The notes below the pieces were generated by a model. The model ran no database searches. It had not been told where the DNA came from and saw only the letters and a list, made by a program, of their open reading frames with translations. A program made the position numbers and the translations under genes. Below are positions 1 through 64,000 of a stretch of DNA of 64,000 nucleotides, piece after piece. Position 1 is the stretch's first letter. Every line of letters begins with the position of its first letter. Source of the DNA: Robiginitalea myxolifaciens (GTDB lineage: Bacteria; Bacteroidota; Bacteroidia; Flavobacteriales; Flavobacteriaceae); NCBI RefSeq assembly GCF_900115205.1, contig NZ_FOYQ01000001.1:1453240-1517239 (forward strand), in the 5' to 3' direction.

Positions 1-107
1 GCGATCAGGGCTATGATCGAAGCTAGCTCCAGAAAGAGGCCGTTCTTTAAACCCTTGTACAAGCCCAATGCGAGCAACGCACCCAATATAATATCCAATA
101 GTCCCAT
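1..107 (-). CDS. CvpA family membrane protein (N-terminal part only)
   Basis: Reading the minus strand from an ATG at 107 gives an open frame that runs off the left edge of the window. The 35 visible residues begin MGLLDIILGALLALGLYKGL and continue as a first hydrophobic helix, a short KGLKNG turn and the start of a second helix. This N-terminal pattern (LDII..., then YKGxKxG, then hydrophobic) is typical of CvpA-family inner-membrane proteins, first named for colicin V production. Their general role is unclear. A TAnnTTTG box ends 5 nt before the ATG. Only the first fifth of the protein can be seen, so the family call rests on this short stretch. Confidence 0.7.
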   Translation of the reverse strand, partial: MGLLDIILGALLALGLYKGLKNGLFLELASIIALI

Positions 108-112
108 ACTCG

Positions 113-120
113 CAAATATA
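113..120 (-). promoter_or_regulatory. -7 box TATATTTG upstream of the CvpA gene
   Basis: On the minus strand this reads TATATTTG, a full match to the Bacteroidota -7 consensus TAnnTTTG. It ends 5 nt before the ATG at 107, so transcription would start almost at the start codon. No clear TTG -33 element is visible. Confidence 0.5.
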
Positions 121-133
121 GAACATCGCTTTG

Positions 134-141
134 TACCTTTG
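134..141 (+). promoter_or_regulatory. -7 box TACCTTTG for the gene at 164
   Basis: Exact match to TAnnTTTG, 22 nt before the ATG at 164. It is divergent from the CvpA promoter about 14 nt away. No TTG is seen at the usual distance. Confidence 0.5.
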
Positions 142-163
142 GGGGGAATTAGCTCCGTAAGCT

Positions 164-520
164 ATGTCGCGTGACCTTGACCTGAAGAAGCGCTGGGACC
201 AGTTGCTTTCAAAGCTTTCCGAACAATTTGCCGATGGGGATACCCTGGACCTGGACGCGGTAATCTACCTCGTGGGCGTACAGGAATTGGGACAGCTGGG
301 CAGAACGTTTAAAAAGGACGAGAAAGTGAACCTCATGCACATTGCCATCTGCCGTTTGTTAGAGCCCTACGGCTATTATGCCTTTGAATATTTTGATCCC
401 GATGGATGGCCCCATTATCGCTTATTGGAACCGTTGCCTGCTCTGAAAGCCGGAGAGCAATCGGTTTTGATGAAAGAGGCAATCGTAAATTATTTCCTGG
501 CGAATAGTTACATCGAATAA
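164..520 (+). CDS. conserved hypothetical protein (118 aa)
   Basis: Soluble protein of 118 residues with no signal peptide or membrane segment. It begins with a charged helix (DLDLKKRWDQLLSKL), has a hydrophobic core stretch (LDAVIYLVGVQELGQLG), and a later aromatic-rich segment (YGYYAFEYFDPDGWPHYRLL). I do not recognise a named domain. The composition, single clean frame and a TAnnTTTG box upstream support a real gene. Next gene starts 10 nt after its stop, so the two are probably co-transcribed. No function can be given. Confidence 0.8.
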   Translation: MSRDLDLKKRWDQLLSKLSEQFADGDTLDLDAVIYLVGVQELGQLGRTFKKDEKVNLMHIAICRLLEPYGYYAFEYFDPDGWPHYRLLEPLPALKAGEQSVLMKEAIVNYFLANSYIE

Positions 521-530
521 CGGAGGAACA
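521..530 (+). promoter_or_regulatory. strong Shine-Dalgarno site before the monooxygenase-like gene
   Basis: The sequence CGGAGGAACA directly precedes the ATG at 531, with GGAGG spaced about 5 nt from the start. A clear SD is uncommon in this window, where most genes show none. It confirms the start at 531. Confidence 0.55.
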
Positions 531-854
531 ATGAATAACGGAGCACCTTACTACGCCGTAATCTTTACCAGCAAACGAACGCAAGCCGATCCGGAAGGCT
601 ATGGACAAATGGCGGAACAAATGATGGAACTTGCCGCCCGTCAACCCGGGTATCTCGGTGTTGATCACGCCCGGGAAGACATCGGGATTACGATCAGCTA
701 TTGGGATTCCCTCCAGGCCATTTCCAACTGGAAACAGCAAGAAGACCACCTTCAGGCACAACGACTCGGCCGGGAACGCTGGTATGAACATTTCACCCTG
801 CGCATTTGCCGCGTGGAACGGGAGTATGGCTTCAATGGCCCCGAATCGGACTAA
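531..854 (+). CDS. antibiotic biosynthesis monooxygenase (ABM) domain protein
   Basis: Small 107-residue protein matching the ABM/dimeric alpha-beta barrel fold. The N-terminal strand (YYAVIFTSKR) is followed by a helix (YGQMAEQMMELAARQPGYLG), the characteristic ISYWDSLQAISNWK segment, and a final strand region. The family includes small heme-degrading and quinol monooxygenases that need no cofactor, but many members are uncharacterised, so substrate is unknown. It follows the 118-aa hypothetical gene by 10 nt and has a good SD, which points to a two-gene operon. The YWDSLQAISNWKQQEDHL motif region is the main support for the family call. Confidence 0.85.
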   Translation: MNNGAPYYAVIFTSKRTQADPEGYGQMAEQMMELAARQPGYLGVDHAREDIGITISYWDSLQAISNWKQQEDHLQAQRLGRERWYEHFTLRICRVEREYGFNGPESD

Positions 855-857
855 TAA

Positions 858-919
858 AAATCCCAAATTCCAAATCCGAGGTTACAGATTCCAAATCCCA
901 AATCTCAGATCCAAATCCC
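858..919 (+). repeat. intergenic AAATCCCAAATTCCA-type repeat tract
   Basis: About 60 nt of imperfect copies of (C)CAAATCCCAAATTCC(AAATC). The core AAATCCCAAATTCCA lies at 858-872 and degenerate copies lie at 889-906 and 909-919. The reverse complement of the same 15-mer recurs at about 29478-29494 in another intergenic space. It is non-coding, sits between two genes on the same strand, and looks like a dispersed intergenic repeat family. Confidence 0.6.
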
Positions 920-938
920 TGACTATCCGTAGCGGGAC

Positions 939-969
939 TTGAATGGTCCTGGTATATGTTGTAACTTTA
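939..969 (+). promoter_or_regulatory. promoter of glpD (TTG-N20-TAACTTTA)
   Basis: TTG at 939-941 and TAACTTTA at 962-969 are separated by 20 nt, as in Bacteroidota promoters; the last G of TAnnTTTG is A here. The predicted start of transcription is only about 7 nt before the ATG at 981. An open frame could begin at the TTG, but that codon is better read as the -33 element. Confidence 0.5.
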
Positions 970-980
970 GGGAGCTAAAA

Positions 981-2663
981 ATGACTATGAAAAAGCCTAT
1001 TGCCTTTAGCGGAACAGACCGCCAAAACCAACTTACTAACCTGGGTGCAGAGACCTATGATCTCATCGTTATCGGCGGGGGGATTACCGGAGCCGGAATA
1101 GCCCTCGACGCCAGTTCCAGGGGCTTGAAAACACTCTTGCTGGAAAAGGGGGATTTTGCCTCTGGCACCAGTAGTAAATCCACCAAACTCATCCACGGCG
1201 GGTTGCGGTACCTGAAGCAATTCGATTTTTGGTTGGTCAAGGAAGTTGGCTCAGAACGCGCTATCGTTCATAAGCTGGCACCCCACCTGGTGATTCCCGA
1301 GAAAATGCTGCTACCCCTTATCGAAGGGGGGTCCTATGGGAAATGGCTAACCTCCATAGGCCTGAAAGTTTACGATATCCTGGCACAGGTCGAGGGCGAT
1401 GACAAACGCCGGATGCTGGAAAAGAAAGAGGCCCTTAAAAAAGAGCCTTTGCTTCCCAAAAAACGACTCAAGGGAGCCGGATTCTATGCGGAATACCGTA
1501 CGGACGACGCACGCCTCACGATTGAGCTCCTGAAAACAAGCCTGCAATATGGGGTAACGGCCCTGAACTACATGCGCGTAGAGTCTTTTTCCTATGATAA
1601 AGACGGGCAGGTCAATGGCCTGAGCGCTAAAGACCTCTTGTCGGACACTGTGGTAGACTGCAAGGCCAAAAATATCATAAACGCCGCCGGTCCCTGGGTA
1701 GATGAATTGCGGGGTGTGGATAAGAGCCGGCGGGGCAAACGCCTCCACTTAACCAAAGGCGTACACCTGGTTTTTCCTCATGAAAAATTGCCGGTGGAGC
1801 AGTCGGTTTACTTCGATGTTCCGGATGGCCGGATGATCTTTGCCATTCCGCGAGGAGGGATTACCTATGTCGGGACTACAGATACCAATTACGATGGGGA
1901 CAAGAATGAGGTGCGTACCGACCTTGCCGATGCCATCTATCTGATCTCGGCGGTAAACAATATGTTCCCGGATATAGAATTGGGCCTTGAGGACATACAA
2001 TCGTCCTGGGCAGGGCTCAGGCCACTGATCCACGAAGAGGGAAAATCGGCATCTGAACTATCCCGTAAAGACGAAATTTTCGTTTCGCATTCCGGGCTGG
2101 TAAGTATTGCCGGGGGGAAACTGACCGGCTATCGCAAAATGGCTGAGCGAGCAGTAAACCGGGTCTCCCGCCGTATGGAAGATGCCGGTGGAAAAGCGCT
2201 CCAACCATCCAAAACCGACCAGATTGCTATTTGCGGGAACGATTTTAAAAATTTTAAGGCCGTTAAGAAATACATAGATCAGGTGGCCGAACGCCTGGAG
2301 CCGGCCGGGATACCTCCCCTGGAGGCCCGACGTCTGGTGACTACCTATGGCATTCAGACCGATAGTATCCTGGATGCTTTTGAAGGGTATTCGGACGGGG
2401 ATGCCTCCTGGAATCTCGTGCGTGCCGAACTCGAATTCGGCATTGCCTATGAACAGGTGCAAAATCCCATGGACTTTTTTATTCGCCGCACCGGCCGATT
2501 GTATTTCAATATTGAAAGCATGCGCGCGCACAAGGAAGCAGCGGCTAAGTTATGCGGGAAAATACTGGGGGCTAAGAAGAGCGAGGTAGACAGCTGGATC
2601 CAGGAAATGGACAGGGAACTACACCACCACAGTGCCTTTGACCTGGAGGAATTCCGGGTCTAA
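981..2663 (+). CDS. glpD: FAD-dependent glycerol-3-phosphate dehydrogenase
   Basis: Oxidises sn-glycerol-3-phosphate to dihydroxyacetone phosphate and passes electrons to the quinone pool at the inner membrane. The protein from ATG 981 is 560 aa, normal for GlpD. An N-terminal Rossmann FAD motif (DLIVIGGGITGAGIALDAS, ending near ELLEKGDFASGTSS-type residues) and the signature STKLIHGGLRYL are visible. Middle sections carry INAAGPWVDEL and FAIPRGGITYVGTTDTNYDG, and the C-terminal domain follows. The ATG at 981 is chosen because promoter elements occupy the region of the possible upstream TTG start. It converges on gpsA, which catalyses the opposite, NAD(P)H-dependent step, with only 27 nt between the two stops. 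No glpK or glpF is seen here. Confidence 0.95.
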   Translation: MTMKKPIAFSGTDRQNQLTNLGAETYDLIVIGGGITGAGIALDASSRGLKTLLLEKGDFASGTSSKSTKLIHGGLRYLKQFDFWLVKEVGSERAIVHKLAPHLVIPEKMLLPLIEGGSYGKWLTSIGLKVYDILAQVEGDDKRRMLEKKEALKKEPLLPKKRLKGAGFYAEYRTDDARLTIELLKTSLQYGVTALNYMRVESFSYDKDGQVNGLSAKDLLSDTVVDCKAKNIINAAGPWVDELRGVDKSRRGKRLHLTKGVHLVFPHEKLPVEQSVYFDVPDGRMIFAIPRGGITYVGTTDTNYDGDKNEVRTDLADAIYLISAVNNMFPDIELGLEDIQSSWAGLRPLIHEEGKSASELSRKDEIFVSHSGLVSIAGGKLTGYRKMAERAVNRVSRRMEDAGGKALQPSKTDQIAICGNDFKNFKAVKKYIDQVAERLEPAGIPPLEARRLVTTYGIQTDSILDAFEGYSDGDASWNLVRAELEFGIAYEQVQNPMDFFIRRTGRLYFNIESMRAHKEAAAKLCGKILGAKKSEVDSWIQEMDRELHHHSAFDLEEFRV

Positions 2664-2690
2664 TCCGGACTTGCAGGAGCCAGGTCTATT

Positions 2691-3737
2691 TCAGACCATT
2701 TTTTCGGAGAGTTGAGCAAATTCCTTTCGGGGATTCTTTTTCTCGTACAGAATACCGTAGACGGCATCGATTATCGGGGTTTTTACTTTCTTGGTAAAGC
2801 TCTTTTTTATCTCATAAGCGCTTCGGGTCGCATAATACCCTTCTGCGACCATATTCATTTCCATCATCGCGCTTTTAACGGTGTATCCCTTCCCGATCAT
2901 ATTGCCAAACATCCGGTTCCGGCTAAAAGTAGAGTATCCGGTTACCAGCAGATCGCCCAGGTAGGCCGAGTGGTTGATGTTCCTGTCGATGTTATAACGC
3001 CTTTTTACATAGCGCTTCATCTCGCGGATGGCGTTACTCATTAACACCGCCTGGTAGTTATCTCCATATCCCAGGCCATGAGCAATCCCTGCAGCAAGGG
3101 CGTAGATATTCTTGAGCATTGCGGCGTATTCTGTTCCGATGATGTCTTTAGAGACGGCCGTATTGATGTAGTCGCATTGCAGGCAATCGCTCATTATTTC
3201 TGCCTTATCAGTATCGGCACAGGCCAGGGTAAGATAAGAGAGGCGTTCCAGGGCTACCTCTTCGGCATGGCAGGGACCGGCGATAACCCCGATATTTTCA
3301 TAAGGAATGTCAAAATGTTCGTGAAGATGCTCTCCCACAATCTGGCCACTTTCCGGCACGATTCCTTTTACGGCAGAAAAGAGGACCTTATCCTTGAGGG
3401 GAATTTGAAGCTTTTCGAGTTCCTGAACTAAAAATGCCGACGGGATGGCCAGAATAAGCCAATCGCAAGCAGCAACGGCACTATTGATATCGTTAGTAAG
3501 CTGAAGCTTCCCGGGATCCAATTCCGCAGCACTGATGTAATTGGGATTGTTCCCGTAGCGTCTGATATGATCGGCAGCCGATTCGCTGCGCATGTACCAA
3601 TGAAGGGAATCCAAATTTTCACTCAGGATTTTCACCAGGGCGGTCGCCCAGCTTCCTCCGCCCAGCACCGCGATATTCGGGTAATTCACCTCCTTTTTTT
3701 TGGATTGTTCTTTGCTGTCCTTTTTATTTTTCTTCAT
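2691..3737 (-). CDS. gpsA: NAD(P)H-dependent glycerol-3-phosphate dehydrogenase
   Basis: Reduces dihydroxyacetone phosphate to sn-glycerol-3-phosphate, the first step of phospholipid synthesis, in the cytoplasm. The dinucleotide-binding motif IAVLGGGSWATALVKIL lies near residues 23-39. Other family segments are visible: LILAIPSAF, SAVKGI, VIAGPCHAEEV, and the C-terminal NIYALAAGIAHGLGYGDN with YSTFSRNRMFG. An ATG at 3737 gives 348 aa, close to the family's usual 330-340. The long upstream extension of the frame is ignored because a TACCTTTG promoter box falls in it. A lysine-rich N-terminus (KKNKKDSKEQSKKK) of about 15 residues precedes the fold and is not part of the enzyme core. Confidence 0.95.
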   Translation of the reverse strand: MKKNKKDSKEQSKKKEVNYPNIAVLGGGSWATALVKILSENLDSLHWYMRSESAADHIRRYGNNPNYISAAELDPGKLQLTNDINSAVAACDWLILAIPSAFLVQELEKLQIPLKDKVLFSAVKGIVPESGQIVGEHLHEHFDIPYENIGVIAGPCHAEEVALERLSYLTLACADTDKAEIMSDCLQCDYINTAVSKDIIGTEYAAMLKNIYALAAGIAHGLGYGDNYQAVLMSNAIREMKRYVKRRYNIDRNINHSAYLGDLLVTGYSTFSRNRMFGNMIGKGYTVKSAMMEMNMVAEGYYATRSAYEIKKSFTKKVKTPIIDAVYGILYEKKNPRKEFAQLSEKMV

Positions 3738-3784
3738 CGTGATCCAGGCGATTATTGAACTTGTTCCGCAATAAACAGTAGTCC

Positions 3785-3818
3785 CAAAGGTAGTCAATTG
3801 CCTTTGCCCGGAATTCAA
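3785..3818 (-). promoter_or_regulatory. promoter of gpsA (TTG-N23-TACCTTTG, minus strand)
   Basis: On the minus strand TTG (3818-3816) and TACCTTTG (3792-3785) are 23 nt apart, at the long end of the usual range. Transcription would start about 40 nt before the ATG at 3737. Confidence 0.5.
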
Positions 3819-3917
3819 AGGTTGCCGCAAAAACTGTATCTTGAGGGGAGTGAACCAACTACTTCGGTTATGACTTCTGGTGAATTGACAAACTCCGGGA
3901 AAGACAAGGGAGCATCC

Positions 3918-4880
3918 ATGGCTCCGGTTCCCGGCAACACGGCTCATAAGGATATCCCGGGAAACCCTTCCACAGCGAAGAGCAGCAAGAAAAAACTGAA
4001 CGATCGCAGTAATGGGGAGGAATTAAGGATACTGTCGGAGGAGGATTGGGATTTCTGGCAACGCGAAGGTTATATTGTCATTAAGAGTGCGATATCCCGG
4101 GAACAGGCCCGGCGAACCGCTGACTTTCTCTGGGAATTCGAAGAGAAAGATCCGGCCGACCCGGCTACCTGGTATGCGCCTCCCCGGGCCGAAATGCAAA
4201 TGAAGGAATTGGCCGGCACGGGCATGGTGGAAGTCTATAACCACCAGTTGCTTTGGGAGAATCGCCAAAGCCCGAAAATCCACCAGGCCTTTGCAGATAT
4301 CTGGGGTACCGAGAAATTATGGGTAACCATCGATAGGGCAAACCTCAACGTCCCTAACCGACCTGGCCATGTTCAGAAAGGATTTATCCATTGGGATTAC
4401 GATCCGGAAACGCGCCCCCAAAATGTTCAGGGAGTACTGGCTCTTGCAGACCAGACCGATCCGGCTATGGGTGGATTCCAGTGTATCCCCTGGCTTTATC
4501 GCAATTACGACTCCTGGAAAAAGAGTCAGCCGGAAGACCGGGATCGCTTTCAACCCGATATCACCGGGTTGGAGGATAAATTGGTGAAAGTGCCTCTGGA
4601 GGCCGGGGATTTATTGATTTTCAATAGTCTGCTGGCTCATGGGATACGCCCCAACCAATCCAGGGACAAAGTACGCCTGGCGCAATATATTTCCATGATG
4701 CCGGCCGAACCTGAGAATGAAGAAATCCTCAATTGGCGCATACACAGTTGGAAGCACCGAATTGCCCCGGAAGGCTATGCCTTTCCAGGAGATCCACGCA
4801 ACTGGGAGCAGGACAGATATACCACGGCTGAGCTTACTTCCCTTGGAGAGAAGCTATTGGGGCTTACCCCCTGGGCGTAG
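3918..4880 (+). CDS. phytanoyl-CoA dioxygenase (PhyH) family protein
   Basis: Fe(II)/2-oxoglutarate-dependent dioxygenase of the PhyH family; the substrate cannot be told from sequence. The double-stranded beta-helix signature is complete. The HxD pair sits in GFIHWDYDPET, the distal His in LLAHGIRPNQS, and an Arg for 2-oxoglutarate follows in RDKVRLAQYISM. The helix opening the domain is EDWDFWQREGYIVIKSAIS. I chose ATG 3918 because AAGGGAG stands 5 nt upstream. The frame also allows ATG 3870 and a TTG at 3798, which would add a low-complexity Ser/Lys/Thr tail. The tail up to about residue 35 shows no domain. It ends at a bidirectional terminator shared with the cytochrome gene. Confidence 0.85.
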   Translation: MAPVPGNTAHKDIPGNPSTAKSSKKKLNDRSNGEELRILSEEDWDFWQREGYIVIKSAISREQARRTADFLWEFEEKDPADPATWYAPPRAEMQMKELAGTGMVEVYNHQLLWENRQSPKIHQAFADIWGTEKLWVTIDRANLNVPNRPGHVQKGFIHWDYDPETRPQNVQGVLALADQTDPAMGGFQCIPWLYRNYDSWKKSQPEDRDRFQPDITGLEDKLVKVPLEAGDLLIFNSLLAHGIRPNQSRDKVRLAQYISMMPAEPENEEILNWRIHSWKHRIAPEGYAFPGDPRNWEQDRYTTAELTSLGEKLLGLTPWA

Positions 4881-4916
4881 CTTTTCTTTCCAACAACCTG
4901 TTTAAGGGATAAAAAC

Positions 4917-4953
4917 TAAAACGACCTCCCGCAGTTAGCCGAAGGTCGTTTTA
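4917..4953. terminator. bidirectional terminator between PhyH-like gene and cytochrome gene
   Basis: TAAAACGACCT (4917-4927) pairs perfectly with AGGTCGTTTTA (4943-4953), with T-rich tails on both strands. It lies between two convergent genes and can serve both. Confidence 0.8.
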
Positions 4954-4974
4954 AAAATAAATTTATTGGATTTC

Positions 4975-5457
4975 CTATAGCGTTCTGAGGTACTCCGCCA
5001 AGGCTCGCGCCTCATCCTCGGTGAGGTTTTGGTTGAGCATTACCATGCCGTTGTATTCTTCGTAAAGCGCAATGGCAATTGGGTCTTCCTTGAGCATCCC
5101 GTCAGGATTCAGGATCATATTCATTACCCATTCCGGGCTGCGTCGCTCGTAAATACCCTTCATGGCAGGTCCGATCATCCGCTGCTCTATCTGGTGGCAA
5201 GCTGTACAAATAGCGTTGAATTTGGCCTCTCCCTCAGCGGCGAGTGCCGCATCGATCTCATCGGGAAAAGTGAGGTCTTTGATAGGGCCAATCCCTTTGT
5301 TGTCCATATCCACAGCAACACCTTCTGAGGCTTTAGTTTCGGTCTTTTCCTCTTTAGTCCGGCTCATCTCAAAACCGTCTTCAGATTTTTCCTCCTTTTT
5401 TTCACCACAACCTACAGCCAGCGTAAGGGCCGCACATAGTATCCAAATTCTTTTCAT
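4975..5457 (-). CDS. class I cytochrome c lipoprotein
   Basis: Probable membrane-anchored electron carrier. Residues 1-16 are a signal peptide and LAVGC gives a lipobox Cys at 17, followed by a Lys/Glu-rich linker to about residue 50. The heme motif CTACH lies at 84-88. Downstream come GPAMKGIYERRSPEWV and a Met-rich stretch NGMVMLNQNLTEDEARALAEYL that should supply the axial Met and the C-terminal helix. At 160 aa it is a single-heme protein. No oxidase or reductase gene is next to it, so its partner is unknown. Final placement (inner leaflet facing the periplasm or outer membrane) cannot be read from the sequence. Confidence 0.9.
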   Translation of the reverse strand: MKRIWILCAALTLAVGCGEKKEEKSEDGFEMSRTKEEKTETKASEGVAVDMDNKGIGPIKDLTFPDEIDAALAAEGEAKFNAICTACHQIEQRMIGPAMKGIYERRSPEWVMNMILNPDGMLKEDPIAIALYEEYNGMVMLNQNLTEDEARALAEYLRTL

Positions 5458-5497
5458 TGTCAGGAATGTTTAGACCCCTAAGATAAGAAATACAGGC

Positions 5498-6472
5498 TTA
5501 TTTACCTGCCGGGATTTGGGACTTAAAAAATTCCAGGGTTCTGAGCTCATTGTAGTAGGTGCCTTTGCCCTGAACGAATCCTACATGACCCCCAAAATCA
5601 GGACATTCCAGGTACAGGTAATCGTGCGATCGGGCAAGTGCTTCCGGGTAGCAATAGGGCCCGAGGAAACTATCGTTCCGGGCATTGAGCAGCAGACTTG
5701 GAGTAGTCAGGGCGGAAAGGAAAGGAAGGGAGCTAGACCGGGTATAATAATCACCAGCGTCCATAAATCCATGGGCCTGACTGGTATAAACTTCGTCAAA
5801 GTCCCGCAGGGTTTTAATTTGCTCAATAGATTGCCGGCTGAGCCTTTCCGGGAACTGCGCACGCTTTTCCCATAATTTTGCTTTCAGACTCTTGAGGAAT
5901 CTGCGCGCGTAGAGGATGTTTTCGGGCTGGTTGAGTTGATGCAGGGAATCGTGTAGGTCGCAGGGAACGGAGATAGCACTGGCAGCATGGATTTTTTTAT
6001 TCGAATCCCAGGCCTCTCCGAGATATTTTAACAACAGGTTTCCCCCAAGGCTAAAACCAAGGAGGTAAATTTCGCTCACATTGGGACGTTTCGACACATG
6101 GCGTACTACCGCATCGAGATCCTGGGTTGCCCCGGAATGATAGGAAGCGTATTTGCGATTGGGGCTTCCGCTGCACCCGCGTAAGTTTACCGCACAGCAA
6201 CTAAACCCATTCTGGGATAACAGCCGGATACTGCCCAGCATATAGGGTCGCTGCGCATTCCCTTCCAGCCCGTGTAACAGGATAACGACACGCTCGGAGG
6301 GTTCCCCGGAATGCGTCCAGTCTAAATCCAGGAAATCACCGTCTTCCAGTTCCAGGCGTTCGCGCTGAAAACCCGAAACCCTGACCTTCCGGACAATGGC
6401 GGAATATATGGTCGAAATATGCCCATTGTTCATGGGCCAGCCTGGACGATAATCAGCGGGAATCAGCGGCAT
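5498..6472 (-). CDS. YheT-type alpha/beta-fold hydrolase
   Basis: Cytoplasmic alpha/beta hydrolase of the YheT/COG0429 group. It begins with the group's typical WPMNNGHISTIYSAI segment. The oxyanion region is VVILLHGLEGN, the nucleophile elbow is GFSLGGNLLLKYLGE (Ser near residue 149), and LLLNARNDSFLGP and GGHVGFV supply the acid and His. The length, 324 aa, is normal for the family. The natural substrate is not known. It ends a run of minus-strand genes (nitronate monooxygenase, bestrophin, this hydrolase). Only 6 nt separate it from the bestrophin gene, so the two are probably co-transcribed. Confidence 0.9.
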   Translation of the reverse strand: MPLIPADYRPGWPMNNGHISTIYSAIVRKVRVSGFQRERLELEDGDFLDLDWTHSGEPSERVVILLHGLEGNAQRPYMLGSIRLLSQNGFSCCAVNLRGCSGSPNRKYASYHSGATQDLDAVVRHVSKRPNVSEIYLLGFSLGGNLLLKYLGEAWDSNKKIHAASAISVPCDLHDSLHQLNQPENILYARRFLKSLKAKLWEKRAQFPERLSRQSIEQIKTLRDFDEVYTSQAHGFMDAGDYYTRSSSLPFLSALTTPSLLLNARNDSFLGPYCYPEALARSHDYLYLECPDFGGHVGFVQGKGTYYNELRTLEFFKSQIPAGK

Positions 6473-6478
6473 AAAACG

Positions 6479-7477
6479 CTAGTATAGGATACCATCCTTA
6501 GGCCCGACCTTAGCAGGCAACGCTTCCTCGTCCAGCATGTCGCGCAAATCGATTTCTATGGTTCGGCATAGTGCGGTCATAGGGACATCGTTGATTCTTC
6601 CCTCGAAAGGGTCTTCACTATTGGAACCAACCTTCTCCATGGTCACAAAAATCCATGAGATCAGCACGGAGAATGGCACCAGCAACCAGCGGTATATCAG
6701 TTGGGCTTCTTCGGTCAGGGAAAGGACCTGCCCATGGAAAACATCCAGGAGCCCAAAGGGAATCAGCAGCACGAAAATCCAACAGAAAACGGTACTGAAA
6801 TAAGCATACTGCCTGGGGAAAGGGGTATTTTTAATACGCTCGCATTTTCCCTGCAGGTTGTAGAGTTCCTCCAGTACACCGTGCATCAACTGCTTGTCGA
6901 ATTCAGTGATCTTATCCTCCTTCAGGAGCCGATCGATTTCGAGGGCCTGTTTTTTAACGAGGTGGGTGGCTACATTTTTCCGTTCTTCCAAATCAGCAAT
7001 TTCGTCTGGCTGCAAAAAAGAGGTCGTCACGTCGCATACCGGGTTGCGTTCCCCGTGTCGTTTGAATAGGGCTTCAACGGCCCTGTTCTCCCGAATGGTA
7101 AAGGAGGTGGGTTGCCTTAGCTGAACCCGCAGGGCATTGATCCATGCGAGATGGCGATAAACCAGCTGTTGGTGTTCGCCTTTATCCTGGACCAGGCCCA
7201 GCACTTGAATGGTCCAGGTACGGCTGTAGTTAACAATACCTCCCCAAATTTTACGCCCCTCCCAAAACCTGTCGTAACTCTGACTGTTTTTAAATCCGAT
7301 ATAGAAGGCTACCGCAATACCGATTACGCTCAAAGGTTGAAAGGGTATGCGCAGAAAATCCCATCCGAGTTCCTGGAACAGGAAGAAGGCAAGCCCTGCC
7401 CAGAAAACAAAGAAGATTACATTCTTCCATGCGTAACGCAGGATGATCCCAAAACTTATATTTCTCTTAATGTACAT
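6479..7477 (-). CDS. bestrophin family (UPF0187) ion channel
   Basis: Inner-membrane protein of the bacterial bestrophin family, pentameric anion or cation channels. The order of elements fits: an N-terminal hydrophobic segment (NVIFFVFWAGLAFFLFQ), the signature GFKNSQSYDRFWEGRKIWGG at about residues 61-80, a charged cytoplasmic helical middle, two more hydrophobic segments (YFSTVFCWIFVLLIPFGLLD and WLLVPFSVLISWIFVTMEK), and the C-terminal SEDPFEGRINDVPM segment typical of the family. Length (332 aa) is a little over the usual ~300. The hydrolase follows after 6 nt. Ion specificity cannot be read from the sequence. Confidence 0.9.
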   Translation of the reverse strand: MYIKRNISFGIILRYAWKNVIFFVFWAGLAFFLFQELGWDFLRIPFQPLSVIGIAVAFYIGFKNSQSYDRFWEGRKIWGGIVNYSRTWTIQVLGLVQDKGEHQQLVYRHLAWINALRVQLRQPTSFTIRENRAVEALFKRHGERNPVCDVTTSFLQPDEIADLEERKNVATHLVKKQALEIDRLLKEDKITEFDKQLMHGVLEELYNLQGKCERIKNTPFPRQYAYFSTVFCWIFVLLIPFGLLDVFHGQVLSLTEEAQLIYRWLLVPFSVLISWIFVTMEKVGSNSEDPFEGRINDVPMTALCRTIEIDLRDMLDEEALPAKVGPKDGILY

Positions 7478-7516
7478 GGCGTATTGGTCAGATGGATGGG
7501 AGGAAAATTAGCGGAA

Positions 7517-8491
7517 TTACCGGGCGTACTTCGCCAGGCGTGTTGCCTGTTCTTCCAGGGCTTCTATGAATTCATTTTCAAGGCGGTCTATGAGCGCTGC
7601 GGTGGGCAGGCTATCGTCTATGCTGGTAACCCCCTGACCTGCGGACCAGATGGTTTTCCAGGCTTTGGCCTCGCTGTCCAGTTCTTTCCCAAAATCGATT
7701 TTATGATCTTTTTCCAGATCGGCCTGGCTCAGGCCGGCTGCTTCCAGGCTTTTCGCCAGGAAGTTGGCATGTACACCAGAGATGGCCGCGGTATAGACCA
7801 CATCGGAGGCCCCGGCATCGGAAATCATATCGCGGTATTCCTCAGGAGCATTACTTTCGGTAGTATTGATAAATCGGGTTCCCATATAGGCCAGATCGGC
7901 ACCCATCTGCAGGGCCGAGGCAATATCCCGACCGGTGCTGATACAACCGGAAAGCAGGATGGTTTTCTTGTAAAATGCCCGGACTTCTGACAACAGGCTC
8001 ATCGGATTCAGGGTTCCTGCATGTCCACCAGCCCCGGCAGCTACGAGGATCAACCCATCGACTCCAGCAGCGGCTGCTTTTTCGGCATGTCGCTTCTTGA
8101 TTATATCGTGGAAGACCAGTCCGCCGTAACTATGCACGGCATCGACGACTTCTGAAACGGCCCCCAGGGAAGTAATTATCAATGGAACACGGTGTTTCAT
8201 GCACAGCCTCAAATCGGCTTCCAGCCTGGGATTGGTCGGATGGACAATGAGATTTACCCCAAAGGGTGCCGGCTTTTTACCGGTTGTTTCTTCGTAGGCT
8301 TTTAATTCCTCCTGGATTTCAATGAGCCAGGCCTCGAACCCTTCACTGCTGCGTTGGTTGAGCGCCGGGAAAGTTCCCACGATTCCATTTTTACAACATT
8401 CCACGACCAGGGCGGGGTTTGAAATCAGGAACATAGGTGCGGCCACTGCTGGCAAACGCAGGTCAGGGATAAAAGAAGCTTTTTCGGACAT
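7517..8491 (-). CDS. NAD(P)H-dependent flavin oxidoreductase / nitronate monooxygenase
   Basis: FMN-dependent TIM-barrel enzyme of the 2-nitropropane dioxygenase family. The start (RLPAVAAPMFLISNPALVVECCKNGIVG) is the family's first barrel strand and loop. The phosphate-binding glycine-rich segment VAAGAGGHAGT and the later strand ALQMGADLAYMGTRFINTTES are visible. Length 324 aa is usual. Family members oxidise nitronates or act as enoyl reductases, and sequence alone does not decide. It lies 39 nt upstream of the bestrophin gene on the same strand and is divergent from the thioesterase. Confidence 0.88.
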   Translation of the reverse strand: MSEKASFIPDLRLPAVAAPMFLISNPALVVECCKNGIVGTFPALNQRSSEGFEAWLIEIQEELKAYEETTGKKPAPFGVNLIVHPTNPRLEADLRLCMKHRVPLIITSLGAVSEVVDAVHSYGGLVFHDIIKKRHAEKAAAAGVDGLILVAAGAGGHAGTLNPMSLLSEVRAFYKKTILLSGCISTGRDIASALQMGADLAYMGTRFINTTESNAPEEYRDMISDAGASDVVYTAAISGVHANFLAKSLEAAGLSQADLEKDHKIDFGKELDSEAKAWKTIWSAGQGVTSIDDSLPTAALIDRLENEFIEALEEQATRLAKYAR

Positions 8492-8570
8492 GATTTGATT
8501 TTAGGCCGGGAGGTTAGCATATTTTCCACGGCGCTTAAAAATACAATTTATGCGCAATCCATGACGGGAT

Positions 8571-8603
8571 TTGACAGCTGCCCCTCGAATTCTGCTACTT
8601 TTG
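8571..8603 (+). promoter_or_regulatory. promoter of the thioesterase gene (TTGAC-N-TACTTTTG)
   Basis: TTG at 8571-8573 (in TTGAC) and TACTTTTG at 8596-8603 lie 22 nt apart. The start codon at 8627 is about 23 nt after the box. This placement excludes the possible upstream start at 8495. Confidence 0.6.
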
Positions 8604-8626
8604 TAACCCTAATACAAAAGCCCTAT

Positions 8627-9103
8627 ATGTATTCTAAGTCTTTTGAAGTCCGATGGAGCGACCTCGACGCGAACTGGCATCTGGCCAACAGCGCCTACAC
8701 CAATTTCATGAGCCATACCCGGATGTCTTACTTCTACGACAATGGTTTTACCCCGCTCGCGATGAAAGAAGCAGGGATTGGCCCGGTAGTATTTTATGAG
8801 CATATGTATTATTTCCGCGAAGTCCTTCCCGGTCCGCCCATTCGTGTTACGCTGGAATTAAAGGGTCTCAGTAAGGACGGGATGTTCTTTGAATTCCTCC
8901 ATAATTTTTACGATTTCACCGGGAAACACAAGGCCCAGTGTGAAATGATGGGCGGATGGATCGATATGAAGGCTCGTAAACTGTGCAGTCTCCAAGGAGA
9001 TTTGCTGGAGGCTACCATGGCCGTGGAAAAAGCCGAAGACTTTCGCTGGTTAACCCGGGAGGACACCCGAAAATTTGCACGCAGGCCAAAGGATCTGGAA
9101 TAG
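8627..9103 (+). CDS. hotdog-fold acyl-CoA thioesterase
   Basis: Single hotdog domain, 158 aa, of the 4-hydroxybenzoyl-CoA thioesterase type. The motif near the start, FEVRWSDLDANWHLANSAY, carries the catalytic-type Asp and the N..H..NSxY pattern of the family. A long central helix (TNFMSHTRMSYFYDNG) and beta strands follow (VFYEHMYYFREVLPGPPIRV, MFFEFLHNFYDFTG). The ATG at 8627 is chosen over an upstream frame start because the promoter box lies at 8596-8603 and the domain begins at once. The substrate is unknown. Converges on the EamA transporter, 4 nt apart. Confidence 0.88.
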   Translation: MYSKSFEVRWSDLDANWHLANSAYTNFMSHTRMSYFYDNGFTPLAMKEAGIGPVVFYEHMYYFREVLPGPPIRVTLELKGLSKDGMFFEFLHNFYDFTGKHKAQCEMMGGWIDMKARKLCSLQGDLLEATMAVEKAEDFRWLTREDTRKFARRPKDLE

Positions 9104-9107
9104 CCGT

Positions 9108-10007
9108 TTAAGTTCTGGGTGGAATCCGGGGCCTCCGGCTCGCCAAATACACCCCGCTGAGCACTAGGATCATTGCAATGGTATTGAGCAGTGTGAGTTT
9201 GTCCTTTCCCGTTAGCAGGGCAAAGGCAATACCAATTAAGGGTTGGGCATAGATAAAGGCGCTAACCGTGGAAGCCTTGAGTTGGGTCAGCGCAAAAACA
9301 TTGAAGAGGTAGGTCAGAAATGTGGTTCCCAGAATAACAAAGGCAATGGCTGCCAGCCCGTCCCCGGGGATTTCCGCCCATGGAATTTCCAGGAATTCCG
9401 GCAAGGTGATCGGAAAATTAATAATAAAGGCAAGGGTAAATAACCATTTCATCAGGACCAGGGGATGGTATTTTTCGATGAGTTTCTTGGCCAGAATGAG
9501 GTAAAGCCCATAGCTGGTTGCATTGACCACGAACAGGGTGTTCCCCAGGGGAATATTCGGGGCATTAAATCCTTCGGGCTTATTGAGGAAGATCAATCCC
9601 AAGGCACCCAACCCGCCAAGTAGTATGCCCAAGGCCTTGTACAGGGTAATGCGCTCCCGGATCAAAAAGAACGAAAGGCCAACCACGATAATCGGGGTCA
9701 GGGTAACCAGCACCGCACTATTCACCGGAGTGGATAGCTCCAGTCCTTTGAAAAAGGCAAGCATATTGATGACCATCCCGAATATCGCACATACCAGGAT
9801 TCTTCCCCAGTCCTTTCGCTCGATGCGTTGTTTTGGCCCAAGGCTGGAAAACAACCAGAAAAGGAGGGCGGCCCCGCTTACCCGAAGGAAAATGAAACCG
9901 AATGGCTGCACGTAATGCGGCATTACTCCTTTGGCTATGGTGTGATTGAGCCCGTAGATGGTGGTTGCCCCAAGGGCGGCGAGGATGGCCAGGGTTCTTT
10001 TGCTCAT
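9108..10007 (-). CDS. EamA/DMT family permease
   Basis: Inner-membrane transporter of the drug/metabolite superfamily, 299 aa with about ten hydrophobic segments arranged as two EamA halves. The first half starts LAILAALGATTIYGLNHTIAKGV and contains LVTLTPIIVVGLSFFLIRERIT. The second contains PLVLMKWLFTLAFI and ends with ASTVSAFIYAQPLIGIAFALL. The stop of the ArsC-like gene overlaps this start by 4 nt, which shows translational coupling in the order lipoprotein, ArsC-like, EamA. The substrate is unknown; arsenic transport would be an over-reading of the neighbour. Confidence 0.9.
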   Translation of the reverse strand: MSKRTLAILAALGATTIYGLNHTIAKGVMPHYVQPFGFIFLRVSGAALLFWLFSSLGPKQRIERKDWGRILVCAIFGMVINMLAFFKGLELSTPVNSAVLVTLTPIIVVGLSFFLIRERITLYKALGILLGGLGALGLIFLNKPEGFNAPNIPLGNTLFVVNATSYGLYLILAKKLIEKYHPLVLMKWLFTLAFIINFPITLPEFLEIPWAEIPGDGLAAIAFVILGTTFLTYLFNVFALTQLKASTVSAFIYAQPLIGIAFALLTGKDKLTLLNTIAMILVLSGVYLASRRPRIPPRT

Positions 10008-10357
10008 GAGGCTAGTGCCGCGGTGGCTGCTGCCACAGTCTTGGCAGTATTCCCGATGAATATTTGATCGCCGGCTACGATGACCGGACGTTTCAGGAAG
10101 GTATAATGTTCGAGGATCAGCGCTTTGTATTCGGCTTCCCCTAAAGTTTTTTCATGTAGGCCGCGTTGCCGGTAAAGCCTGGCACGCTTACTGAAAAGCG
10201 CTTCATAACTACCCGCCAGGGCTTTCATGGCCTCGAGTTCTTCAGGAGTTATGGATTCGTCTTTGATATCCCGCAGGGTAAAATCACTTCCCAGGTTCAG
10301 GGTTTTCAGGATACGCTGACAGGTATTGCAGGTACTCAGGTGGTAAATGGCCTTCAT
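10004..10357 (-). CDS. ArsC/Spx family reductase-like protein
   Basis: Thioredoxin-fold protein of 117 aa in the ArsC/Spx/YffB family. The redox motif CNTC lies at residues 10-13 (LSTCNTCQRIL), followed by TLRDIKDESITPEELEAM and the C-terminal segment KRPVIVAGDQIFIGN, equivalent to the family's RP-containing loop. Classical ArsC reduces arsenate with glutathione or glutaredoxin, but many family members in bacteroidetes have no known role. Start and stop overlap its two neighbours by 4 nt each, so it sits in the middle of a coupled three-gene operon. No arsR or arsenite pump is nearby. Confidence 0.85.
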   Translation of the reverse strand: MKAIYHLSTCNTCQRILKTLNLGSDFTLRDIKDESITPEELEAMKALAGSYEALFSKRARLYRQRGLHEKTLGEAEYKALILEHYTFLKRPVIVAGDQIFIGNTAKTVAAATAALAS

Positions 10358-11127
10358 GGCGATGTAGTATTGACAGGTGAATATTCCGGATTCAGGAATG
10401 GCGCCGCTTCGCGGTATGGGATTGTCAGGGACAGCGGTCCATCGGCATAGGAGGCGACCTCGTAAGGATCGTAATGCAACAATACTCCGGCTTCCCCAAA
10501 ACCAATGGATTCCGGGAGGGAAAAACGGTTGTCTTCAAACATGAATCCCGTACTGTTGATATCCTGGTCGGCAGGCACTTCGTATTGTTTTCTGAAAGCC
10601 ATCTCGGCCAGGGAAGTGAACCCGGCTATATCGGCAAATAATTCAGCCGACTCCAGTTCGCGGGCATTTTCCGCGTCGAAATTGAGATAGCGCAGGGAAG
10701 AATAACCGTGGGCTCCTCCTGTAAAGAGGTATCCTTCCAGGGAAATACACAACAACAGTGGGCTGGAATAGGAAACCTCCCCTTGAATATCCGCTTCCCA
10801 GGGGGCGGTCTCATCCGGAAATTTCTCCTGCAATTCTGCATGCCCGGCCGTAAAAGAGGCTATGGCTTCCCGGATAGTAGTGGCTTTGTTAGACTCCGCA
10901 TAGTCGAGCCAGTAGATAATCTCTTCCTCCAGGCTGGTCTTCACCTGCCGGGCGAGGCGATTGTCTTCAGGGCCCATTGGGATTCGGATGTTTACCGACG
11001 GACAATTCGAACAGCTATCCCCCGAATATTCTTTTTCCTGCCATTCCAGCGTATGGGGTTCGTCGCCACAGGATAAGAACAGAAGTAGCGTAAAAAGAAG
11101 GAGGGCAAAGCCTGGTTTACGGTGCAT
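10354..11127 (-). CDS. DUF3298/RsiV-like lipoprotein
   Basis: Predicted lipoprotein of 257 aa. The signal peptide GFALLLFTLLLFLSC puts the lipobox Cys near residue 20. The mature part resembles the DUF4163-DUF3298 arrangement of RsiV/PdaC-type proteins: a beta-rich N-terminal part, then SPLLLCISLEGYLFTGGAHGYSSLRYLNFD, where the GGAHG turn is typical, and a final LLHYDPYEVASYADGPLSLTIPY strand pair typical of DUF3298. The ATG at 11127 is chosen since it begins the signal peptide and a TACCTTTG box lies upstream. First gene of a coupled operon. The ligand is unknown. Confidence 0.85.
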   Translation of the reverse strand: MHRKPGFALLLFTLLLFLSCGDEPHTLEWQEKEYSGDSCSNCPSVNIRIPMGPEDNRLARQVKTSLEEEIIYWLDYAESNKATTIREAIASFTAGHAELQEKFPDETAPWEADIQGEVSYSSPLLLCISLEGYLFTGGAHGYSSLRYLNFDAENARELESAELFADIAGFTSLAEMAFRKQYEVPADQDINSTGFMFEDNRFSLPESIGFGEAGVLLHYDPYEVASYADGPLSLTIPYREAAPFLNPEYSPVNTTSP

Positions 11128-11153
11128 AAAATTCAAATGCTGAGTTGCGAGCC

Positions 11154-11161
11154 CAAAGGTA
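11154..11161 (-). promoter_or_regulatory. -7 box TACCTTTG of the DUF3298-ArsC-EamA operon
   Basis: Minus-strand TACCTTTG, 26 nt before the ATG at 11127. No TTG stands at the usual distance. It is divergent from the metB promoter about 20 nt away. Confidence 0.5.
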
Positions 11162-11179
11162 CAATTTCCCGTAAGGTGG

Positions 11180-11210
11180 TTGGACTTCGACCGACATAAT
11201 CCTAGCTTTG
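11180..11210 (+). promoter_or_regulatory. promoter of metB (TTG-N20-TAGCTTTG)
   Basis: TTG at 11180-11182 and a full consensus TAGCTTTG at 11203-11210 are separated by exactly 20 nt, one of the cleanest promoters in the window. The ATG at 11232 is about 21 nt downstream. Confidence 0.7.
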
Positions 11211-11231
11211 TAAAAAACAAGAGAGAAACAC

Positions 11232-12383
11232 ATGAACGAGGAATTGAAATTCGATACGCGTTCCATCCATGGAGGGCAGGAGCCGGATAAAGCCTATGGG
11301 GCGGTAATGCCACCCATTTATCAGGTTTCCACATTTGCCCAGTCGGCACCCGGAGACCACCAGGGTTATGAATATTCCAGAAGTGGGAATCCTACGCGCG
11401 CAGCCCTTGAGCGTTCCCTGGCGAGCATCGAATCCGGAAATTACGGCCTTGCTTTTGCCAGTGGGCTGGCGGCCATGGATGCCGTTATTAAACTATTGTC
11501 GCCTGGAGATGAGGTGCTATCCACCAATGACCTGTACGGCGGTAGTTATCGCTTGTTCCGAAGGGTATTTGAACCCCTGGGGATAAAATTCAACTTTACC
11601 GGGATGCAGGATGTGGCTGCCCTGGAACCGCTGATCAATGAGCATACACGGCTCATATGGGTGGAAACGCCGACCAACCCCATGATGAATGTCATCGATA
11701 TTGAGGCGGTAGCCGCCCTGGCTAAAAAACACAACATCCTGTTGGCTGTGGATAATACTTTTGCCACCCCTTACCTGCAGCGGCCCCTGGAACTTGGCGC
11801 CGATATCGTGATGCATTCGGCTACCAAATACCTCGGAGGCCACAGCGATGTGGTAGCCGGCGGCCTTGTCGTGCGAGACAAGGACCTGGCCGACAAATTG
11901 TACTTCCTGCAAAACGCAAGCGGAGGAGTATGCGGCCCCATGGACAGCTACCTGGTGCTGCGGGGGATCAAAACCCTCCACCTGCGAATGCAACGCCATT
12001 GTGAAAACGGGGAAGCCATCGCCAAATACCTCGAAACACATCCCAAAATTGACCGGGTTTACTGGCCTGGTTTTCCAACGCACCCCAATCATGATATTGC
12101 AAAGCGGCAAATGGACGGCTTTGGCGGGATGATTTCCTTTGTGACCAAAAAGGGAGATCTGGAAGATGCGCGCCGAATAGTCAGTGCCCTGAAAGTATTT
12201 ACCCTGGCGGAATCGCTCGGAGGGGTAGAGAGCCTGGCGGGACATCCAGCCAGTATGACTCACGCCAGTATACCCAAAGAAGAACGGGAGAAAAGTGGGG
12301 TAACGGATGGCCTGGTTCGATTGAGTGTGGGCATTGAGCATGCAGACGATTTAATCGCAGACCTGGCACAGGCCCTGGGTTAA
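11232..12383 (+). CDS. metB: cystathionine gamma-synthase (Cys/Met metabolism PLP enzyme)
   Basis: Fold-type I PLP enzyme of 383 aa. As gamma-synthase it would join activated homoserine and cysteine to cystathionine in the transsulfuration route to methionine. Visible: FDTRSIHGGQEPD start, YEYSRSGNPTRAALE, ASGLAAMDAV, the SATKYLGGHSDV motif with the PLP Lys at about 199, and the C-terminal ESLAGHPASMTHASI. Gamma-synthases and gamma-lyases are close relatives and both are common, so the direction of the pathway is not certain from sequence alone. It is transcribed alone from the promoter at 11180-11210. Confidence 0.88.
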   Translation: MNEELKFDTRSIHGGQEPDKAYGAVMPPIYQVSTFAQSAPGDHQGYEYSRSGNPTRAALERSLASIESGNYGLAFASGLAAMDAVIKLLSPGDEVLSTNDLYGGSYRLFRRVFEPLGIKFNFTGMQDVAALEPLINEHTRLIWVETPTNPMMNVIDIEAVAALAKKHNILLAVDNTFATPYLQRPLELGADIVMHSATKYLGGHSDVVAGGLVVRDKDLADKLYFLQNASGGVCGPMDSYLVLRGIKTLHLRMQRHCENGEAIAKYLETHPKIDRVYWPGFPTHPNHDIAKRQMDGFGGMISFVTKKGDLEDARRIVSALKVFTLAESLGGVESLAGHPASMTHASIPKEEREKSGVTDGLVRLSVGIEHADDLIADLAQALG

Positions 12384-12529
12384 TTGCTCAGGATTGGATT
12401 AAGGATTTTTCACTGGCAACCCTATTATTCGGAAGTCAATTATCAAATTTTCAAAAATGTGTAGTTGATATTGGGGAAAACCCATAATTTTACCTTCAAA
12501 TTTTTAATTCCATAATCACAGGTGTAGTT

Positions 12530-13882
12530 ATGACCGAGATCGAAAAGAAAATCGCGGATTTCATGGAGGAAGTGAAAACCCGAAACGGCCATGAGCCGGA
12601 ATTTATTCAGGCCGTTCAGGAAGTTGCTGATACGGTCATTCCTTACATTGCCCAACATGAGATTTACAACGGGAAAAACATCCTGCTTCGCATGGTTGAA
12701 CCTGAGCGATTGCTGTCTTTCCGTGTAGCCTGGGTCGATGACGATGGGGAGATCCACGTAAACCGGGGATATCGAATCCAAATGAACTCCGCCATCGGAC
12801 CTTATAAAGGTGGATTGCGTTTTCACCCGACCGTAAACGCGAGTATCCTGAAATTCCTGGCCTTTGAGCAGGTCTTCAAGAACAGTCTTACAACCCTGCC
12901 CATGGGTGGCGGTAAAGGGGGCTCAGATTTTGACCCTAAAGGAAAATCCGACGATGAGGTAATGCGGTTCTGTCATGCTTTCATGACCGAGTTGTGCCGG
13001 CATATCGGACCCAATACCGATGTTCCTGCAGGGGATATCGGAGTCGGTTCGCGGGAAATTGGATTCCTCTTTGGGATGTACAAGAAACTGCGCAACGAAT
13101 TTACCGGGGTATTGACCGGGAAGGGACTCTCCTGGGGAGGCTCTAAAATCAGACCGGAAGCAACCGGGTATGGGACTGTTTATTTTGCCCAGAATATGTT
13201 GGAGACCCGAAAGGATTCCATGGAAGGTAAGGATGTTGTAATCTCCGGATCCGGGAATGTGGCCCAGTTTGCCGCGGAAAAAGTGCTCCAACTTGGAGGA
13301 AAAGTACTCACCCTCTCCGATTCCGGTGGCTATATCCACGACGCCGATGGCATCGACGAAGAAAAGTTGGCCTGGGTAATGGATCTGAAAAACAATCGCC
13401 GCGGGCGAATTAGTGAGTATGTGGAGCAATATCCTTCGGCTACCTACCACGAAGGGAAAACCCCGTGGGAAGTTAAATGTACCGTTGCTCTGCCCTGTGC
13501 TACTCAGAACGAACTGGACGGAGATGATGCCAAGGCATTGATAGCCAATGGCTGCGTCTGTGTTGCCGAGGGGGCCAATATGCCCTCGACCCCGGAAGCT
13601 ATCCACGCCTTCCACGATGCCCAAATCCTCTTTGCACCCGGAAAGGCTTCCAATGCCGGAGGGGTAGCAACTTCAGGTTTGGAGATGTCTCAGAATTCCC
13701 TGCGGATCAGCTGGACCCGGGAAGAGGTTGACCAACGCCTTAAGGCAATCATGTCCGATATTCACGACAGCTGTATTGAATATGGAATGGAAGGGGAAGA
13801 CTATTGCAACTACGTTAAGGGAGCAAACATTGCTGGCTTTGTGAAAGTTGCCGATGCGATGTTGGCCCAGGGGGTAATCTGA
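12530..13882 (+). CDS. gdhA: NADP-type glutamate dehydrogenase
   Basis: Catalyses 2-oxoglutarate + NH4+ + NADPH to glutamate, a main route of ammonium assimilation. The 450 aa length fits the hexameric bacterial form. The nucleotide-sparing core is complete: YKGGLRFHPTVNASILKFL, then LPMGGGKGGSDFDPKGKSD with the catalytic Lys, DVPAGDIGVGSREIGFLFG, and the Rossmann VVISGSGNVAQFAAEKVL. The type of cofactor is taken from family resemblance. A weak TTG (12471) and TACCTTCA (12491) lie upstream. A strong terminator follows at 13908-13931. Confidence 0.95.
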   Translation: MTEIEKKIADFMEEVKTRNGHEPEFIQAVQEVADTVIPYIAQHEIYNGKNILLRMVEPERLLSFRVAWVDDDGEIHVNRGYRIQMNSAIGPYKGGLRFHPTVNASILKFLAFEQVFKNSLTTLPMGGGKGGSDFDPKGKSDDEVMRFCHAFMTELCRHIGPNTDVPAGDIGVGSREIGFLFGMYKKLRNEFTGVLTGKGLSWGGSKIRPEATGYGTVYFAQNMLETRKDSMEGKDVVISGSGNVAQFAAEKVLQLGGKVLTLSDSGGYIHDADGIDEEKLAWVMDLKNNRRGRISEYVEQYPSATYHEGKTPWEVKCTVALPCATQNELDGDDAKALIANGCVCVAEGANMPSTPEAIHAFHDAQILFAPGKASNAGGVATSGLEMSQNSLRISWTREEVDQRLKAIMSDIHDSCIEYGMEGEDYCNYVKGANIAGFVKVADAMLAQGVI

Positions 13883-13907
13883 TTCCAAACAAAAATTTAC
13901 AATTGCG

Positions 13908-13931
13908 AAAGGCCGGGTTACCGGCCTTTTT
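13908..13931 (+). terminator. rho-independent terminator after gdhA
   Basis: AAAGGCCGG (13908-13916), loop GTTA, CCGGCCTTT (13921-13929) followed by T's. Perfect 9-bp GC-rich stem. Confidence 0.85.
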
Positions 13932-13964
13932 GCTTTTCCGGCCGCGCCTCGAGTAAAATGCTTC

Positions 13965-13972
13965 TATCTTTG
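13965..13972 (+). promoter_or_regulatory. -7 box TATCTTTG of recO
   Basis: Exact TAnnTTTG match 21 nt before the ATG at 13994. It falls inside an upstream extension of the recO frame and so argues against the start at 13958. No TTG at the usual spacing. Confidence 0.55.
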
Positions 13973-13993
13973 AGGGAATTAAATTTGGATAGC

Positions 13994-14713
13994 ATGGCCC
14001 TGGCCACCCCTGCCATTGTTCTTTCCTCGATTAAGTACGGGGACAACAGTTTGATTGTGCGGTTGTATGGTCAGGAAACCGGACTGTTGCAATGCATGCT
14101 CAAAGGCATCCTGGGCAGGAGAAAAGGAAAGTTAAGCCCCGGACTATTTCAACCCTTATCGCAGTTAGAGGTAATTGCCGTGCCCGGGCGAAACGGCAAA
14201 TTGGGTTACCTGAAGGAAGCGACCCTGGGAATTCCCTACACGACTATTCCCACAGACATCCATAAAAGCGCTATCGCGATCTTCCTGGCAGAAACCCTAA
14301 GTCAATCCTTGCGGGAGGAGGCTCCCGACCCCATGCTCTACCGGTATATCCAATCGGCGCTGACCTGGCTGGACGGCTCCAATCCCATCGCAAATTTCCA
14401 CGTGTTATTCTTAATCGGACTTACCCGATATCTGGGGTTTTACCCGGACGATTCCTACCAGGAAGGCGGGTATTTCGATATGGTCGAAGGAGCATTTACA
14501 ACTTACCCGCCCGCCGGGCCGGGAATTAGTGGGGAACAAGTTTCTCTCTTCAGACAGCTCTTAGGCATAAATTTTGATGGTATTGAAACAGTAAAAATGA
14601 ACAAAATGCAACGGCGGGAGCTACTCCGCTCGCTGATTAATTATTACGAGATACATTTGCAGGGATTTCGCAAACCCAGATCATTAGACGTATTGGATGA
14701 GGTGTTTTCCTAA
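13994..14713 (+). CDS. recO: DNA repair protein RecO
   Basis: Recombination mediator that works with RecR to load RecA at gaps. The N-terminal OB-fold begins ALATPAIVLSSIKYGDNSLIVRLYG and continues TGLLQCMLKGILGRRKGKLSPGLFQPLSQLE, the standard start of RecO in bacteroidetes. A helical C-terminal part follows, including FLIGLTRYLGFYPDD. ATG 13994 gives 239 aa, the usual size, and the promoter box lies just upstream. The zinc-finger Cys cluster of some RecO proteins is not seen. The stop overlaps the start of the TonB receptor by 17 nt. Confidence 0.93.
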   Translation: MALATPAIVLSSIKYGDNSLIVRLYGQETGLLQCMLKGILGRRKGKLSPGLFQPLSQLEVIAVPGRNGKLGYLKEATLGIPYTTIPTDIHKSAIAIFLAETLSQSLREEAPDPMLYRYIQSALTWLDGSNPIANFHVLFLIGLTRYLGFYPDDSYQEGGYFDMVEGAFTTYPPAGPGISGEQVSLFRQLLGINFDGIETVKMNKMQRRELLRSLINYYEIHLQGFRKPRSLDVLDEVFS

Positions 14714-17123
14714 CGGTTGCAGGCTACTCGTACTGCTTCTTTTATATCCTGTTTTTCTCTTTGGCCAGCAAATAACCATTCTGGACCGGGAAAGCGGTAT
14801 GCCCCTGGGGGATGTCGCCGTCTTTAACCGGGACCGGACCAAAACGGCTATTTCTGAGGCAGATGGGACTTGTGACCTGAGCGCCTTTTCGTCCCGCGAA
14901 CGGATAAGCTTCAGACATATCGGTTATCAAACCCTGATCGAAACCAAAAACGCCATTTTGCGTAGCGGCGGCCGGTTATATATGGAAATAAAACCGGAGG
15001 AACTTCCTGAAGTGGTTATGTCAGTCTCCCGCTGGGAACAACAAAAACGGGAGGTTCCTCAGAAGGTGGAATCGATAGACGCATCCAGCATTGCATTGGC
15101 CAATCCTCAAACTGCGGCCGATGTGCTTATGCAGTCTGGCAAAGTGTTCGTTCAAAAGAGCCAGTTTGGCGGTGGGAGTCCTATGATCCGCGGATTTGCC
15201 ACTAATCGCGTGCTGCTTTCAGTCGATGGGGTGCGGATGAACAATGCAATTTTCCGAGGGGGGAACCTGCAGAATGTGATTTCGATAGACCCCTATACCC
15301 TCAGTAATACAGAGGTCCTCTTTGGACCCGGATCGGTGATCTACGGGAGTGATGCCATTGGAGGGGTAATGAATTTTTACACCCGTTCCCCCCGTCTGAT
15401 CGCAGAGGATTCCCTGAGGGTTAGCGGTACGGCGGCATATCGAACGGCGACCGCTTCCTGGGAACAAACCCTGCATGGCAAGCTCGAGCTGAGCAGGCAA
15501 AAATGGGCTTCCCTCTCCAGTTTAACCTTCAATAGTTTTGGTGACCTGAGGATGGGTTCCCATGGGCCCGAAGAATACCTGAGGCCTTTCTATGTAGTCC
15601 CCGGTCGGGAGGCCGACCAGCTCGTTCCTAATCCCAATCCCCGAAGACAGCTTCCAAGCGGGTATTCCCAGTGGAATGCCATGCAAAAGTTAATTTACCG
15701 GCCAGGCAGGCAATGGGAGTATAAACTGGGATTACACTGGTCCGAAACCTCGGATTTTGATCGCTACGACCGCCTTATCCGCCCCGGAACCGAACCGGGA
15801 ACCCTGCGTTCCGCAGAATGGTACTATGGCCCCCAGCAGTGGTTTATGAGTAATTTTCAGGCCAAACATACCGGGAGGGGAAAGCTATACGAGGGGCTGA
15901 AAATTGGCCTGGCCTACCAGCGGTTTGGGGAAAGCAGGAATGAACGGAACTTTAACGAGGACACCCTATTCAGAACCGAAGAGAACGTAGATGCCTTATC
16001 CTTTAACCTGGATTTGGAGACGCGAAAAAATGGTCCATGGCAAGTCTTTTACGGACTTGAGTATCTCTTTAACGGGGTAGGCTCTGAGGGGTCGGCCATC
16101 AATCGGTCAGACGGTAGTGTCCAGCCTGCTGCCTCCCGTTATCCCGATGGTTCTACCTGGCAGAGTGCAGCAGGGTACCTGAATCTCATCTACAAACCGG
16201 ATCCTGCGCTCTCCTTCCTGGCCGGGGCGCGTTACAACCATACCTGGATCAGTGCAACTTTTGACCAGGAGTTCTACGATTTCCCCTTTCAGGATGCCAA
16301 CCTCGATAATGGAGCCCTTACCGGTAGTGTAGGGATGAGTTGGTTCCCTGCGCGCAACACCCAGATAACCCTGAACGGCTCCACGGCTTTCCGCGCCCCC
16401 AACATCGACGACATCGGCAAGATCTTCGATTCGGAGCCCGGTTCAGTGGTGGTCCCGAACCCCGAGCTGGAAGCGGAGTATGCTTATAATGCAGAGGTGG
16501 GCTTGCGGCAAAATTTTGGGGACAAATTGATACTCAAAGGGGCAGCCTACTACACCTACCTCGTAGATGCCCTGGTTCGCCGGGATTTCGAACTCAACGG
16601 CCAGCGCACCATATTTTATAATGGGGTGCTGAGTAATGTTCAGGCGATTCAAAATGCAGCCCGGGCGTACATTTATGGTTTCGAATTTGGATTCGATGCC
16701 ATTATGAATGAATCCCTGGGGATGAGTGGAAATCTTACCCTATCGGAAGGTGTTGAGGAGGACGATAGCGGGGCGGAGTATGCAGCCCGGCATGTAGCTC
16801 CCACCTTTGCCGACCTGTCCCTGAATTACAACGCCTATCCGCTCAAGGCAGCCCTGGTCCTGAATTACAACGGTGAGATTCCCTTTGATGATTTGGCACT
16901 TTCGGAACGCAATAAGGCCTTTATTTACGCCACAGACGCCCAGGGCAATCCTTATAGCCCTTCATGGTATACCATCAATCTGCGTTCCGCCTATACCTTC
17001 CGGCAGCGGTATCACCTGAGTCTGGTTCTTGAGAATATTACCGATCAGCGCTATCGAACCTATTCATCGGGGATTGCCGCCCCGGGCTTTAACCTGATCG
17101 CCGGTCTGCGCGTAGAACTCTGA
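14697..17123 (+). CDS. TonB-dependent receptor, heme/hemoglobin type
   Basis: Outer-membrane active transporter of 808 aa. A signal peptide (LLVLLLLYPVFLFGQ) is followed by a short carboxypeptidase-regulatory-like domain (ISEADGTCDLSAF...RHIGYQTL), a plug (RGFATNRVLLSVDGVRMNN, VLFGPGSVIYGSDAIGGVMN) and a beta-barrel ending in RVEL. The barrel contains FRAPNIDD at about residue 565 and NPEL at about 587, which resemble the FRAP and NPNL boxes of heme and hemoglobin receptors. I infer heme as the likely ligand. The gene begins 17 nt inside recO, an odd partner, so expression may be coupled to it. A terminator follows at 17130-17156. Confidence 0.88.
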   Translation: MRCFPNGCRLLVLLLLYPVFLFGQQITILDRESGMPLGDVAVFNRDRTKTAISEADGTCDLSAFSSRERISFRHIGYQTLIETKNAILRSGGRLYMEIKPEELPEVVMSVSRWEQQKREVPQKVESIDASSIALANPQTAADVLMQSGKVFVQKSQFGGGSPMIRGFATNRVLLSVDGVRMNNAIFRGGNLQNVISIDPYTLSNTEVLFGPGSVIYGSDAIGGVMNFYTRSPRLIAEDSLRVSGTAAYRTATASWEQTLHGKLELSRQKWASLSSLTFNSFGDLRMGSHGPEEYLRPFYVVPGREADQLVPNPNPRRQLPSGYSQWNAMQKLIYRPGRQWEYKLGLHWSETSDFDRYDRLIRPGTEPGTLRSAEWYYGPQQWFMSNFQAKHTGRGKLYEGLKIGLAYQRFGESRNERNFNEDTLFRTEENVDALSFNLDLETRKNGPWQVFYGLEYLFNGVGSEGSAINRSDGSVQPAASRYPDGSTWQSAAGYLNLIYKPDPALSFLAGARYNHTWISATFDQEFYDFPFQDANLDNGALTGSVGMSWFPARNTQITLNGSTAFRAPNIDDIGKIFDSEPGSVVVPNPELEAEYAYNAEVGLRQNFGDKLILKGAAYYTYLVDALVRRDFELNGQRTIFYNGVLSNVQAIQNAARAYIYGFEFGFDAIMNESLGMSGNLTLSEGVEEDDSGAEYAARHVAPTFADLSLNYNAYPLKAALVLNYNGEIPFDDLALSERNKAFIYATDAQGNPYSPSWYTINLRSAYTFRQRYHLSLVLENITDQRYRTYSSGIAAPGFNLIAGLRVEL

Positions 17124-17129
17124 CATAAA

Positions 17130-17156
17130 AAAACCGGGAGCAAATGTCCCGGTTTT
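17130..17156. terminator. bidirectional terminator between TonB receptor and small lipoprotein
   Basis: AAAACCGGGA (17130-17139), 7-nt loop, TCCCGGTTTT (17147-17156). Perfect 10-bp stem with A/T flanks on both sides, placed between convergent genes. Confidence 0.85.
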
Positions 17157-17176
17157 GTAGTATTTCAATGCTGAGG

Positions 17177-17497
17177 TTACAAGCTGTCGACAGCCTTTTT
17201 CATCTCCTCTTTGGCGTCGTTGGCAGCGTCTTTCATTTTCTCGCCAGCTTCTTCCATTTTGTCGCCCATCTCATCAGCGGCGTCTTTCATGCCATCTACG
17301 GCATCTTCACCAGCTTGCTTCATACCATCGGCAGCTTCTTCAATGCCTTCTTTGGCGTCATCGGCGGCGTTTTTCATGTCTTCTCCAAGTTGCTCCATGG
17401 TCTCTTCTGCCTCGGTTTTTTCAGCAGTTTCCCGACAGGAAACGGCAGTTGCAGAGATAAAAGTCAGGGTCAACAGGGTAAAAAATAGCTTCTTCAT
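17177..17497 (-). CDS. small lipoprotein built of 11-residue amphipathic repeats
   Basis: 106-aa lipoprotein. Residues 1-20 form a signal peptide and ATAVSC gives the lipobox Cys at 21. From about residue 38 to the end the sequence is six back-to-back 11-residue units such as GIEEAADGMKQ and AGEDAVDGMKD, rich in Ala, Asp, Glu, Lys, Met and free of Pro, Cys and aromatics. Such 11-mers form long amphipathic helices, as in late-embryogenesis-abundant (LEA) and apolipoprotein-like proteins. A role in envelope stress or membrane shielding is a guess. Transcribed alone, with a weak TATCTTTA box upstream. Confidence 0.88.
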   Translation of the reverse strand: MKKLFFTLLTLTFISATAVSCRETAEKTEAEETMEQLGEDMKNAADDAKEGIEEAADGMKQAGEDAVDGMKDAADEMGDKMEEAGEKMKDAANDAKEEMKKAVDSL

Positions 17498-17587
17498 AAT
17501 GTTACTTTAGTGTTTAGTTCTGTAAAGATATACGTAAAAATGAGGTTTTTGGACGTTTAGCACCGTCGCTAATTCCATTGAAATCAC

Positions 17588-17595
17588 TAATTTTG
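17588..17595 (+). promoter_or_regulatory. -7 box TAATTTTG of ileS
   Basis: Exact TAnnTTTG match 36 nt before the ATG at 17632. No TTG is found at normal spacing. Confidence 0.5.
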
Positions 17596-17631
17596 CGCAC
17601 TTTAAGATTCAGACCTTAGTTTACAATTGCC

Positions 17632-20600
17632 ATGAAATTCCGCGAGTACAAACAACTCGATTTACCGGCCGTTGCCGAAGAAACGCTTGAGCTTTGGAAA
17701 GCCAAAAAGGTTTTTGAGCAAAGCGTTAGTATTCGGGAAGGCGGGCCGTCCTATGTTTTTTACGAAGGACCTCCATCGGCGAACGGAATGCCGGGAATTC
17801 ACCACGTAATGGCACGGGCGATCAAGGATATCTTCCCCCGTTATAAGACCATGAAGGGATTTCAGGTAAAGCGCAAAGCGGGATGGGATACCCATGGGTT
17901 ACCCATTGAACTTGGCGTAGAAAAGGAACTGGGGATCACCAAGGAGGACATCGGCACGAAGATTACGGTAGAAGAGTATAATGAAGCCTGTCGTAAGGCC
18001 GTGATGCGCTACACGGATGTCTGGAACGATATGACCGAGAAGATAGGTTATTGGGTAGACATGGACGATCCCTATATCACCTACACCTCCAAATACATGG
18101 AGACGGTTTGGTGGCTTCTGGAACAGATATATAACAAAGACCTCCTTTACAAAGGGTATACGATTCAGCCCTATTCGCCCAAGGCCGGAACGGGGCTCAG
18201 CTCGCATGAGCTGAACCAACCCGGAACCTACCAGGATGTAACGGACACGACCGTAACGGCTCAGTTTGCTGCAATCCCGGAAACCCTGCCTGAGGAACTA
18301 CAGGGGTTGGACAAGCCAATTTACTTGCTGGCCTGGACCACTACACCCTGGACCCTGCCCTCAAATACAGCCCTGACCGTAGGGCCAAAGATTGATTACA
18401 GCCTGGTGGAAACCTATAACCGCTACACCGGTAGCCCGATGCTGGCCATACTTGCAGAGGCCCTGGTGGCCAAGCAATTTGACCAGCATTATGTGGAAAT
18501 TGCTGAGGGAGAGCCATTCCCAAGCTATTCCACCAGCGATAAAAAAATACCTTATCGCAGGCTTAAAAATATAAAAGGGGAAGCCCTGATCGGCATCCGG
18601 TACGAACAACTACTCAACTACGCGCTGCCGTATCAGAATGCGGAGCATGCCTTTCGCGTGATCGGCGGAGATTTTGTTACTACGGAGGACGGTACAGGGA
18701 TTGTTCATACCGCGCCTACTTTCGGGGCAGACGATATGAAGGCTGCGCAGGCAGCAGAACCTCAGGTACCGCCCATGCTTGTGCTCGATGAGGAGGGAAC
18801 AGCAGTCCCCCTGGTTGATCTCCAGGGACGTTTCCGCCCGGAGCTAAAGGAATTGGCAGGGAAGTATGTTAAGAATGAGTACTACGAGGAGGGAAAGGCC
18901 CCGGAGCGCTCGGTAGATGTGGAAATTGCCATTCGCCTGAAAGAAGAAGACAAGGCTTTTAAAGTCGAAAAATATACCCACAGTTACCCGAATTGCTGGC
19001 GGACCGATAAGCCTGTACTCTATTATCCGCTGGACTCCTGGTTTATCAAGATTACCGAAGTGCGGGATCGGATGCATGCCCTGAACAACGAGATTAACTG
19101 GAAACCCAAAGCCACCGGAGAGGGGCGCTTTGGTAACTGGCTGGCCGCCGCCAACGACTGGAACCTGAGCCGCTCGCGATTCTGGGGGATTCCTTTGCCG
19201 ATCTGGCGGACGGAAGATGGCAAAGAGGAACGGATCATCGGTTCGGCCGCTGCCTTGAAGGAGGCCATAGCCGAATCCATTGCCGCCGGCCTGATGGAAA
19301 CCGACCCATTCCCGGACTTTGTTCCCGGGGACATGAGTGAAGCGAATTACGAAAAGATAGACCTGCATAAAAACCGGGTCGATGCCATTGTTTTGCGTTC
19401 TGCTTCCGGACAACCCATGTATCGGGAATCCGACCTGATCGATGTTTGGTTCGATAGCGGATCCATGCCCTATGCCCAGTGGCACTATCCTTTCGAAAAC
19501 CGGGAATTGATCGATACCGGGGCTACCTTCCCAGCCGACTTTATCGCCGAAGGAGTAGACCAAACCCGCGGATGGTTCTATACCCTGCATGCTATCGGCA
19601 CCATGGTATTTGATTCGGTAGCCTACCGGAATGTCGTTTCCAATGGCCTGGTCCTGGATAAGGAGGGCAAGAAAATGTCCAAGCGCCTGGGGAATGCCGT
19701 AGACCCCTTTACTACGGTAGCCACCCACGGGGCAGATGCGACGCGTTGGTATATGATTGCCAATGCCAACCCCTGGGACAACCTGAAGTTTGATATGGAC
19801 GGGGTGGTCGAAGTAAAACGAAAGTTTTTCGGCACCCTGTACAATACGTATTCCTTTTTCGCACTCTATGCGAATATCGACGCGTTTACCAACCAGGAGG
19901 ATCAAATCCCCCTGTCGGAGCGCCCGGAAATTGACCGTTGGATCCTTTCCGAACTCAACAGCCTGATCACAGCTGTTGACGGCTACTACGCCGATTATGA
20001 ACCCACCCGTGCCGCCCGTGCCATTTCGGATTTCGTACAGGAAAATCTGAGTAACTGGTATGTTCGCCTGTGTCGCCGCCGCTTTTGGAAAGGGCAGTAT
20101 GGCCCGGATAAGATTGCCGCTTACCAGACACTCTGGACTTGTTTGGAGACAGTATCGCGTTTAGGAGCGCCTATTGCCCCGTTCTATATGGATCGGCTTT
20201 ATTCCGATTTGCATGGGACAGAAAACAGTGTGCACCTGGCCGATTTTCCGGTTGCTGACCCAAAAGCTATAGATAAAGCCTTAGAGCGCCGCATGGAACG
20301 GGCTCAAACCATTTCCTCCCTGGTGCTTTCCATTCGCCAGAAGGAGAAAATCAAGGTGCGCCAGCCCCTGAAAAAGGTTATGATCCCTATTCGTGACCAG
20401 CAGGAGCGCGAAGAGATCCAAGCCGTTGCGAATTTGATCCAGGCCGAGGTCAACGTTAAGGAAATCAGTCTATTGGATGATGCCTCGGATATCCTGGTAA
20501 AACAGATAAAGCCCAATTTCAAGACCCTTGGACCTAAATACGGCGCCGACATGAAGGCCATTGCTGCCGCTGTTGCCCGTCTGGGCCAGGAGGATATCCA

Positions 20601-21018
20601 AAAAATTGAGCGGGAGGGCGAATTCGTGCTGGAATTGGATACTAAAAACATTATATTACAGTTACAAGACGTAGAAATAAGCTCTCAGGACATTGAAGGA
20701 TGGCTGGTAGCTTCCTCAGGGTCCACCACCGTAGCCCTGGATATAACGATAGATGAGGACCTGAAGCAAGAGGGCATCGCCCGGGAGCTGGTCAATCGCA
20801 TTCAGAATTTGCGAAAGGAATCGGGACTTGAGGTTACCGATAGGATCGACATTAAATTTTTAAAGGACGATTTACTCGAGCGGGCTGTAAAGAGCAATCT
20901 GGGGTACATAAAATCCGAAACACTTACCGACGAATTGCAATTCGAAGAGCGTTTAGAAGAAGGAACGGCTATTGCATTTGATGAGGTAAGCACCAAATTA
21001 TTGATTAAAAAAAATTAG
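17632..21018 (+). CDS. ileS: isoleucine--tRNA ligase
   Basis: Charges tRNA-Ile with isoleucine and edits valine. At 1128 aa it is the long form. The N-terminal catalytic region has GPPSANGMPGIHHVMARAIK near residue 50, where the HIGH signature reads G-I-H-H, and then KAGWDTHGLPIELGVEKELG. The editing domain contains AWTTTPWTLPSNTAL and TEDGTGIVHTAPTFGADD. The second signature GKKMSKRLGN lies near residue 680. The C-terminal extension of about 200 residues ends in a hydrophilic tail. The overall sequence follows the eukaryote-like type of IleRS found in bacteroidetes. The dksA-like gene follows 3 nt after the stop and is surely in the same transcript. Confidence 0.97.
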   Translation: MKFREYKQLDLPAVAEETLELWKAKKVFEQSVSIREGGPSYVFYEGPPSANGMPGIHHVMARAIKDIFPRYKTMKGFQVKRKAGWDTHGLPIELGVEKELGITKEDIGTKITVEEYNEACRKAVMRYTDVWNDMTEKIGYWVDMDDPYITYTSKYMETVWWLLEQIYNKDLLYKGYTIQPYSPKAGTGLSSHELNQPGTYQDVTDTTVTAQFAAIPETLPEELQGLDKPIYLLAWTTTPWTLPSNTALTVGPKIDYSLVETYNRYTGSPMLAILAEALVAKQFDQHYVEIAEGEPFPSYSTSDKKIPYRRLKNIKGEALIGIRYEQLLNYALPYQNAEHAFRVIGGDFVTTEDGTGIVHTAPTFGADDMKAAQAAEPQVPPMLVLDEEGTAVPLVDLQGRFRPELKELAGKYVKNEYYEEGKAPERSVDVEIAIRLKEEDKAFKVEKYTHSYPNCWRTDKPVLYYPLDSWFIKITEVRDRMHALNNEINWKPKATGEGRFGNWLAAANDWNLSRSRFWGIPLPIWRTEDGKEERIIGSAAALKEAIAESIAAGLMETDPFPDFVPGDMSEANYEKIDLHKNRVDAIVLRSASGQPMYRESDLIDVWFDSGSMPYAQWHYPFENRELIDTGATFPADFIAEGVDQTRGWFYTLHAIGTMVFDSVAYRNVVSNGLVLDKEGKKMSKRLGNAVDPFTTVATHGADATRWYMIANANPWDNLKFDMDGVVEVKRKFFGTLYNTYSFFALYANIDAFTNQEDQIPLSERPEIDRWILSELNSLITAVDGYYADYEPTRAARAISDFVQENLSNWYVRLCRRRFWKGQYGPDKIAAYQTLWTCLETVSRLGAPIAPFYMDRLYSDLHGTENSVHLADFPVADPKAIDKALERRMERAQTISSLVLSIRQKEKIKVRQPLKKVMIPIRDQQEREEIQAVANLIQAEVNVKEISLLDDASDILVKQIKPNFKTLGPKYGADMKAIAAAVARLGQEDIQKIEREGEFVLELDTKNIILQLQDVEISSQDIEGWLVASSGSTTVALDITIDEDLKQEGIARELVNRIQNLRKESGLEVTDRIDIKFLKDDLLERAVKSNLGYIKSETLTDELQFEERLEEGTAIAFDEVSTKLLIKKN

Positions 21019-21021
21019 GAT

Positions 21022-21405
21022 ATGGCACAGGATACAAAAGTTCGTTACTCGGACAAGGACCTGGAGGAATTCCGGGGAATAATCGAAGAGAAGATAGAGA
21101 AAGCTCAACAGCATTTGGAGCTCTTAAAAAGCGCATATATGAACGACGGGAATAATGGTACCGATGATACCTCTCCTACGTTCAAGGCGTTTGAAGAAGG
21201 CTCCGAAACCATGAGTAAGGAAGCCAACACCCAGTTGGCCATCCGTCAGGAGAAGTTTATCCGCGACCTGAAGAATGCCCTCTTGCGCATTGAGAACAAA
21301 ACGTACGGGATTTGCCGCGTTACCGGAAAGCTCATTAATAAAGAACGCCTGAAACTCGTTCCCCATGCCACGCTTAGTATCGAGGCCAAGAACATGCAGA
21401 AGTAA
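21022..21405 (+). CDS. TraR/DksA family protein with reduced zinc finger
   Basis: 127-aa relative of DksA, which binds the RNA polymerase secondary channel and modulates transcription in the stringent response. A coiled-coil hairpin (KDLEEFRGIIEEKIEKAQQHLELL ... QEKFIRDLKNALLRIEN) leads to the C-terminal segment YGICRVTGKLINKERLKLVP. In canonical DksA this segment holds four zinc cysteines. Here only Cys98 remains, and the later Cys pair is replaced (ATLSIEAK). The form is common in flavobacteria, so it is probably functional without zinc. Cotranscribed with ileS. Confidence 0.9.
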   Translation: MAQDTKVRYSDKDLEEFRGIIEEKIEKAQQHLELLKSAYMNDGNNGTDDTSPTFKAFEEGSETMSKEANTQLAIRQEKFIRDLKNALLRIENKTYGICRVTGKLINKERLKLVPHATLSIEAKNMQK

Positions 21406-22048
21406 TCAAAAACGCCCGCCAGGGCGTTTTTTTTGCTCCCTGCTACTGCTGCTTATATTCGGGACTTTGGGGGTACATGCCCAGAAAACCGTTAGTCAGG
21501 TAGTATTGGAGCAGGAGATCGACCGCTTGCTGGTGCAGGGGGAAGACTGCTTTCGCATCCGAATCCTGAGCCAGGCCAGCCGCGAAGTCCGCCTGGAAGC
21601 GGAGATGCAGGGCGAATACCAGGAAGCCCTCGTGGTGCGGACAGAAAAACTGGGCACTACGTTGCGCATAGGCACTGAATTCGCACCCGGTTTTAACTTA
21701 CCCAACGACAAGCTCGGAGCTCATAAAGTGTTCTCCGTAGATCTGTTACTGGTTGTCCCTGAGGATCTTGAAATAGTCCTTACCGCCCGAAACTGTGAAT
21801 TGCGTACTTCAGGGAATTTACAATCCTTTGAGGCCACCGTGGATGGTGGTATCTGTATCCTGGACCACCAGGGAACTTCGACCTGGGTCCGAACCCAACG
21901 CGCCGGAATCGAGGCACATGTGGCCCGGGGAACGGTCACTGCAAATTCCCAATTCGGGACAACCCGGATAGCTGAGATTCCCGAAGGTCCCCAATCCTAT
22001 CGCTTCGAAAGCACCCACGGCGGGATTACGGTCTCCCACAAACCTTGA
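21365..22048 (+). CDS. secreted protein of unknown function (starts inside the dksA-like gene)
   Basis: 227-aa frame. The N-terminus MPRLVSRPRTCRSNQKRPPG is basic, then FFCSLLLLLIFGTLGVHAQ is a good signal-peptide core with a VHA-Q cleavage site near residue 40. The mature part is beta-rich with repeated hydrophobic strands (VLEQEIDRLLVQGEDCFRIRILS, VVRTEKLGTTLRIGTEF, VFSVDLLLVVPEDLEIVLTARN), and looks like a DUF4097-type beta-helix protein, but I am not certain. Translation has to begin at ATG 21365, 41 nt before the dksA-like stop, since no other start precedes the signal peptide. The terminator at 21408-21434 therefore lies within its coding region. Confidence 0.7.
   Translation: MPRLVSRPRTCRSNQKRPPGRFFCSLLLLLIFGTLGVHAQKTVSQVVLEQEIDRLLVQGEDCFRIRILSQASREVRLEAEMQGEYQEALVVRTEKLGTTLRIGTEFAPGFNLPNDKLGAHKVFSVDLLLVVPEDLEIVLTARNCELRTSGNLQSFEATVDGGICILDHQGTSTWVRTQRAGIEAHVARGTVTANSQFGTTRIAEIPEGPQSYRFESTHGGITVSHKP
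21408..21434 (+). terminator. rho-independent terminator after the dksA-like gene, inside the next coding frame
   Basis: AAAAACGCCC (21408-21417), 4-nt loop, GGGCGTTTTT (21422-21431) and further T's. A perfect hairpin with U-tract, 3 nt after the dksA-like stop. It also encodes Lys-Arg-Pro-Pro-Gly-Arg-Phe-Phe of the secreted protein's leader. Confidence 0.8.
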
Positions 22049-22057
22049 GTTGATCAC

Positions 22058-22089
22058 TTGAACTATCTGCCGGAGAATACCTATTTTTG
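22058..22089 (+). promoter_or_regulatory. promoter of lspA (TTG-N21-TATTTTTG)
   Basis: TTG at 22058-22060 and TATTTTTG at 22082-22089, 21 nt apart, 19 nt before the ATG at 22109. Confidence 0.6.
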
Positions 22090-22108
22090 CCCGAATTAAC
22101 TGCTATCC

Positions 22109-22816
22109 ATGTACCTGAGGAAGACCTTGATAATTGTGTTTTTGATCCTGCTTGCAGATCAGATCAGCAAGATTTATGTAAAGACGCATTTTCAGCTGGA
22201 GGAATCCGTTGAGGTGTTCTCCTGGTTTCGCATTTCCTTCATCGAGAATCCAGGAGCTGCCTGGGGCACTAAACTCAGCGACATCCTTCCCATATCGGAG
22301 CGTACGGGGAAGCTGTTATTGACCTTGTTCCGCTTAGTGGCTATCGGGGGAATAGGATATTGGCTTTGGGACCTGATACGCAAAGGAGCTAATAACTATC
22401 TGCGTGTTGCGGTAAGCCTCATCTTTGCCGGCGCGGTAGGAAATATTATTGATTCCCTGTTTTACGGACTGATCTTCAATCACAGTGTGGGGCAGGTGGC
22501 CACCTTTATGGCCGAGGATAATTACGGGGGACTTTTTTACGGGAAAGTGGTAGATATGCTTTATTTCCCGATGGTCGATACGACCTGGCCCGATTGGGTT
22601 CCCGGTGTCGGGGGGAACCGATTCCGGTTCTTTGCTCCCGTCTTCAACATAGCCGATACCGCCATCAGCACAGGTGTGGGAATCCTGCTGGTATTCAATA
22701 AACGCGCATTTGCCAAGCCAGATCCGGCCGAGACCCAGACCGAAACAGCGATGGCTCAGGCACAGGAAGCAGCCCCGGAAGGTCCCGAGTCCGGCGAAGC
22801 TGCCAAGCCGGAATAG
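22109..22816 (+). CDS. lspA: lipoprotein signal peptidase (SPase II)
   Basis: Inner-membrane aspartic protease that removes signal peptides from prolipoproteins. Four hydrophobic segments are present. The conserved FIENPGAAWG lies at about residues 45-53, and the catalytic dyad is Asp115 in GAVGNIIDSLFYG and Asp183 in FNIADTAIS. At 235 aa it is longer than the usual 160-200 aa. The extra length comes from a loop between the two Asp motifs and a C-terminal tail rich in Glu, Ala and Pro (from about residue 200), predicted to be cytoplasmic and disordered. Many lipoproteins in this window are potential substrates. Confidence 0.93.
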   Translation: MYLRKTLIIVFLILLADQISKIYVKTHFQLEESVEVFSWFRISFIENPGAAWGTKLSDILPISERTGKLLLTLFRLVAIGGIGYWLWDLIRKGANNYLRVAVSLIFAGAVGNIIDSLFYGLIFNHSVGQVATFMAEDNYGGLFYGKVVDMLYFPMVDTTWPDWVPGVGGNRFRFFAPVFNIADTAISTGVGILLVFNKRAFAKPDPAETQTETAMAQAQEAAPEGPESGEAAKPE

Positions 22817-22840
22817 GCAAGGCGTCTCCTTAAAAGCTAT

Positions 22841-23404
22841 TCACTGGAATTTTATGATCCCGTCCGGATTTATGCAATAATCCATGGGCAAGTCGGTGGG
22901 CTCCAGATCTGAAATGGCTGCTGCAGGAGGAAAAAAGGAGAGTCCTATCAAAAGGGTTTCGGGTCTGCATTGCGCCAGGAACCGATCGTAGTATCCACCG
23001 CCATACCCCACCCGATGTCCATGAGGGTCGTAAGCCAATAAGGGCAAAAAGACCACATCGATTTCCCCGGATGCGACCACCTGTCCCGATACGGGCTCAG
23101 GAATCCCCCAGGGATTCTTCTTTAGTGTCGTATTTGGCTCCAGCAAATAGTTTTCCAATAGGCCGCTGCCGATAATCTTGGGAATAACCACGCGCTTACC
23201 GAGTGTATTCAAATGGGATATAAACAGGTTTGTCTGTACTTCCCTTTTCTCTGGGATGCTTAAAAAAACATGAAAGATCTGGTGATTCCAGATGGGTAAA
23301 TTGAGGGATTGCCGGAGTAGGTCCTTGCTTTTTAGCAGGACTTCCGAGTCGGAGAGTTGATCTCTTAGTTGCAGATGGCTTAACCGAAGGTCTTGTTTAA
23401 GCAT
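22841..23404 (-). CDS. 5-formyltetrahydrofolate cyclo-ligase
   Basis: Converts 5-formyl-THF to 5,10-methenyl-THF using ATP, in one-carbon metabolism. The start MLKQDLRLSHLQLRDQLSD matches the family's first helix. The ATP-binding signature YDPHGHRVGYGGGYYDRFL lies near residues 127-145. From ATG 23404 it has 187 aa, the usual size; a TTG five codons upstream is ignored. The last residues (DLPMDYCINPDGII) are also family-like. It converges on lspA with 24 nt between the stops. Confidence 0.93.
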   Translation of the reverse strand: MLKQDLRLSHLQLRDQLSDSEVLLKSKDLLRQSLNLPIWNHQIFHVFLSIPEKREVQTNLFISHLNTLGKRVVIPKIIGSGLLENYLLEPNTTLKKNPWGIPEPVSGQVVASGEIDVVFLPLLAYDPHGHRVGYGGGYYDRFLAQCRPETLLIGLSFFPPAAAISDLEPTDLPMDYCINPDGIIKFQ

Positions 23405-23446
23405 GGGGGTCTTGATCAATGAGGTGAAGTGGGGTGGGCTGATCGT

Positions 23447-23533
23447 TTAGTCCCGTGCTGAAACGGCATAATAGACCTTGAAAAAAAGCATCAAGATTAA
23501 ATATGTCCCCAATGTGATGAGGTAATTGTCCAT
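23447..23533 (-). CDS. candidate small membrane protein (28 aa)
   Basis: Minus-strand ATG at 23533 opens a frame of 28 codons and a TAA stop. Residues 5-23 (LITLGTYLILMLFFKVYYAV) are one long hydrophobic stretch flanked by a short polar N-terminus and SARD at the end, as in single-pass small membrane proteins. It lies 42 nt upstream of the cyclo-ligase start on the same strand. No promoter or SD is clear, so this is a candidate only. It is too short for family assignment. Confidence 0.4.
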   Translation of the reverse strand: MDNYLITLGTYLILMLFFKVYYAVSARD

Positions 23534-23736
23534 AGTGCCCGTGTATGACGCATTAAAAATAGGTAAAAATTGTGTACGCTTAATGTTAAACGGATCAAAA
23601 AATCCGACGAAATGCACAATTTTGAGAAAACTTTAGCACTTCATCGCTTCGTTTGGATTTCAATAGAACCCAGGGGCAAGGATAAACGCCCGGGCTGCAA
23701 ATTTCCAGCAGCATCCCGTCCGATGCAATACATGAC

Positions 23737-23744
23737 TATCTTTG
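23737..23744 (+). promoter_or_regulatory. -7 box TATCTTTG of uvrC
   Basis: Exact TAnnTTTG match. It ends 15 nt before the ATG at 23760 and overlaps the TTG at 23742 that could open a longer frame, so the shorter start is favoured. Confidence 0.55.
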
Positions 23745-23759
23745 CAGGTACAAGTGGCT

Positions 23760-25550
23760 ATGGAGCAAACCCCTTTGGAAATACAACTCAAGACCCTGCC
23801 GGAGAGCCCCGGTGTATATCAGTTCTTTGATCGGGAGGGAAAAATGCTCTACGTAGGGAAAGCGAAGAGCCTCAAAAAAAGGGTGAGCTCCTACTTCAAC
23901 AAGCGCCTCGAAAATGGCAAGACCCGTGTTCTGGTAGGTAAGATCGATAGCATCCGCCATATCGTGGTGCGTACCGAATCGGATGCACTTTTACTGGAGA
24001 ATAACCTCATTAAGGAGCACCAGCCGCGTTACAATATCCTCCTGCGGGACGATAAGACCTATCCCTGGCTTTGCATTAAAAATGAACGCTTCCCCCGGAT
24101 TTTCCCCACGCGGAAACGCATTGAGGACGGGTCTGAATATTTTGGCCCCTATACCCAGATGCGCACCGTCAGAGCTCTGCTCGACCTTATCCGCAGCGTG
24201 TACCCCTTGCGGACCTGCAATTATGACCTCTCGGAAGAAAAAGTAGCGGCGGGGAAATACAAGAAATGTCTTGAATACCACCTCGGGAATTGCCTGGCTC
24301 CCTGTGAAGGCTTGCAGGACGAAGCTTCCTATCACAACCAGGTTGACGATATCCGGGAGATCATCAAAGGGAATTTCGGCGCCTCCCTGACTTATTTCAG
24401 GCACCGGATGAAGGAATTGGCTGTTGAGATGGCTTTTGAACAGGCCCAGGCGATCAAAGAAAAGATCGAGATACTCGAGAATTACCAGGCCAAATCTACC
24501 GTAGTCAATCCCAAAATTGACCAGGTCGACGTCTTTTCCATCGTTTCGGACCCAACCCACGCCTACGTCAATTTTATGCAGGTCAGTCATGGATTGGTGG
24601 TGCGTTCCCATACTATGGAGATCAAGAAGAAACTGGAAGAAGCGGATGCGGATTTACTGCCCCTGGCCATTTTAGAGTTGCGGGAGCGCTTCAATTCCGA
24701 CACCCGGGAATTGTATCTGCCCTTTCCGGTTTCCCTGCCGGAGGACCTGAAAGTGGTAGTGCCTCAAAAGGGAGATAAACGAAAACTGGTGGAATTTTCG
24801 GAGCGCAATGCCCGGTTCTACCGCCAGGATCGCTTTAAGCAAATCCGGATTATCGATCCCGACCGGCATGTGAAACGCCTGATGCAGCAGATGAAGACTG
24901 ATCTCAGGCTTTCCGAGGAGCCCCGGCATATCGAGTGTTTTGACAACTCCAATATTCAAGGGAGCAATCCGGTTGCCGCCTGTGTCGTATTCCGGGACGG
25001 AAAGCCGGCAAAAAAAGAATACCGGCACTTCAATATCAAAACAGTCGAAGGCCCTGATGATTTTGCCTCCATGACTGAAGTAGTCCACCGCCGGTACCGC
25101 CGGCTCCTTCAAGAAGGGGAATCGCTGCCCCAACTCATCGTTATCGATGGGGGTAAGGGGCAATTGTCGGCAGCCTTAAAAAGCCTGGATGAACTCAGTC
25201 TGCGGGGGACGATTGCAATCATTGGCATTGCCAAACGCCTCGAAGAGATTTACTTTCCCGGAGACCCCATCCCCCTGTACCTAGATAAAAAATCAGAGAC
25301 TCTGCGCGTGATCCAGCAATTGCGCAACGAGGCACACCGATTTGGAATTACCCACCACCGGAATCGTCGCAGCAAGTCGGCCATTAGTTCCGTACTTGAG
25401 GGGATAGACGGAATTGGAGAGAAAACTGCCAGGGACCTCCTGCGAAAATTCAAGTCGGTCAAACGGATCCGCCAGGCTTCGGTCGACGATCTGGCTGAAG
25501 TTGTTGGTCCATCCCGGGCCCGGAAGGTCTATGAAAGTTTAAGGGAATGA
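23760..25550 (+). CDS. uvrC: UvrABC excinuclease subunit C
   Basis: Makes both incisions in nucleotide excision repair. Domains in order: the N-terminal GIY-YIG nuclease (LPESPGVYQFFDREGKMLYVGKAKSLKKRV, residues 13-42), a Cys-containing segment (CLEYHLGNCLAPCEG), the UvrB-binding UVR helix near residue 205, the RNase H-like endonuclease domain (IECFDNSNIQGSNPVAACVVF and LIVIDGGKGQLSAAL), and a C-terminal helix-hairpin-helix pair (LEGIDGIGEKTARDLLRKF). The 596 aa length is standard. Its stop overlaps the patatin gene start (ATGA), indicating translational coupling. Confidence 0.96.
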   Translation: MEQTPLEIQLKTLPESPGVYQFFDREGKMLYVGKAKSLKKRVSSYFNKRLENGKTRVLVGKIDSIRHIVVRTESDALLLENNLIKEHQPRYNILLRDDKTYPWLCIKNERFPRIFPTRKRIEDGSEYFGPYTQMRTVRALLDLIRSVYPLRTCNYDLSEEKVAAGKYKKCLEYHLGNCLAPCEGLQDEASYHNQVDDIREIIKGNFGASLTYFRHRMKELAVEMAFEQAQAIKEKIEILENYQAKSTVVNPKIDQVDVFSIVSDPTHAYVNFMQVSHGLVVRSHTMEIKKKLEEADADLLPLAILELRERFNSDTRELYLPFPVSLPEDLKVVVPQKGDKRKLVEFSERNARFYRQDRFKQIRIIDPDRHVKRLMQQMKTDLRLSEEPRHIECFDNSNIQGSNPVAACVVFRDGKPAKKEYRHFNIKTVEGPDDFASMTEVVHRRYRRLLQEGESLPQLIVIDGGKGQLSAALKSLDELSLRGTIAIIGIAKRLEEIYFPGDPIPLYLDKKSETLRVIQQLRNEAHRFGITHHRNRRSKSAISSVLEGIDGIGEKTARDLLRKFKSVKRIRQASVDDLAEVVGPSRARKVYESLRE

Positions 25551-27844
25551 AGTACCTTCGGGATATGCGTTGCTTACTCCCGATCTTAATCGCCTGCTTG
25601 GTCCTGCATTCCGGTTTCTCCCAGAGCACTCCGGAGCGGGAGGAGCCGCTCCGGGTTGGCCTCGTTTTAAGCGGGGGTGGAGCCAAGGGGCTTGCCCATG
25701 TCGGCGCCCTGAAGGTCCTGGAAGAAGCTGGGGTACGCATCGATTATATTGGGGGGACCAGTATGGGAGCGATTGTCGGGGCACTCTACGCTTCGGGATA
25801 TTCGGCAGATGCGCTGGATTCGCTCTTTATGTCTACGGACTTTACCTCGCTCATACAGGACGTCCTGCCCCGAAGTGCCAAGACCTTCTATGAAAAAGAG
25901 GATAGCGAGCGGTACGCACTTACCCTTCCTTTTAACAAGTTTCGGGTAACCTTTCCACAGGCCATTTCCGGTGGCCAAAATATTTACAATGAATTGGTAC
26001 AGGCCTTGTACCACGTGCGGGATGTACGTGATTTCAGGGAGCTTCCCATTCCCTTTTACTGCATCGCCACCGATGTGGAAACGGGTGAGGAACTCCATTT
26101 GGAATCCGGGTATCTCCCCGAAGCTATCATGGCCAGTGGAACCCTGCCATCTCTTTTTGAACCGGCGGAAGTCGATGGACGCATCCTGATCGATGGGGGA
26201 GTCCTCAACAACTTCCCGGTAGATGAAATGCGGGAAAAGGGGGTAGACGTGGTCATTGGAATTGACGTGCAACACGGGCTGCGCGATCGGGAGGCCCTGC
26301 TTTCTGCTACGGAAATCCTGCTGCAGATCAACAGTTACCGAACCTTGGGCAACCTCCCGGACAAGGTAGACAAAACGGATATTTACATCCGCCCTGAGAT
26401 CGACGACTATTCCGTAATTTCTTTCGATGAGAAAGCAGCCATCATTGCAACCGGGGAGGAAGCAGCGGGGAAATTCCGGGAGGATTTTAAATCTCTTGCC
26501 CGGGATCAGGCTGGAGTAAAAGACTACCAGCTACGGGAACGCCCTGAGATACTGGCTGCAGACAGCCTTACCGTTAACCGCTTGGTTATTCAGGGAAACA
26601 ACAACTACAGCCGGGGGTATGTAAAGGGAAAACTGCGTTTTGACCTTGCGGAGCCCATCGCCTTTGACCAACTCCGGCAGGGGATTGGGAACCTGGCCGC
26701 AACCGGGAATTTCAAGACCATCCGATACCAGTTAAGCTCCAATGGGCTGGGACAGGATTTAGTCCTGAAACTGCAGGAGAATCCCACCAAGACGTTGATC
26801 CGTTTGGGCGCCCACTACGACGACCTTTACAAAAGTGCAGCCCTGATCAACCTGACCCAGAAGAACTTTTTGCTGGACGACGATGTGGCTTCTTTTGATT
26901 TGATTCTGGGGGATAACCTTCGATACAATGCCCAGTACTACCTGGACAAAGGTTCTTACTGGAGTTTCGGCTTCAATTCCCGTTTGAATAGTTTTGAGCA
27001 TGGCGTGCCCTATGAGGTGATCCAATCGAATTTCGAGGTTCCCGACGACCCGGGAATCAACCGGATTGGTCTGGATGTCACCGACCTCACCAATCAGATC
27101 TACCTGCAGACGGTTTGGCGGGAGGAATTTGCGTTTAGCCTGGGCCTGGAGCACAAGTGGTTGCGGTATTCCACCGAAACCCTCAACGAGCAGCTGGATG
27201 GGGGCGATTCCGGTTTTGCGATCGGGGAAGGCACCCGTACATTTTTCGAAAACAGTACGTATTTCAGCACCTTTGGTCGCCTTACCCTGGACACCTACGA
27301 CGATCGTTATTTTCCAACCCGTGGCTTGTTTTTTGACGGGGATTTCCACCTCTATGTGTTCTCTTCCGACTTTAACGATAACTTCAAGGAATTCGCCATT
27401 GCCAAAGCCCGGATGGGGACGGCTTTTCCCCTGACACATACCCTGAGTCTCAACCTGGAGACTGAGGGAGGTTTTAAACTGGGGACTTCCCGCGTGGCAG
27501 CCCTGGATTTCATCCTTGGGGGGTATGGCAGCCTGGCGATTAACAACTTTGCCCCTTTCGTGGGGTATGATTTTCTGAGCTTACCCGGGAATAGCTATGT
27601 TAAGGCCTATGCTCGCCTGGATTGGGAATTCTATCAGGAGAATCACCTGATGTTTATCGCCAATTACGCCAATGTAGAAGACGACATATTCCGCACCGGG
27701 GAGTGGTTTACCGCTCCGGACTTTTCGGGATATGCCCTGGGATACGGATGGGAGTCCTTTTTCGGTCCGGTTCAGGCCTTGTATTCCTGGTCCCCCGAAG
27801 GAAATACCAGTGGATTCTATTTCAGTATAGGGTACTGGTTCTGA
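25547..27844 (+). CDS. patatin-like phospholipase with POTRA and surface-antigen barrel
   Basis: 765-aa outer-membrane protein of the PlpD/type Vd kind. A signal peptide (LLPILIACLVLHSGFSQ) is followed by the patatin domain. Its oxyanion motif is LSGGGAKGLAHVG, the nucleophile is in GGTSMGAIVG (Ser about 72), and the catalytic Asp is in DGGVLNNFP (about 216). A POTRA-like segment (VNRLVIQGNNNYSRGYVKGKL) and a beta-barrel that ends SGFYFSIGYWF follow. It should translocate or anchor a lipase at the cell surface. Coupled to uvrC by an ATGA overlap, an unrelated function. Confidence 0.92.
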   Translation: MKYLRDMRCLLPILIACLVLHSGFSQSTPEREEPLRVGLVLSGGGAKGLAHVGALKVLEEAGVRIDYIGGTSMGAIVGALYASGYSADALDSLFMSTDFTSLIQDVLPRSAKTFYEKEDSERYALTLPFNKFRVTFPQAISGGQNIYNELVQALYHVRDVRDFRELPIPFYCIATDVETGEELHLESGYLPEAIMASGTLPSLFEPAEVDGRILIDGGVLNNFPVDEMREKGVDVVIGIDVQHGLRDREALLSATEILLQINSYRTLGNLPDKVDKTDIYIRPEIDDYSVISFDEKAAIIATGEEAAGKFREDFKSLARDQAGVKDYQLRERPEILAADSLTVNRLVIQGNNNYSRGYVKGKLRFDLAEPIAFDQLRQGIGNLAATGNFKTIRYQLSSNGLGQDLVLKLQENPTKTLIRLGAHYDDLYKSAALINLTQKNFLLDDDVASFDLILGDNLRYNAQYYLDKGSYWSFGFNSRLNSFEHGVPYEVIQSNFEVPDDPGINRIGLDVTDLTNQIYLQTVWREEFAFSLGLEHKWLRYSTETLNEQLDGGDSGFAIGEGTRTFFENSTYFSTFGRLTLDTYDDRYFPTRGLFFDGDFHLYVFSSDFNDNFKEFAIAKARMGTAFPLTHTLSLNLETEGGFKLGTSRVAALDFILGGYGSLAINNFAPFVGYDFLSLPGNSYVKAYARLDWEFYQENHLMFIANYANVEDDIFRTGEWFTAPDFSGYALGYGWESFFGPVQALYSWSPEGNTSGFYFSIGYWF

Positions 27845-28094
27845 GGCAACTGTGGTTTTGGCTCCTCCTCGGGTTTTTACGATATTTGCAGTGTGAAAAG
27901 GCCATTATCCAAAACGACATCTCAGCTGGGACAAGCCATCCCTGGAATTGGGGGCTACCTGGCATGTCACAGTCGGGCCATGTGGTAAACAGCACAAAGG
28001 ATTTCGGTTGTAAGCGGCCTCCAAACGCCGGTAACCCGCTTGCCTTCCTCTTGCTGTAAAGGCGTAGTTATTACCCATTTTAAATCGACAAATC

Positions 28095-29237
28095 ATGTCA
28101 GTTACAGATAATACCTCATTAAAATTAACCAAAGAAGTACCTGCAGCGGAAGACTTTCTACCCCTGTTGGGAACTGACCACGTAGAACTATATGTAGGCA
28201 ATGCCAAACAGGCCGCCCATTACTACATGGCTGCCTGGGGCTTTCAGCCGCTGGCCTATGCGGGCCTGGAAACCGGACTTAAAGACCGGACATCCTACGT
28301 GTTGCAACAGGACAAGATCCGGTTGGTCCTGACCGCCCCAATGAAACCCGGAGGTGAAATCAACCGCCACATTGAACAACACGGGGATGGCGTAAAGGCT
28401 ATCGCCCTATGGGTAGATGATGCCCGGAAGAGTTTTGAAGAAACCTTTAAGCGCGGTGCAGAACCCTATATGGAACCAGAAGTTCGCGAGGACGAGAACG
28501 GGAAAGTAATCCTTTCCGGGATCCACACCTACGGGGAAACTGTACATATTTTCGTGGAGCGTTCGGCTTACCAGGGCACTTTCCTGCCGGGTTATCGCGC
28601 CTGGAATCCCCATTACCAGCCCGAGTCTACCGGATTGAAATATATCGACCATATGGTGGGTAATGTCGGATGGAACGAAATGAATAAGTGGTGTGAATTT
28701 TACGCCAAGGTGATGGGCTTTGCCCAACTGGTTTCTTTCGATGATAAGGACATATCTACCGAATATACCGCGCTTATGAGTAAGGTAATGAGCAATGGCA
28801 ACGGGAGAATCAAGTTTCCGATCAACGAACCTGCCGAAGGGCGGAAAAAGTCCCAGATCGAAGAATACATCGAATTTTACAACGGGGCAGGCGTACAGCA
28901 TATGGCCCTGGCCACGGATAATATCATCGAGACCGTATCCGGCCTGCGCGACCGCGGGGTGGAATTCCTGCGCGTTCCCGGCGAATACTACGAAGATGTC
29001 CTGGATCGGGTAGGAGAAATCGATGAAGACCTCGAACCTTTACGCGAACTGGGAATCCTGATCGATCGGGACGACGAGGGATACCTCTTGCAGATCTTTA
29101 CCAAGCCAATCCTGGACCGCCCCACGCTTTTTATCGAAATCATCCAGCGAAAAGGGGCCAAATCCTTTGGGAAAGGCAATTTCAAGGCGCTTTTTGAGGC
29201 TATCGAACGGGAGCAGGAATCCCGGGGAACCCTTTAA
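28095..29237 (+). CDS. hppD: 4-hydroxyphenylpyruvate dioxygenase
   Basis: Converts 4-hydroxyphenylpyruvate to homogentisate in tyrosine degradation. Two vicinal-oxygen-chelate domains are present, the first beginning LGTDHVELYVGNAKQAAHYY. The iron ligands are visible: His in YIDHMVGNV, His in VQHMALATDNI and Glu in LFIEIIQRKG. The length of 380 aa fits bacterial enzymes. Homogentisate dioxygenase is not in this window. No TAnnTTTG box is clear in the 250 nt upstream, which holds nothing else I recognise. Confidence 0.95.
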   Translation: MSVTDNTSLKLTKEVPAAEDFLPLLGTDHVELYVGNAKQAAHYYMAAWGFQPLAYAGLETGLKDRTSYVLQQDKIRLVLTAPMKPGGEINRHIEQHGDGVKAIALWVDDARKSFEETFKRGAEPYMEPEVREDENGKVILSGIHTYGETVHIFVERSAYQGTFLPGYRAWNPHYQPESTGLKYIDHMVGNVGWNEMNKWCEFYAKVMGFAQLVSFDDKDISTEYTALMSKVMSNGNGRIKFPINEPAEGRKKSQIEEYIEFYNGAGVQHMALATDNIIETVSGLRDRGVEFLRVPGEYYEDVLDRVGEIDEDLEPLRELGILIDRDDEGYLLQIFTKPILDRPTLFIEIIQRKGAKSFGKGNFKALFEAIEREQESRGTL

Positions 29238-29317
29238 ATCCGGCCGGAACCGATAAAGTTGTGTTAAACCTGAAGTTAAAAACCGTTAAAGGGGAACATC
29301 CGGGTAAAATGATGTTC

Positions 29318-29325
29318 TACATTTG
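29318..29325 (+). promoter_or_regulatory. -7 box TACATTTG in front of the candidate RNA gene
   Basis: Exact TAnnTTTG match within the hppD downstream spacer, 81 nt after the hppD stop. No coding start lies downstream before a terminator, so it most likely serves a small RNA. A TTG at -33 is not evident. Confidence 0.55.
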
Positions 29326-29328
29326 ATA

Positions 29329-29437
29329 TCAACAAGGGGTGGTTCCCTTGTAACTTTAAGTATTGGTTTTTCATAATTTAAAGTTTGGTTGGTTATTTAG
29401 GAAAAGCTCTGATCGCTAGATCGGGGCTTTTTTTTTT
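29329..29437 (+). ncRNA. candidate structured small RNA (about 105-110 nt)
   Basis: Starts just after the -7 box TACATTTG and ends in the T-tract of a strong terminator. It has three perfectly or nearly paired hairpins. Hairpin 1 is ACAAGGGG (29332-29339) with TCCCTTGT (29344-29351), loop TGGT. Hairpin 2 is AACTTTAA (29352-29359) with TTAAAGTT (29378-29385), loop 18 nt. Hairpin 3 is the terminator AAAGCTCTGATC (29403-29414) with GATCGGGGCTTT (29419-29430), loop GCTA. No ORF with a start codon of note lies within it. Flavobacterial small RNAs such as 6S-like RNA are about this long, but I cannot tell the family. Confidence 0.6.
29403..29437 (+). terminator. rho-independent terminator of the candidate RNA
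   Basis: 12-bp stem with two G-U pairs, tetraloop GCTA, followed by ten T's (29428-29437). hppD ends 165 nt upstream, so it is more likely to end a separate short transcript than hppD. Confidence 0.8.
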
Positions 29438-29617
29438 GGAACCGCTATGCTTCAAAAGGCCAACGCACCAGCCCCCTTGGAATTTGGGATTTGGTGGCTG
29501 GAGTTTACCACCGCGCGCAGCGGTTTGTAATATTTTGGAACAAATCTTGTTTAAATAGTAGTTATGAAAAGGTTCCTTCCCCCTGGGGAAAGAAAATTTT
29601 AATGAAATTTGTAGGAA
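29438..29617. other. non-coding spacer between the candidate RNA and the DUF3108 operon
   Basis: After the terminator, 180 nt follow without a supported gene. They include a reverse-complement copy of the intergenic repeat (about 29478-29494) and an AT-rich run (29525-29610) just before the start at 29618. No consensus TAnnTTTG box is found close to the start. Confidence 0.5.
29478..29494 (-). repeat. second copy of the AAATCCCAAATTCCA repeat (reverse complement)
   Basis: TGGAATTTGGGATTTGG here is the reverse complement of CCAAATCCCAAATTCCA, which contains the 15-mer AAATCCCAAATTCCA found at 858-872. Both copies are intergenic. Confidence 0.55.
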
Positions 29618-30469
29618 ATGAAAGCGCTCAAAATCATATTGATATCCATGCTGCTATGGACCCCCCAGACCGAAGGGCAGGCCCAGGCAGAATTGGTGGC
29701 CAATTCCGACAAACCCGTCAGTCACAGCCCGAAACCTGCTGAACGGAATCCGGTTCCGGCTTTTAAATCCGGGGAATGGCTCAAGTTCAGGATACATTAT
29801 GGCATCTTCAATGCCAGCTATGCCACCCTGCACCTGACCAGTGATAATTTGGATGGAAAGCCGGTGTACCACGTTACCGGGAAAGGACAAACTACAGGAT
29901 TGGCGCGTTTGTTTTTTAAAGTAGACGACACTTACGAAAGTTATTTTGGTAAGGATAACGGCCAACCGTACCGGTTTATCCGCAAAATCGATGAAGGGGG
30001 CTACACCAAGGATATTGAAATAAATTTTGATTACCCGAAACAGGAAGCCGAACTACACGATAAGAAGGCCAAAAAGAAGATGGACTTTGAAATTGAGCCA
30101 GGCATACAGGACCTGATTTCCGGTTTCTATTACCTTAGGGATTATTACGAGGTAAGCGACTTGCGCATAGGCGAGAGCATTGAACTGGACATGCTCTATG
30201 ACGATGATGGGATTTTCAAATTCCGCCTGAAATACCTGGGGAAAGAGATCTTAAAAACCAAATTCGGCAAAGTCGAATGCCTGAAATTCCGTCCGTATGT
30301 ACAAAACGGACGTGTGTTTAAAGAGCAGGAAAGCCTATCTTTGTGGGTGTCCAATGATATGAATAAGATTCCTATCCGAATCGAGGCCGATCTGCGTGTC
30401 GGATCTATTAAAGCCGATTTGGACGGATACAATGCCCTGAGGAATCAATTCAAGATTATCATGGACTAA
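29618..30469 (+). CDS. DUF3108 domain-containing periplasmic protein
   Basis: 283-aa secreted protein. A signal peptide (LKIILISMLLWTPQTEGQAQ) precedes a beta-rich domain matching DUF3108. It has GEWLKFRIHYGIFNASYATLHL, YHVTGKGQTTGLARLFFKVDDTYES, a paired-strand middle, and a final FGKVECLKFRPYVQNGRVF with IRIEADLRVGSIKADLDGY. The function is unknown. First gene of a compact operon: tryptophan 2,3-dioxygenase follows after 6 nt, M23 peptidase after 10 nt, and pgi overlaps that by 20 nt. Confidence 0.9.
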   Translation: MKALKIILISMLLWTPQTEGQAQAELVANSDKPVSHSPKPAERNPVPAFKSGEWLKFRIHYGIFNASYATLHLTSDNLDGKPVYHVTGKGQTTGLARLFFKVDDTYESYFGKDNGQPYRFIRKIDEGGYTKDIEINFDYPKQEAELHDKKAKKKMDFEIEPGIQDLISGFYYLRDYYEVSDLRIGESIELDMLYDDDGIFKFRLKYLGKEILKTKFGKVECLKFRPYVQNGRVFKEQESLSLWVSNDMNKIPIRIEADLRVGSIKADLDGYNALRNQFKIIMD

Positions 30470-30475
30470 GGGTTC

Positions 30476-31447
30476 ATGAAAGACGAGCAGGATAAGGATC
30501 ACATCGATCAGCAGATACGTAAACTGGAGGCCAAGTACCGGGATTCCGGCCAGGACCTCAGCTCCTACCTCGATGGCCTGCTTTACCAGCGTTACCTCAC
30601 CTACTGGGATTACATCCACCTAGATACCTTGTTGAGCTTGCAGGTTCCCCGCACCCACTTTCCGGATGAGGAGATCTTTATCATGTACCATCAGATTACG
30701 GAGCTCTACTTTAAACTCATCCTGCATGAGCAAAAGCAGATCATCGACGATAAATCCCAGGACATTGCTTTTTTTACCGGAAAAGTTAACCGCATTAACA
30801 GCTATTACAAGGCGCTTATTACTTCCTTCGGGATCATGGTCAGGGGGATGGAAAAAGAGCAGTTCATCCGCTATCGCATGGCGCTCTTGCCCGCCAGTGG
30901 ATTCCAATCTGCCCAGTATCGGATGATCGAATTGTATGCCACGCCGCTGGAACTGCTGGTACACGATTCCCGCCGCGATCAGGTAAGCAGTGAAGACTCG
31001 CTGGAGGAACTCTACGAGCAGATTTACTGGAAGCGCGGGGCTACCGATTTGACCTCTGGCGAGAAAACCCTGACCCTGAAGCAGTTCGAATATCGGTACA
31101 CGCCCCGGTTTATCCGGATTGCCCGGGAAGTTAAAAACAACACCATTTACCATAAATATTTAAATTTACCGCCCGAAGGGCGGAATAATAAAGGCTTGAA
31201 GTCCGCGTTACAACTCATGGACATCAATGCTAATGTCAATTGGCCGTTGATGCACTTGGGCTCAGCCCATCGTTATTTGGACGACGAAAACAATACCCTG
31301 GAAGCTACAGGAGGTACGAACTGGAAATCCTACCTTCCTCCCGGGTTTCAGAGAATCATATTTTTTCCAGAGGTTCATTCAGACGAAACTCTGGAGCATT
31401 GGGGCAAAGAGTGGGTAGAACACCACTTGAATCCGCATAAATCTTAG
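30476..31447 (+). CDS. kynA: tryptophan 2,3-dioxygenase
   Basis: Heme enzyme opening the indole ring of tryptophan to N-formylkynurenine. The signature EIFIMYHQITELYFKLILHE is at about residues 65-84. Later are VRGMEKEQFIRYRMALLPASGFQSAQYR and the heme axial region LGSAHRYLDDENNTLEATGG. The 323 aa length is slightly over the common 280. Its upstream neighbour is 6 nt away and its downstream one 10 nt away, so it is part of the DUF3108 operon. Kynureninase and formamidase are not in the window. hppD lies about 1.2 kb upstream, so aromatic amino-acid degradation genes cluster here. Confidence 0.94.
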   Translation: MKDEQDKDHIDQQIRKLEAKYRDSGQDLSSYLDGLLYQRYLTYWDYIHLDTLLSLQVPRTHFPDEEIFIMYHQITELYFKLILHEQKQIIDDKSQDIAFFTGKVNRINSYYKALITSFGIMVRGMEKEQFIRYRMALLPASGFQSAQYRMIELYATPLELLVHDSRRDQVSSEDSLEELYEQIYWKRGATDLTSGEKTLTLKQFEYRYTPRFIRIAREVKNNTIYHKYLNLPPEGRNNKGLKSALQLMDINANVNWPLMHLGSAHRYLDDENNTLEATGGTNWKSYLPPGFQRIIFFPEVHSDETLEHWGKEWVEHHLNPHKS

Positions 31448-31457
31448 GGACATAGAG

Positions 31458-32771
31458 ATGCGAACATATTGGGGCTTTTTACTACTGGCAGTGTGTCTGG
31501 TATATTCCTGTAAGGATAAAACCGAGACTTCCGTCAAGGAAGTTGTACAGGAAGAATTATTGGCTGAGGCCGAACCACAAATGCTTTACGGCTTTAACCT
31601 GGACGAATTTACCGTGCAGGCCGACACCGTGAGATCCGGCGATAGCTTCGGGGAACTGATGCTGCAACACAAGGTGGAATACCCTAAGATTACCACCCTG
31701 GCCGAACAGTATCGGGACACCTTTGATATCCGGAAAATCCGGGTTGGCAAACCTTACGTGATCCTCAAATCCAGGGATACCTCAGAAACTGCCCAGGTAT
31801 TTATCTACCAAAATGACGCCATCAACTATACGGTAGTCGATTTCAGGGATTCCGTAGTAGCCTATCGCAAGCAGCGCGAGATTACCTTGCGCGAGCGTGA
31901 GGTAGCTGGTGAAATCACTGAAGGCGGTGCCCTTTCGCTGGTTCTGGATGAGCAGGGGGTCGATTTCCAGGTTACCCTGGATTTATCTCAGGTATATGCC
32001 TGGACCGTGGATTTTTCCAAATTAGACGTCGGGGATAAATTCAGGATCATCTTTGACGAAAAGTATATCCAGGATAGTCTGTACGCCGGGGCGGGACGAA
32101 TCAAAGCAGCCTATTTTGAGCACAAGGGTACGCCCTTATATGCCTTTGCGTACCACAACGATTCCCTGGACATCATGGAATACTACGACGACGAGGCGGA
32201 GAACCTGCGCAGGACTTTCCTGAGTATGCCGATCAAGTTTGGCCGACTATCCTCCCGATACAATCTCAAGCGACGTATCCGATATTACGGCTATAAGGTC
32301 CGGCCGCACCGTGGAACGGACTATGCAGCGCCAATAGGGACCCCAATCCTGGCTACCGCCGACGGCGTGGTCACAGAATCTACGCGAAGAGGGGGGAATG
32401 GGAAATACGTGAAGATCCGCCACAACGAAACCTACAGTACCCAGTATTTACATATGAAAGCCCAAAACGTTAAGCGGGGTGATTATGTGCGCCAGGGCGA
32501 TGTTATTGGCTGGGTGGGAATGACCGGAAATACCGGAGGCCCTCATGTTTGCTATCGCTTCTGGAAGAATGGCCGTCAGGTAGATCCACTTCGGCAAGAA
32601 TTACCCAAGGCGGAACCCCTGGCCGAAGCGTCTCAGCCAGCATATTTTGACTATATCAAACCCCTGAAGCTTCAGCTGGATTGCATCGCTTATCCTGAGC
32701 AACCAGCAGCCGAAGAACAGGAGGATCTGATTACTTACAATACTGACCAAAATGCCCTTACCAAAGATTGA
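31458..32771 (+). CDS. M23 family metallopeptidase lipoprotein (peptidoglycan hydrolase)
   Basis: 437-aa predicted lipoprotein with lipobox VYSC (Cys18). A LysM- or OapA-like N-terminal part ([25 protein letters not shown]) precedes the LytM catalytic domain. The metal-binding HxxxD is present as His284 and Asp288 ([11 protein letters not shown]). The second motif, normally HxH, reads His363-Val-Cys365 ([19 protein letters not shown]), with Cys in place of the third metal ligand. The general LytM scaffold ([19 protein letters not shown]) is preserved. It probably cleaves peptidoglycan cross-links, but the ligand change leaves activity open. Overlaps pgi by 20 nt. Confidence 0.9.
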
Positions 32772-34389
32772 CCCGACCGGGACCAAGGCTTGGAAGCAGC
32801 TTCGGGAACACCACGAGCGAACCAAAAACCAACATCTAAAAGACCTTTTCCTCCAGGACCCGGATAGAGCGGGCAGATACAGCCTTAACTGGGAGGATTT
32901 TTTCCTGGATTATTCCAAAAACCGCATCGACAACCGCACCCTGGAGTTGCTCTTTGAGCTGGCAGGGGAGTGCAATCTCGAAGCGGCGATCCAGGCGTAC
33001 TTTGGAGGTGAAACCATTAACCAGACCGAAGGGCGGGCCGTATTACACACCGCGCTGCGTGCGGATACCTCAGGATCCCTTTCCCTGGAGGGGGTGGATA
33101 TCCTCGAGGAAGTAGCCGGTGTAAAAAAGCAAATCTCAGCCTTTGCCAATAGCATTATCAGTGGCGAAAAAAGAGGGTTTACCGGAAAGGCCTTCACCGA
33201 TGTAGTAAATATCGGGATCGGCGGCTCCGATCTGGGCCCGGTAATGGTCACGGAAGCCCTGGCCTACTATTCCAACCACCTGAACCTGCATTTTGTCAGT
33301 AATGTCGATGGCGATCATGTGCAGGAGGTGCTTAAAAAACTAGATCCGGAGACCACATTCTTTGTGGTGGTTTCCAAGAGTTTTACCACTCAGGAAACCC
33401 TGGCCAATGCGCTGACCATTAAGGAATGGTTCCTCACCCACGCCGCTCAGAAAGACATCGCTTCCCATTTTGCGGCGGTGAGTACCAACCTCAAACAAAT
33501 TGAATCCTTTGGCATAAGCCCGGATCATGTGTTTCCAATGTGGGATTGGGTAGGTGGACGTTTTTCGCTTTGGAGTGCCGTTGGGCTTTCCATTGCCCTG
33601 GCCATTGGCCCGGAGCGCTTTGAGGACTTACTCACAGGTGCCCGGGAGATGGACGCGCATTTCAGGGATACCCCAATGCAGCAGAATATTCCGGTGATCC
33701 TGGCCCTGCTCAGCATCTGGTACAATAATTTTTACGGGGCCGAGACCGAAGCCGTCATCCCCTACACCCAATACCTGCACCGACTTCCCGCTTACCTTCA
33801 GCAAGGGATCATGGAAAGTAACGGAAAGTACGTAAACCGGGCAGGTAAACCCGTGGACTACCAGACCGGAACTATTATCTGGGGCGAACCCGGGACGAAT
33901 TCGCAACACGCCTTCTTTCAGCTGATCCATCAGGGAACCAAACTGATCCCTGCAGATTTTATCGGGTTTAAGCAATCCCTGCATGGCAGTACCGACCATC
34001 ACGAGAAGCTGATGGCGAATTTCTTTGCACAAACTGAGGCCCTGATGCAAGGCAAGGACCAGCACCAGGTGCGCGCCGAACTTCAGGCCAAAGGCCTGCA
34101 AGGGGAAGCCCTGGAACAGTTGGTACCCTTCAAAGTTTTTGAGGGGAACAAGCCTACCAATACGCTACTGATTGATAAGCTTACGCCCAAAACGCTGGGG
34201 GCCCTGGTGGCGCTCTACGAGCATAAAATCTTTGTCCAGGGGATTATCTGGAACATTTTCAGCTACGACCAATGGGGTGTGGAGCTGGGAAAAGAACTCG
34301 CGGGTTCTATCCTGCGGGAATGGGCCGATTCGCAAGTAGGCAACCACGACAGCTCTACAATGCGACTTTTGCAAATATTTAAGGGTTAA
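32752..34389 (+). CDS. pgi: glucose-6-phosphate isomerase
   Basis: Interconverts glucose-6-phosphate and fructose-6-phosphate. The 545 aa length is the full-size form. Typical segments are [20 protein letters not shown] (about residue 150), [17 protein letters not shown], the [19 protein letters not shown] signature and the C-terminal [11 protein letters not shown]. Its ATG lies inside the end of the M23 gene (20-nt overlap), which suggests coupled translation. The product feeds both glycolysis and, at the far end of this window, GlmS. Confidence 0.97.
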
Positions 34390-34555
34390 ACTTAACGATC
34401 AGCAAAAGTTTATAATCTTTCATAAGTTCTTGTTTTACAGGGCGCATTCTCGATTTTCGATTGTATTTTAGGAGGAGGGAATTTAACATTTCCTTAATGC
34501 TCAACTGGCTTTTCTGGGCCACTTTTGCACTGCGATTAACCTAAATAACTCGAAA

Positions 34556-37500
34556 ATGAAAAAATTACTTTTAACACTTGTACTGGTGCTCGGAACCAGT
34601 GCTGCTTTCGCTCAGGGGGTAACCACCTCGGCGATTAGCGGACAGGTAACAGATCCTGCGGGAGAGCCACTCGCCGGAGCGTCTGTTGTCGCTGTTCACA
34701 CGCCCACAGGGACCACCTATGGAGCTGCTGCCGATTTTGACGGTTTCTACCGTATTTCTGGTATGCGTGCCGGGGGACCTTACCGCATTACCTTCTCCTA
34801 TATTGGATTTGAGGAGAATGTAAAGGAGAATATCTCCCTGACACTGGGTCGTACTTCCCAATTTAATGTAGCCCTCTCGGAATCGGCCACAGCGCTGGAA
34901 GAGGTTGTGGTTACGGCACAGGGAAGTGGGATTTTCGGGGGTAACAAGACCGGAACGGAGACCACGATTAACTCCCGTCAGGTAGCCACCCTGCCTGCGG
35001 CTTCCCGATCCATTGCGGATTTTGTTCGTACCACGCCACAGGCCCAGGTAACTGAAGGGAACGATGGATTCTCAATTTCCCTGGCTGGTCAGAACAACCG
35101 TTACAACGCCATCTACATCGACGGTGCTGTAAATAACGATGTTTTTGGACTTGCCGGATCAGGTACCAATGGAGGTCAGACCGGGGTTAACCCGCTGTCT
35201 GTTGACGCCATCGAGACCTTTCAGATCAACATTGCTCCTTTTGATGTTCGCCAGTCCGGATTCTCCGGAGGATCGATCAACGCGATTACGCGTTCCGGAT
35301 CCAACAATTGGGAAGGATCGGCATATGCTTTCGTTCGTAACCAGAGCCTGGTAGGTAAAACACCACCTTCACTGGTAGGCGACGGAGAGGAAAGAGAAAA
35401 AGTTTCTGACTTCAGCGCCCTTACCTATGGTGCGCGTATTGGAGGACCTATTATCGAGGATAAACTCTTCTTCTTCCTGAACTACGAGCGTCAGGAGGAC
35501 GAGACTCCCCAGCCTTTTAACTTCAGTAACTACGATGGGGGATCCAGCCTTGCTGATTTAGACAACTTACGAAGCTTCCTCATTAATACCTACGGCTACG
35601 ATCCAGGGATTTTTAACAACAATACCCGTACTCTTGAGAGTAACCGTATTACCGCAAAAATAGACTGGAACATTAACCAGGATCACAAGTTATCGCTGCG
35701 ATACGGACTCACCACGGCCGACAACCTGGAAGCCCGGAATTCCGGAGACCGTTTTATTGGCTTTATCAATGGTTCTGAGTCTTTCGAATCCCGGACTACT
35801 TCTGTAGCTCTGGAATTGAACTCCCGTTTTGGAAACAAATTTGCGAATAACTTTATCCTGGGATATACCCGCGTTCGCGACGACCGCGATCCAGCCGGGG
35901 ATCCTTTCCCAACCGTAGACATCCAGGATCAGGGGGGAACTATTTCCTTTGGTTCTGAGCCATTCTCTACAGCAAACTTGTTGGATCAGGACGTATTCAC
36001 CATTACCAATAACTTTGAGATCTACGCCGGTCCCCACACAGTGACCCTGGGTGCCAACCTGGAGTTTGCCAAGATGAAGAACCTGTTCTTCGCCTTTAAC
36101 TTCGGAGACTATACTTTCGAAGACCAATTCGATGACGATGGTAACCTGCTGTCCTCCGGTCTGAATCAATTCCTTACCGGACAGGACGCCGATGTGTACC
36201 AGCACGGTTATTCCCTGGTTGGAGACGGAGCTGTGGGTGATGAATCAGCCGGTGCTTCTGAGTTCGATACCTTCCAGGCTGGATTCTACATTCAGGACGA
36301 ATATCAAATGGCGGACAATTTCCGGTTAACCCTGGGAGCCCGTATCGATATTCCTTACTGGAGCGACGGTGTTGAAAACGACGACTTCAACGATCGGACC
36401 ATTCCAATCCTGGAGTCCTTCGGGAAAGACCTGCAGGGAGCTCGTGTTGGACAAGGAATCGATCCTACGCCAATGTTTGCCCCTCGCTTAGGGTTTAACT
36501 GGGATGTCAACAACGACTACACCACCCAAATTCGTGGTGGAATCGGGGTATTTACCTCGCGTCTGCCACTGGTATGGCCTGGAGGAACCTACAACAACAA
36601 CGGGGTTACCGGAGGTTTCATGTTCGAATTCGGACAACCTTTCGAAGCCAATGTGAACAATCAGTTCGAAGATCCTGCGCCTGGTTCAGGAGGAACAGGG
36701 GGTAATGTTGACCTGATTGCGAAGGATTTCAAATTGCCTCAGGTAGTTAAGTACAACCTCGCTCTTGATCAGAAACTCCCTTGGTGGAACCTGATCGCAA
36801 CAGTAGACTTCCTGTATACCGATGTCATTACCGACGTATACTACGAGAACCTGAACCTGAGAGGACCAGTAGGTAACTACCAGGGAGTCGATAACCGTCC
36901 GTTCTACGATCGTCGTGACGAAATCGATCCAACCTACCAGGGGATTTACCTTGCCTCGAACACCGGTGGAGGATACGCGCGAAACCTGACTTTTGCCCTG
37001 ACCAAGCCCTTTGAGAATGGATTTGCCGGTTCTGTTGCGTACACCTATGGAGACTCCTTTAAGGTATTTGACGGAACTTCTTCACAAAACAGTTCCCAAT
37101 GGAGAAACATCCAGACGGTTAACGGTAAGAACACACAGATTCCAGTTTCACGATCTGACTTTGCCCTGGGGAATCGTATTACGGCCAGCGCTTCGTATGA
37201 GATTCCATGGAATGACAATGTCAAGACTACTGTAGCGGTATTCTACGAAGGATCTCAGAGTGGCCCATACAGCTTCATCTACAACGAAGGACGTGACCTG
37301 CTCAATGATGATTCCCGTGACAATGCCCTGATCTACATTCCCGAATTTGAGAATGAGATTGTACTTGTTGGAGACGATCCGGCAGCAGAGTGGGAGCGTC
37401 TGGACACCTTCATCAACAGCGTGGAGTACTTGCGTGAGAATCGCGGTAACTACGCAGAGCGTAATGGTTCCCGTGGTCCATGGAGTCATATTTTAGACTT

Positions 37501-37795
37501 GAAAGTTCTGCAGGATTTCAGCCTGAACTTTGGTGGGAAGAACCATACCTTCCAGTTTTCTGCGGACATATTCAACTTCACCAACTTGTTGAACAAGGAA
37601 TGGGGAAAACGCAGGTTTGTTCGTAGTGAGGTAAGCCCGCTTACGACTATCTCTACCGGCGATACGCCTACTTTCGAGATTAACGATGCGGTGGTTGCAC
37701 CAGATGGAACACCTGACTTTGAGGAAATCGGAGACCAGGGATTCTTTTCTTCCCGTTGGCAAGCACAAATCGGTCTGCGCTACATCTTTAACTAA
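34556..37795 (+). CDS. Oar-like TonB-dependent outer-membrane receptor
   Basis: 1079-aa outer-membrane protein. A signal peptide (LLLTLVLVLGTSAAFA) is followed by a carboxypeptidase-regulatory-like domain (ISGQVTDPAGEPLAGASVV ... YRITFSYIGF), a plug (ALEEVVVTAQG...TINSRQV, AIYIDGAVNNDVFGLAGSG), and a large barrel ending LRYIFN. The form matches Oar-type receptors rather than SusC, and no SusD gene follows. Codons lean strongly to CGT for Arg and GGA for Gly, unlike neighbours, as in highly expressed genes. The substrate is unknown, and a weak CACTTTTG box lies about 30 nt upstream. A strong terminator follows. Confidence 0.9.
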   Translation: MKKLLLTLVLVLGTSAAFAQGVTTSAISGQVTDPAGEPLAGASVVAVHTPTGTTYGAAADFDGFYRISGMRAGGPYRITFSYIGFEENVKENISLTLGRTSQFNVALSESATALEEVVVTAQGSGIFGGNKTGTETTINSRQVATLPAASRSIADFVRTTPQAQVTEGNDGFSISLAGQNNRYNAIYIDGAVNNDVFGLAGSGTNGGQTGVNPLSVDAIETFQINIAPFDVRQSGFSGGSINAITRSGSNNWEGSAYAFVRNQSLVGKTPPSLVGDGEEREKVSDFSALTYGARIGGPIIEDKLFFFLNYERQEDETPQPFNFSNYDGGSSLADLDNLRSFLINTYGYDPGIFNNNTRTLESNRITAKIDWNINQDHKLSLRYGLTTADNLEARNSGDRFIGFINGSESFESRTTSVALELNSRFGNKFANNFILGYTRVRDDRDPAGDPFPTVDIQDQGGTISFGSEPFSTANLLDQDVFTITNNFEIYAGPHTVTLGANLEFAKMKNLFFAFNFGDYTFEDQFDDDGNLLSSGLNQFLTGQDADVYQHGYSLVGDGAVGDESAGASEFDTFQAGFYIQDEYQMADNFRLTLGARIDIPYWSDGVENDDFNDRTIPILESFGKDLQGARVGQGIDPTPMFAPRLGFNWDVNNDYTTQIRGGIGVFTSRLPLVWPGGTYNNNGVTGGFMFEFGQPFEANVNNQFEDPAPGSGGTGGNVDLIAKDFKLPQVVKYNLALDQKLPWWNLIATVDFLYTDVITDVYYENLNLRGPVGNYQGVDNRPFYDRRDEIDPTYQGIYLASNTGGGYARNLTFALTKPFENGFAGSVAYTYGDSFKVFDGTSSQNSSQWRNIQTVNGKNTQIPVSRSDFALGNRITASASYEIPWNDNVKTTVAVFYEGSQSGPYSFIYNEGRDLLNDDSRDNALIYIPEFENEIVLVGDDPAAEWERLDTFINSVEYLRENRGNYAERNGSRGPWSHILDLKVLQDFSLNFGGKNHTFQFSADIFNFTNLLNKEWGKRRFVRSEVSPLTTISTGDTPTFEINDAVVAPDGTPDFEEIGDQGFFSSRWQAQIGLRYIFN

Positions 37796-37838
37796 GTAGC
37801 AATGGCTTCCCTGCGATAATCAATGCAGGCATAAAATT

Positions 37839-37868
37839 AAACCCGGCAATATTTGCCGGGTTTTTTTT
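37839..37868 (+). terminator. rho-independent terminator after the Oar-like gene
   Basis: AAACCCGGCAA (37839-37849), loop TAT, TTGCCGGGTTT (37853-37863), then further T's. Perfect 11-bp stem. Confidence 0.9.
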
Positions 37869-37904
37869 GTTCCAAAACCGTAACTTTAGCCAAAACCCTC
37901 GCAC

Positions 37905-38342
37905 ATGGAAATTCTCCAATCCGTTCACTCTTATCTGGCCTATGTGGCCCTTGGCTTATTAATTCTCGCTGTGTTGAATGCAGTCTCGGGATGGATGGGC
38001 AATAAGGTGTTCACAATGGGGCGCGACTTGCGCCTGAGCCTGTTTACGCTCATCATTTGCCATATCCAGCTCGTCCTTGGCTTGCTGCTATGGGCGTTTT
38101 CGTCAAATGGCCTGGCTGCCTTAAACGAATTTGGTGTCGGTGGCCTGAACGCCCCGGCCCGCCTGCTGGCTCTAGAGCATCCGCTTATCAATATTATCGC
38201 CATCGCCTTGATCACCATTGGCTGGTCGCGGCACAAAAAATTCCTGGACGGGAAACCCAAGTTTAAGAGTATTGCCATCTTTTATGGTTTAGGACTCGTG
38301 CTGATTTTAAGCAGGATTCCCTGGGGTCAATGGTTTGGGTAA
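37905..38342 (+). CDS. small four-helix membrane protein
   Basis: 145-aa protein with four hydrophobic segments: YLAYVALGLLILAVLNAVSG, LRLSLFTLIICHIQLVLGLLLW, PLINIIAIALITIGW and IAIFYGLGLVLILSRIPW. Histidines in the first loop and helices (SVHSYL, ICHIQ, EHPL, SRHK) recall small heme-binding b-type cytochrome proteins, but this is only suggestive. A TAACTTTA box (37881-37888) is the likely promoter. Function is unknown. Confidence 0.85.
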   Translation: MEILQSVHSYLAYVALGLLILAVLNAVSGWMGNKVFTMGRDLRLSLFTLIICHIQLVLGLLLWAFSSNGLAALNEFGVGGLNAPARLLALEHPLINIIAIALITIGWSRHKKFLDGKPKFKSIAIFYGLGLVLILSRIPWGQWFG

Positions 38343-38384
38343 TCCTCGGATTAAACCGGAACAAAACAATTTAGCTACCATACG

Positions 38385-38993
38385 ATGAAACAGCTGACAT
38401 CTTCGCAATTACTCCTCGCTTTTCTGGCCGGGTTTGTTTTTACGACTTCCCAGGCGCAAATCGATTTATTTAACGGGAAAAACCTGGACGGGTGGACGGC
38501 ATACGGCACCGAACGCTGGTATGTAGAAGACGGTCTCCTGATTTCTGAAAGCGGTCCGGATGCTCAGTATGGTTATCTGGCAACCGATGACTACTATAAA
38601 GACTTTGAATTGAGCCTGGAGTTCCTGCAGGAGGCCGATGGCAATAGTGGTGTTTTTGTACGCTCCACCGTGGAAGGCACCAAGGTCAGCGGATGGCAGG
38701 TCGAAGTTGCTCCTCCTGGAAAACATACCGGGGGAGTCTATGAATCCTATGGAAGGGGCTGGCTCATTAAGCCCGATCCATCCAAGGAATCTGTATTGAA
38801 AGAAGGGGAGTGGAATACCCTTAAAATCCGCATGAATGGGGATACCCTCACGTCCTGGCTCAATGGGGTGGAGATGGTGTCCATTACCGATGCCAAAATC
38901 GGGGCCGGGGAAGGTTCAATAGCCCTTCAAATACACGATGGTGGCGGGATTCGTGTCAAATGGCGGAATATCCAGCTTACCGTTCCGGAATAG
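38385..38993 (+). CDS. DUF1080 (3-keto-disaccharide hydrolase-like) protein
   Basis: 202-aa secreted protein. A signal peptide (LLLAFLAGFVFTTSQAQ) precedes a concanavalin-like DUF1080 domain that begins FNGKNLDGWTAYGTERWYVEDG. Core features include LSLEFLQEADGNSGVFVRS, GWQVEV and a final IALQIHDGGGIRVKWRNI, the typical end of the family. Family members bind or cut carbohydrates; substrate is unknown here. Its last 17 nt overlap, tail to tail, with the nuclease-like gene on the other strand. Confidence 0.9.
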   Translation: MKQLTSSQLLLAFLAGFVFTTSQAQIDLFNGKNLDGWTAYGTERWYVEDGLLISESGPDAQYGYLATDDYYKDFELSLEFLQEADGNSGVFVRSTVEGTKVSGWQVEVAPPGKHTGGVYESYGRGWLIKPDPSKESVLKEGEWNTLKIRMNGDTLTSWLNGVEMVSITDAKIGAGEGSIALQIHDGGGIRVKWRNIQLTVPE

Positions 38994-40047
38994 GTCGGAT
39001 CAGCAGGGCATAAACCGGGAAATGGTCGCTGAAGCCCCCTAAATAATTTCCACCTGCATAAGTCCGATAAGGATATCCCTTAAAAGGGCCTTCCGGAGTC
39101 TTCAGGTAGTCTGGATTATATATCCCCGCCTTCCAGAATTTATATCCTCCATCGCCTTCAAACCAACACCCATTAAATAGAACCTGATCGAACAGGCTCC
39201 ACTGATCCCGGTAGGCCAGGGTACCTGCACCCTTTTTATAAAACGCTCCCATAGGGTTATAGGTTAACCAGGCGGGAAGGCTATCCCGAAACTCTCTGGT
39301 CCCCAGGCCATACCGCAAGCTGGGATCGTCAGGGTTGTCATTGTAGTCGCCCATCGAAATGAACCGGGCTTTGGGGTCAAACTTCAGCAGGGAATCCAAA
39401 ATGGCGCGTTGCAAAGCGGCTGCCTGCATGCGGTAAAGCTCCGTACTACCTTGCCCCCCGCTTCTCGAAGGCCAATGATTTACAGCCAGGTATAGTGGCT
39501 CCCCATTGAGTAATCCGCTTACAATAAGTTGATCCCTGGTCTTTCTGTGACGGTTTTCCCGTGTTCTTAGCTTGAGTTCCCGGAATTGTTGTTCGAGCAC
39601 GATAAACTGGGATCTTCGGTACAACAAGGCCACATCAATTCCCCTATGGTCCGGAGAGTCTTCATGGACAATCCCATAGCCTCCATCCCGTAAGGGAGCC
39701 TGGCGAATTAAATCTTCCAGGACCTGCCGGTTTTCTACCTCGCACAGTCCAATAAGATCGGGAAGGCGCCGGGCCTCATCCCTCCCGATTTCGGCGAGTA
39801 CCCGGGCGATATGCTGCAGCTTCTTTTCATAGCGATCCCGGGTCCATTGCAGCGGGCTTTCCGGGGTGCGCTCGTCATCATCGGTCAGGCTATCATTGCG
39901 GGTATCAAAGAGGTTTTCGACATTGTAGAACGCCAGGGTGCGCACCTGATACTTGGGACCGGATTCCTGCTGGGAAGGCGGAGGATCGCAGGATAGCAGG
40001 ACTATGGAAAGCAGGGCTGAAATATGGGTGCTCGATATAAACTTCAT
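38977..40047 (-). CDS. secreted endonuclease/exonuclease/phosphatase (EEP) family lipoprotein
   Basis: 356-aa protein with a lipobox signal (LLSIVLLSCDPPP) and a full EEP domain. It carries LAFYNVENLFDTRND, GLCEVENRQVLEDL, AVNHWPSRSGGQG, MGDYNDNPDDPSLRYG and the closing FSDHFPVYALLI. These are the metal-binding and catalytic positions of DNase I-like enzymes, so a nuclease or phosphatase acting outside the cytoplasm is likely. The ATG at 40047 begins the signal peptide; an earlier in-frame ATG would add 26 residues with no such structure. Divergent from the TonB receptor at 40146. Confidence 0.92.
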   Translation of the reverse strand: MKFISSTHISALLSIVLLSCDPPPSQQESGPKYQVRTLAFYNVENLFDTRNDSLTDDDERTPESPLQWTRDRYEKKLQHIARVLAEIGRDEARRLPDLIGLCEVENRQVLEDLIRQAPLRDGGYGIVHEDSPDHRGIDVALLYRRSQFIVLEQQFRELKLRTRENRHRKTRDQLIVSGLLNGEPLYLAVNHWPSRSGGQGSTELYRMQAAALQRAILDSLLKFDPKARFISMGDYNDNPDDPSLRYGLGTREFRDSLPAWLTYNPMGAFYKKGAGTLAYRDQWSLFDQVLFNGCWFEGDGGYKFWKAGIYNPDYLKTPEGPFKGYPYRTYAGGNYLGGFSDHFPVYALLIRPIPER

Positions 40048-40133
40048 TGCCGATAGGATTCGTTGTAGCTTGTGGCAGTTAAGCGGGGGCAATTTAGGCT
40101 CCAGACATGAATGGAGCTTGCACACCGGGCGTC

Positions 40134-40141
40134 TAGGTTTG
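40134..40141 (+). promoter_or_regulatory. -7 box TAGGTTTG of the TonB-DUF5689 operon
   Basis: Exact TAnnTTTG match, ending 4 nt before the ATG at 40146. It predicts a leaderless transcript. Confidence 0.5.
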
Positions 40142-40145
40142 CCCC

Positions 40146-42626
40146 ATGCGATACCCTCGGACCTGTTTATTGTTGCTGTTGTGCCTTCAGGCGGCTTTCG
40201 AGTTAGTTGCGCAGCGAGATGAGTTCTTGCTAACTACCGCTTTGGTGGAGGGTGGGGAACAAGAGGATCAGGGCACCGAATTGTTGGGCAGGGCCAATGA
40301 TTTTTTCCTCAGGCGTGCCGCTTTTGATTTTGGGGCAGTATGGTTCCGATTGCGCGGCTTGGGGCAGGAGGAGCAAAAGCTCTTTTTGAATGGACTTGGT
40401 CTGAACAGTCCATTCGATGGTCGTCCGGACTGGAATCGACTTGGAGGCCTCACGGATATTGGTCGCAATCCGGGACAGGCATTGGGATTGGCTTTTAATG
40501 GGAATGGATTTGGCAGCCTCGGGGAGCTTCGGGCCCTGAAAGCACGACCAAATGCTTTGCGACCAGGAATACGCCTGACGCTTTCGTCTGCGAACCGGAA
40601 TTACCGCTGGCGTCAAATGATTACCTACAATTCCGGGTCGCGGCCAAATGGCTTGAACCTGTTGCTGTCTTTCTCCCATCGCCATGCGGCAACGGGCTAT
40701 GTACACGGAACTCCCTACCGATCCGTTGGGGCCTATGGGATGCTCCAGTGGGCACCGACAAAATCGCATGAAGTAGGCATTTTTGGATTACTGGCCGCAA
40801 TCAAAAGGGGGACACGTCCCGCGCTAACCGAGGAGGTCCTGAGCCATGCCGGAGCCCGGTACAATCCGCAGTGGGGCTGGGACCATGGGGAAATCAGAAA
40901 TGCGCGCTTGCGTTCAGAAAATCTCCCCTTGATCGGTTTGCAATACCGCTACCGTGGCAGTCGGTTAAAAGCCGATGTGGTATTGGGCTATCTGGGCGGG
41001 GAGGAAGGCCGGGAGCGGTTAAACTATTTCGGGGCATCGAATCCGGATCCGGTTTATTACCGAAATCTCCCGTCCTTCTATCTGAACAGTCCGCTGGGAT
41101 CGAATTACTGGAATGCCTGGGTTGCTGAGACCAACCTGGTCAATCAACCGCAACTCAACTGGAACCGCCTAAGGCAAGCCAACACGTTGGCTGGATCGGA
41201 GCAAGCGGCGCGTTATGCGGTTCTCGCCGATTTTATGGCCACCCGGATGTGGAGCCTGCGTTCAACGCTTGCTTACCTCCCGGCTTACCCCTGGGAATTT
41301 ACTGGGTTTATTGAAGCGGCGAACACCCGCCTTGAATTTGGACAGGAACTAAAGGATTTACTGGGAGCTTCATATCACCGGGATTGGGATCCATTTTCGA
41401 AGACCGCAAACGACCTGGGGGGTAAGACCGATAAAAAAGTTGGGGAGCGGGTAGGGTATTCCTATCATTTATTCAAGCGCGATTGGAAGCTGGGGTTTCA
41501 GGCACAACGACAACTTGCCCATTGGGAATTTGCCCTGGGATTGTCCTTTGGTATGCGGGCTTACCATCGTACAGGCCTCTTCAGAAACGAAAGATATCCC
41601 GAAGAATCTCTGGGTAGATCCGCAGTTCAGCAATTTACCTCCCAGGCCTTGAAAGTTGGATTGGGGTATCGCCTCAGCGGGCGACACTGGTTTTTCGCGT
41701 ATTATACTTATCGCTCCCTTCCACCTGAATTACACCAGGCTTATGTCGATTCCAGACAACGCGATCTGCCCTTTCCGGATACAAGTCCCCGGGTTCATAC
41801 CGGGGGAAGCCTGAACTGGTTTCTCCGCCATCCACGGGTTAAAGGCAGGGTAAGTGGATATTATTTCCGGGTTAATGGAGGTCGGGATTTGAAATCCTAT
41901 TTTACAGAAACTGCCGTGGGATCCGCCTTTGTTCGGGAGGCCAGCTGGGGCTACAGCAGCTTGCACTTCGGGATAGAAACCGGTTTGGAAATTCAGCTCG
42001 ACCCTGAGTTTACTCTTGGCCTCGCAGTTTCTGCTGGAAGATGGAGACACCTGGCCAACCCAAGGGTTCAACTCTTTACCCGGCCCGATAGGCAGGCCAC
42101 GGATCCCTTGCCCAGCTCGGGCTTTTTGGATGCAGGAAAGGCACAGTTGAAAGGACAGTCCATACCCAATGCTCCAGAACTGGCCGGATCGCTCAGCCTG
42201 GCCTATCGCAGTCCGCGGTTCTGGTGGATGGATTTGCGACTCAGCTACCTGGGCTCCCGTCCGCTTATCCCGGCCCTGATGCGACGAACAGCAACCTTCC
42301 TCACCGAAGCGATTACGCTTGAGGACTCCACGATTCCTCCTGGGGTCATCGCGCAGTCTAAGCGGTCTGAAACACTGGATGGGGTATATCTCCTGAATCT
42401 TAGCCTGGGAAAATCCTGGCGCTTTCATGGCAAGTATCTCAGTGCTTTCCTGGGACTGAATAACCTGTTAAACCGACCGTATCGCTCCGGGGGATATCAG
42501 CAGGGCAGATTGGCCTCCCTTCCTGTTTATGCCGAAGATACACGGGGAGGACGGCCTTCATTTGGCCCGAAGTTCTGGAATGGCTACGGGCGGACCTATT
42601 TTCTTAATCTAAGCCTGAATCTATGA
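40146..42626 (+). CDS. TonB-dependent receptor-like outer-membrane protein, lacking the carboxypeptidase-like domain
   Basis: 826-aa outer-membrane barrel protein. A signal peptide (LLLLLCLQAAFELVAQ) leads directly into a shortened plug region (FFLRRAAFDFGAVWFRLRGL ... LNGLGLNSPFDGRPDWNRLGG). The rest is barrel, ending in TYFLNLSLNL with the terminal aromatic/hydrophobic strand of outer-membrane proteins. A regulatory-like domain typical of other TonB receptors is missing and the plug is atypical. Its stop overlaps the DUF5689 gene (ATGA), so the two are coupled and probably form a complex. Divergent nuclease-like gene next door suggests nucleic-acid-derived ligand. Confidence 0.85.
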   Translation: MRYPRTCLLLLLCLQAAFELVAQRDEFLLTTALVEGGEQEDQGTELLGRANDFFLRRAAFDFGAVWFRLRGLGQEEQKLFLNGLGLNSPFDGRPDWNRLGGLTDIGRNPGQALGLAFNGNGFGSLGELRALKARPNALRPGIRLTLSSANRNYRWRQMITYNSGSRPNGLNLLLSFSHRHAATGYVHGTPYRSVGAYGMLQWAPTKSHEVGIFGLLAAIKRGTRPALTEEVLSHAGARYNPQWGWDHGEIRNARLRSENLPLIGLQYRYRGSRLKADVVLGYLGGEEGRERLNYFGASNPDPVYYRNLPSFYLNSPLGSNYWNAWVAETNLVNQPQLNWNRLRQANTLAGSEQAARYAVLADFMATRMWSLRSTLAYLPAYPWEFTGFIEAANTRLEFGQELKDLLGASYHRDWDPFSKTANDLGGKTDKKVGERVGYSYHLFKRDWKLGFQAQRQLAHWEFALGLSFGMRAYHRTGLFRNERYPEESLGRSAVQQFTSQALKVGLGYRLSGRHWFFAYYTYRSLPPELHQAYVDSRQRDLPFPDTSPRVHTGGSLNWFLRHPRVKGRVSGYYFRVNGGRDLKSYFTETAVGSAFVREASWGYSSLHFGIETGLEIQLDPEFTLGLAVSAGRWRHLANPRVQLFTRPDRQATDPLPSSGFLDAGKAQLKGQSIPNAPELAGSLSLAYRSPRFWWMDLRLSYLGSRPLIPALMRRTATFLTEAITLEDSTIPPGVIAQSKRSETLDGVYLLNLSLGKSWRFHGKYLSAFLGLNNLLNRPYRSGGYQQGRLASLPVYAEDTRGGRPSFGPKFWNGYGRTYFLNLSLNL

Positions 42627-44002
42627 CCTTACGAACGAGCTCTATTTCTTTGCTTACCCTTGTGGTAGCCCTTCATTTTCTCTGGAATTGTAATCCCGCG
42701 TCAGAGGAAGCCCAAATCCCGGATCCCTGTGAAACAGTGGATTCTCTTGAAATAATTCCGCTGGACAGTCTGTTGTCCCTGTACCGGGGATCGGCCAGTG
42801 CCATTGATCGCCCATATTTCCTTGAATTGCGTGTAGTCTCCTCCGATTTGCCGGGAAATATTTTTGGCGCCCTTTACCTTCAGGAAAAACCAGGAGGTCC
42901 GGGGCTCTTGGTGAAAACGGATTTGTTGGATACCCATGCCTATTTCCCCGAAGGAAGCCTGGTTCGGCTCGATTTGCAAGGCTTATTTCTGGACAAGGAA
43001 GGCTCCGGATTGGCCCTGGGGAGTCCCAGGGAGGTTTTTGGTAACATCACCCTGGATCGCATTCCGGCCGCAGTGACCCTGGAACGTCTGTCCCTGGCTT
43101 GCGGCGCAGCCGAAATGATCTCACCGCTACCGATTCCACTGGATTCACTCAAAGCGATTCAAGTACATAGTCTGGTCGCCTTGAAAGGCCTGGAAATCGA
43201 TCCGGAAAACACCATTCCTACCTATGCCGAATATCAACAGGAAACCCTGATTCCCCTGGTCGATTGTTTCGGGGGGAAGTTGAACCTGGTCAACAGTGGG
43301 TACTCGGATTTTTATCAGGACACCCTTCCGGCTGGTAATGGTACGGTAACCGGCATATTGCGGGGTAGCCCGGGGGAATACCAAATCTTGTTGCGGGATG
43401 CGGAAGACTTGGAATTTGACCAACCAGATTGCAACACCCAGTATCCTCCTATGCAATCCGACCGGATCCTGATTTCCGAAATTGCGGATCCCGAAAACGA
43501 TGCGGGGGCACGGTTCATTGAATTGTACAATTCCGATGCAACACCGGTTCGGTTAGATGCCTGGAAATTGGTCCGATTTACCAACGGTAACGACACCCCT
43601 GGGGGTATGGTACCCTTAGATGGTTTGCGCTTATTGCCCGGGGAAACCCTGGTGATCGCTGCCCGGGGAGACAATTTCAGCGCGGTTTACGGGATAATGG
43701 CAGATTTGCTGGTTCGGACCAACGGCCCTGCGGATTCCAATGGCGATGATAACATTGTGCTGTTGGATCCCTTTGACCAGGTGGTCGATGTCTTTGGAAT
43801 CCCGGGGGAAGATGGCAGCGGAACTGCCCATGAGTTTGAAGATGGCCGGGCACTTCGCAGGGCTGAAATAGAAACGGCATCACCGGTGTTTTTACCGGAA
43901 CAGTGGATTATATCGAATGATACGGGTGCCGCCGGGACATTGCTTCAACCCGGGCAGGCCCCGGAGGATTATACCCCTGGAAAACACCCGGATTCCAATT
44001 GA
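42623..44002 (+). CDS. DUF5689 plus lamin-tail domain surface lipoprotein
   Basis: 459-aa lipoprotein with a signal peptide ending LHFLWNC (Cys near 23). The first ~250 residues match DUF5689, with FLELRVVSSDLPGNIFGALYLQ and SGYSDFYQDTLPAGNGTVTGIL. Then comes a lamin-tail domain (LTD) from about residue 275, with ILISEIADPENDAGARFIELYN, DAWKLVRFTNGND and LLPGETLVIAARGDNFSAVYG, and a C-terminal ... GAAGTLLQPGQAPEDYTPG tail. LTDs occur on bacterial extracellular nucleases. It is translationally coupled to the TonB receptor, so it may be its surface ligand-capturing partner. The ligand is not known. Confidence 0.88.
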   Translation: MTLRTSSISLLTLVVALHFLWNCNPASEEAQIPDPCETVDSLEIIPLDSLLSLYRGSASAIDRPYFLELRVVSSDLPGNIFGALYLQEKPGGPGLLVKTDLLDTHAYFPEGSLVRLDLQGLFLDKEGSGLALGSPREVFGNITLDRIPAAVTLERLSLACGAAEMISPLPIPLDSLKAIQVHSLVALKGLEIDPENTIPTYAEYQQETLIPLVDCFGGKLNLVNSGYSDFYQDTLPAGNGTVTGILRGSPGEYQILLRDAEDLEFDQPDCNTQYPPMQSDRILISEIADPENDAGARFIELYNSDATPVRLDAWKLVRFTNGNDTPGGMVPLDGLRLLPGETLVIAARGDNFSAVYGIMADLLVRTNGPADSNGDDNIVLLDPFDQVVDVFGIPGEDGSGTAHEFEDGRALRRAEIETASPVFLPEQWIISNDTGAAGTLLQPGQAPEDYTPGKHPDSN

Positions 44003-44013
44003 TTCCGCCCCTT

Positions 44014-44040
44014 TTGACCGGGATAGTTTTCGTACCTTTA
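44014..44040 (+). promoter_or_regulatory. promoter of the ankyrin gene (TTGAC-N16-TACCTTTA)
   Basis: TTG at 44014-44016 and TACCTTTA at 44033-44040, 16 nt apart. The box ends 4 nt before the ATG at 44045, so the mRNA is probably leaderless. Confidence 0.5.
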
Positions 44041-44044
44041 GCTT

Positions 44045-44521
44045 ATGAATGCGAATGCTTTTTTTGATTTGGTGCGGGATGGAAACTTGTTTGCTTCCAA
44101 GCAAGCGTTGGCAGAAGATCCCAAGCTCGCCGAACAACGCGATCCCAGGGGTTCTACCCCCCTCATTCTCGCCGCTTACTACAACCACCATGAACTCGTC
44201 CAACACCTGTTGGGTCTGGGGATAGCTGTAGATGCTACGGATGCTTCTGGTAATACGGCCCTGATGGGTGCCTGTTTTAAAGGCCATACGGAATCTGCTA
44301 GAGTCTTGATCGAGGCCGGAGCCGATGTTAATGCGCGCAGCGGAATGGGTGCCACCTGCCTGATCTTTGCGGTAAGTTTCAACAAGTTCGAAATAGCCCG
44401 TATGCTGGTAGAGCATGGGGCAGATTTATCCGCGAAAGATGCCCGCGGTCATACCGCCTTATTCCATGCCCGGAGCCAGGGCTTGCCCGAAATGGAGGCC
44501 CTGTTGACCGAAGCCGGTTAA
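44045..44521 (+). CDS. ankyrin-repeat protein
   Basis: 158-aa protein of four to five ankyrin repeats. Units with the TPLxxAxxxxxxxVxxLLxxGAdv pattern are visible: STPLILAAYYNHHELVQHLL, GNTALMGACFKGHTESARVL and GATCLIFAVSFNKFEIARML, then GHTALFHARSQGLPEMEALL. No signal peptide, so cytoplasmic. Ankyrin repeats bind proteins; the partner is unknown. It is probably leaderless and could share a transcript with the nitrilase that follows 26 nt later. Confidence 0.92.
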   Translation: MNANAFFDLVRDGNLFASKQALAEDPKLAEQRDPRGSTPLILAAYYNHHELVQHLLGLGIAVDATDASGNTALMGACFKGHTESARVLIEAGADVNARSGMGATCLIFAVSFNKFEIARMLVEHGADLSAKDARGHTALFHARSQGLPEMEALLTEAG

Positions 44522-44547
44522 TCCGGCACGGAAAGCCGAAAAAGATC

Positions 44548-45318
44548 ATGAAGTTACACCTTGCCCTGCTTCAGTCCGACCTCGTTTGGGAATCCCCAGA
44601 TAAGAACCTGGAGAATTTTGACCGCATGTTGGCTGCTGTATCGGAGCAAACCGATTTGGTTGTGCTACCGGAAATGTTCAGCACTGGTTTTACAATGAAT
44701 CCCGAACGCGTTGAGCGCGACGCTGCTGCCCGTACCCTGGAATGGATGCGGGACCGCGCAGCTTCCATGAATATTGCGTTGGCGGGCAGCCTTGTCTGGC
44801 CTTTGGAAACCGGTTACGCTAATCGCTTTATTTTTATGTGTCCGGACGGACAATTCCATTTTTATGATAAGCGCCACACCTTTACACTTACCGGGGAACA
44901 CAAGGCGTATAAAAGCGGGGATCAGAAAGTAGTTTGGCAGTACAAGGGATTTAGGATATGCCCCCAAATCTGCTATGATTTGAGATTCCCTGTCTTTAGC
45001 CGGAACACCGAAGATTACGACCTCTTGCTTTATGTGGCCAATTGGCCGGAGCCCCGCGTATTGGCCTGGGACACCTTACTCAGGGCAAGAGCAATTGAAA
45101 ACATGGCCTATGTAGTGGGGGTAAACCGTTTGGGCAACGATCAAAACGGCCTGACTTTTATCGGACATACAAGCGCCTACAATGCTTTAGGGGAACAATT
45201 GGCCTATTCCGAGCAACAAGAGGTGGTTTCCGTGTCCCTGGACCGTGAAAAACTTCTTGAAATTCGCCAAAAACTACCATTTCTCAACGACCGGGATAGC
45301 TTTACTCCCGGATGGTAA
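44548..45318 (+). CDS. carbon-nitrogen hydrolase, YafV/omega-amidase type
   Basis: 256-aa nitrilase-superfamily enzyme, best matched to omega-amidases that hydrolyse 2-oxoglutaramate or related amides. The catalytic triad is visible as Glu42 (LPEMFSTGF), Lys108 (YDKRHTF) and Cys142 (CPQICYDLRFP). The ending FLNDRDSFTPGW resembles YafV. Substrate assignment rests on the family. The last 17 nt overlap, tail to tail, with the Ig-like lipoprotein gene on the minus strand. Confidence 0.92.
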   Translation: MKLHLALLQSDLVWESPDKNLENFDRMLAAVSEQTDLVVLPEMFSTGFTMNPERVERDAAARTLEWMRDRAASMNIALAGSLVWPLETGYANRFIFMCPDGQFHFYDKRHTFTLTGEHKAYKSGDQKVVWQYKGFRICPQICYDLRFPVFSRNTEDYDLLLYVANWPEPRVLAWDTLLRARAIENMAYVVGVNRLGNDQNGLTFIGHTSAYNALGEQLAYSEQQEVVSVSLDREKLLEIRQKLPFLNDRDSFTPGW

Positions 45319-46960
45319 AGACCTCGCGATTGTCCCAATTCGCCCGCATTTCGATGGGTCTTGGGAAATGAAGTACATTTTCGGGCTGCCTTCTTTCCAG
45401 AAAATTCCCTGTATCCCAGCGGCCATTGCCGTTTTCATCAAAGATCACCCGCAGCCGATACGTATCCGGCCTGAGCCATGCAAAGGTAATTTCCCCGGCT
45501 TCCTCCTGAATTAACCTGCGAGCCAACTCATTCCGAGAATTGGTCAATTCAAGGATCACGGGATAGGTGACCGCCCCCGCAAGGGTAAACCGAAGCGTTC
45601 CGTAGTCGGCCGCATTGCCAACGGCCCAACGGGTATTGATGGTATCGTTCTGGCTGGCGAAAAAGTCGGTAATTCCCCCGGGTAGGATTTCGAGGCTGTA
45701 TTGTCTGTTCAGCTCCTTTTCAAAATTGACGTTTACCCGATTCTTCAGCGTATCCAGGGTAAGGGTGAAATCGACCGGAAGGGTGTCCTGATCAACCAAC
45801 CGAAATCTAGAGGAATCAACAGCTGCCAGGGGAACGGTAGCCGAAACAAAGAGGCTGTCGATGGGTACGACCTCCCCGCGTTTGTTCCATTGCAGCAGCA
45901 GGGAATCCGGATCCGACTTGGTCGGTTTAATACTGAAGGTGTCCCGAACTATCAGGGATTCCTCGTTACCCAGGGAGTCCCTGAACACTCGTGGCTCCGG
46001 ACTGTTTACAGTGAATATCAGGGAGTCTACTTCCATAGGGGTAAACCAGAAATTCAGGCTATCCTTCCCGGGCACGGGTCGCAGTAAGGTCCGGACACTG
46101 TCCGGCAGGGGCGTCAGCAATTCCACCTCGGGAGCCTTACCCCCAAAATATCCAAAGAGAATGCGGTTGCTGGCTGCAAAGGAGGGCCGGGCAGCCTCGT
46201 AAGCCGGGATTTCCCGGAACATCCGCAACAAGTAAGTGGTATCGCTGGGAACCATTACCGTATCGGCGACAAATCCGATCTGGTCTGCCCTGGGGTTAAA
46301 AATATTGTTTCGCGCTTCGTCTTTGATGGCGATCAGGCGATAGGCCCCCGCTTTGAGGTTCTTCAGTTGGAAAATTACCGCACTATCCAAGGTATTGGTC
46401 AGGTAGTAGGGCGGTTTTTTGTAGATCAGCGAATCGGAATAGGTAGAATCCAGGGCGTAGAGCATAACACTGATGAAAGATTTCGCAGAGCGCTCGTAGG
46501 CATCGGAAACAACTCCGGTAAGCTCAAGAGAATCGAGATAATCCCCGGTGGAAAACACATAAGTCAGCAAATTATAGGGATTCCCCTCATTATTGTCCAC
46601 AACGCTTTGGCCAAAATTCAGGGTGTAGGTGGTTTCAGGCTTGAGGGTATCCTTTATCCGGACCTCTACATATTTGGAAGTACCTCCCAGGGGGCTGAGC
46701 TCAGGGGCATACTCCATAGGGGGTGAAATAATGAGTTGCTCGTCTGACTTTTCCAGTTTGATGTATTCATCAAAGTACAGCCGAATGCGGGAAGCATCGA
46801 AATTCGTAGTGCCCTGGTTGGGTTCGGATCGGAGTAATACCGGAGGGGTTTCATCCTTGGGGCCGCCGGTCGGGTTTCCCCTGCGCCCGCATTGGGACAG
46901 GGCAATGAGGATTACCAGGCCGAAAATCAGGGACAGTGTGCGACGAAAAATGGGTAGCAT
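45302..46960 (-). CDS. Ig-like (Big_5) domain lipoprotein
   Basis: 552-aa lipoprotein. The signal peptide ends ALSQC (Cys24). The family signature follows at once: GRRGNPTGGPKDETPPVLLRSEPNQGTTNF, then a Big_5-like Ig domain with IRLYFDEYIKLEK, VEVRIKDTLKPETTYTLNFG and YVFSTGD. The rest is beta-rich, with VVPIDSLFVSAT and the C-terminal RPDTYRLRVIFDENGNGRWDTG typical of the family. Function unknown, probably cell envelope. Convergent with the nitrilase gene (17-nt overlap); comF lies 47 nt upstream on the same strand. Confidence 0.9.
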   Translation of the reverse strand: MLPIFRRTLSLIFGLVILIALSQCGRRGNPTGGPKDETPPVLLRSEPNQGTTNFDASRIRLYFDEYIKLEKSDEQLIISPPMEYAPELSPLGGTSKYVEVRIKDTLKPETTYTLNFGQSVVDNNEGNPYNLLTYVFSTGDYLDSLELTGVVSDAYERSAKSFISVMLYALDSTYSDSLIYKKPPYYLTNTLDSAVIFQLKNLKAGAYRLIAIKDEARNNIFNPRADQIGFVADTVMVPSDTTYLLRMFREIPAYEAARPSFAASNRILFGYFGGKAPEVELLTPLPDSVRTLLRPVPGKDSLNFWFTPMEVDSLIFTVNSPEPRVFRDSLGNEESLIVRDTFSIKPTKSDPDSLLLQWNKRGEVVPIDSLFVSATVPLAAVDSSRFRLVDQDTLPVDFTLTLDTLKNRVNVNFEKELNRQYSLEILPGGITDFFASQNDTINTRWAVGNAADYGTLRFTLAGAVTYPVILELTNSRNELARRLIQEEAGEITFAWLRPDTYRLRVIFDENGNGRWDTGNFLERRQPENVLHFPRPIEMRANWDNREVFTIRE

Positions 46961-47007
46961 CAGGGCAAAGAAACGATATAATTCCCGAACGAAAAACTAA
47001 GGAAAAA

Positions 47008-47715
47008 CTAAAGAACCGCGGCCATTGTAGCGATATAAATACGCGGGGGTTTCCCACTGGTTTCACTAAGGGCAAGACAACAAGCCTCCAGGGTAGCGCC
47101 GGTAGTTATGACGTCATCTACAAGCAGGACGCTTTTGTTCCCGAGCTGGTCTAAATTTTCTCCCTGAAAAGCGGCTTGGGCGTTCCTGGCCCTTAAACCC
47201 CGGTTTTCCTTGGTTTGCGAGCGCCCTGTACCCTTTCGGAGCAGGTAGTTTTCCCCCCAGTTTGCCTGGAGAATACCGGCCAGGGTCTTCCCAAAAAGAG
47301 CACATTGATTGTAGCCGCGTTTTCGTTGTTTCACCGGATGTAGCGGAACAGGGATTACCCAATCGATTTTGGGGAGTTCCGGATCCTGCACGAGGGAAGC
47401 TCCCATCCAGGTTCCCAGGAATTTTCCGATAGGCTCAATCCGCCTGTATTTAAGGGCATGGATAAGGGTTTGTGCCAGCCCTGTGCGCTCGAAATAGAGC
47501 AGGGAAACAGCTTTTTCGAACCGGCACCGGCCATAGAGTTTCCGGTCTATGTCGTTTTCTTTGCCAAAATTGTACTCGGTAAGGGGCATTTCATGTCGAC
47601 AAAATGCACACAAATAGCGCTCTCCCCGATATAAATGCGCATTACATCCAAAACACCGCCGGGGGACCCAAAGGTTCACTAGATCATTTAGTATTTTTGA
47701 CAATTCACGGCTCAT
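47008..47715 (-). CDS. ComF family phosphoribosyltransferase-like protein
   Basis: 235-aa protein named after a competence gene needed for DNA uptake in Bacillus. The N-terminal zinc ribbon has paired Cys (PRRCFGCNAHLYRGERYLC, then FCRHEM). The PRTase motif VLLVDDVITTGATLEACCLAL near residues 196-216 fits the PRPP loop. RKRGYNQCALFG and TGRSQTKENR are usual in the family. Its biochemical role is still debated. It may work in natural transformation, but no other com gene is in view. Confidence 0.94.
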   Translation of the reverse strand: MSRELSKILNDLVNLWVPRRCFGCNAHLYRGERYLCAFCRHEMPLTEYNFGKENDIDRKLYGRCRFEKAVSLLYFERTGLAQTLIHALKYRRIEPIGKFLGTWMGASLVQDPELPKIDWVIPVPLHPVKQRKRGYNQCALFGKTLAGILQANWGENYLLRKGTGRSQTKENRGLRARNAQAAFQGENLDQLGNKSVLLVDDVITTGATLEACCLALSETSGKPPRIYIATMAAVL

Positions 47716-47754
47716 GGAAAAGGCCCGGAAAAACCTACTTAGTCGCTATCTCGG

Positions 47755-48654
47755 ATGAATCTTCAGGATAACAGATTTAATTTCAAAGTCCTCCTGGCTG
47801 CCCTTGTTGCGGTAATCATAGGCATTCTCATTGCCTTTTACTACAGCTATGCACAGTCCCAGACCGAGATTTCCTACCTGGAACAGGAACGCAACCTGCT
47901 CATCAAGGATATAACCTTGCTGCGTGCCGATGTAGACCGGCTTTCTGCCCTGAATGAGGTCAATGAGATCGAACTGGAGGATAGCAAATTGCGGGTAGAT
48001 CAATTGATGGATTCTGTTGGCCGCCTGACATACGATATCAACCGACTGCGCGAATTTCGAACAGAACTCCGCAAATTGGAAGCACGATACGACAGTATCA
48101 AGCTCAAAAACAACTTCCTGGAATACAACAACAACCTGATTACCCAGAAATACGAAGAAACCCAGCGCATGCTGGAAGACCTTCGGGGGCAGAGCAGTTC
48201 CCTGGCTCAGGCCGAGGCTGCCTTGCGCGAGCGAAACCGGCAGCTCAATCAGGAATTACGGCGTAAAAGCTATTTGAAACTGGAAAACCCGGATGGTAGC
48301 GCATTCAGAACGCGATCGGGACGTGGTGAAGTAAGGACCAACAAGGCGTCTACTGTCGTATACCTGAGAGGATGTGCTACGGTTGTGGGCAATCCCAATG
48401 AGACCAATCAGGAAAAAGTGTTGTATCTGCAATTCCTCGGGCCCGACATGCGGGTTATTGAAGACAAGGAAAAACTCGTTTCCGTTAACGGGAATATCTA
48501 CAGCAAACGGGTCGAACTCCTTTTTATGGGAGAACGCCTGGAGATTTGTGACTTCATCGAGGTACCGGAGGGATCCCTTTCCCCTGGAATTTATACCATG
48601 AACGTCTTTGAAGACGAAAAACTACTTGCCAGCCGGGAATTTGAATTGAAGTAG
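47755..48654 (+). CDS. membrane-anchored coiled-coil protein of unknown function
   Basis: 299-aa protein with one N-terminal membrane helix (VLLAALVAVIIGILIAFYYSY, residues 13-33). A long coiled coil, residues 36-175, follows with heptads such as ISYLEQERNLLIKDITLLRADVDRL and LRKLEARYDSIKLKNNFLEYNNN. A beta-rich end (TVVYLRGCATVVGNP ... YTMNVFEDEKLLASREF) is probably periplasmic. The topology (N-in, large coiled coil outside) resembles scaffolding proteins of the envelope. No family name is secure. Upstream TATCTCGG directly before ATG is too weak to be called a promoter box. Confidence 0.85.
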   Translation: MNLQDNRFNFKVLLAALVAVIIGILIAFYYSYAQSQTEISYLEQERNLLIKDITLLRADVDRLSALNEVNEIELEDSKLRVDQLMDSVGRLTYDINRLREFRTELRKLEARYDSIKLKNNFLEYNNNLITQKYEETQRMLEDLRGQSSSLAQAEAALRERNRQLNQELRRKSYLKLENPDGSAFRTRSGRGEVRTNKASTVVYLRGCATVVGNPNETNQEKVLYLQFLGPDMRVIEDKEKLVSVNGNIYSKRVELLFMGERLEICDFIEVPEGSLSPGIYTMNVFEDEKLLASREFELK

Positions 48655-48674
48655 GCAGGTTTTACCGATTGTCC

Positions 48675-48682
48675 TAAATTTG
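48675..48682 (+). promoter_or_regulatory. -7 box TAAATTTG of glyS
   Basis: Exact TAnnTTTG match ending 4 nt before the ATG at 48687, which predicts a leaderless transcript. Confidence 0.55.
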
Positions 48683-48686
48683 CCGA

Positions 48687-50228
48687 ATGGCAAATCAAGA
48701 AGACGTTTTCAAGAAAGTCGTATCCCACGCCAAGGAGTATGGGTACGTTGTCCAATCCAGTGAGATTTACGATGGCCTTAGCGCAGTTTATGACTACGCG
48801 CAGCAAGGGGCCGAACTCAAAAAGAATATCCGGGAATACTGGTGGAGGGCCATGGTGCAGCTCCACGAGAATATCGTGGGCATTGATGCCGCGATTTTCA
48901 TGCACCCGACCACCTGGAAAGCTTCGGGACACGTCGACGCCTTCAACGATCCGCTAATTGACAACAAGGACTCCAAGAAGCGCTACCGCGCGGATGTTCT
49001 GGTAGAAGATTATGTTGCCAAGCTCGAGGCGAAGGCCGAGAAAGAGATTACCAAGGCGCGCAAGCGATTCGGAGATGATTTTGATGAGGAACAATTCGTA
49101 ACCACCCACCCGCGTGTCATTAAGTACCGCGAGCAGGGCCAGGCGATATTAAAGCGTTTGGGTCAATCCCTGGAACGGGAAGATTTGGCAGATGTCAAGG
49201 CTTTGATCGAGGAGTTGGAAATTGCCTGCCCGCTTTCCGGCTCGCGAAACTGGACCGACGTCAAGCAGTTTAACCTGATGTTTGGCACCAAGCTGGGCGC
49301 CTCTGCCGATTCGGCCATGGACTTGTACCTCAGGCCAGAGACTGCCCAGGGAATCTTTGTGAATTTCCTGAATGTTCAGAAGACCGGCCGTATGAAAATC
49401 CCTTTTGGGATTGCACAGATCGGGAAGGCCTTTCGAAATGAGATCGTCGCCCGGCAGTTTATTTTCCGGATGCGGGAATTCGAGCAGATGGAAATGCAAT
49501 TCTTTATCCGTCCCGGTTCGCAAAAAGAGTGGTATGAGCACTGGAAAGAAGCCCGGCTCAAATGGCACCTGTCGCTGGGGATGGGTAGTGAGAATTATCG
49601 CTTCCACGATCACGAGAAACTGGCACACTATGCCGATGCTGCCGCCGATATTGAGTTCCGCTTCCCATTTGGTTTCAAGGAACTGGAAGGAATCCATTCC
49701 CGTACAGATTTTGACCTGGCTAACCATGAAAAATACTCGGGCAAGAAATTACAATACTTTGATCCTGAGCTCAATGAGCATTACACGCCTTACGTAGTTG
49801 AGACTTCCATTGGCCTGGATCGCATGTTCCTCGCTGTATTCTCCCATTCCTTACAGGAGGAAACCCTGGAGGATGGTAGTACACGTACCGTCCTGAAACT
49901 CCCTGCCGTTCTGGCCCCGACCAAGGCAGCGGTTCTCCCGCTGATCAAGCGCGATGGCTTACCGGAGCTGGCCCACGAAATCGTGGAAGAGCTCAAGTGG
50001 GATTTCCTGGTAGACTATGACGAAAAAGACGCGGTAGGCCGCAGGTACCGGCGTCAGGATGCCGTGGGAACACCGTTGTGTATTACAGTAGATCACCAAT
50101 CCCTGGAAGATAAGACCGTTACCTTGCGCCATCGCGACACCATGGAGCAGGAGCGGGTACCCATTGCTGAACTCAAGGCGCGAATAGGGGAAGTAGTAGA
50201 CATGCGCCAGTGGTTGCAGAAACTCTAG
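48687..50228 (+). CDS. glyS: glycine--tRNA ligase, single-chain type
   Basis: Charges tRNA-Gly. The 513 aa length and order match the alpha-2 class II form: an N-terminal insertion with AQQGAELKKNIREYWWRAMVQ, the class II motifs LYLRPETAQGIFVNFLNVQKTGRMKIPFGIAQIGKAFRNEI and FIFRMREFEQMEMQFF, and the anticodon-binding domain near the end (VLPLIKRDGLPELAHEI ... RYRRQDAVGTPLCITVD). Residues between 100 and 160 are charged helices typical of this form. Promoter box directly upstream. Confidence 0.97.
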   Translation: MANQEDVFKKVVSHAKEYGYVVQSSEIYDGLSAVYDYAQQGAELKKNIREYWWRAMVQLHENIVGIDAAIFMHPTTWKASGHVDAFNDPLIDNKDSKKRYRADVLVEDYVAKLEAKAEKEITKARKRFGDDFDEEQFVTTHPRVIKYREQGQAILKRLGQSLEREDLADVKALIEELEIACPLSGSRNWTDVKQFNLMFGTKLGASADSAMDLYLRPETAQGIFVNFLNVQKTGRMKIPFGIAQIGKAFRNEIVARQFIFRMREFEQMEMQFFIRPGSQKEWYEHWKEARLKWHLSLGMGSENYRFHDHEKLAHYADAAADIEFRFPFGFKELEGIHSRTDFDLANHEKYSGKKLQYFDPELNEHYTPYVVETSIGLDRMFLAVFSHSLQEETLEDGSTRTVLKLPAVLAPTKAAVLPLIKRDGLPELAHEIVEELKWDFLVDYDEKDAVGRRYRRQDAVGTPLCITVDHQSLEDKTVTLRHRDTMEQERVPIAELKARIGEVVDMRQWLQKL

Positions 50229-50259
50229 AAAAAGCTGGCTCCAGCGATTATTTTAGGAT

Positions 50260-52329
50260 TTAACCTCCGTAATCCAGGCGTAAGCTTAGGAAGTAATTCC
50301 GGGCATTTCCCGGATAGAAGTAGCGCGGTTCAGACCCGTTAAAGCTTCCCGCATTGATCAGGACGGAGCTGGCGTACCGGCGATTTCCCAAATTGTTGAT
50401 CCCGAAATCTAACCGGGCACGGACTTTGGGCAGGAGATTAAAATGATGCCCGGCCTGCAGGTTAATTAGCTGGTAGGCCTCGCTGTTCAGGGTATTCGCA
50501 TCCGTTAGTGGCATGGGATCCACATATTGCCAGGTGAGGGAGAGGAAGCTCCCTGCGTTGGTATCCATTCGAAAACCCCCGTAAACCCGGTTTCTGGGAA
50601 CCCCGGTAAGCGGGTTCCCGGAAAAGTCATTGTCTCCATCGACAAAATCCTGAAAACGGTGGGCATTCAGGGTATAGGAAATGAAAGGGTTAATTCGCAG
50701 ATTTTGACTGAGGGCCTTGCGATACTCAGCACTGACTTCCAGGCCCCGGTGGCGGGTGGAACCTGCGTTGCGACCTATAAACTGATCTTCTCCAACACGA
50801 TCCGCAACCAGCAGGTCTTTGATTTCCATCCAGTACAGGGCTCCCCGGATTTGCAAGGCGCGTTGCCACAACTCCAGCTGCCCACCCAATTCGTAGTTCA
50901 TGCCTTTTTCCTGACTTATTTCGGGGTTGATTACCCCATCCGGATTCAGGGATTCTTCCAGGCTGGGATTGTTGAATCCCCGACTGGCATTTGCGTAAGC
51001 AAAGGAGCCCGATCCCGGGTCATAACGAAGGGTGAACCCGGGTAGGATAATGGGGTCAAAGTCGCGTTCCCCAGACTGGTTCGTCACCCCGGTGTTGAAT
51101 AAATCCTGATACTCGTATTTGGTCTTGTTCAGGGCCAGGGTAGCTGTGGCCCGCCAGGCAGTGGTAAGGGGCACTTCCAATCGTCCAAACCACTGGGCAT
51201 AGGTGCGAAACTCCCGATTGCGGCTCAGGCGATCGCCTTGTAGGCTTCCTTGACCTTCGTTTTCGCGGTACAGATTTTCGAAGGTACTCCAGGCGTATTC
51301 GTCCCGATACTGTTCAACCCCCAGTTCAAAGCGCCCCGAGTTTTCCCCCGGACCAATGCGACCCCGAAACACCGAACGCAAACCATATCCGAGGGTATAT
51401 TCGTCCAGTATATTGAACGGTCTGGGTTCGTAATGGTCCAGGTAACTCACAAATATACTGGTGATATTTTCCAGACTATTACCCAGGGATATTCTGTCGG
51501 AAAGCCCGGCCAGGGTATAACGGTTGGCTTCGAAGCCCCGGCTTTGGGCCCAGGTAAATGCGGCCTGGGTAGGATCTTCTTCGAAAGCCGTACGGCTGAG
51601 GGAGCTTGGGATACCCGCCCGGTAATCGATATGGTTTACTAATACCCCAAGCTGGTGTCGGCGGCCGGCCTTGTAGGAGAGGTCCAATAAGAGGCCATCC
51701 CGGTCAAAGTAATTGTTTTCGCGGTATCCGTTGGTAGTCAAGCGGTTGTATCGTAGGGTAAGCTGGAGGAGACTATCCCCATAGTGCAAACCGAGGTTAT
51801 TTTTGAAGAGTCCGTAGGAGCCGGTTACCGTTCGATTCCACATTCGAAATCCTGTTGCACCCTGATCCTGGGAGCCGAGCAAGAGCGCCCCACCCAGCGC
51901 AGCGCCGTAGTTGCCAGCCTTGGGTCCCTTGATTACGCGGATGGCGCTCAGGTTTTCCAGGTCAAAGGCCTCCAGGGTAGAAGTTCCCGTTCCATTAGTC
52001 ACGGGAATATCATTGTAGTACATGCGCAGCTTGTCCGTCCCAAACAGGGTACGGGCACCTATCCCGCGAATGGTAATCCGGTTGGTATTCAGCGCCCCTG
52101 AGAGAAAGTATACGCCGGGGACTATATTGATGGTGCCCGCAAAATCGGTTGGATTATTCAGCGCTATTGCCCGACTGGTCAGGACTTCAGAGGGAATATC
52201 CCCCAGGGGATTCAATTTCCGGGATTCCACTTTCAGGATAACCTCATCCAGGGCAATAATAGAATCCTGTCCCTGGATCGGGAAGGCGAGGAATAGCAAC
52301 AGTAAAACAAGGGGGCAACGTTTGATCAT
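50260..52329 (-). CDS. TonB-dependent receptor, siderophore/vitamin type
   Basis: 689-aa outer-membrane receptor. A signal peptide (CPLVLLLLFLAFPIQGQ) precedes a short region with the TonB-box-like ALDEVILKVESRKL, a plug (TINIVPGVYFLSGALNTNRITIRGIGAR, LSAIRVIKGPKAGNYGAALGGALLL) and a barrel that ends RNYFLSLRLDYGG with a final aromatic. The carboxypeptidase-like domain of the larger receptors is absent. The compact form is like ferric-siderophore receptors, but ligand cannot be fixed. The promoter TATCTTTA lies at 52369-52376 on the minus strand. Confidence 0.88.
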   Translation of the reverse strand: MIKRCPLVLLLLFLAFPIQGQDSIIALDEVILKVESRKLNPLGDIPSEVLTSRAIALNNPTDFAGTINIVPGVYFLSGALNTNRITIRGIGARTLFGTDKLRMYYNDIPVTNGTGTSTLEAFDLENLSAIRVIKGPKAGNYGAALGGALLLGSQDQGATGFRMWNRTVTGSYGLFKNNLGLHYGDSLLQLTLRYNRLTTNGYRENNYFDRDGLLLDLSYKAGRRHQLGVLVNHIDYRAGIPSSLSRTAFEEDPTQAAFTWAQSRGFEANRYTLAGLSDRISLGNSLENITSIFVSYLDHYEPRPFNILDEYTLGYGLRSVFRGRIGPGENSGRFELGVEQYRDEYAWSTFENLYRENEGQGSLQGDRLSRNREFRTYAQWFGRLEVPLTTAWRATATLALNKTKYEYQDLFNTGVTNQSGERDFDPIILPGFTLRYDPGSGSFAYANASRGFNNPSLEESLNPDGVINPEISQEKGMNYELGGQLELWQRALQIRGALYWMEIKDLLVADRVGEDQFIGRNAGSTRHRGLEVSAEYRKALSQNLRINPFISYTLNAHRFQDFVDGDNDFSGNPLTGVPRNRVYGGFRMDTNAGSFLSLTWQYVDPMPLTDANTLNSEAYQLINLQAGHHFNLLPKVRARLDFGINNLGNRRYASSVLINAGSFNGSEPRYFYPGNARNYFLSLRLDYGG

Positions 52330-52368
52330 TCCGGATGGGAAGCACTCAATGGGTTCGGGTTTGGCTTC

Positions 52369-52402
52369 TAAAGATACCTAAATTCGGCATCCTGTTTTTC
52401 AA
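52369..52402 (-). promoter_or_regulatory. promoter of the TonB receptor at 50260-52329 (minus strand)
   Basis: Minus-strand TTG (52402-52400) and TATCTTTA (52376-52369), 23 nt apart. The last G of the box is A. Confidence 0.4.
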
Positions 52403-52418
52403 AGCGGGAATTGCGCTT

Positions 52419-52426
52419 TACTTTTG
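52419..52426 (+). promoter_or_regulatory. -7 box TACTTTTG of the exonuclease III gene
   Basis: Exact TAnnTTTG match, 32 nt before the TTG start at 52459. Confidence 0.5.
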
Positions 52427-52458
52427 TGATCAATTCCGAATAGAGTTATTCCAACCGC

Positions 52459-53223
52459 TTGAAAATTGCCTCCTATAACGTCAATGGAATCCGGGCAGCC
52501 CTGGGAAAGGGTTTCCTGAATTGGTTGCAGCAAGCTGACCCGGATGTAATCTGCCTTCAGGAGATAAAAGCAATGAAGGAACAGCTCGAACTGGAAGTGT
52601 TCGAAAAGGCGGGTTATCCCTACCATTATTGGTTCTCCGCAGAAAAGAAAGGCTATAGCGGGGTGGCCATTTTATCCAAAAAACGCCCGGACCACGTGGA
52701 ATACGGAACCGGGATCGATTATATGGATCGGGAGGGCCGCAATTTACGGGCGGATTTCAACGGCCTTTCGGTGATGAGCCTGTACCTGCCGTCGGGCACT
52801 AATATTGCCCGGCTGGAGCACAAACTACAGTATATGGCCGACTTCCAGCAATACATAGACCGATTGCGGGAGGAAAAACCCAATCTCGTTATCCTGGGGG
52901 ATTATAATATTTGCCACCAGGCTATCGACATCCATGATCCGGTTCGCAATAAGAATGTTTCCGGGTTTTTGCCGGTAGAGCGGGAATGGATCGGTAACTT
53001 TATAGCCAGCGGGTTTATCGACAGCTTTCGCTATTTCAATACTGCACCGCACCACTATACCTGGTGGAGTTACCGGGCGAACTCCCGGGCAAAAAATAAG
53101 GGCTGGCGGCTGGATTATGCCATGGTTAGCGAGGCCCTTGAACAGCAATTAAAGCGGTCCGTGATCCTGCCGCAGGCGGTTCATAGCGATCACTGCCCGA
53201 TACTTGTTGAACTGGAAAAATAA
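52459..53223 (+). CDS. xth: exodeoxyribonuclease III
   Basis: AP endonuclease and 3'-5' exonuclease of base excision repair, 254 aa. Motifs: KIASYNVNGIRAALGKGFL at the very start, the catalytic Glu35 in ICLQEIKAMK, LVILGDYNICHQAIDIHDP, WWSYRANSRAKNKGWRLDY and AVHSDHCPILVEL. The start codon is TTG at 52459. No ATG or GTG lies nearby and the protein begins exactly where the family does, so the rare start is well supported. Confidence 0.95.
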   Translation: MKIASYNVNGIRAALGKGFLNWLQQADPDVICLQEIKAMKEQLELEVFEKAGYPYHYWFSAEKKGYSGVAILSKKRPDHVEYGTGIDYMDREGRNLRADFNGLSVMSLYLPSGTNIARLEHKLQYMADFQQYIDRLREEKPNLVILGDYNICHQAIDIHDPVRNKNVSGFLPVEREWIGNFIASGFIDSFRYFNTAPHHYTWWSYRANSRAKNKGWRLDYAMVSEALEQQLKRSVILPQAVHSDHCPILVELEK

Positions 53224-53264
53224 AATTTGAGCGGGGAAACCCTTACGTAAATACGATAGATACC

Positions 53265-54305
53265 ATGGAATACACCAAGCTTCCACATACAGATATTGAA
53301 GTCAGCAAAATTTGCCTGGGAACCATGACCTGGGGAAGGCAGAATACCGAGTCCGAGGCCCATGAGCAAATGGATTATGCCCTGGACCACGGAGTGAACT
53401 TTTTTGATACGGCGGAACTCTATCCTATCCCCCCGCACCCGGATTATCCCTTCCTTACTGAAAAGTATATCGGAAATTGGTTTGCGAAAACAGGCAATCG
53501 CGACAAAGTCGTCCTCGCCACAAAAATTGCCGGGAAGGCGCCATTTACCAAACATATCCGCACTACCGGATTCAGTCCGGAATCTATTCGTGAGGCGCTG
53601 GATGCCAGTCTGGAACGGCTGCAAACGGACTATGTGGATTTGTATCAATTGCACTGGCCCGAACGCAACACCAATTATTTCGGGCAGCGCGGTTATACGC
53701 ACAGTTCTTCGGATCACTGGAAAGACAATATCCATCAGGTACTGGAAACCCTGGCCGCTCTGGTAGCCGAAGGGAAGATCCGTCAGGTAGGGCTTTCCAA
53801 TGAAACCCCCTGGGGCACCATGCGCTTTCTGGAAGAAGCCAAGGTCCATCAGAACCTGCCCCGGATGATTACCATACAGAATCCCTACAGTTTATTGAAT
53901 CGATTATTCGAAGTGGGCTTATCGGAAATTTCCATGAGATCCGGTATCGGACTGCTGGCCTACTCCCCACTTGGATTTGGGGTCCTTAGCGGGAAGTACC
54001 TCAATGATAGTGCGGCAGAGAATGCCCGATTGAAGTTATTCCCCAATTATTCACGCTATAGCGGGGACACTGCGGTAGAAGCTACCCGGGCTTACCAGGA
54101 GATCGCGACACGGCATGGCCTGAGTCTGACACAGATGGCCCTGGCTTTTGTAACCGGCAGGCCATTTATGACCAGTAACATTATCGGGGCTACCACCATG
54201 GAACAACTTCGGGAAAATATCGGGAGTAGTGCTGTGCATCTCAACCATGAGATACTGGAGGAAATCGAAGCCGTTCACAGTCAGATTCCGAATCCGGCGC
54301 CATAA
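53265..54305 (+). CDS. aldo/keto reductase
   Basis: 346-aa NADPH-dependent reductase on a TIM barrel, close to the Tas subfamily. Start LPHTDIEVSKICLGTMTWGRQNTESEAHEQMDYAL is typical. The active-site Tyr is in FFDTAELYPIPP. Also typical are LATKIAGKAPF and YVDLYQLHWPERN, and the cofactor region ends FVTGRPFMTSNIIGATTMEQL. The substrate is unknown. The start at 53265 follows the xth stop by 41 nt and shows no clear promoter. Confidence 0.93.
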   Translation: MEYTKLPHTDIEVSKICLGTMTWGRQNTESEAHEQMDYALDHGVNFFDTAELYPIPPHPDYPFLTEKYIGNWFAKTGNRDKVVLATKIAGKAPFTKHIRTTGFSPESIREALDASLERLQTDYVDLYQLHWPERNTNYFGQRGYTHSSSDHWKDNIHQVLETLAALVAEGKIRQVGLSNETPWGTMRFLEEAKVHQNLPRMITIQNPYSLLNRLFEVGLSEISMRSGIGLLAYSPLGFGVLSGKYLNDSAAENARLKLFPNYSRYSGDTAVEATRAYQEIATRHGLSLTQMALAFVTGRPFMTSNIIGATTMEQLRENIGSSAVHLNHEILEEIEAVHSQIPNPAP

Positions 54306-54330
54306 CTTTAAGGCAGGCTATTCTTGGGAT

Positions 54331-55689
54331 TTATCCGAATAGTGCCCGGACCAGTTCTTCTACCTTGGAGACTTTGCGCACTTCAATTTTTTGCGGGGTT
54401 TTCGGCAAGGAGGCTTTTGCACTCACAAAGATGGTTTTGAACCCCAAACGCGAGGCTTCTCCTATGCGCTGTTCAATGCGGGGGACCGGACGAATTTCCC
54501 CGGCCAATCCCACTTCCGCGGCAAAGCAATAGCCGCCTTCCAGGGCAATGTCTGCATTACTGGAAAGTATGGCTGCCAGTACCGCCAGGTCTATCGCCGG
54601 ATCGTCGACCTGTATGCCCCCGGTTACATTCAGGAAAACATCTTTTGCAGCCAGTTTAAACCCGGCCCGCTTTTCCAGCACCGCCAGGAGCATATTCAGA
54701 CGACGGGCTGGAAATCCCGTAGCCGAACGCTGCGGCGTTCCGTAAACAGCCGAACTAACCAATGCCTGGATCTCGATCAGCAGGGGGCGCATACCTTCCA
54801 GGGTAGCGGCAACCGCCGTTCCACTTAGCCTTTCGTTCTGGTTGGAAATGAGAATTTCCGAAGGATTGGCAACCTGCCTCAAGCCACTGCCTTTCATCTC
54901 ATAGATTCCCAGTTCTGCTGTGGAACCAAAGCGGTTTTTCAGCGCGCGAAGGATGCGAAAGAGGTAGTTGCGATCCCCTTCGAACTGCAATACGGTATCG
55001 ACCATGTGCTCCAGGATCTTGGGCCCGGCGATATTCCCGTCCTTGGTAATGTGTCCGATGAGGATTACCGGGATCTGGGATTGTTTGGCAAAGGAAATCA
55101 GTTCTGCGGTGCATTCCCGGATTTGCGAAATACTTCCGGCTCCGGCCTCCAGGTAGTCGCTGTGCAGGGTCTGTATGGAATCCACCACCACCAGTTCAGG
55201 CCCCAGGGATTCGATCTCAGAAAATATGCGTGCGGTATTTGTCTCGGTGAGGATAAAGCAGTTTTCGCTCAGGTTACCCAGGCGTTCGGCCCGCATGGCA
55301 ATTTGTCGTTGGCTTTCCTCCCCGGATACATATAGGACGCGCAAGGGAAGTTGCAGCGCGGTTTGGAGCATTAGTGTACTCTTGCCTATTCCCGGTTCTC
55401 CGCCAATTAACGTAAGCGATCCGGGAACCAGGCCGCCTCCCAGAACGCGATCCAGTTCGGCGTCCCCGGTAGGAATCCGCATTTCTTTGCCCGCTCCGAT
55501 TTCGGTAACGGCTCGCGGCTTATTGCTTGTGATGGGTTTGTTTTCGCTCTGCCAGGATTTGGCCGGCTTACGCTCCAGGACTTCCTCCACAATAGTGTTC
55601 CATTCCTTACAAGACGAACACTGCCCTACCCATTTGGCGTATTGGGTACCGCAATTCTGACAAAAAAATGCTGTTTTGGTCTTAGCCAT
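54331..55689 (-). CDS. radA: DNA repair protein RadA
   Basis: RecA-like hexameric ATPase that helps process recombination intermediates. Order: a zinc finger (FFCQNCGTQYAKWVGQCSSCKEW, residues 9-31), Walker A in LIGGEPGIGKSTLMLQTA near residue 96, Walker B LVVVDSIQTL, the KNRFGSTAELGIYEM signature, and a Lon-like C-terminal domain with VFLNVTGGIQVDDPAIDLAVLAAI. The 452 aa length is standard. Last gene of a minus-strand operon headed by panC. Confidence 0.96.
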   Translation of the reverse strand: MAKTKTAFFCQNCGTQYAKWVGQCSSCKEWNTIVEEVLERKPAKSWQSENKPITSNKPRAVTEIGAGKEMRIPTGDAELDRVLGGGLVPGSLTLIGGEPGIGKSTLMLQTALQLPLRVLYVSGEESQRQIAMRAERLGNLSENCFILTETNTARIFSEIESLGPELVVVDSIQTLHSDYLEAGAGSISQIRECTAELISFAKQSQIPVILIGHITKDGNIAGPKILEHMVDTVLQFEGDRNYLFRILRALKNRFGSTAELGIYEMKGSGLRQVANPSEILISNQNERLSGTAVAATLEGMRPLLIEIQALVSSAVYGTPQRSATGFPARRLNMLLAVLEKRAGFKLAAKDVFLNVTGGIQVDDPAIDLAVLAAILSSNADIALEGGYCFAAEVGLAGEIRPVPRIEQRIGEASRLGFKTIFVSAKASLPKTPQKIEVRKVSKVEELVRALFG

Positions 55690-55719
55690 TCGCGAAATTT
55701 CACAATGGCTAAAGATAGG

Positions 55720-56865
55720 TTAAAACCCGAAATCGGCCTTCAGTGCATCCATTTTATCGAGGGCCATTTCTTTGGTCAGGAAATCGATTTCATCCATACC
55801 AAAAGCCTTCTCAAAGGTCTTCAAAGCTTTCTTGGGTTCTCCGATAATTTCGTAGTACTCTCCTTCGAAGTAGAAACCAAGCATGGTGTCCGGGTAGGAT
55901 GCTTTGCACAGGTCGGAAAGCGGCTTCAGGGATTCCCAATCTTCCTTTTTCCGGATAGCGGCGTAGGTGGCGACGATATCGTTCAGCGCAACCTCCTTTT
56001 CGAATCCAAATAGCTCCCGAATGGTAGTGTATTTGTTTTCCAGGTAATCGTAGACCGGACCTTCAGTGGTCAACAACTCCTCCCGGTATTCCTTAGGACT
56101 AATGGGCTTAAACACTTCAAAAGTCCGTCCCCAGGCCTTGCCAATCCCGAAAGTAGCCACCGAAACCTCATCGGCTTCCTCGTACTTGTCGTAGTAATAG
56201 GTAAGGCTTTCTTTATCGAGTTGCTGCAACCTTTTGTTGAGTTCGGCTATCCGGGCATTATCCCCGGAGGACTGTCCCTCGACAATCAGGTGGTAGAATA
56301 TTTTCTGGTTTAAATCGCTCAGGCGATTCGGGATACGGCTTTCCATTTCCGGAGCCAGTAAGGGGGAAATGCTGATAAAGGCATCGAACAGGGACTTATC
56401 CTTAAACAGGTAGAAGTTCCCAAAATTTGCCGTGATGTCGTACCCCACAATCATTTTGAAAGGGGCAGCATTATAGGCACTGTGCAAATAGGGGAGGATT
56501 TCCATCCCCAGAAATTCATAGAAATTCTTTCCGCGATCGGTAGGTAAGCCGGAGACCTCATCAAATCCGCAATCCAACCAGCGCAGGTCGGCCTCATTCT
56601 GGTCGATACCTACAATAATGGTTTCCGGCATCCCCTGAAATTCGCTGTAATAGCGCGAGGTGGCCACAACCTGATCAAAAAGGCGTTCGGCATCGAGGAC
56701 GATAACCAGCGGATAGGCTTTCTCCGGGGTATAATCTTCGGGAATATAGTAGGAAACATCCCGACGTTCCTGGAGTTTAAAGGATTCAAATATTTCCCGT
56801 TTTACCTGGGCGGATACGGGAACTAAGACGAACAGCAACAAGGCTGTAGCAAGAAAACGGTTCAT
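55720..56865 (-). CDS. secreted alpha/beta-hydrolase-like protein with altered nucleophile
   Basis: 381-aa secreted protein (signal peptide ends LVPVSAQ). Esterase-D-like fold: VSYYIPEDYTPEKAYPLVIVLDAERLFDQV is its first core segment, and TIIVGIDQNEADLRWLDC gives the next. The nucleophile elbow is expected in FKMIVGYDITANFGNFYLF, but the motif that usually reads GxSxxG has Asp143 in place of Ser. The C-terminal ~100 residues are helical, TPR-like (FYFEGEYYEIIGEPKKALKTFEKAF). It may be inactive or use an Asp nucleophile. ATG 56865 fits the signal peptide. Confidence 0.85.
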   Translation of the reverse strand: MNRFLATALLLFVLVPVSAQVKREIFESFKLQERRDVSYYIPEDYTPEKAYPLVIVLDAERLFDQVVATSRYYSEFQGMPETIIVGIDQNEADLRWLDCGFDEVSGLPTDRGKNFYEFLGMEILPYLHSAYNAAPFKMIVGYDITANFGNFYLFKDKSLFDAFISISPLLAPEMESRIPNRLSDLNQKIFYHLIVEGQSSGDNARIAELNKRLQQLDKESLTYYYDKYEEADEVSVATFGIGKAWGRTFEVFKPISPKEYREELLTTEGPVYDYLENKYTTIRELFGFEKEVALNDIVATYAAIRKKEDWESLKPLSDLCKASYPDTMLGFYFEGEYYEIIGEPKKALKTFEKAFGMDEIDFLTKEMALDKMDALKADFGF

Positions 56866-56884
56866 ATGCCGGCGTTTAGAAGGG

Positions 56885-57853
56885 CTATGAATCAGCCCTG
56901 TTCCATAACGGCAGCAGGAGGAAAGATATTGCACCAAAAACAAAGACCATCAGGGTCTGGGTAATCCACATAATCCAGCCAAAAGCTTCCCCGGAATTGG
57001 AGCTGATCCCAAAGAGCATCAGGGCCTGGGCCACGGCAATCGGATACAGCCCGAGCCCCCCGGGGGTGGCGGTCATGGCAAAAGCCCCGGCGACAAAGGC
57101 CACCAGCAATTCCCCAAAACTCAACGAGAGGGTTTCGGCAACGGTGTATTTAATGACCCAAAACATGGCGATATAGGCACCCCATATCAGCAAGGTATGG
57201 GCGAGGAAAGCCCATCGCTGGCGAATTTTAAAGATGGAGGTAATCCCCTCGAGAAGCCCGCGAATAAAGTCCCGAAGTTTCAGGGCAAGGGGTGATGATG
57301 ACCTTCTCAGGAAGGCCCGTAGCAGGAACAGCCCCAGAATTCCTCCTACCAGCAACCCAATGCTAATGCCCAGGCCCAGGCCACTTTCGGACAGGTACCC
57401 CAGGATAATATCCGTCTGGGATATCAAGGCAACTAAAATGACCAGGAAAAGCATGATCAGGTCTACCACCCGCTCGGTTACGATGGTGCCAAATCCTTTT
57501 TGAAACGGGACACCCTCATACGTGGCCAGGGCGGTAGCCCTTAAAAACTCACCGGATCTCGGAATTCCAAGATTGGCCAGGTAGGCCATCAATATGATCA
57601 GGATATTGTTCCGGAGCTTGGGTTTGTAACCCATGGGTTCCAGGAGGTAGTTCCAGCGGATCGCCCGACTGACATGGCTGAATATCCCGATAAGCAGGGA
57701 GATAATCAACCAGAAAGGATTCGCCTGCCGGATATATTTCAGGATAATCCTTCGGTCTTCCTCCGAGGTCATATTGTAGGAATAGCCAATAAGGAAGAGA
57801 CCCAACGCCAGGGGCAGGATAATTTTGAGCGCTTTTTTCAGGCGGGCATCCAA
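56885..57853 (-). CDS. lysylphosphatidylglycerol synthetase-type flippase-like membrane protein
   Basis: 322-aa integral membrane protein of the UPF0104 family (the transmembrane part of MprF). About eight hydrophobic segments are present, with the typical VSRAIRWNYLLEPMGYKPKLRNN and YLANLGIPRSGEFLRATALATYEGVPFQKGFGTIVTERVVDL segments, and TATPGGLGLYPIAVAQALMLFG near the end. The synthetase domain is absent, so it would be a lipid flippase or transporter. It starts 2 nt after panD, in the panC operon. Confidence 0.92.
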   Translation of the reverse strand: MDARLKKALKIILPLALGLFLIGYSYNMTSEEDRRIILKYIRQANPFWLIISLLIGIFSHVSRAIRWNYLLEPMGYKPKLRNNILIILMAYLANLGIPRSGEFLRATALATYEGVPFQKGFGTIVTERVVDLIMLFLVILVALISQTDIILGYLSESGLGLGISIGLLVGGILGLFLLRAFLRRSSSPLALKLRDFIRGLLEGITSIFKIRQRWAFLAHTLLIWGAYIAMFWVIKYTVAETLSLSFGELLVAFVAGAFAMTATPGGLGLYPIAVAQALMLFGISSNSGEAFGWIMWITQTLMVFVFGAISFLLLPLWNRADS

Positions 57854-57855
57854 AA

Positions 57856-58206
57856 TTATTTCAGCAGGTTGGTGGCTTCGTCCGGGAAGACCAGAGCGGG
57901 GTTAAAGTTCCGCGCTTCTTCTATAGGCATGTGAGCATAGGTAATCAGGATAAGAATATCCCCCACAGCTACCTTCCGGGCTGCGGCACCATTAAGGGTT
58001 AGTTCCCCGCTTCCCCGGGGTCCGGGGATTGCGTAAGTTTCCAGGCGTTCGCCATTATTGTTGTTCACAATCTGGACTTTTTCACCCTGGATAATATTTG
58101 CGGCGTCCATAAGATCTTCATCGATCGTAATCGATCCGATATAATTCAGGTCTGCGCCAGTAACGCGCACGCGGTGAATCTTGGACTTGACAACTTCAAT
58201 TTGCAT
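57856..58206 (-). CDS. panD: aspartate 1-decarboxylase
   Basis: Makes beta-alanine from aspartate for pantothenate. The proenzyme of 116 aa cleaves itself to a pyruvoyl enzyme. The cleavage site is Gly24-Ser25 in [16 protein letters not shown]. Further typical residues are [32 protein letters not shown], which form the substrate pocket. It follows panC by 18 nt, so both precursors for pantothenate are made from one transcript. Confidence 0.96.
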
Positions 58207-58224
58207 GGGGCAAAGATACGTAAG

Positions 58225-59073
58225 TTAATTAAGGGGCATATTGTCTATCAACCGGATACCTCCCAGAAAAGCGGCGATAAAAATGCGGTATTTCGCTGCG
58301 TCATCGCCCGATTTGATCGGCATCAGTGTTGCGGCATCTGCGATCTCGACATACTCTAATTTAAAGTCGGGGTGCTTCGCAAATTGCCCTCGGATATTTT
58401 CCGCAATGTCTATTGCATTTTTCATGCCAAATTGGGATTTGGCTTCTATGAGGCATTTGTAGATAAAGTTTGCCTCTTTTCGCAGCCTTTTTGTCAGGCG
58501 TTGGTTGCGTGAACTCATGGCCAGGCCGTCTTCCTCCCGCACAATAGGGCAGGGCACGATCTCTACGGGAATGTTCCGATTGCTGACCAGCTGCCGGATA
58601 ATCTGTAACTGCTGGTAATCCTTTTCCCCGAAATAGGCCCGATCCGGTCCTACAGTGAGTAATAAGCGGCTAACAATGGTTGCCACCCCTTCAAAATGTC
58701 CATCCCGATAAGCACCTTCCATTACCTTGTCCAGACCCTCAAAATCCCAGGGTTCCGAAACGATAGCTTCGGTGTACATCTCAGAAACTTCAGGGGCAAA
58801 GACTACGATCTTCGGAGAGCGCTCCCGAAGTAATTCCAAATCCCTCTCAAGGGTTCGGGGATATTTTTCGAGGTCCTCCGGGTTATCGAATTGAGTGGGA
58901 TTCACGAAGATGCTGACTACGACCAGGTCGTTGTCTTCGAGCGCTCGGGAAACCAGCTCAAGGTGTCCGCTATGGAGCGCGCCCATTGTGGGAACCAGGC
59001 CCATCGATAGCTTGTCTGCTCTGGTTTTATCACGTAAATCCCGCATTTCCCCGCGGGTTGTCAACACCTTCAT
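58225..59073 (-). CDS. panC: pantothenate synthetase
   Basis: Joins pantoate and beta-alanine with ATP. The HxGH signature is in VPTMGALHSGHLELV (near residues 30-44), then SIFVNPTQFDNPEDLEKYPRTL and PDRAYFGEKDYQQLQIIRQLV, and the SSRNQRL loop near residue 185. Length 282 aa is standard. It leads the operon with panD, the flippase-like, esterase-like and radA genes. Confidence 0.97.
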   Translation of the reverse strand: MKVLTTRGEMRDLRDKTRADKLSMGLVPTMGALHSGHLELVSRALEDNDLVVVSIFVNPTQFDNPEDLEKYPRTLERDLELLRERSPKIVVFAPEVSEMYTEAIVSEPWDFEGLDKVMEGAYRDGHFEGVATIVSRLLLTVGPDRAYFGEKDYQQLQIIRQLVSNRNIPVEIVPCPIVREEDGLAMSSRNQRLTKRLRKEANFIYKCLIEAKSQFGMKNAIDIAENIRGQFAKHPDFKLEYVEIADAATLMPIKSGDDAAKYRIFIAAFLGGIRLIDNMPLN

Positions 59074-59092
59074 ATTTTGTTGAAATAGCGTG

Positions 59093-59100
59093 CAAACTTA
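59093..59100 (-). promoter_or_regulatory. -7 box TAAGTTTG of the panC operon
   Basis: Minus-strand TAAGTTTG matches TAnnTTTG, 19 nt before the panC ATG at 59073. Divergent from the plus-strand box at 59132. Confidence 0.5.
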
Positions 59101-59131
59101 CTATAATTACGGCTATTCTGCATAATTTTTG

Positions 59132-59139
59132 TACTTTTG
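59132..59139 (+). promoter_or_regulatory. -7 box TACTTTTG of the glycogen-synthase-like gene
   Basis: Exact TAnnTTTG match, 36 nt before the ATG at 59176. Confidence 0.5.
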
Positions 59140-59175
59140 CAGCTACGTTTTCAGCTCCAATAAAATCAGGCCTGT

Positions 59176-59985
59176 ATGAATGGTAAAAAGATATTGTTTG
59201 TATCTTCAGAATTAGTCCCTTACCTCCCGGAAAACGAAGTCTCCCTAATGTCCTATGAAGCACCGCGAATGGTGAACAGCAAAGGGGGTCAAATCCGGAT
59301 CTTTATGCCGAGATACGGCAACATCAACGAACGCAGGCATCAGTTGCATGAAGTCATAAGATTATCTGGTATGAACCTGGTAATCAACGATATGGACATG
59401 CCTCTGATTATTAAGGTGGCCTCCATTCCCAAGGAGCGTATTCAGGTATACTTTATCGACAACGAGGAGTACTTCAAGCGGAAGGCGACGTTTACCGATG
59501 AAGAGGGGGAACTCTTCAAAGACAACGATGAGCGTGCCATTTTCTTTGCCAAGGGGGTAGTGGAAACCGTTAAGAAACTAAATTGGTCCCCGGATATCAT
59601 CCACGTTCACGGTTGGATGGCTTCCCTCTTGCCAATTTATTTGCGGGAGTATTATGCCGATGAGCCTTTGTTTGCAGACAGCAAGATTGTAACCTCGATA
59701 TACGGGAAAAGCTTCGAGGGAAACCTCAACCCTGAGATCAGCAATAAAATGGCTTTTGACAGCATTCCGGAAGATCGCATTGAGGCGGTTAGCCCCCCTA
59801 CCTACAATAATTTGTTAAAAGTAGCCGTGGATTATTCGGACGCCGTTATATTAGCAGCCGAAGGGATTCCGGAAGACTTAAAAGACTATATCTCCAACCT
59901 CGACAAGCCGGTCTTGCCCTACGTACCTTTACAGGAATTCGAAGAGGCCTATGCCGATTTTTACAACACAGAAGTTTTAAACTGA
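59176..59985 (+). CDS. glycogen/starch synthase-like protein, N-terminal half only
   Basis: 269-aa cytoplasmic protein matching the N-terminal Rossmann domain of GT5 glycogen synthases. The start GKKILFVSSELVPYLPENEV and later IRIFMPRYGNINERRH, IIHVHGWMASLLPIYLREYY and IEAVSPPTYNN are the family's conserved positions. Two things are missing: the KTGGL substrate loop after the first strand (here PENEVSLM), and the whole C-terminal domain of about 200 residues. It is probably not an active glycogen synthase. It is followed after 7 nt by the DUF4270 gene, an arrangement I believe is common in flavobacteria. Confidence 0.85.
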   Translation: MNGKKILFVSSELVPYLPENEVSLMSYEAPRMVNSKGGQIRIFMPRYGNINERRHQLHEVIRLSGMNLVINDMDMPLIIKVASIPKERIQVYFIDNEEYFKRKATFTDEEGELFKDNDERAIFFAKGVVETVKKLNWSPDIIHVHGWMASLLPIYLREYYADEPLFADSKIVTSIYGKSFEGNLNPEISNKMAFDSIPEDRIEAVSPPTYNNLLKVAVDYSDAVILAAEGIPEDLKDYISNLDKPVLPYVPLQEFEEAYADFYNTEVLN

Positions 59986-59992
59986 TTTTAGC

Positions 59993-61819
59993 ATGAAGCG
60001 ACTCATGTACTCCCTGATTGCGGGAGTTTTTATGCTTGCTTTAGCAGGGTCGTGCGAAGAGGACCTGTTGACCCTGGGAGATGGTGTTATTGGCGGGGAA
60101 CCTTTTGGCACTGGGATGGAAGTATACGACGTCTTTGCGTACAACCGAAATATTGCCGCCTTTCCTACTAACCGCTTGCCAATATATCAATTGGGACGCC
60201 TGAACGACCCGGTTTTTGGTACTACAGAAGGAAGCATTACGGCACAACTGAACCTGCCTAGTAACGTGGGCAATCCACGTTTTGGGACAATCGCCCAGGC
60301 CGATGAAGGAACTTCAGAGGAGAATATCGAAGAAAATGAGCGAGTAACCTCAGTGGTCCTCTACATGCCTTTTTTCCTGAACAACAATTCGGATGCGGAC
60401 AGTGACGGGGTAATTGATGAACTCGACGATGAGGACGATAACCCCAACAACGATACCGATGGGGACGGCCTTACCAATTTTGAAGAACGCGGAACGGGAA
60501 CGGACCCCTTGAACCCCGATACCGATGGAGATGGGATCAACGACGCCGATGACGATGCTACACCATCGAACATTTTCCCGATTCGCCGTGAGGTTGACAG
60601 TATTTATGGAAACCGGGAGGCGCAGTTTAACTTGAGGGTAGAACGTTCTACATTCTTCCTGAGTGACTTTGATCCCAATACCGGCTTCCAGGAGCCCTCA
60701 CCGAATTATTCGGACCTCCAGATCAGTCCCACATTTGTCAACGAAGTGCTCGCCGACACGGTCATGACCCTCTCGGAATTCGAAATTGTAACCTTGCAGG
60801 AAGACGATCCGGATACCGAAACCGATGAAAGCACCCTGGTCGAGGAGCGTCGTGCCCCGGGAATTCTGGTAAATCTCGACACCCTGTTTTTCCAACAAAA
60901 CTTCATTGATTTAGAGGGATCTAACGAATTGCTCAGTAATGCCAATTTCCGTGATTTCCTGCGGGGGCTGCACATAACGCTCACGCCTGAAGCGGGGGAA
61001 GAATTGTTAGTGCTTTTGGATTTTACCCGAGCCGTAATTGAGATAAATTACGAATACGATGTTGTTGAAAATGAAGAAAATGAGGGAGATACCGTTCGCC
61101 AGAATTCCGTTGAAATGAGATTCCTCCAGGGTGGGGGGAATTCCGCTATTACCGGGAATGCGGTCAATACCCTCAACTCGGATCCCTATGCCCCGGAAAT
61201 AGCCAATGCGCTGGATACCGATGAAAATGCATCCCGGATTTTCCTGAAAGGGGGTGCCGGGACCTATGCCGAAATTGATCTGTTTGATCAAATGGGCGGC
61301 GGGGATATCATCAATCAGATAAAACAGGAAGACTGGATTATCAATGCGGCATATCTCATATTTACTGTAGATCGCGATTTCATCGATGCTGCCGGGCCGC
61401 TTGATGAAGCAACCCGTTTACTCGTATATAATACAGAGACCCTGGATCCGCTTTACAACCTGTTGACCGAAGTAAATGTTGCGGCCTCTGCGTCCGGAAC
61501 TTTCTTGAATTACGATGGGTTTTTGCAGGAGGAAAACGGGGTTGGCGTGCGCTATTCTGTAAATATTACGGAACACCTGAATGACATCATAATCCGGGAT
61601 TCGGCCAACGTTCGCCTGGGCGTTGCCATCACCCCTGATTTGCGCCTCAATGGAACCGATGAAGTCCTTGTTCCCGACGGTGCCGGAACTGCGGAAAAAC
61701 TCTTGCCCACCCATGCCGGAATTACACCGCTAGGCACTGTGCTTGTGGGAAGTAACACTGCTCCCAATGATCCCAACCGCCTGCGTTTGGAAATCCACTA
61801 CACGGAAGTAGACCCCTGA
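59993..61819 (+). CDS. DUF4270 lipoprotein with thrombospondin type 3-like calcium repeats
   Basis: 608-aa lipoprotein (lipobox LAGSC, Cys21). The DUF4270 part shows GTTEGSITAQLNLPSN, VVLYMPFFLNNN and repeated beta strands up to the end, RLRLEIHYTEVDP. Between residues 134 and 188 is an insert of Asp-rich repeats (DADSDGVIDELDDEDDN, DTDGDGLTNFEERGTGTDP, DTDGDGINDADDD) that match thrombospondin type 3 calcium-binding motifs. It interrupts the first strands of the DUF4270 domain. Function unknown, envelope-located. Co-transcribed with the gene before; glmS has its own promoter. Confidence 0.88.
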   Translation: MKRLMYSLIAGVFMLALAGSCEEDLLTLGDGVIGGEPFGTGMEVYDVFAYNRNIAAFPTNRLPIYQLGRLNDPVFGTTEGSITAQLNLPSNVGNPRFGTIAQADEGTSEENIEENERVTSVVLYMPFFLNNNSDADSDGVIDELDDEDDNPNNDTDGDGLTNFEERGTGTDPLNPDTDGDGINDADDDATPSNIFPIRREVDSIYGNREAQFNLRVERSTFFLSDFDPNTGFQEPSPNYSDLQISPTFVNEVLADTVMTLSEFEIVTLQEDDPDTETDESTLVEERRAPGILVNLDTLFFQQNFIDLEGSNELLSNANFRDFLRGLHITLTPEAGEELLVLLDFTRAVIEINYEYDVVENEENEGDTVRQNSVEMRFLQGGGNSAITGNAVNTLNSDPYAPEIANALDTDENASRIFLKGGAGTYAEIDLFDQMGGGDIINQIKQEDWIINAAYLIFTVDRDFIDAAGPLDEATRLLVYNTETLDPLYNLLTEVNVAASASGTFLNYDGFLQEENGVGVRYSVNITEHLNDIIIRDSANVRLGVAITPDLRLNGTDEVLVPDGAGTAEKLLPTHAGITPLGTVLVGSNTAPNDPNRLRLEIHYTEVDP

Positions 61820-61863
61820 AGCATACCATTTAAAGGAAATAATCGTTTTATAACCGAAAATCA

Positions 61864-61893
61864 TTGCAAATTGGGGGGAGCGATGTACTTTCG
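61864..61893 (+). promoter_or_regulatory. promoter of glmS (TTG-N19-TACTTTCG)
   Basis: TTG at 61864-61866 and TACTTTCG at 61886-61893, 19 nt apart; the second T of the final TTTG is C. ATG is 30 nt downstream. Confidence 0.5.
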
Positions 61894-61923
61894 TCCTACC
61901 CCAAAATTTTAAATTGAATTCTT

Positions 61924-63771
61924 ATGTGCGGGATTGTTGGTTATATAGGTCATCGCGAGGCTTATCCCATTATTATTAAAGGTTTACATCGGCTGGAATA
62001 CCGTGGTTACGACAGTGCAGGAATTGCACTTTACGATGGGGAGCAGATTAATCTTTCCAAAACTCCTGGAAAAGTCTCCGACCTGGAGAACCAGTCCCAG
62101 GTAGAAATATCCCGCAGCGGTACTTTGGGAATCGGACACACCCGCTGGGCTACTCACGGGGAACCCAACCAGCGCAACGCACACCCCCATTTCTCCAATT
62201 CCGGGGATTTGGTGATTATCCACAATGGGATTATCGAGAATTACGAGTCTATCAAGACAGAGCTCACCAAAAGGGGCTACAGTTTTCATTCCGACACGGA
62301 TACTGAGGTTCTGGTAAACCTAATTGAGGAAGTAAAGAAAAAAGAAGGGGTTAAGCTCGGTAAAGCGGTGCAGATTGCCCTCAACCAGGTGGTTGGCGCA
62401 TTCGCAATCGCAGTTTTTGACCGAAGCAAGCCCGATGAAATAGTGGTAGCCAAACTCGGAAGCCCGCTGGCGATTGGAATTGGCGAGGATGAGTTTTTTA
62501 TCGCCTCGGACGCCACGCCATTTATTGAGTTTACCAACAATGCTGTTTACCTTGAAGATGGGGAAATGGCTGTGGTACGACCAGGTAAAGAAATTAAGTT
62601 GCGTAAAATCGCCGACGATGCGGTTGCCTATCCGGCAATCCAGGAACTGCAATTGAGCCTGGAAGCCATTGAGAAGGGTGGTTATGACCACTTCATGCTC
62701 AAGGAAATCTATGAGCAGCCTCACGCCATAAAGGATACCTACCGCGGGCGTCTGCGGGTAGAACAGGGTATCGTTAAGATGGCCGGGGTAGACCAAAACC
62801 TCGAGCGTTTCCTGAATGCCAATCGCATAATCATTGTAGCCTGTGGAACTTCCTGGCATGCCGGGTTAGTTGCAGAATATATTTTTGAGGATCTGGCGCG
62901 AATCCCCGTAGAGGTGGAATACGCTTCCGAATTCCGCTACCGCAACCCGGTAATCACCGATAAGGATGTTGTGATCGCTATTTCCCAGTCTGGTGAAACA
63001 GCGGATACGCTAGCGGCCATTAAACTGGCCAAAGAAAAAGGCGCGTTCGTCTTTGGAATCTGCAACGTAGTAGGTTCTTCAATCGCACGGGAAACCCATG
63101 CCGGAGCCTATACGCACGCCGGTCCTGAAATCGGGGTGGCTTCTACCAAAGCTTTTACGACTCAAATAACCTTATTGACCCTGTTGGCCTTAAAGCTGGC
63201 CCGGGAATCCGGAACACTCAGCAAAACCAAATTCCATGAAATCCTTACCGAAATGGAGGGAATCCCGGCCAAAGTAGAACGGGTATTGGAATCCAATCCA
63301 CTTATCGAGATCATCGCCGATGTGTACAAGGATGCTGAAAACTGCCTTTACCTCGGACGGGGATACAATTTCCCGGTTGCGCTGGAAGGAGCGCTTAAGC
63401 TGAAGGAGATTAGTTACATCCACGCAGAGGGATATCCTGCTGCTGAGATGAAGCACGGACCGATTGCCCTGATCGACGAGCAGATGCCGGTAATCGTAAT
63501 TGCCACTAAAAAAGGACATTACGAGAAGGTAGTCAGCAATATTCAGGAAATCAAATCCCGTAAAGGAAAGATTATCGCCGTGGTTACCGAAGGAGATAGT
63601 CAGGTTCGGGATCTCGCCGATCACGTAGTCGAAGTACCGGAAAGCTCTGAAGCCCTTTCTCCACTACTCACTACCATACCACTTCAATTACTGTCCTACC
63701 ATATTGCGGTCATGCGCGGTTGTAACGTAGATCAGCCCCGTAATCTGGCCAAGTCTGTTACGGTAGAATAG
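61924..63771 (+). CDS. glmS: glutamine--fructose-6-phosphate aminotransferase
   Basis: Makes glucosamine-6-phosphate, the first step of amino-sugar and peptidoglycan synthesis. The N-terminal glutaminase domain starts MCGIVGYIGHREAYPI with Cys2 as nucleophile, then GHTRWATHGEPNQRNAHPH and VIIHNGIIENYESIK. The two SIS domains have IIVACGTSWHAGLVAEY, DVVIAISQSGETADTLAAI and GYPAAEMKHGPIALI. The C-terminal DQPRNLAKSVTVE is also typical. The 615 aa length is standard. Uses fructose-6-phosphate, the product of pgi. Confidence 0.97.
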   Translation: MCGIVGYIGHREAYPIIIKGLHRLEYRGYDSAGIALYDGEQINLSKTPGKVSDLENQSQVEISRSGTLGIGHTRWATHGEPNQRNAHPHFSNSGDLVIIHNGIIENYESIKTELTKRGYSFHSDTDTEVLVNLIEEVKKKEGVKLGKAVQIALNQVVGAFAIAVFDRSKPDEIVVAKLGSPLAIGIGEDEFFIASDATPFIEFTNNAVYLEDGEMAVVRPGKEIKLRKIADDAVAYPAIQELQLSLEAIEKGGYDHFMLKEIYEQPHAIKDTYRGRLRVEQGIVKMAGVDQNLERFLNANRIIIVACGTSWHAGLVAEYIFEDLARIPVEVEYASEFRYRNPVITDKDVVIAISQSGETADTLAAIKLAKEKGAFVFGICNVVGSSIARETHAGAYTHAGPEIGVASTKAFTTQITLLTLLALKLARESGTLSKTKFHEILTEMEGIPAKVERVLESNPLIEIIADVYKDAENCLYLGRGYNFPVALEGALKLKEISYIHAEGYPAAEMKHGPIALIDEQMPVIVIATKKGHYEKVVSNIQEIKSRKGKIIAVVTEGDSQVRDLADHVVEVPESSEALSPLLTTIPLQLLSYHIAVMRGCNVDQPRNLAKSVTVE

Positions 63772-63800
63772 GCCCCGGACACCCGGAAATAGGTACGATT

Positions 63801-63885
63801 CGCAAAATTCGCCTCGATATTTTGCGATCTCTTTATTATGCACGCATAATTTTGCGAAATTATGATTACCGCTATCATAATTTTG
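63801..63885 (+). promoter_or_regulatory. repeat-rich promoter/operator region upstream of the last gene
   Basis: Copies of TTTTGCG or CGCAAAA occur at 63801-63807, 63820-63826 and 63850-63856. CATAATTT (63845-63852) and AAATTATG (63857-63864) form a perfect 8-bp inverted repeat. CATAATTTTG recurs at 63876-63885. A possible promoter is TTG (63852-63854) with TAATTTTG (63878-63885), 23 nt apart. The arrangement suggests an operator. Confidence 0.45.
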
Positions 63886-63924
63886 GTATCTTGCCTGTGT
63901 AACCAAGTAACTGAAACGAAACTA

Positions 63925-64000
63925 ATGAGAACTCTACTACTCCTCTCCCTGCTGTTCTGCGGTTTGGGAGGCTATGCGCAGACCGTAACAACCGGTACGG
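63925..64000 (+). CDS. secreted protein, N-terminal part only
   Basis: ATG at 63925 opens a frame that runs off the right edge. The 25 visible codons encode RTLLLLSLLFCGLGGYAQ, a signal peptide with a YAQ cleavage site, then TVTTGT. Whether it belongs to a TonB receptor, adhesin or enzyme cannot be said. The preceding 150 nt hold an unusual set of repeats. Confidence 0.7.
   Translation, partial: MRTLLLLSLLFCGLGGYAQTVTTGT

Follow-up and report, generated by a model that had tools for sequence, protein, structure and literature searches.

The FopS and GibS small RNAs (sRNAs) of Bacteroides thetaiotaomicron, which occur in multiple copies, are reported to pair near the start codons of SusC mRNAs and to block their translation (PMC11697453). 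Since its members are described as pairing near SusC start codons, FopS is the nearest functional model for the RNA presented here. The likeness, within the published features compared, is that these are sRNAs of Bacteroidota, that several copies occur, and that start-codon pairing is also what we propose for the present RNA. In Flavobacterium psychrophilum, a transcriptome study named transcripts Rfp1-89, among which Rfp18 is described as conserved within the genus and highly structured; its deletion is reported to lower the mRNA of two metalloproteases (PMC9723704). Flavo-1 RNA (RF01705) is likewise a candidate sRNA family of flavobacteria.

The element analyzed here lies in a window of 64,000 nucleotides, the whole stretch of DNA from the marine flavobacterium Robiginitalea myxolifaciens that was analyzed. 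By the tests made, it is a member of neither the FopS nor the 6S family. Against the FopS family (RF04319) it scored 17.4 bits, compared with a cut-off of 56. A preliminary description of the locus had named a flavobacterial 6S-like family as one to be searched for; no 6S family is found up to an E value of 5 at 29100-29700, where the Rfam search returned nothing at gathering score and 13 sub-threshold matches. The best sub-threshold score at the element belongs to the PyrR binding site (RF00515; 29.3 bits, cut-off 54), and the named genes that flank the element are not pyr genes. At gathering score, Rfam 15 places no family in the window and none at the element in nine related loci.

The comparison with the described sRNAs also brings out differences in structure and target. 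FopS, as described, has a single-stranded 5' seed stretch and one terminator hairpin, whereas the present RNA has two hairpins before its tail. FopS pairs with SusC starts, whereas neither of the complement motifs AACCAAC and CCAACC occurs within 60 nt upstream in any of the 30 SusC-type loci of the R. myxolifaciens genome that were checked for exact motifs (from 42 matches, only 4 of which lie above the TIGR04056 cut-off). A FopS-like control of SusC genes is not supported in this genome. Rfp18 resembles the present RNA in being a flavobacterial sRNA and in its reported effect on proteases, to be compared with the exported hydrolase that is a candidate target here. The pairing region predicted for Rfp18 is given as its third stem-loop, whereas the present RNA would pair through hairpin 2 and the tail. 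Flavo-1 RNA matches elsewhere than at the element: in Flavobacterium cauense, it lies on the minus strand at 4240-4329 of locus L175 (71.8 bits), about 1.5 kb from the sRNA.

Layout of the element and its transcription signals

The features that make up the element are all on the plus strand. A -7 box, TACATTTG, which the preliminary description had pointed out, is present at 29318-29325; by consensus, we take it to be a promoter element of the Bacteroidota type. Of 76 copies, 56 have the pattern TA..TTTG 5' of the conserved core, in nearly every case at a distance of 48-57 nt (shuffle mean 2.3); in a control region 150 nt further upstream, 2 of the 76 have it. With the start taken about 5-8 nt 3' of the -7 box, the sRNA would span 29330-29437. 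A covariance model of the family matches 29326-29434 with 128.2 bits, the window itself being part of the model seed.

Hairpin 1 (29332-29351) consists of eight pairs, one of them G-U, with an apical UGGU. Hairpin 2 (29352-29385) carries the segment UUUUUCAU in its apical part; this anti-start segment (29367-29374) is the complement of AUGAAAAA, which is start-like, and is conserved in divergent copies. Both of the 8-bp internal hairpins proposed earlier are present, but hairpin 2 is longer than proposed, with 10 outer pairs in the fold. The tail, GGUUGGUUA (29387-29395), is unpaired in the fold. It is followed by an intrinsic terminator (29399-29437), in which the hairpin at 29399-29434 overlaps a run of ten T at 29428-29437. 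The terminator and its ten T had been recognized before, but its stem has 16 pairs in the fold rather than 12. The stem begins 162 nt after the stop of the upstream hppD-like gene (29237), close to the 165 nt first given.

The predicted fold of 29324-29440 is far better than that of dinucleotide shuffles (z -5.67), none of 200 being as good, and the same holds when the terminator is removed (29324-29400; z -3.49, again 0 of 200). Among the reading frames of at least 60 amino acids that were listed, none overlaps 29326-29437, in line with the earlier view that no credible open reading frame is present. A simple promoter and terminator scan listed neither the sRNA promoter nor the sRNA terminator. 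The promoter was missed because the promoter type of the scan is sigma-70; the terminator was probably missed because its T tract pairs with the A-rich arm.

Three GTTAA repeats at 29263-29289, in steps of 12 and 10 nt, lie 5' of the promoter and are a candidate regulator site. The exact pattern GTTAAN{6,8}GTTAAN{4,6}GTTAA occurs at one place in the R. myxolifaciens genome and at none in the reversed control, and at the element it is present in every Robiginitalea genome found to carry one, nine in all. When two mismatches were allowed, 11 places matched compared with 16 in the control, so that no excess indicative of a GTTAA regulon was seen in this genome. A regulator that reads the repeats may control synthesis of the sRNA in Robiginitalea.

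Conservation and distribution of the family

Conservation of the stems in relatives had been set beforehand as the test on which the preliminary description would stand or fall, and the description withstood it. In an alignment of 17 sequences (A2), 98.9% of the cells pair, and 13 of 28 pairs changed on both sides, compared with a shuffle mean of 7.8; none of 500 shuffles reached 13. When the partners were slid by one column, the covariation score fell from 0.377 to 0.111 or less. Both-side changes are found in 5 of 6 pairs of hairpin 1 and in 8 of 13 pairs of the terminator. In hairpin 2, six of nine pairs are invariant and none changed on both sides; since this stem is near-invariant, the case for it comes from folding and not from covariation, and it is predicted in most, not all, of 41 folds. 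In an alignment of 36 diverse members (A4), all seven pairs of hairpin 1 changed on both sides, 64 cells did so compared with 21.6 by shuffling, and 88.6% of the cells pair. These pairs include 23 G-U cells compared with 6 A-C cells, a bias that fits the plus strand as the RNA.

The invariance of the core in A2, A4 and the scan of named genomes is partly a matter of choice, because these sequences were selected by patterns that contain the core. A less biased count comes from 41 divergent copies found by model, in which TTTCATAA is present in 35, TTCAT in all 41 and GTTGGTTA in 36, with one-base variants in the remainder. The selection patterns did not include hairpin 1, the terminator or the -7 box, except for one set of 140 copies, for which a T run and a box (TA..TTTG or GACTTTTG) were required.

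The element is widespread among relatives. In a DNA search of 60 relatives, eight of the nine other Robiginitalea matched strongly; the one that did not, G008, is a genome that is 74% complete. Among other genera, four genomes (G010, G020, G027 and G035) matched strongly and two (G030 and G032) partly. In this search the element was more alike among relatives than its flanks. Covariance model R1, built from the 17 copies of A2, matched 282 of 395 Flavobacteriaceae genomes at an E value of 0.01 or less, the weak matches being partly doubtful; by hand count, 124 matched at 1e-6 or less, and 77 reached at least 98 bits. The 113 genomes that gave no R1 match at 0.01 may still contain members that strict filters conceal. 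Six genomes with weak R1 matches (G074, G138, G144, G170, G182 and G329) gave no match to a second model, R2, at 1e-3 or less, so that false matches may be present among the weak R1 matches; R2 carries only seven pairs, because the aligner misplaced terminators. Within the R. myxolifaciens genome the element is single-copy as tested, with one full match in a DNA search and one R2 match at 1e-3 or less; R1 gave two further matches at 0.01 or less. Inspection of 49 R1 matches revealed two (L055 and L065) that are opposite-strand matches at a terminator and not copies.

The named loci inspected number at least 80 and hold at least 82 copies. Genera with copies include Arenibacter, Maribacter, Zobellia, Allomuricauda, Christiangramia, Salegentibacter, Gillisia, Kordia, Galbibacter, Myroides and Flavobacterium, among others; a copy filed under Limnohabitans is probably a binning error. 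Of 246 genomes sampled across the order, 37 matched R2 at 1e-3 or less, 35 of them from the same family; at least 15 genomes of that family gave no R2 match, and the matches of G044 and G449, from two other families of this order, are weak. In a class-wide sample, 8 of 296 genomes matched, six in the family and two (G850 and G662) in one other family. The copies in these two genomes (L440 and L441) have the same or a very similar core, a terminator and a TAnnTTTG box. As an RNA-like element is carried by members of another family, the RNA family may extend outside Flavobacteriaceae or may have moved between lineages. Another class-wide match, L442, was rejected as a copy; it is merely the antisense of a lipoprotein start.

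Several genomes harbor more than one copy. Tandem copies spaced about 280-320 nt from start to start are found in Cerina litoralis, Kordia and relatives (L093, at 1498-1606 and 1817-1926; L126; L083; L087), every one with its own -7 box and terminator. Genome G032, of 2.6 Mb, has three dispersed copies of a divergent form (L038, L039 and L041), each with a TACCTTTG box, and no DUF3108 gene was seen near them in the 2.1-kb loci examined. Judged from these comparisons, the element would be one copy of an sRNA family spread through Flavobacteriaceae. The preliminary description read the locus as a short independent transcript; this reading gains support from the compensatory changes and from the recurrence of the element with box and terminator, also where no hppD is found upstream.

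We are highly confident that the element is a real sRNA gene, one that is not described in the literature found. No paper listed in the literature survey, apart from the two cited above, described it. R2 matches 25 genomes of one group (g134, taken from its sequences to be Flavobacterium), and none of that group is among the misses listed; one F. psychrophilum Rfp may therefore be the present RNA.

Flavobacteria are important degraders of marine polymers, and to our knowledge few of their regulatory RNAs have been studied. A family that extends across many genera, and that the scans made did not match to any family of Rfam 15, offers a direct handle, as one gene could be deleted in several species.

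The anti-start core and candidate targets

The reverse complement of the core, TAACCAACCAAACTTTAAATTATGAAAAACC, resembles a gene start. It falls at the 98.8th percentile of 509 start regions of the R. myxolifaciens genome and at the 99.92nd when compared with sampled ATGs; its percentile among the starts of other genomes is 100 in G228, 81 in G105, 71.7 in G222 and 79.6 in G053. None of 401 intergenic pieces (112 nt) holds an equally start-like ATG. Because the complement of the core is so start-like in comparison with both starts and intergenic pieces, pairing at start codons is the leading idea. Translation initiation in flavobacteria relies little on Shine-Dalgarno pairing. We favor a trans-acting antisense RNA of about 105 nt that would pair at start codons, to which we assign a probability of roughly 0.5, its targets being candidates. 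It is probable that the sRNA controls the translation of some messages, since the core of the RNA is complementary to a typical gene start. A more ambitious and more tentative proposal is that of a family-wide "anti-start" sRNA, whose core, as the complement of an idealised flavobacterial start (AACCAACC..AAAUUAUGAAAAA), reads the consensus start context and tunes exported enzymes. If the anti-start reading is true, it would show how antisense control operates where an A-rich context marks start sites.

The proposed mechanism is as follows. Transcription would start just 3' of the -7 box and end at the terminator. Hairpin 1 would shield the 5' end or bind a protein. The UUUUCAU of hairpin 2, together with the tail, would pair with start regions of the idealised type in a small set of mRNAs. 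Such pairing would block ribosome entry, the mRNA of an exported amidohydrolase being the candidate.

The searches for targets gave weak signals. A loose pattern for a long mRNA complement found six places in the R. myxolifaciens genome, the element itself and five with three mismatches, compared with three in the control; by this search, the genome has no long antisense target apart from the element. The exact target pattern found four places in the 60 relatives besides the RNA itself. One of these (L256, G005:C48:145877-145903) belongs to an aquaporin-like gene of Robiginitalea aurantiaca, whose start region is strongly complementary to the sRNA core. CCAACC, the complement of the tail, was first counted upstream of starts in a sample of 364 start regions, where it was found in 14 (permutation mean 3.27, rank 1 of 15). 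This enrichment was predicted beforehand for held-out DNA and failed there, with 4 of 331 start regions, a permutation mean of 3.40 and rank 5 of 15. The same test gave 0 in G228 and 5 in G105 (rank 1), 1 in G222 (rank 1), in which no sRNA was detected, and 1 in the outgroup G053 (rank 2). A post hoc split by a crude signal-peptide rule placed CCAACC in 16 of 274 exported compared with 2 of 421 other genes; for the held-out part alone, the split ranked 3 of 15.

Overall, the start regions of the R. myxolifaciens genome pair with the core no better than chance (mean z -0.11 for 599 genes), and five of the 599 reach a z of -3.5 or lower. The exported amidohydrolase has the strongest core duplex of 367 of these start regions and the third lowest z of the 599. 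When a profile of the antisense core was run against 10 Robiginitalea genomes, the best match other than the RNA itself was the start of the exported amidohydrolase in G001 (E 9.5e-5). Orthologs in four of the 10 Robiginitalea genomes (G000, G001, G003 and G005) have z values of -3.6 to -7.3, that of G005 being reached only if the second of its two possible starts is used, and the other six miss -3.5. The amidohydrolase was found through G000 and G001, and without these two genomes 2 of 8 pair strongly. In other genera none of eight orthologs reaches -3.5, the best being that of G027 (-2.8); a clear sRNA copy is present in only two of those eight genomes, G027 and G035. The exported amidohydrolase may be a target, and we regard it as a candidate and not as a result.

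Alternative readings and the genomic neighborhood

A DUF3108 gene (29618-30469; PF11306, E 4.6e-59) lies no more than 800 nt downstream on the same strand in at least 126 of 138 distinct strict-core copies, a set derived from 162 loci, some of which are the same place twice. The element could accordingly be a leader that acts in cis and attenuates transcription of the DUF3108 operon, its terminator being the off state. We consider this improbable. A separate promoter-like element, TAATATTTTGG, is present 5' of the DUF3108 gene (29528-29538), and 61 of 76 copies have its pattern, TA.{1,2}TTTGG, 3' of the core, where shuffles gave 3.7 on average and 13 at most; some copies are in tandem or have no DUF3108 in reach, and no alternative antiterminator is apparent in the predicted folds viewed. 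The hppD-like gene (28095-29237; Glyoxalase/HPPD Pfam matches) has a counterpart upstream of at least 98 of the 138 copies, as suits a 3' untranslated region or terminator of hppD. Such an origin is nonetheless very improbable, as the element has its own -7 box and is kept where no hppD match is found upstream, for example in Allomuricauda and some Maribacter loci. On the evidence of gene order, hppD is not a constant neighbor; the element appears not to be an hppD feature, and its stable neighbor is DUF3108. The tandem copies, and the dispersed copies without DUF3108 in the loci examined, favor an RNA that acts in trans over an hppD terminator or a leader.

An independent sRNA need not act by mRNA pairing. 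It is possible, though rather unlikely, that the conserved core and the UGGU loop titrate a protein, such as an RRM protein. Consistent with titration are the weakness of the mRNA target signals, the presence of two conserved motifs in loop or unpaired positions (UGGU and GGUUGGUUA), and the contrast, in hairpin 1, between a freely varying stem and a loop that changes little in most members. However, a binding site for a protein would have no need of the specific complementarity to start regions that the core shows, and some Flavobacterium and Paenimyroides copies have lost the UGGU loop yet keep the core. The ATG of the antisense core has an excellent context for a start, and could therefore open a small reading frame on the minus strand. 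This is the least probable of the readings, as the terminator and the -7 box face the plus strand and the stems covary. Moreover, a reading by eye gives this frame about 32 codons in the window and about 8 in several other Robiginitalea, and this difference in length indicates that no minus-strand protein is conserved. Antisense pairing at start codons remains the reading that we favor.

Besides the DUF3108 gene, a TDO-like gene lies no more than 1,700 nt from at least 116 of the 138 distinct copies. Shortly 5' of the DUF3108 gene in the window, a 12-codon frame beginning with ATG was noted by eye at 29564-29602. It is overlapped by an inverted repeat on the minus strand, at 29595-29573, that was listed by the terminator scan.
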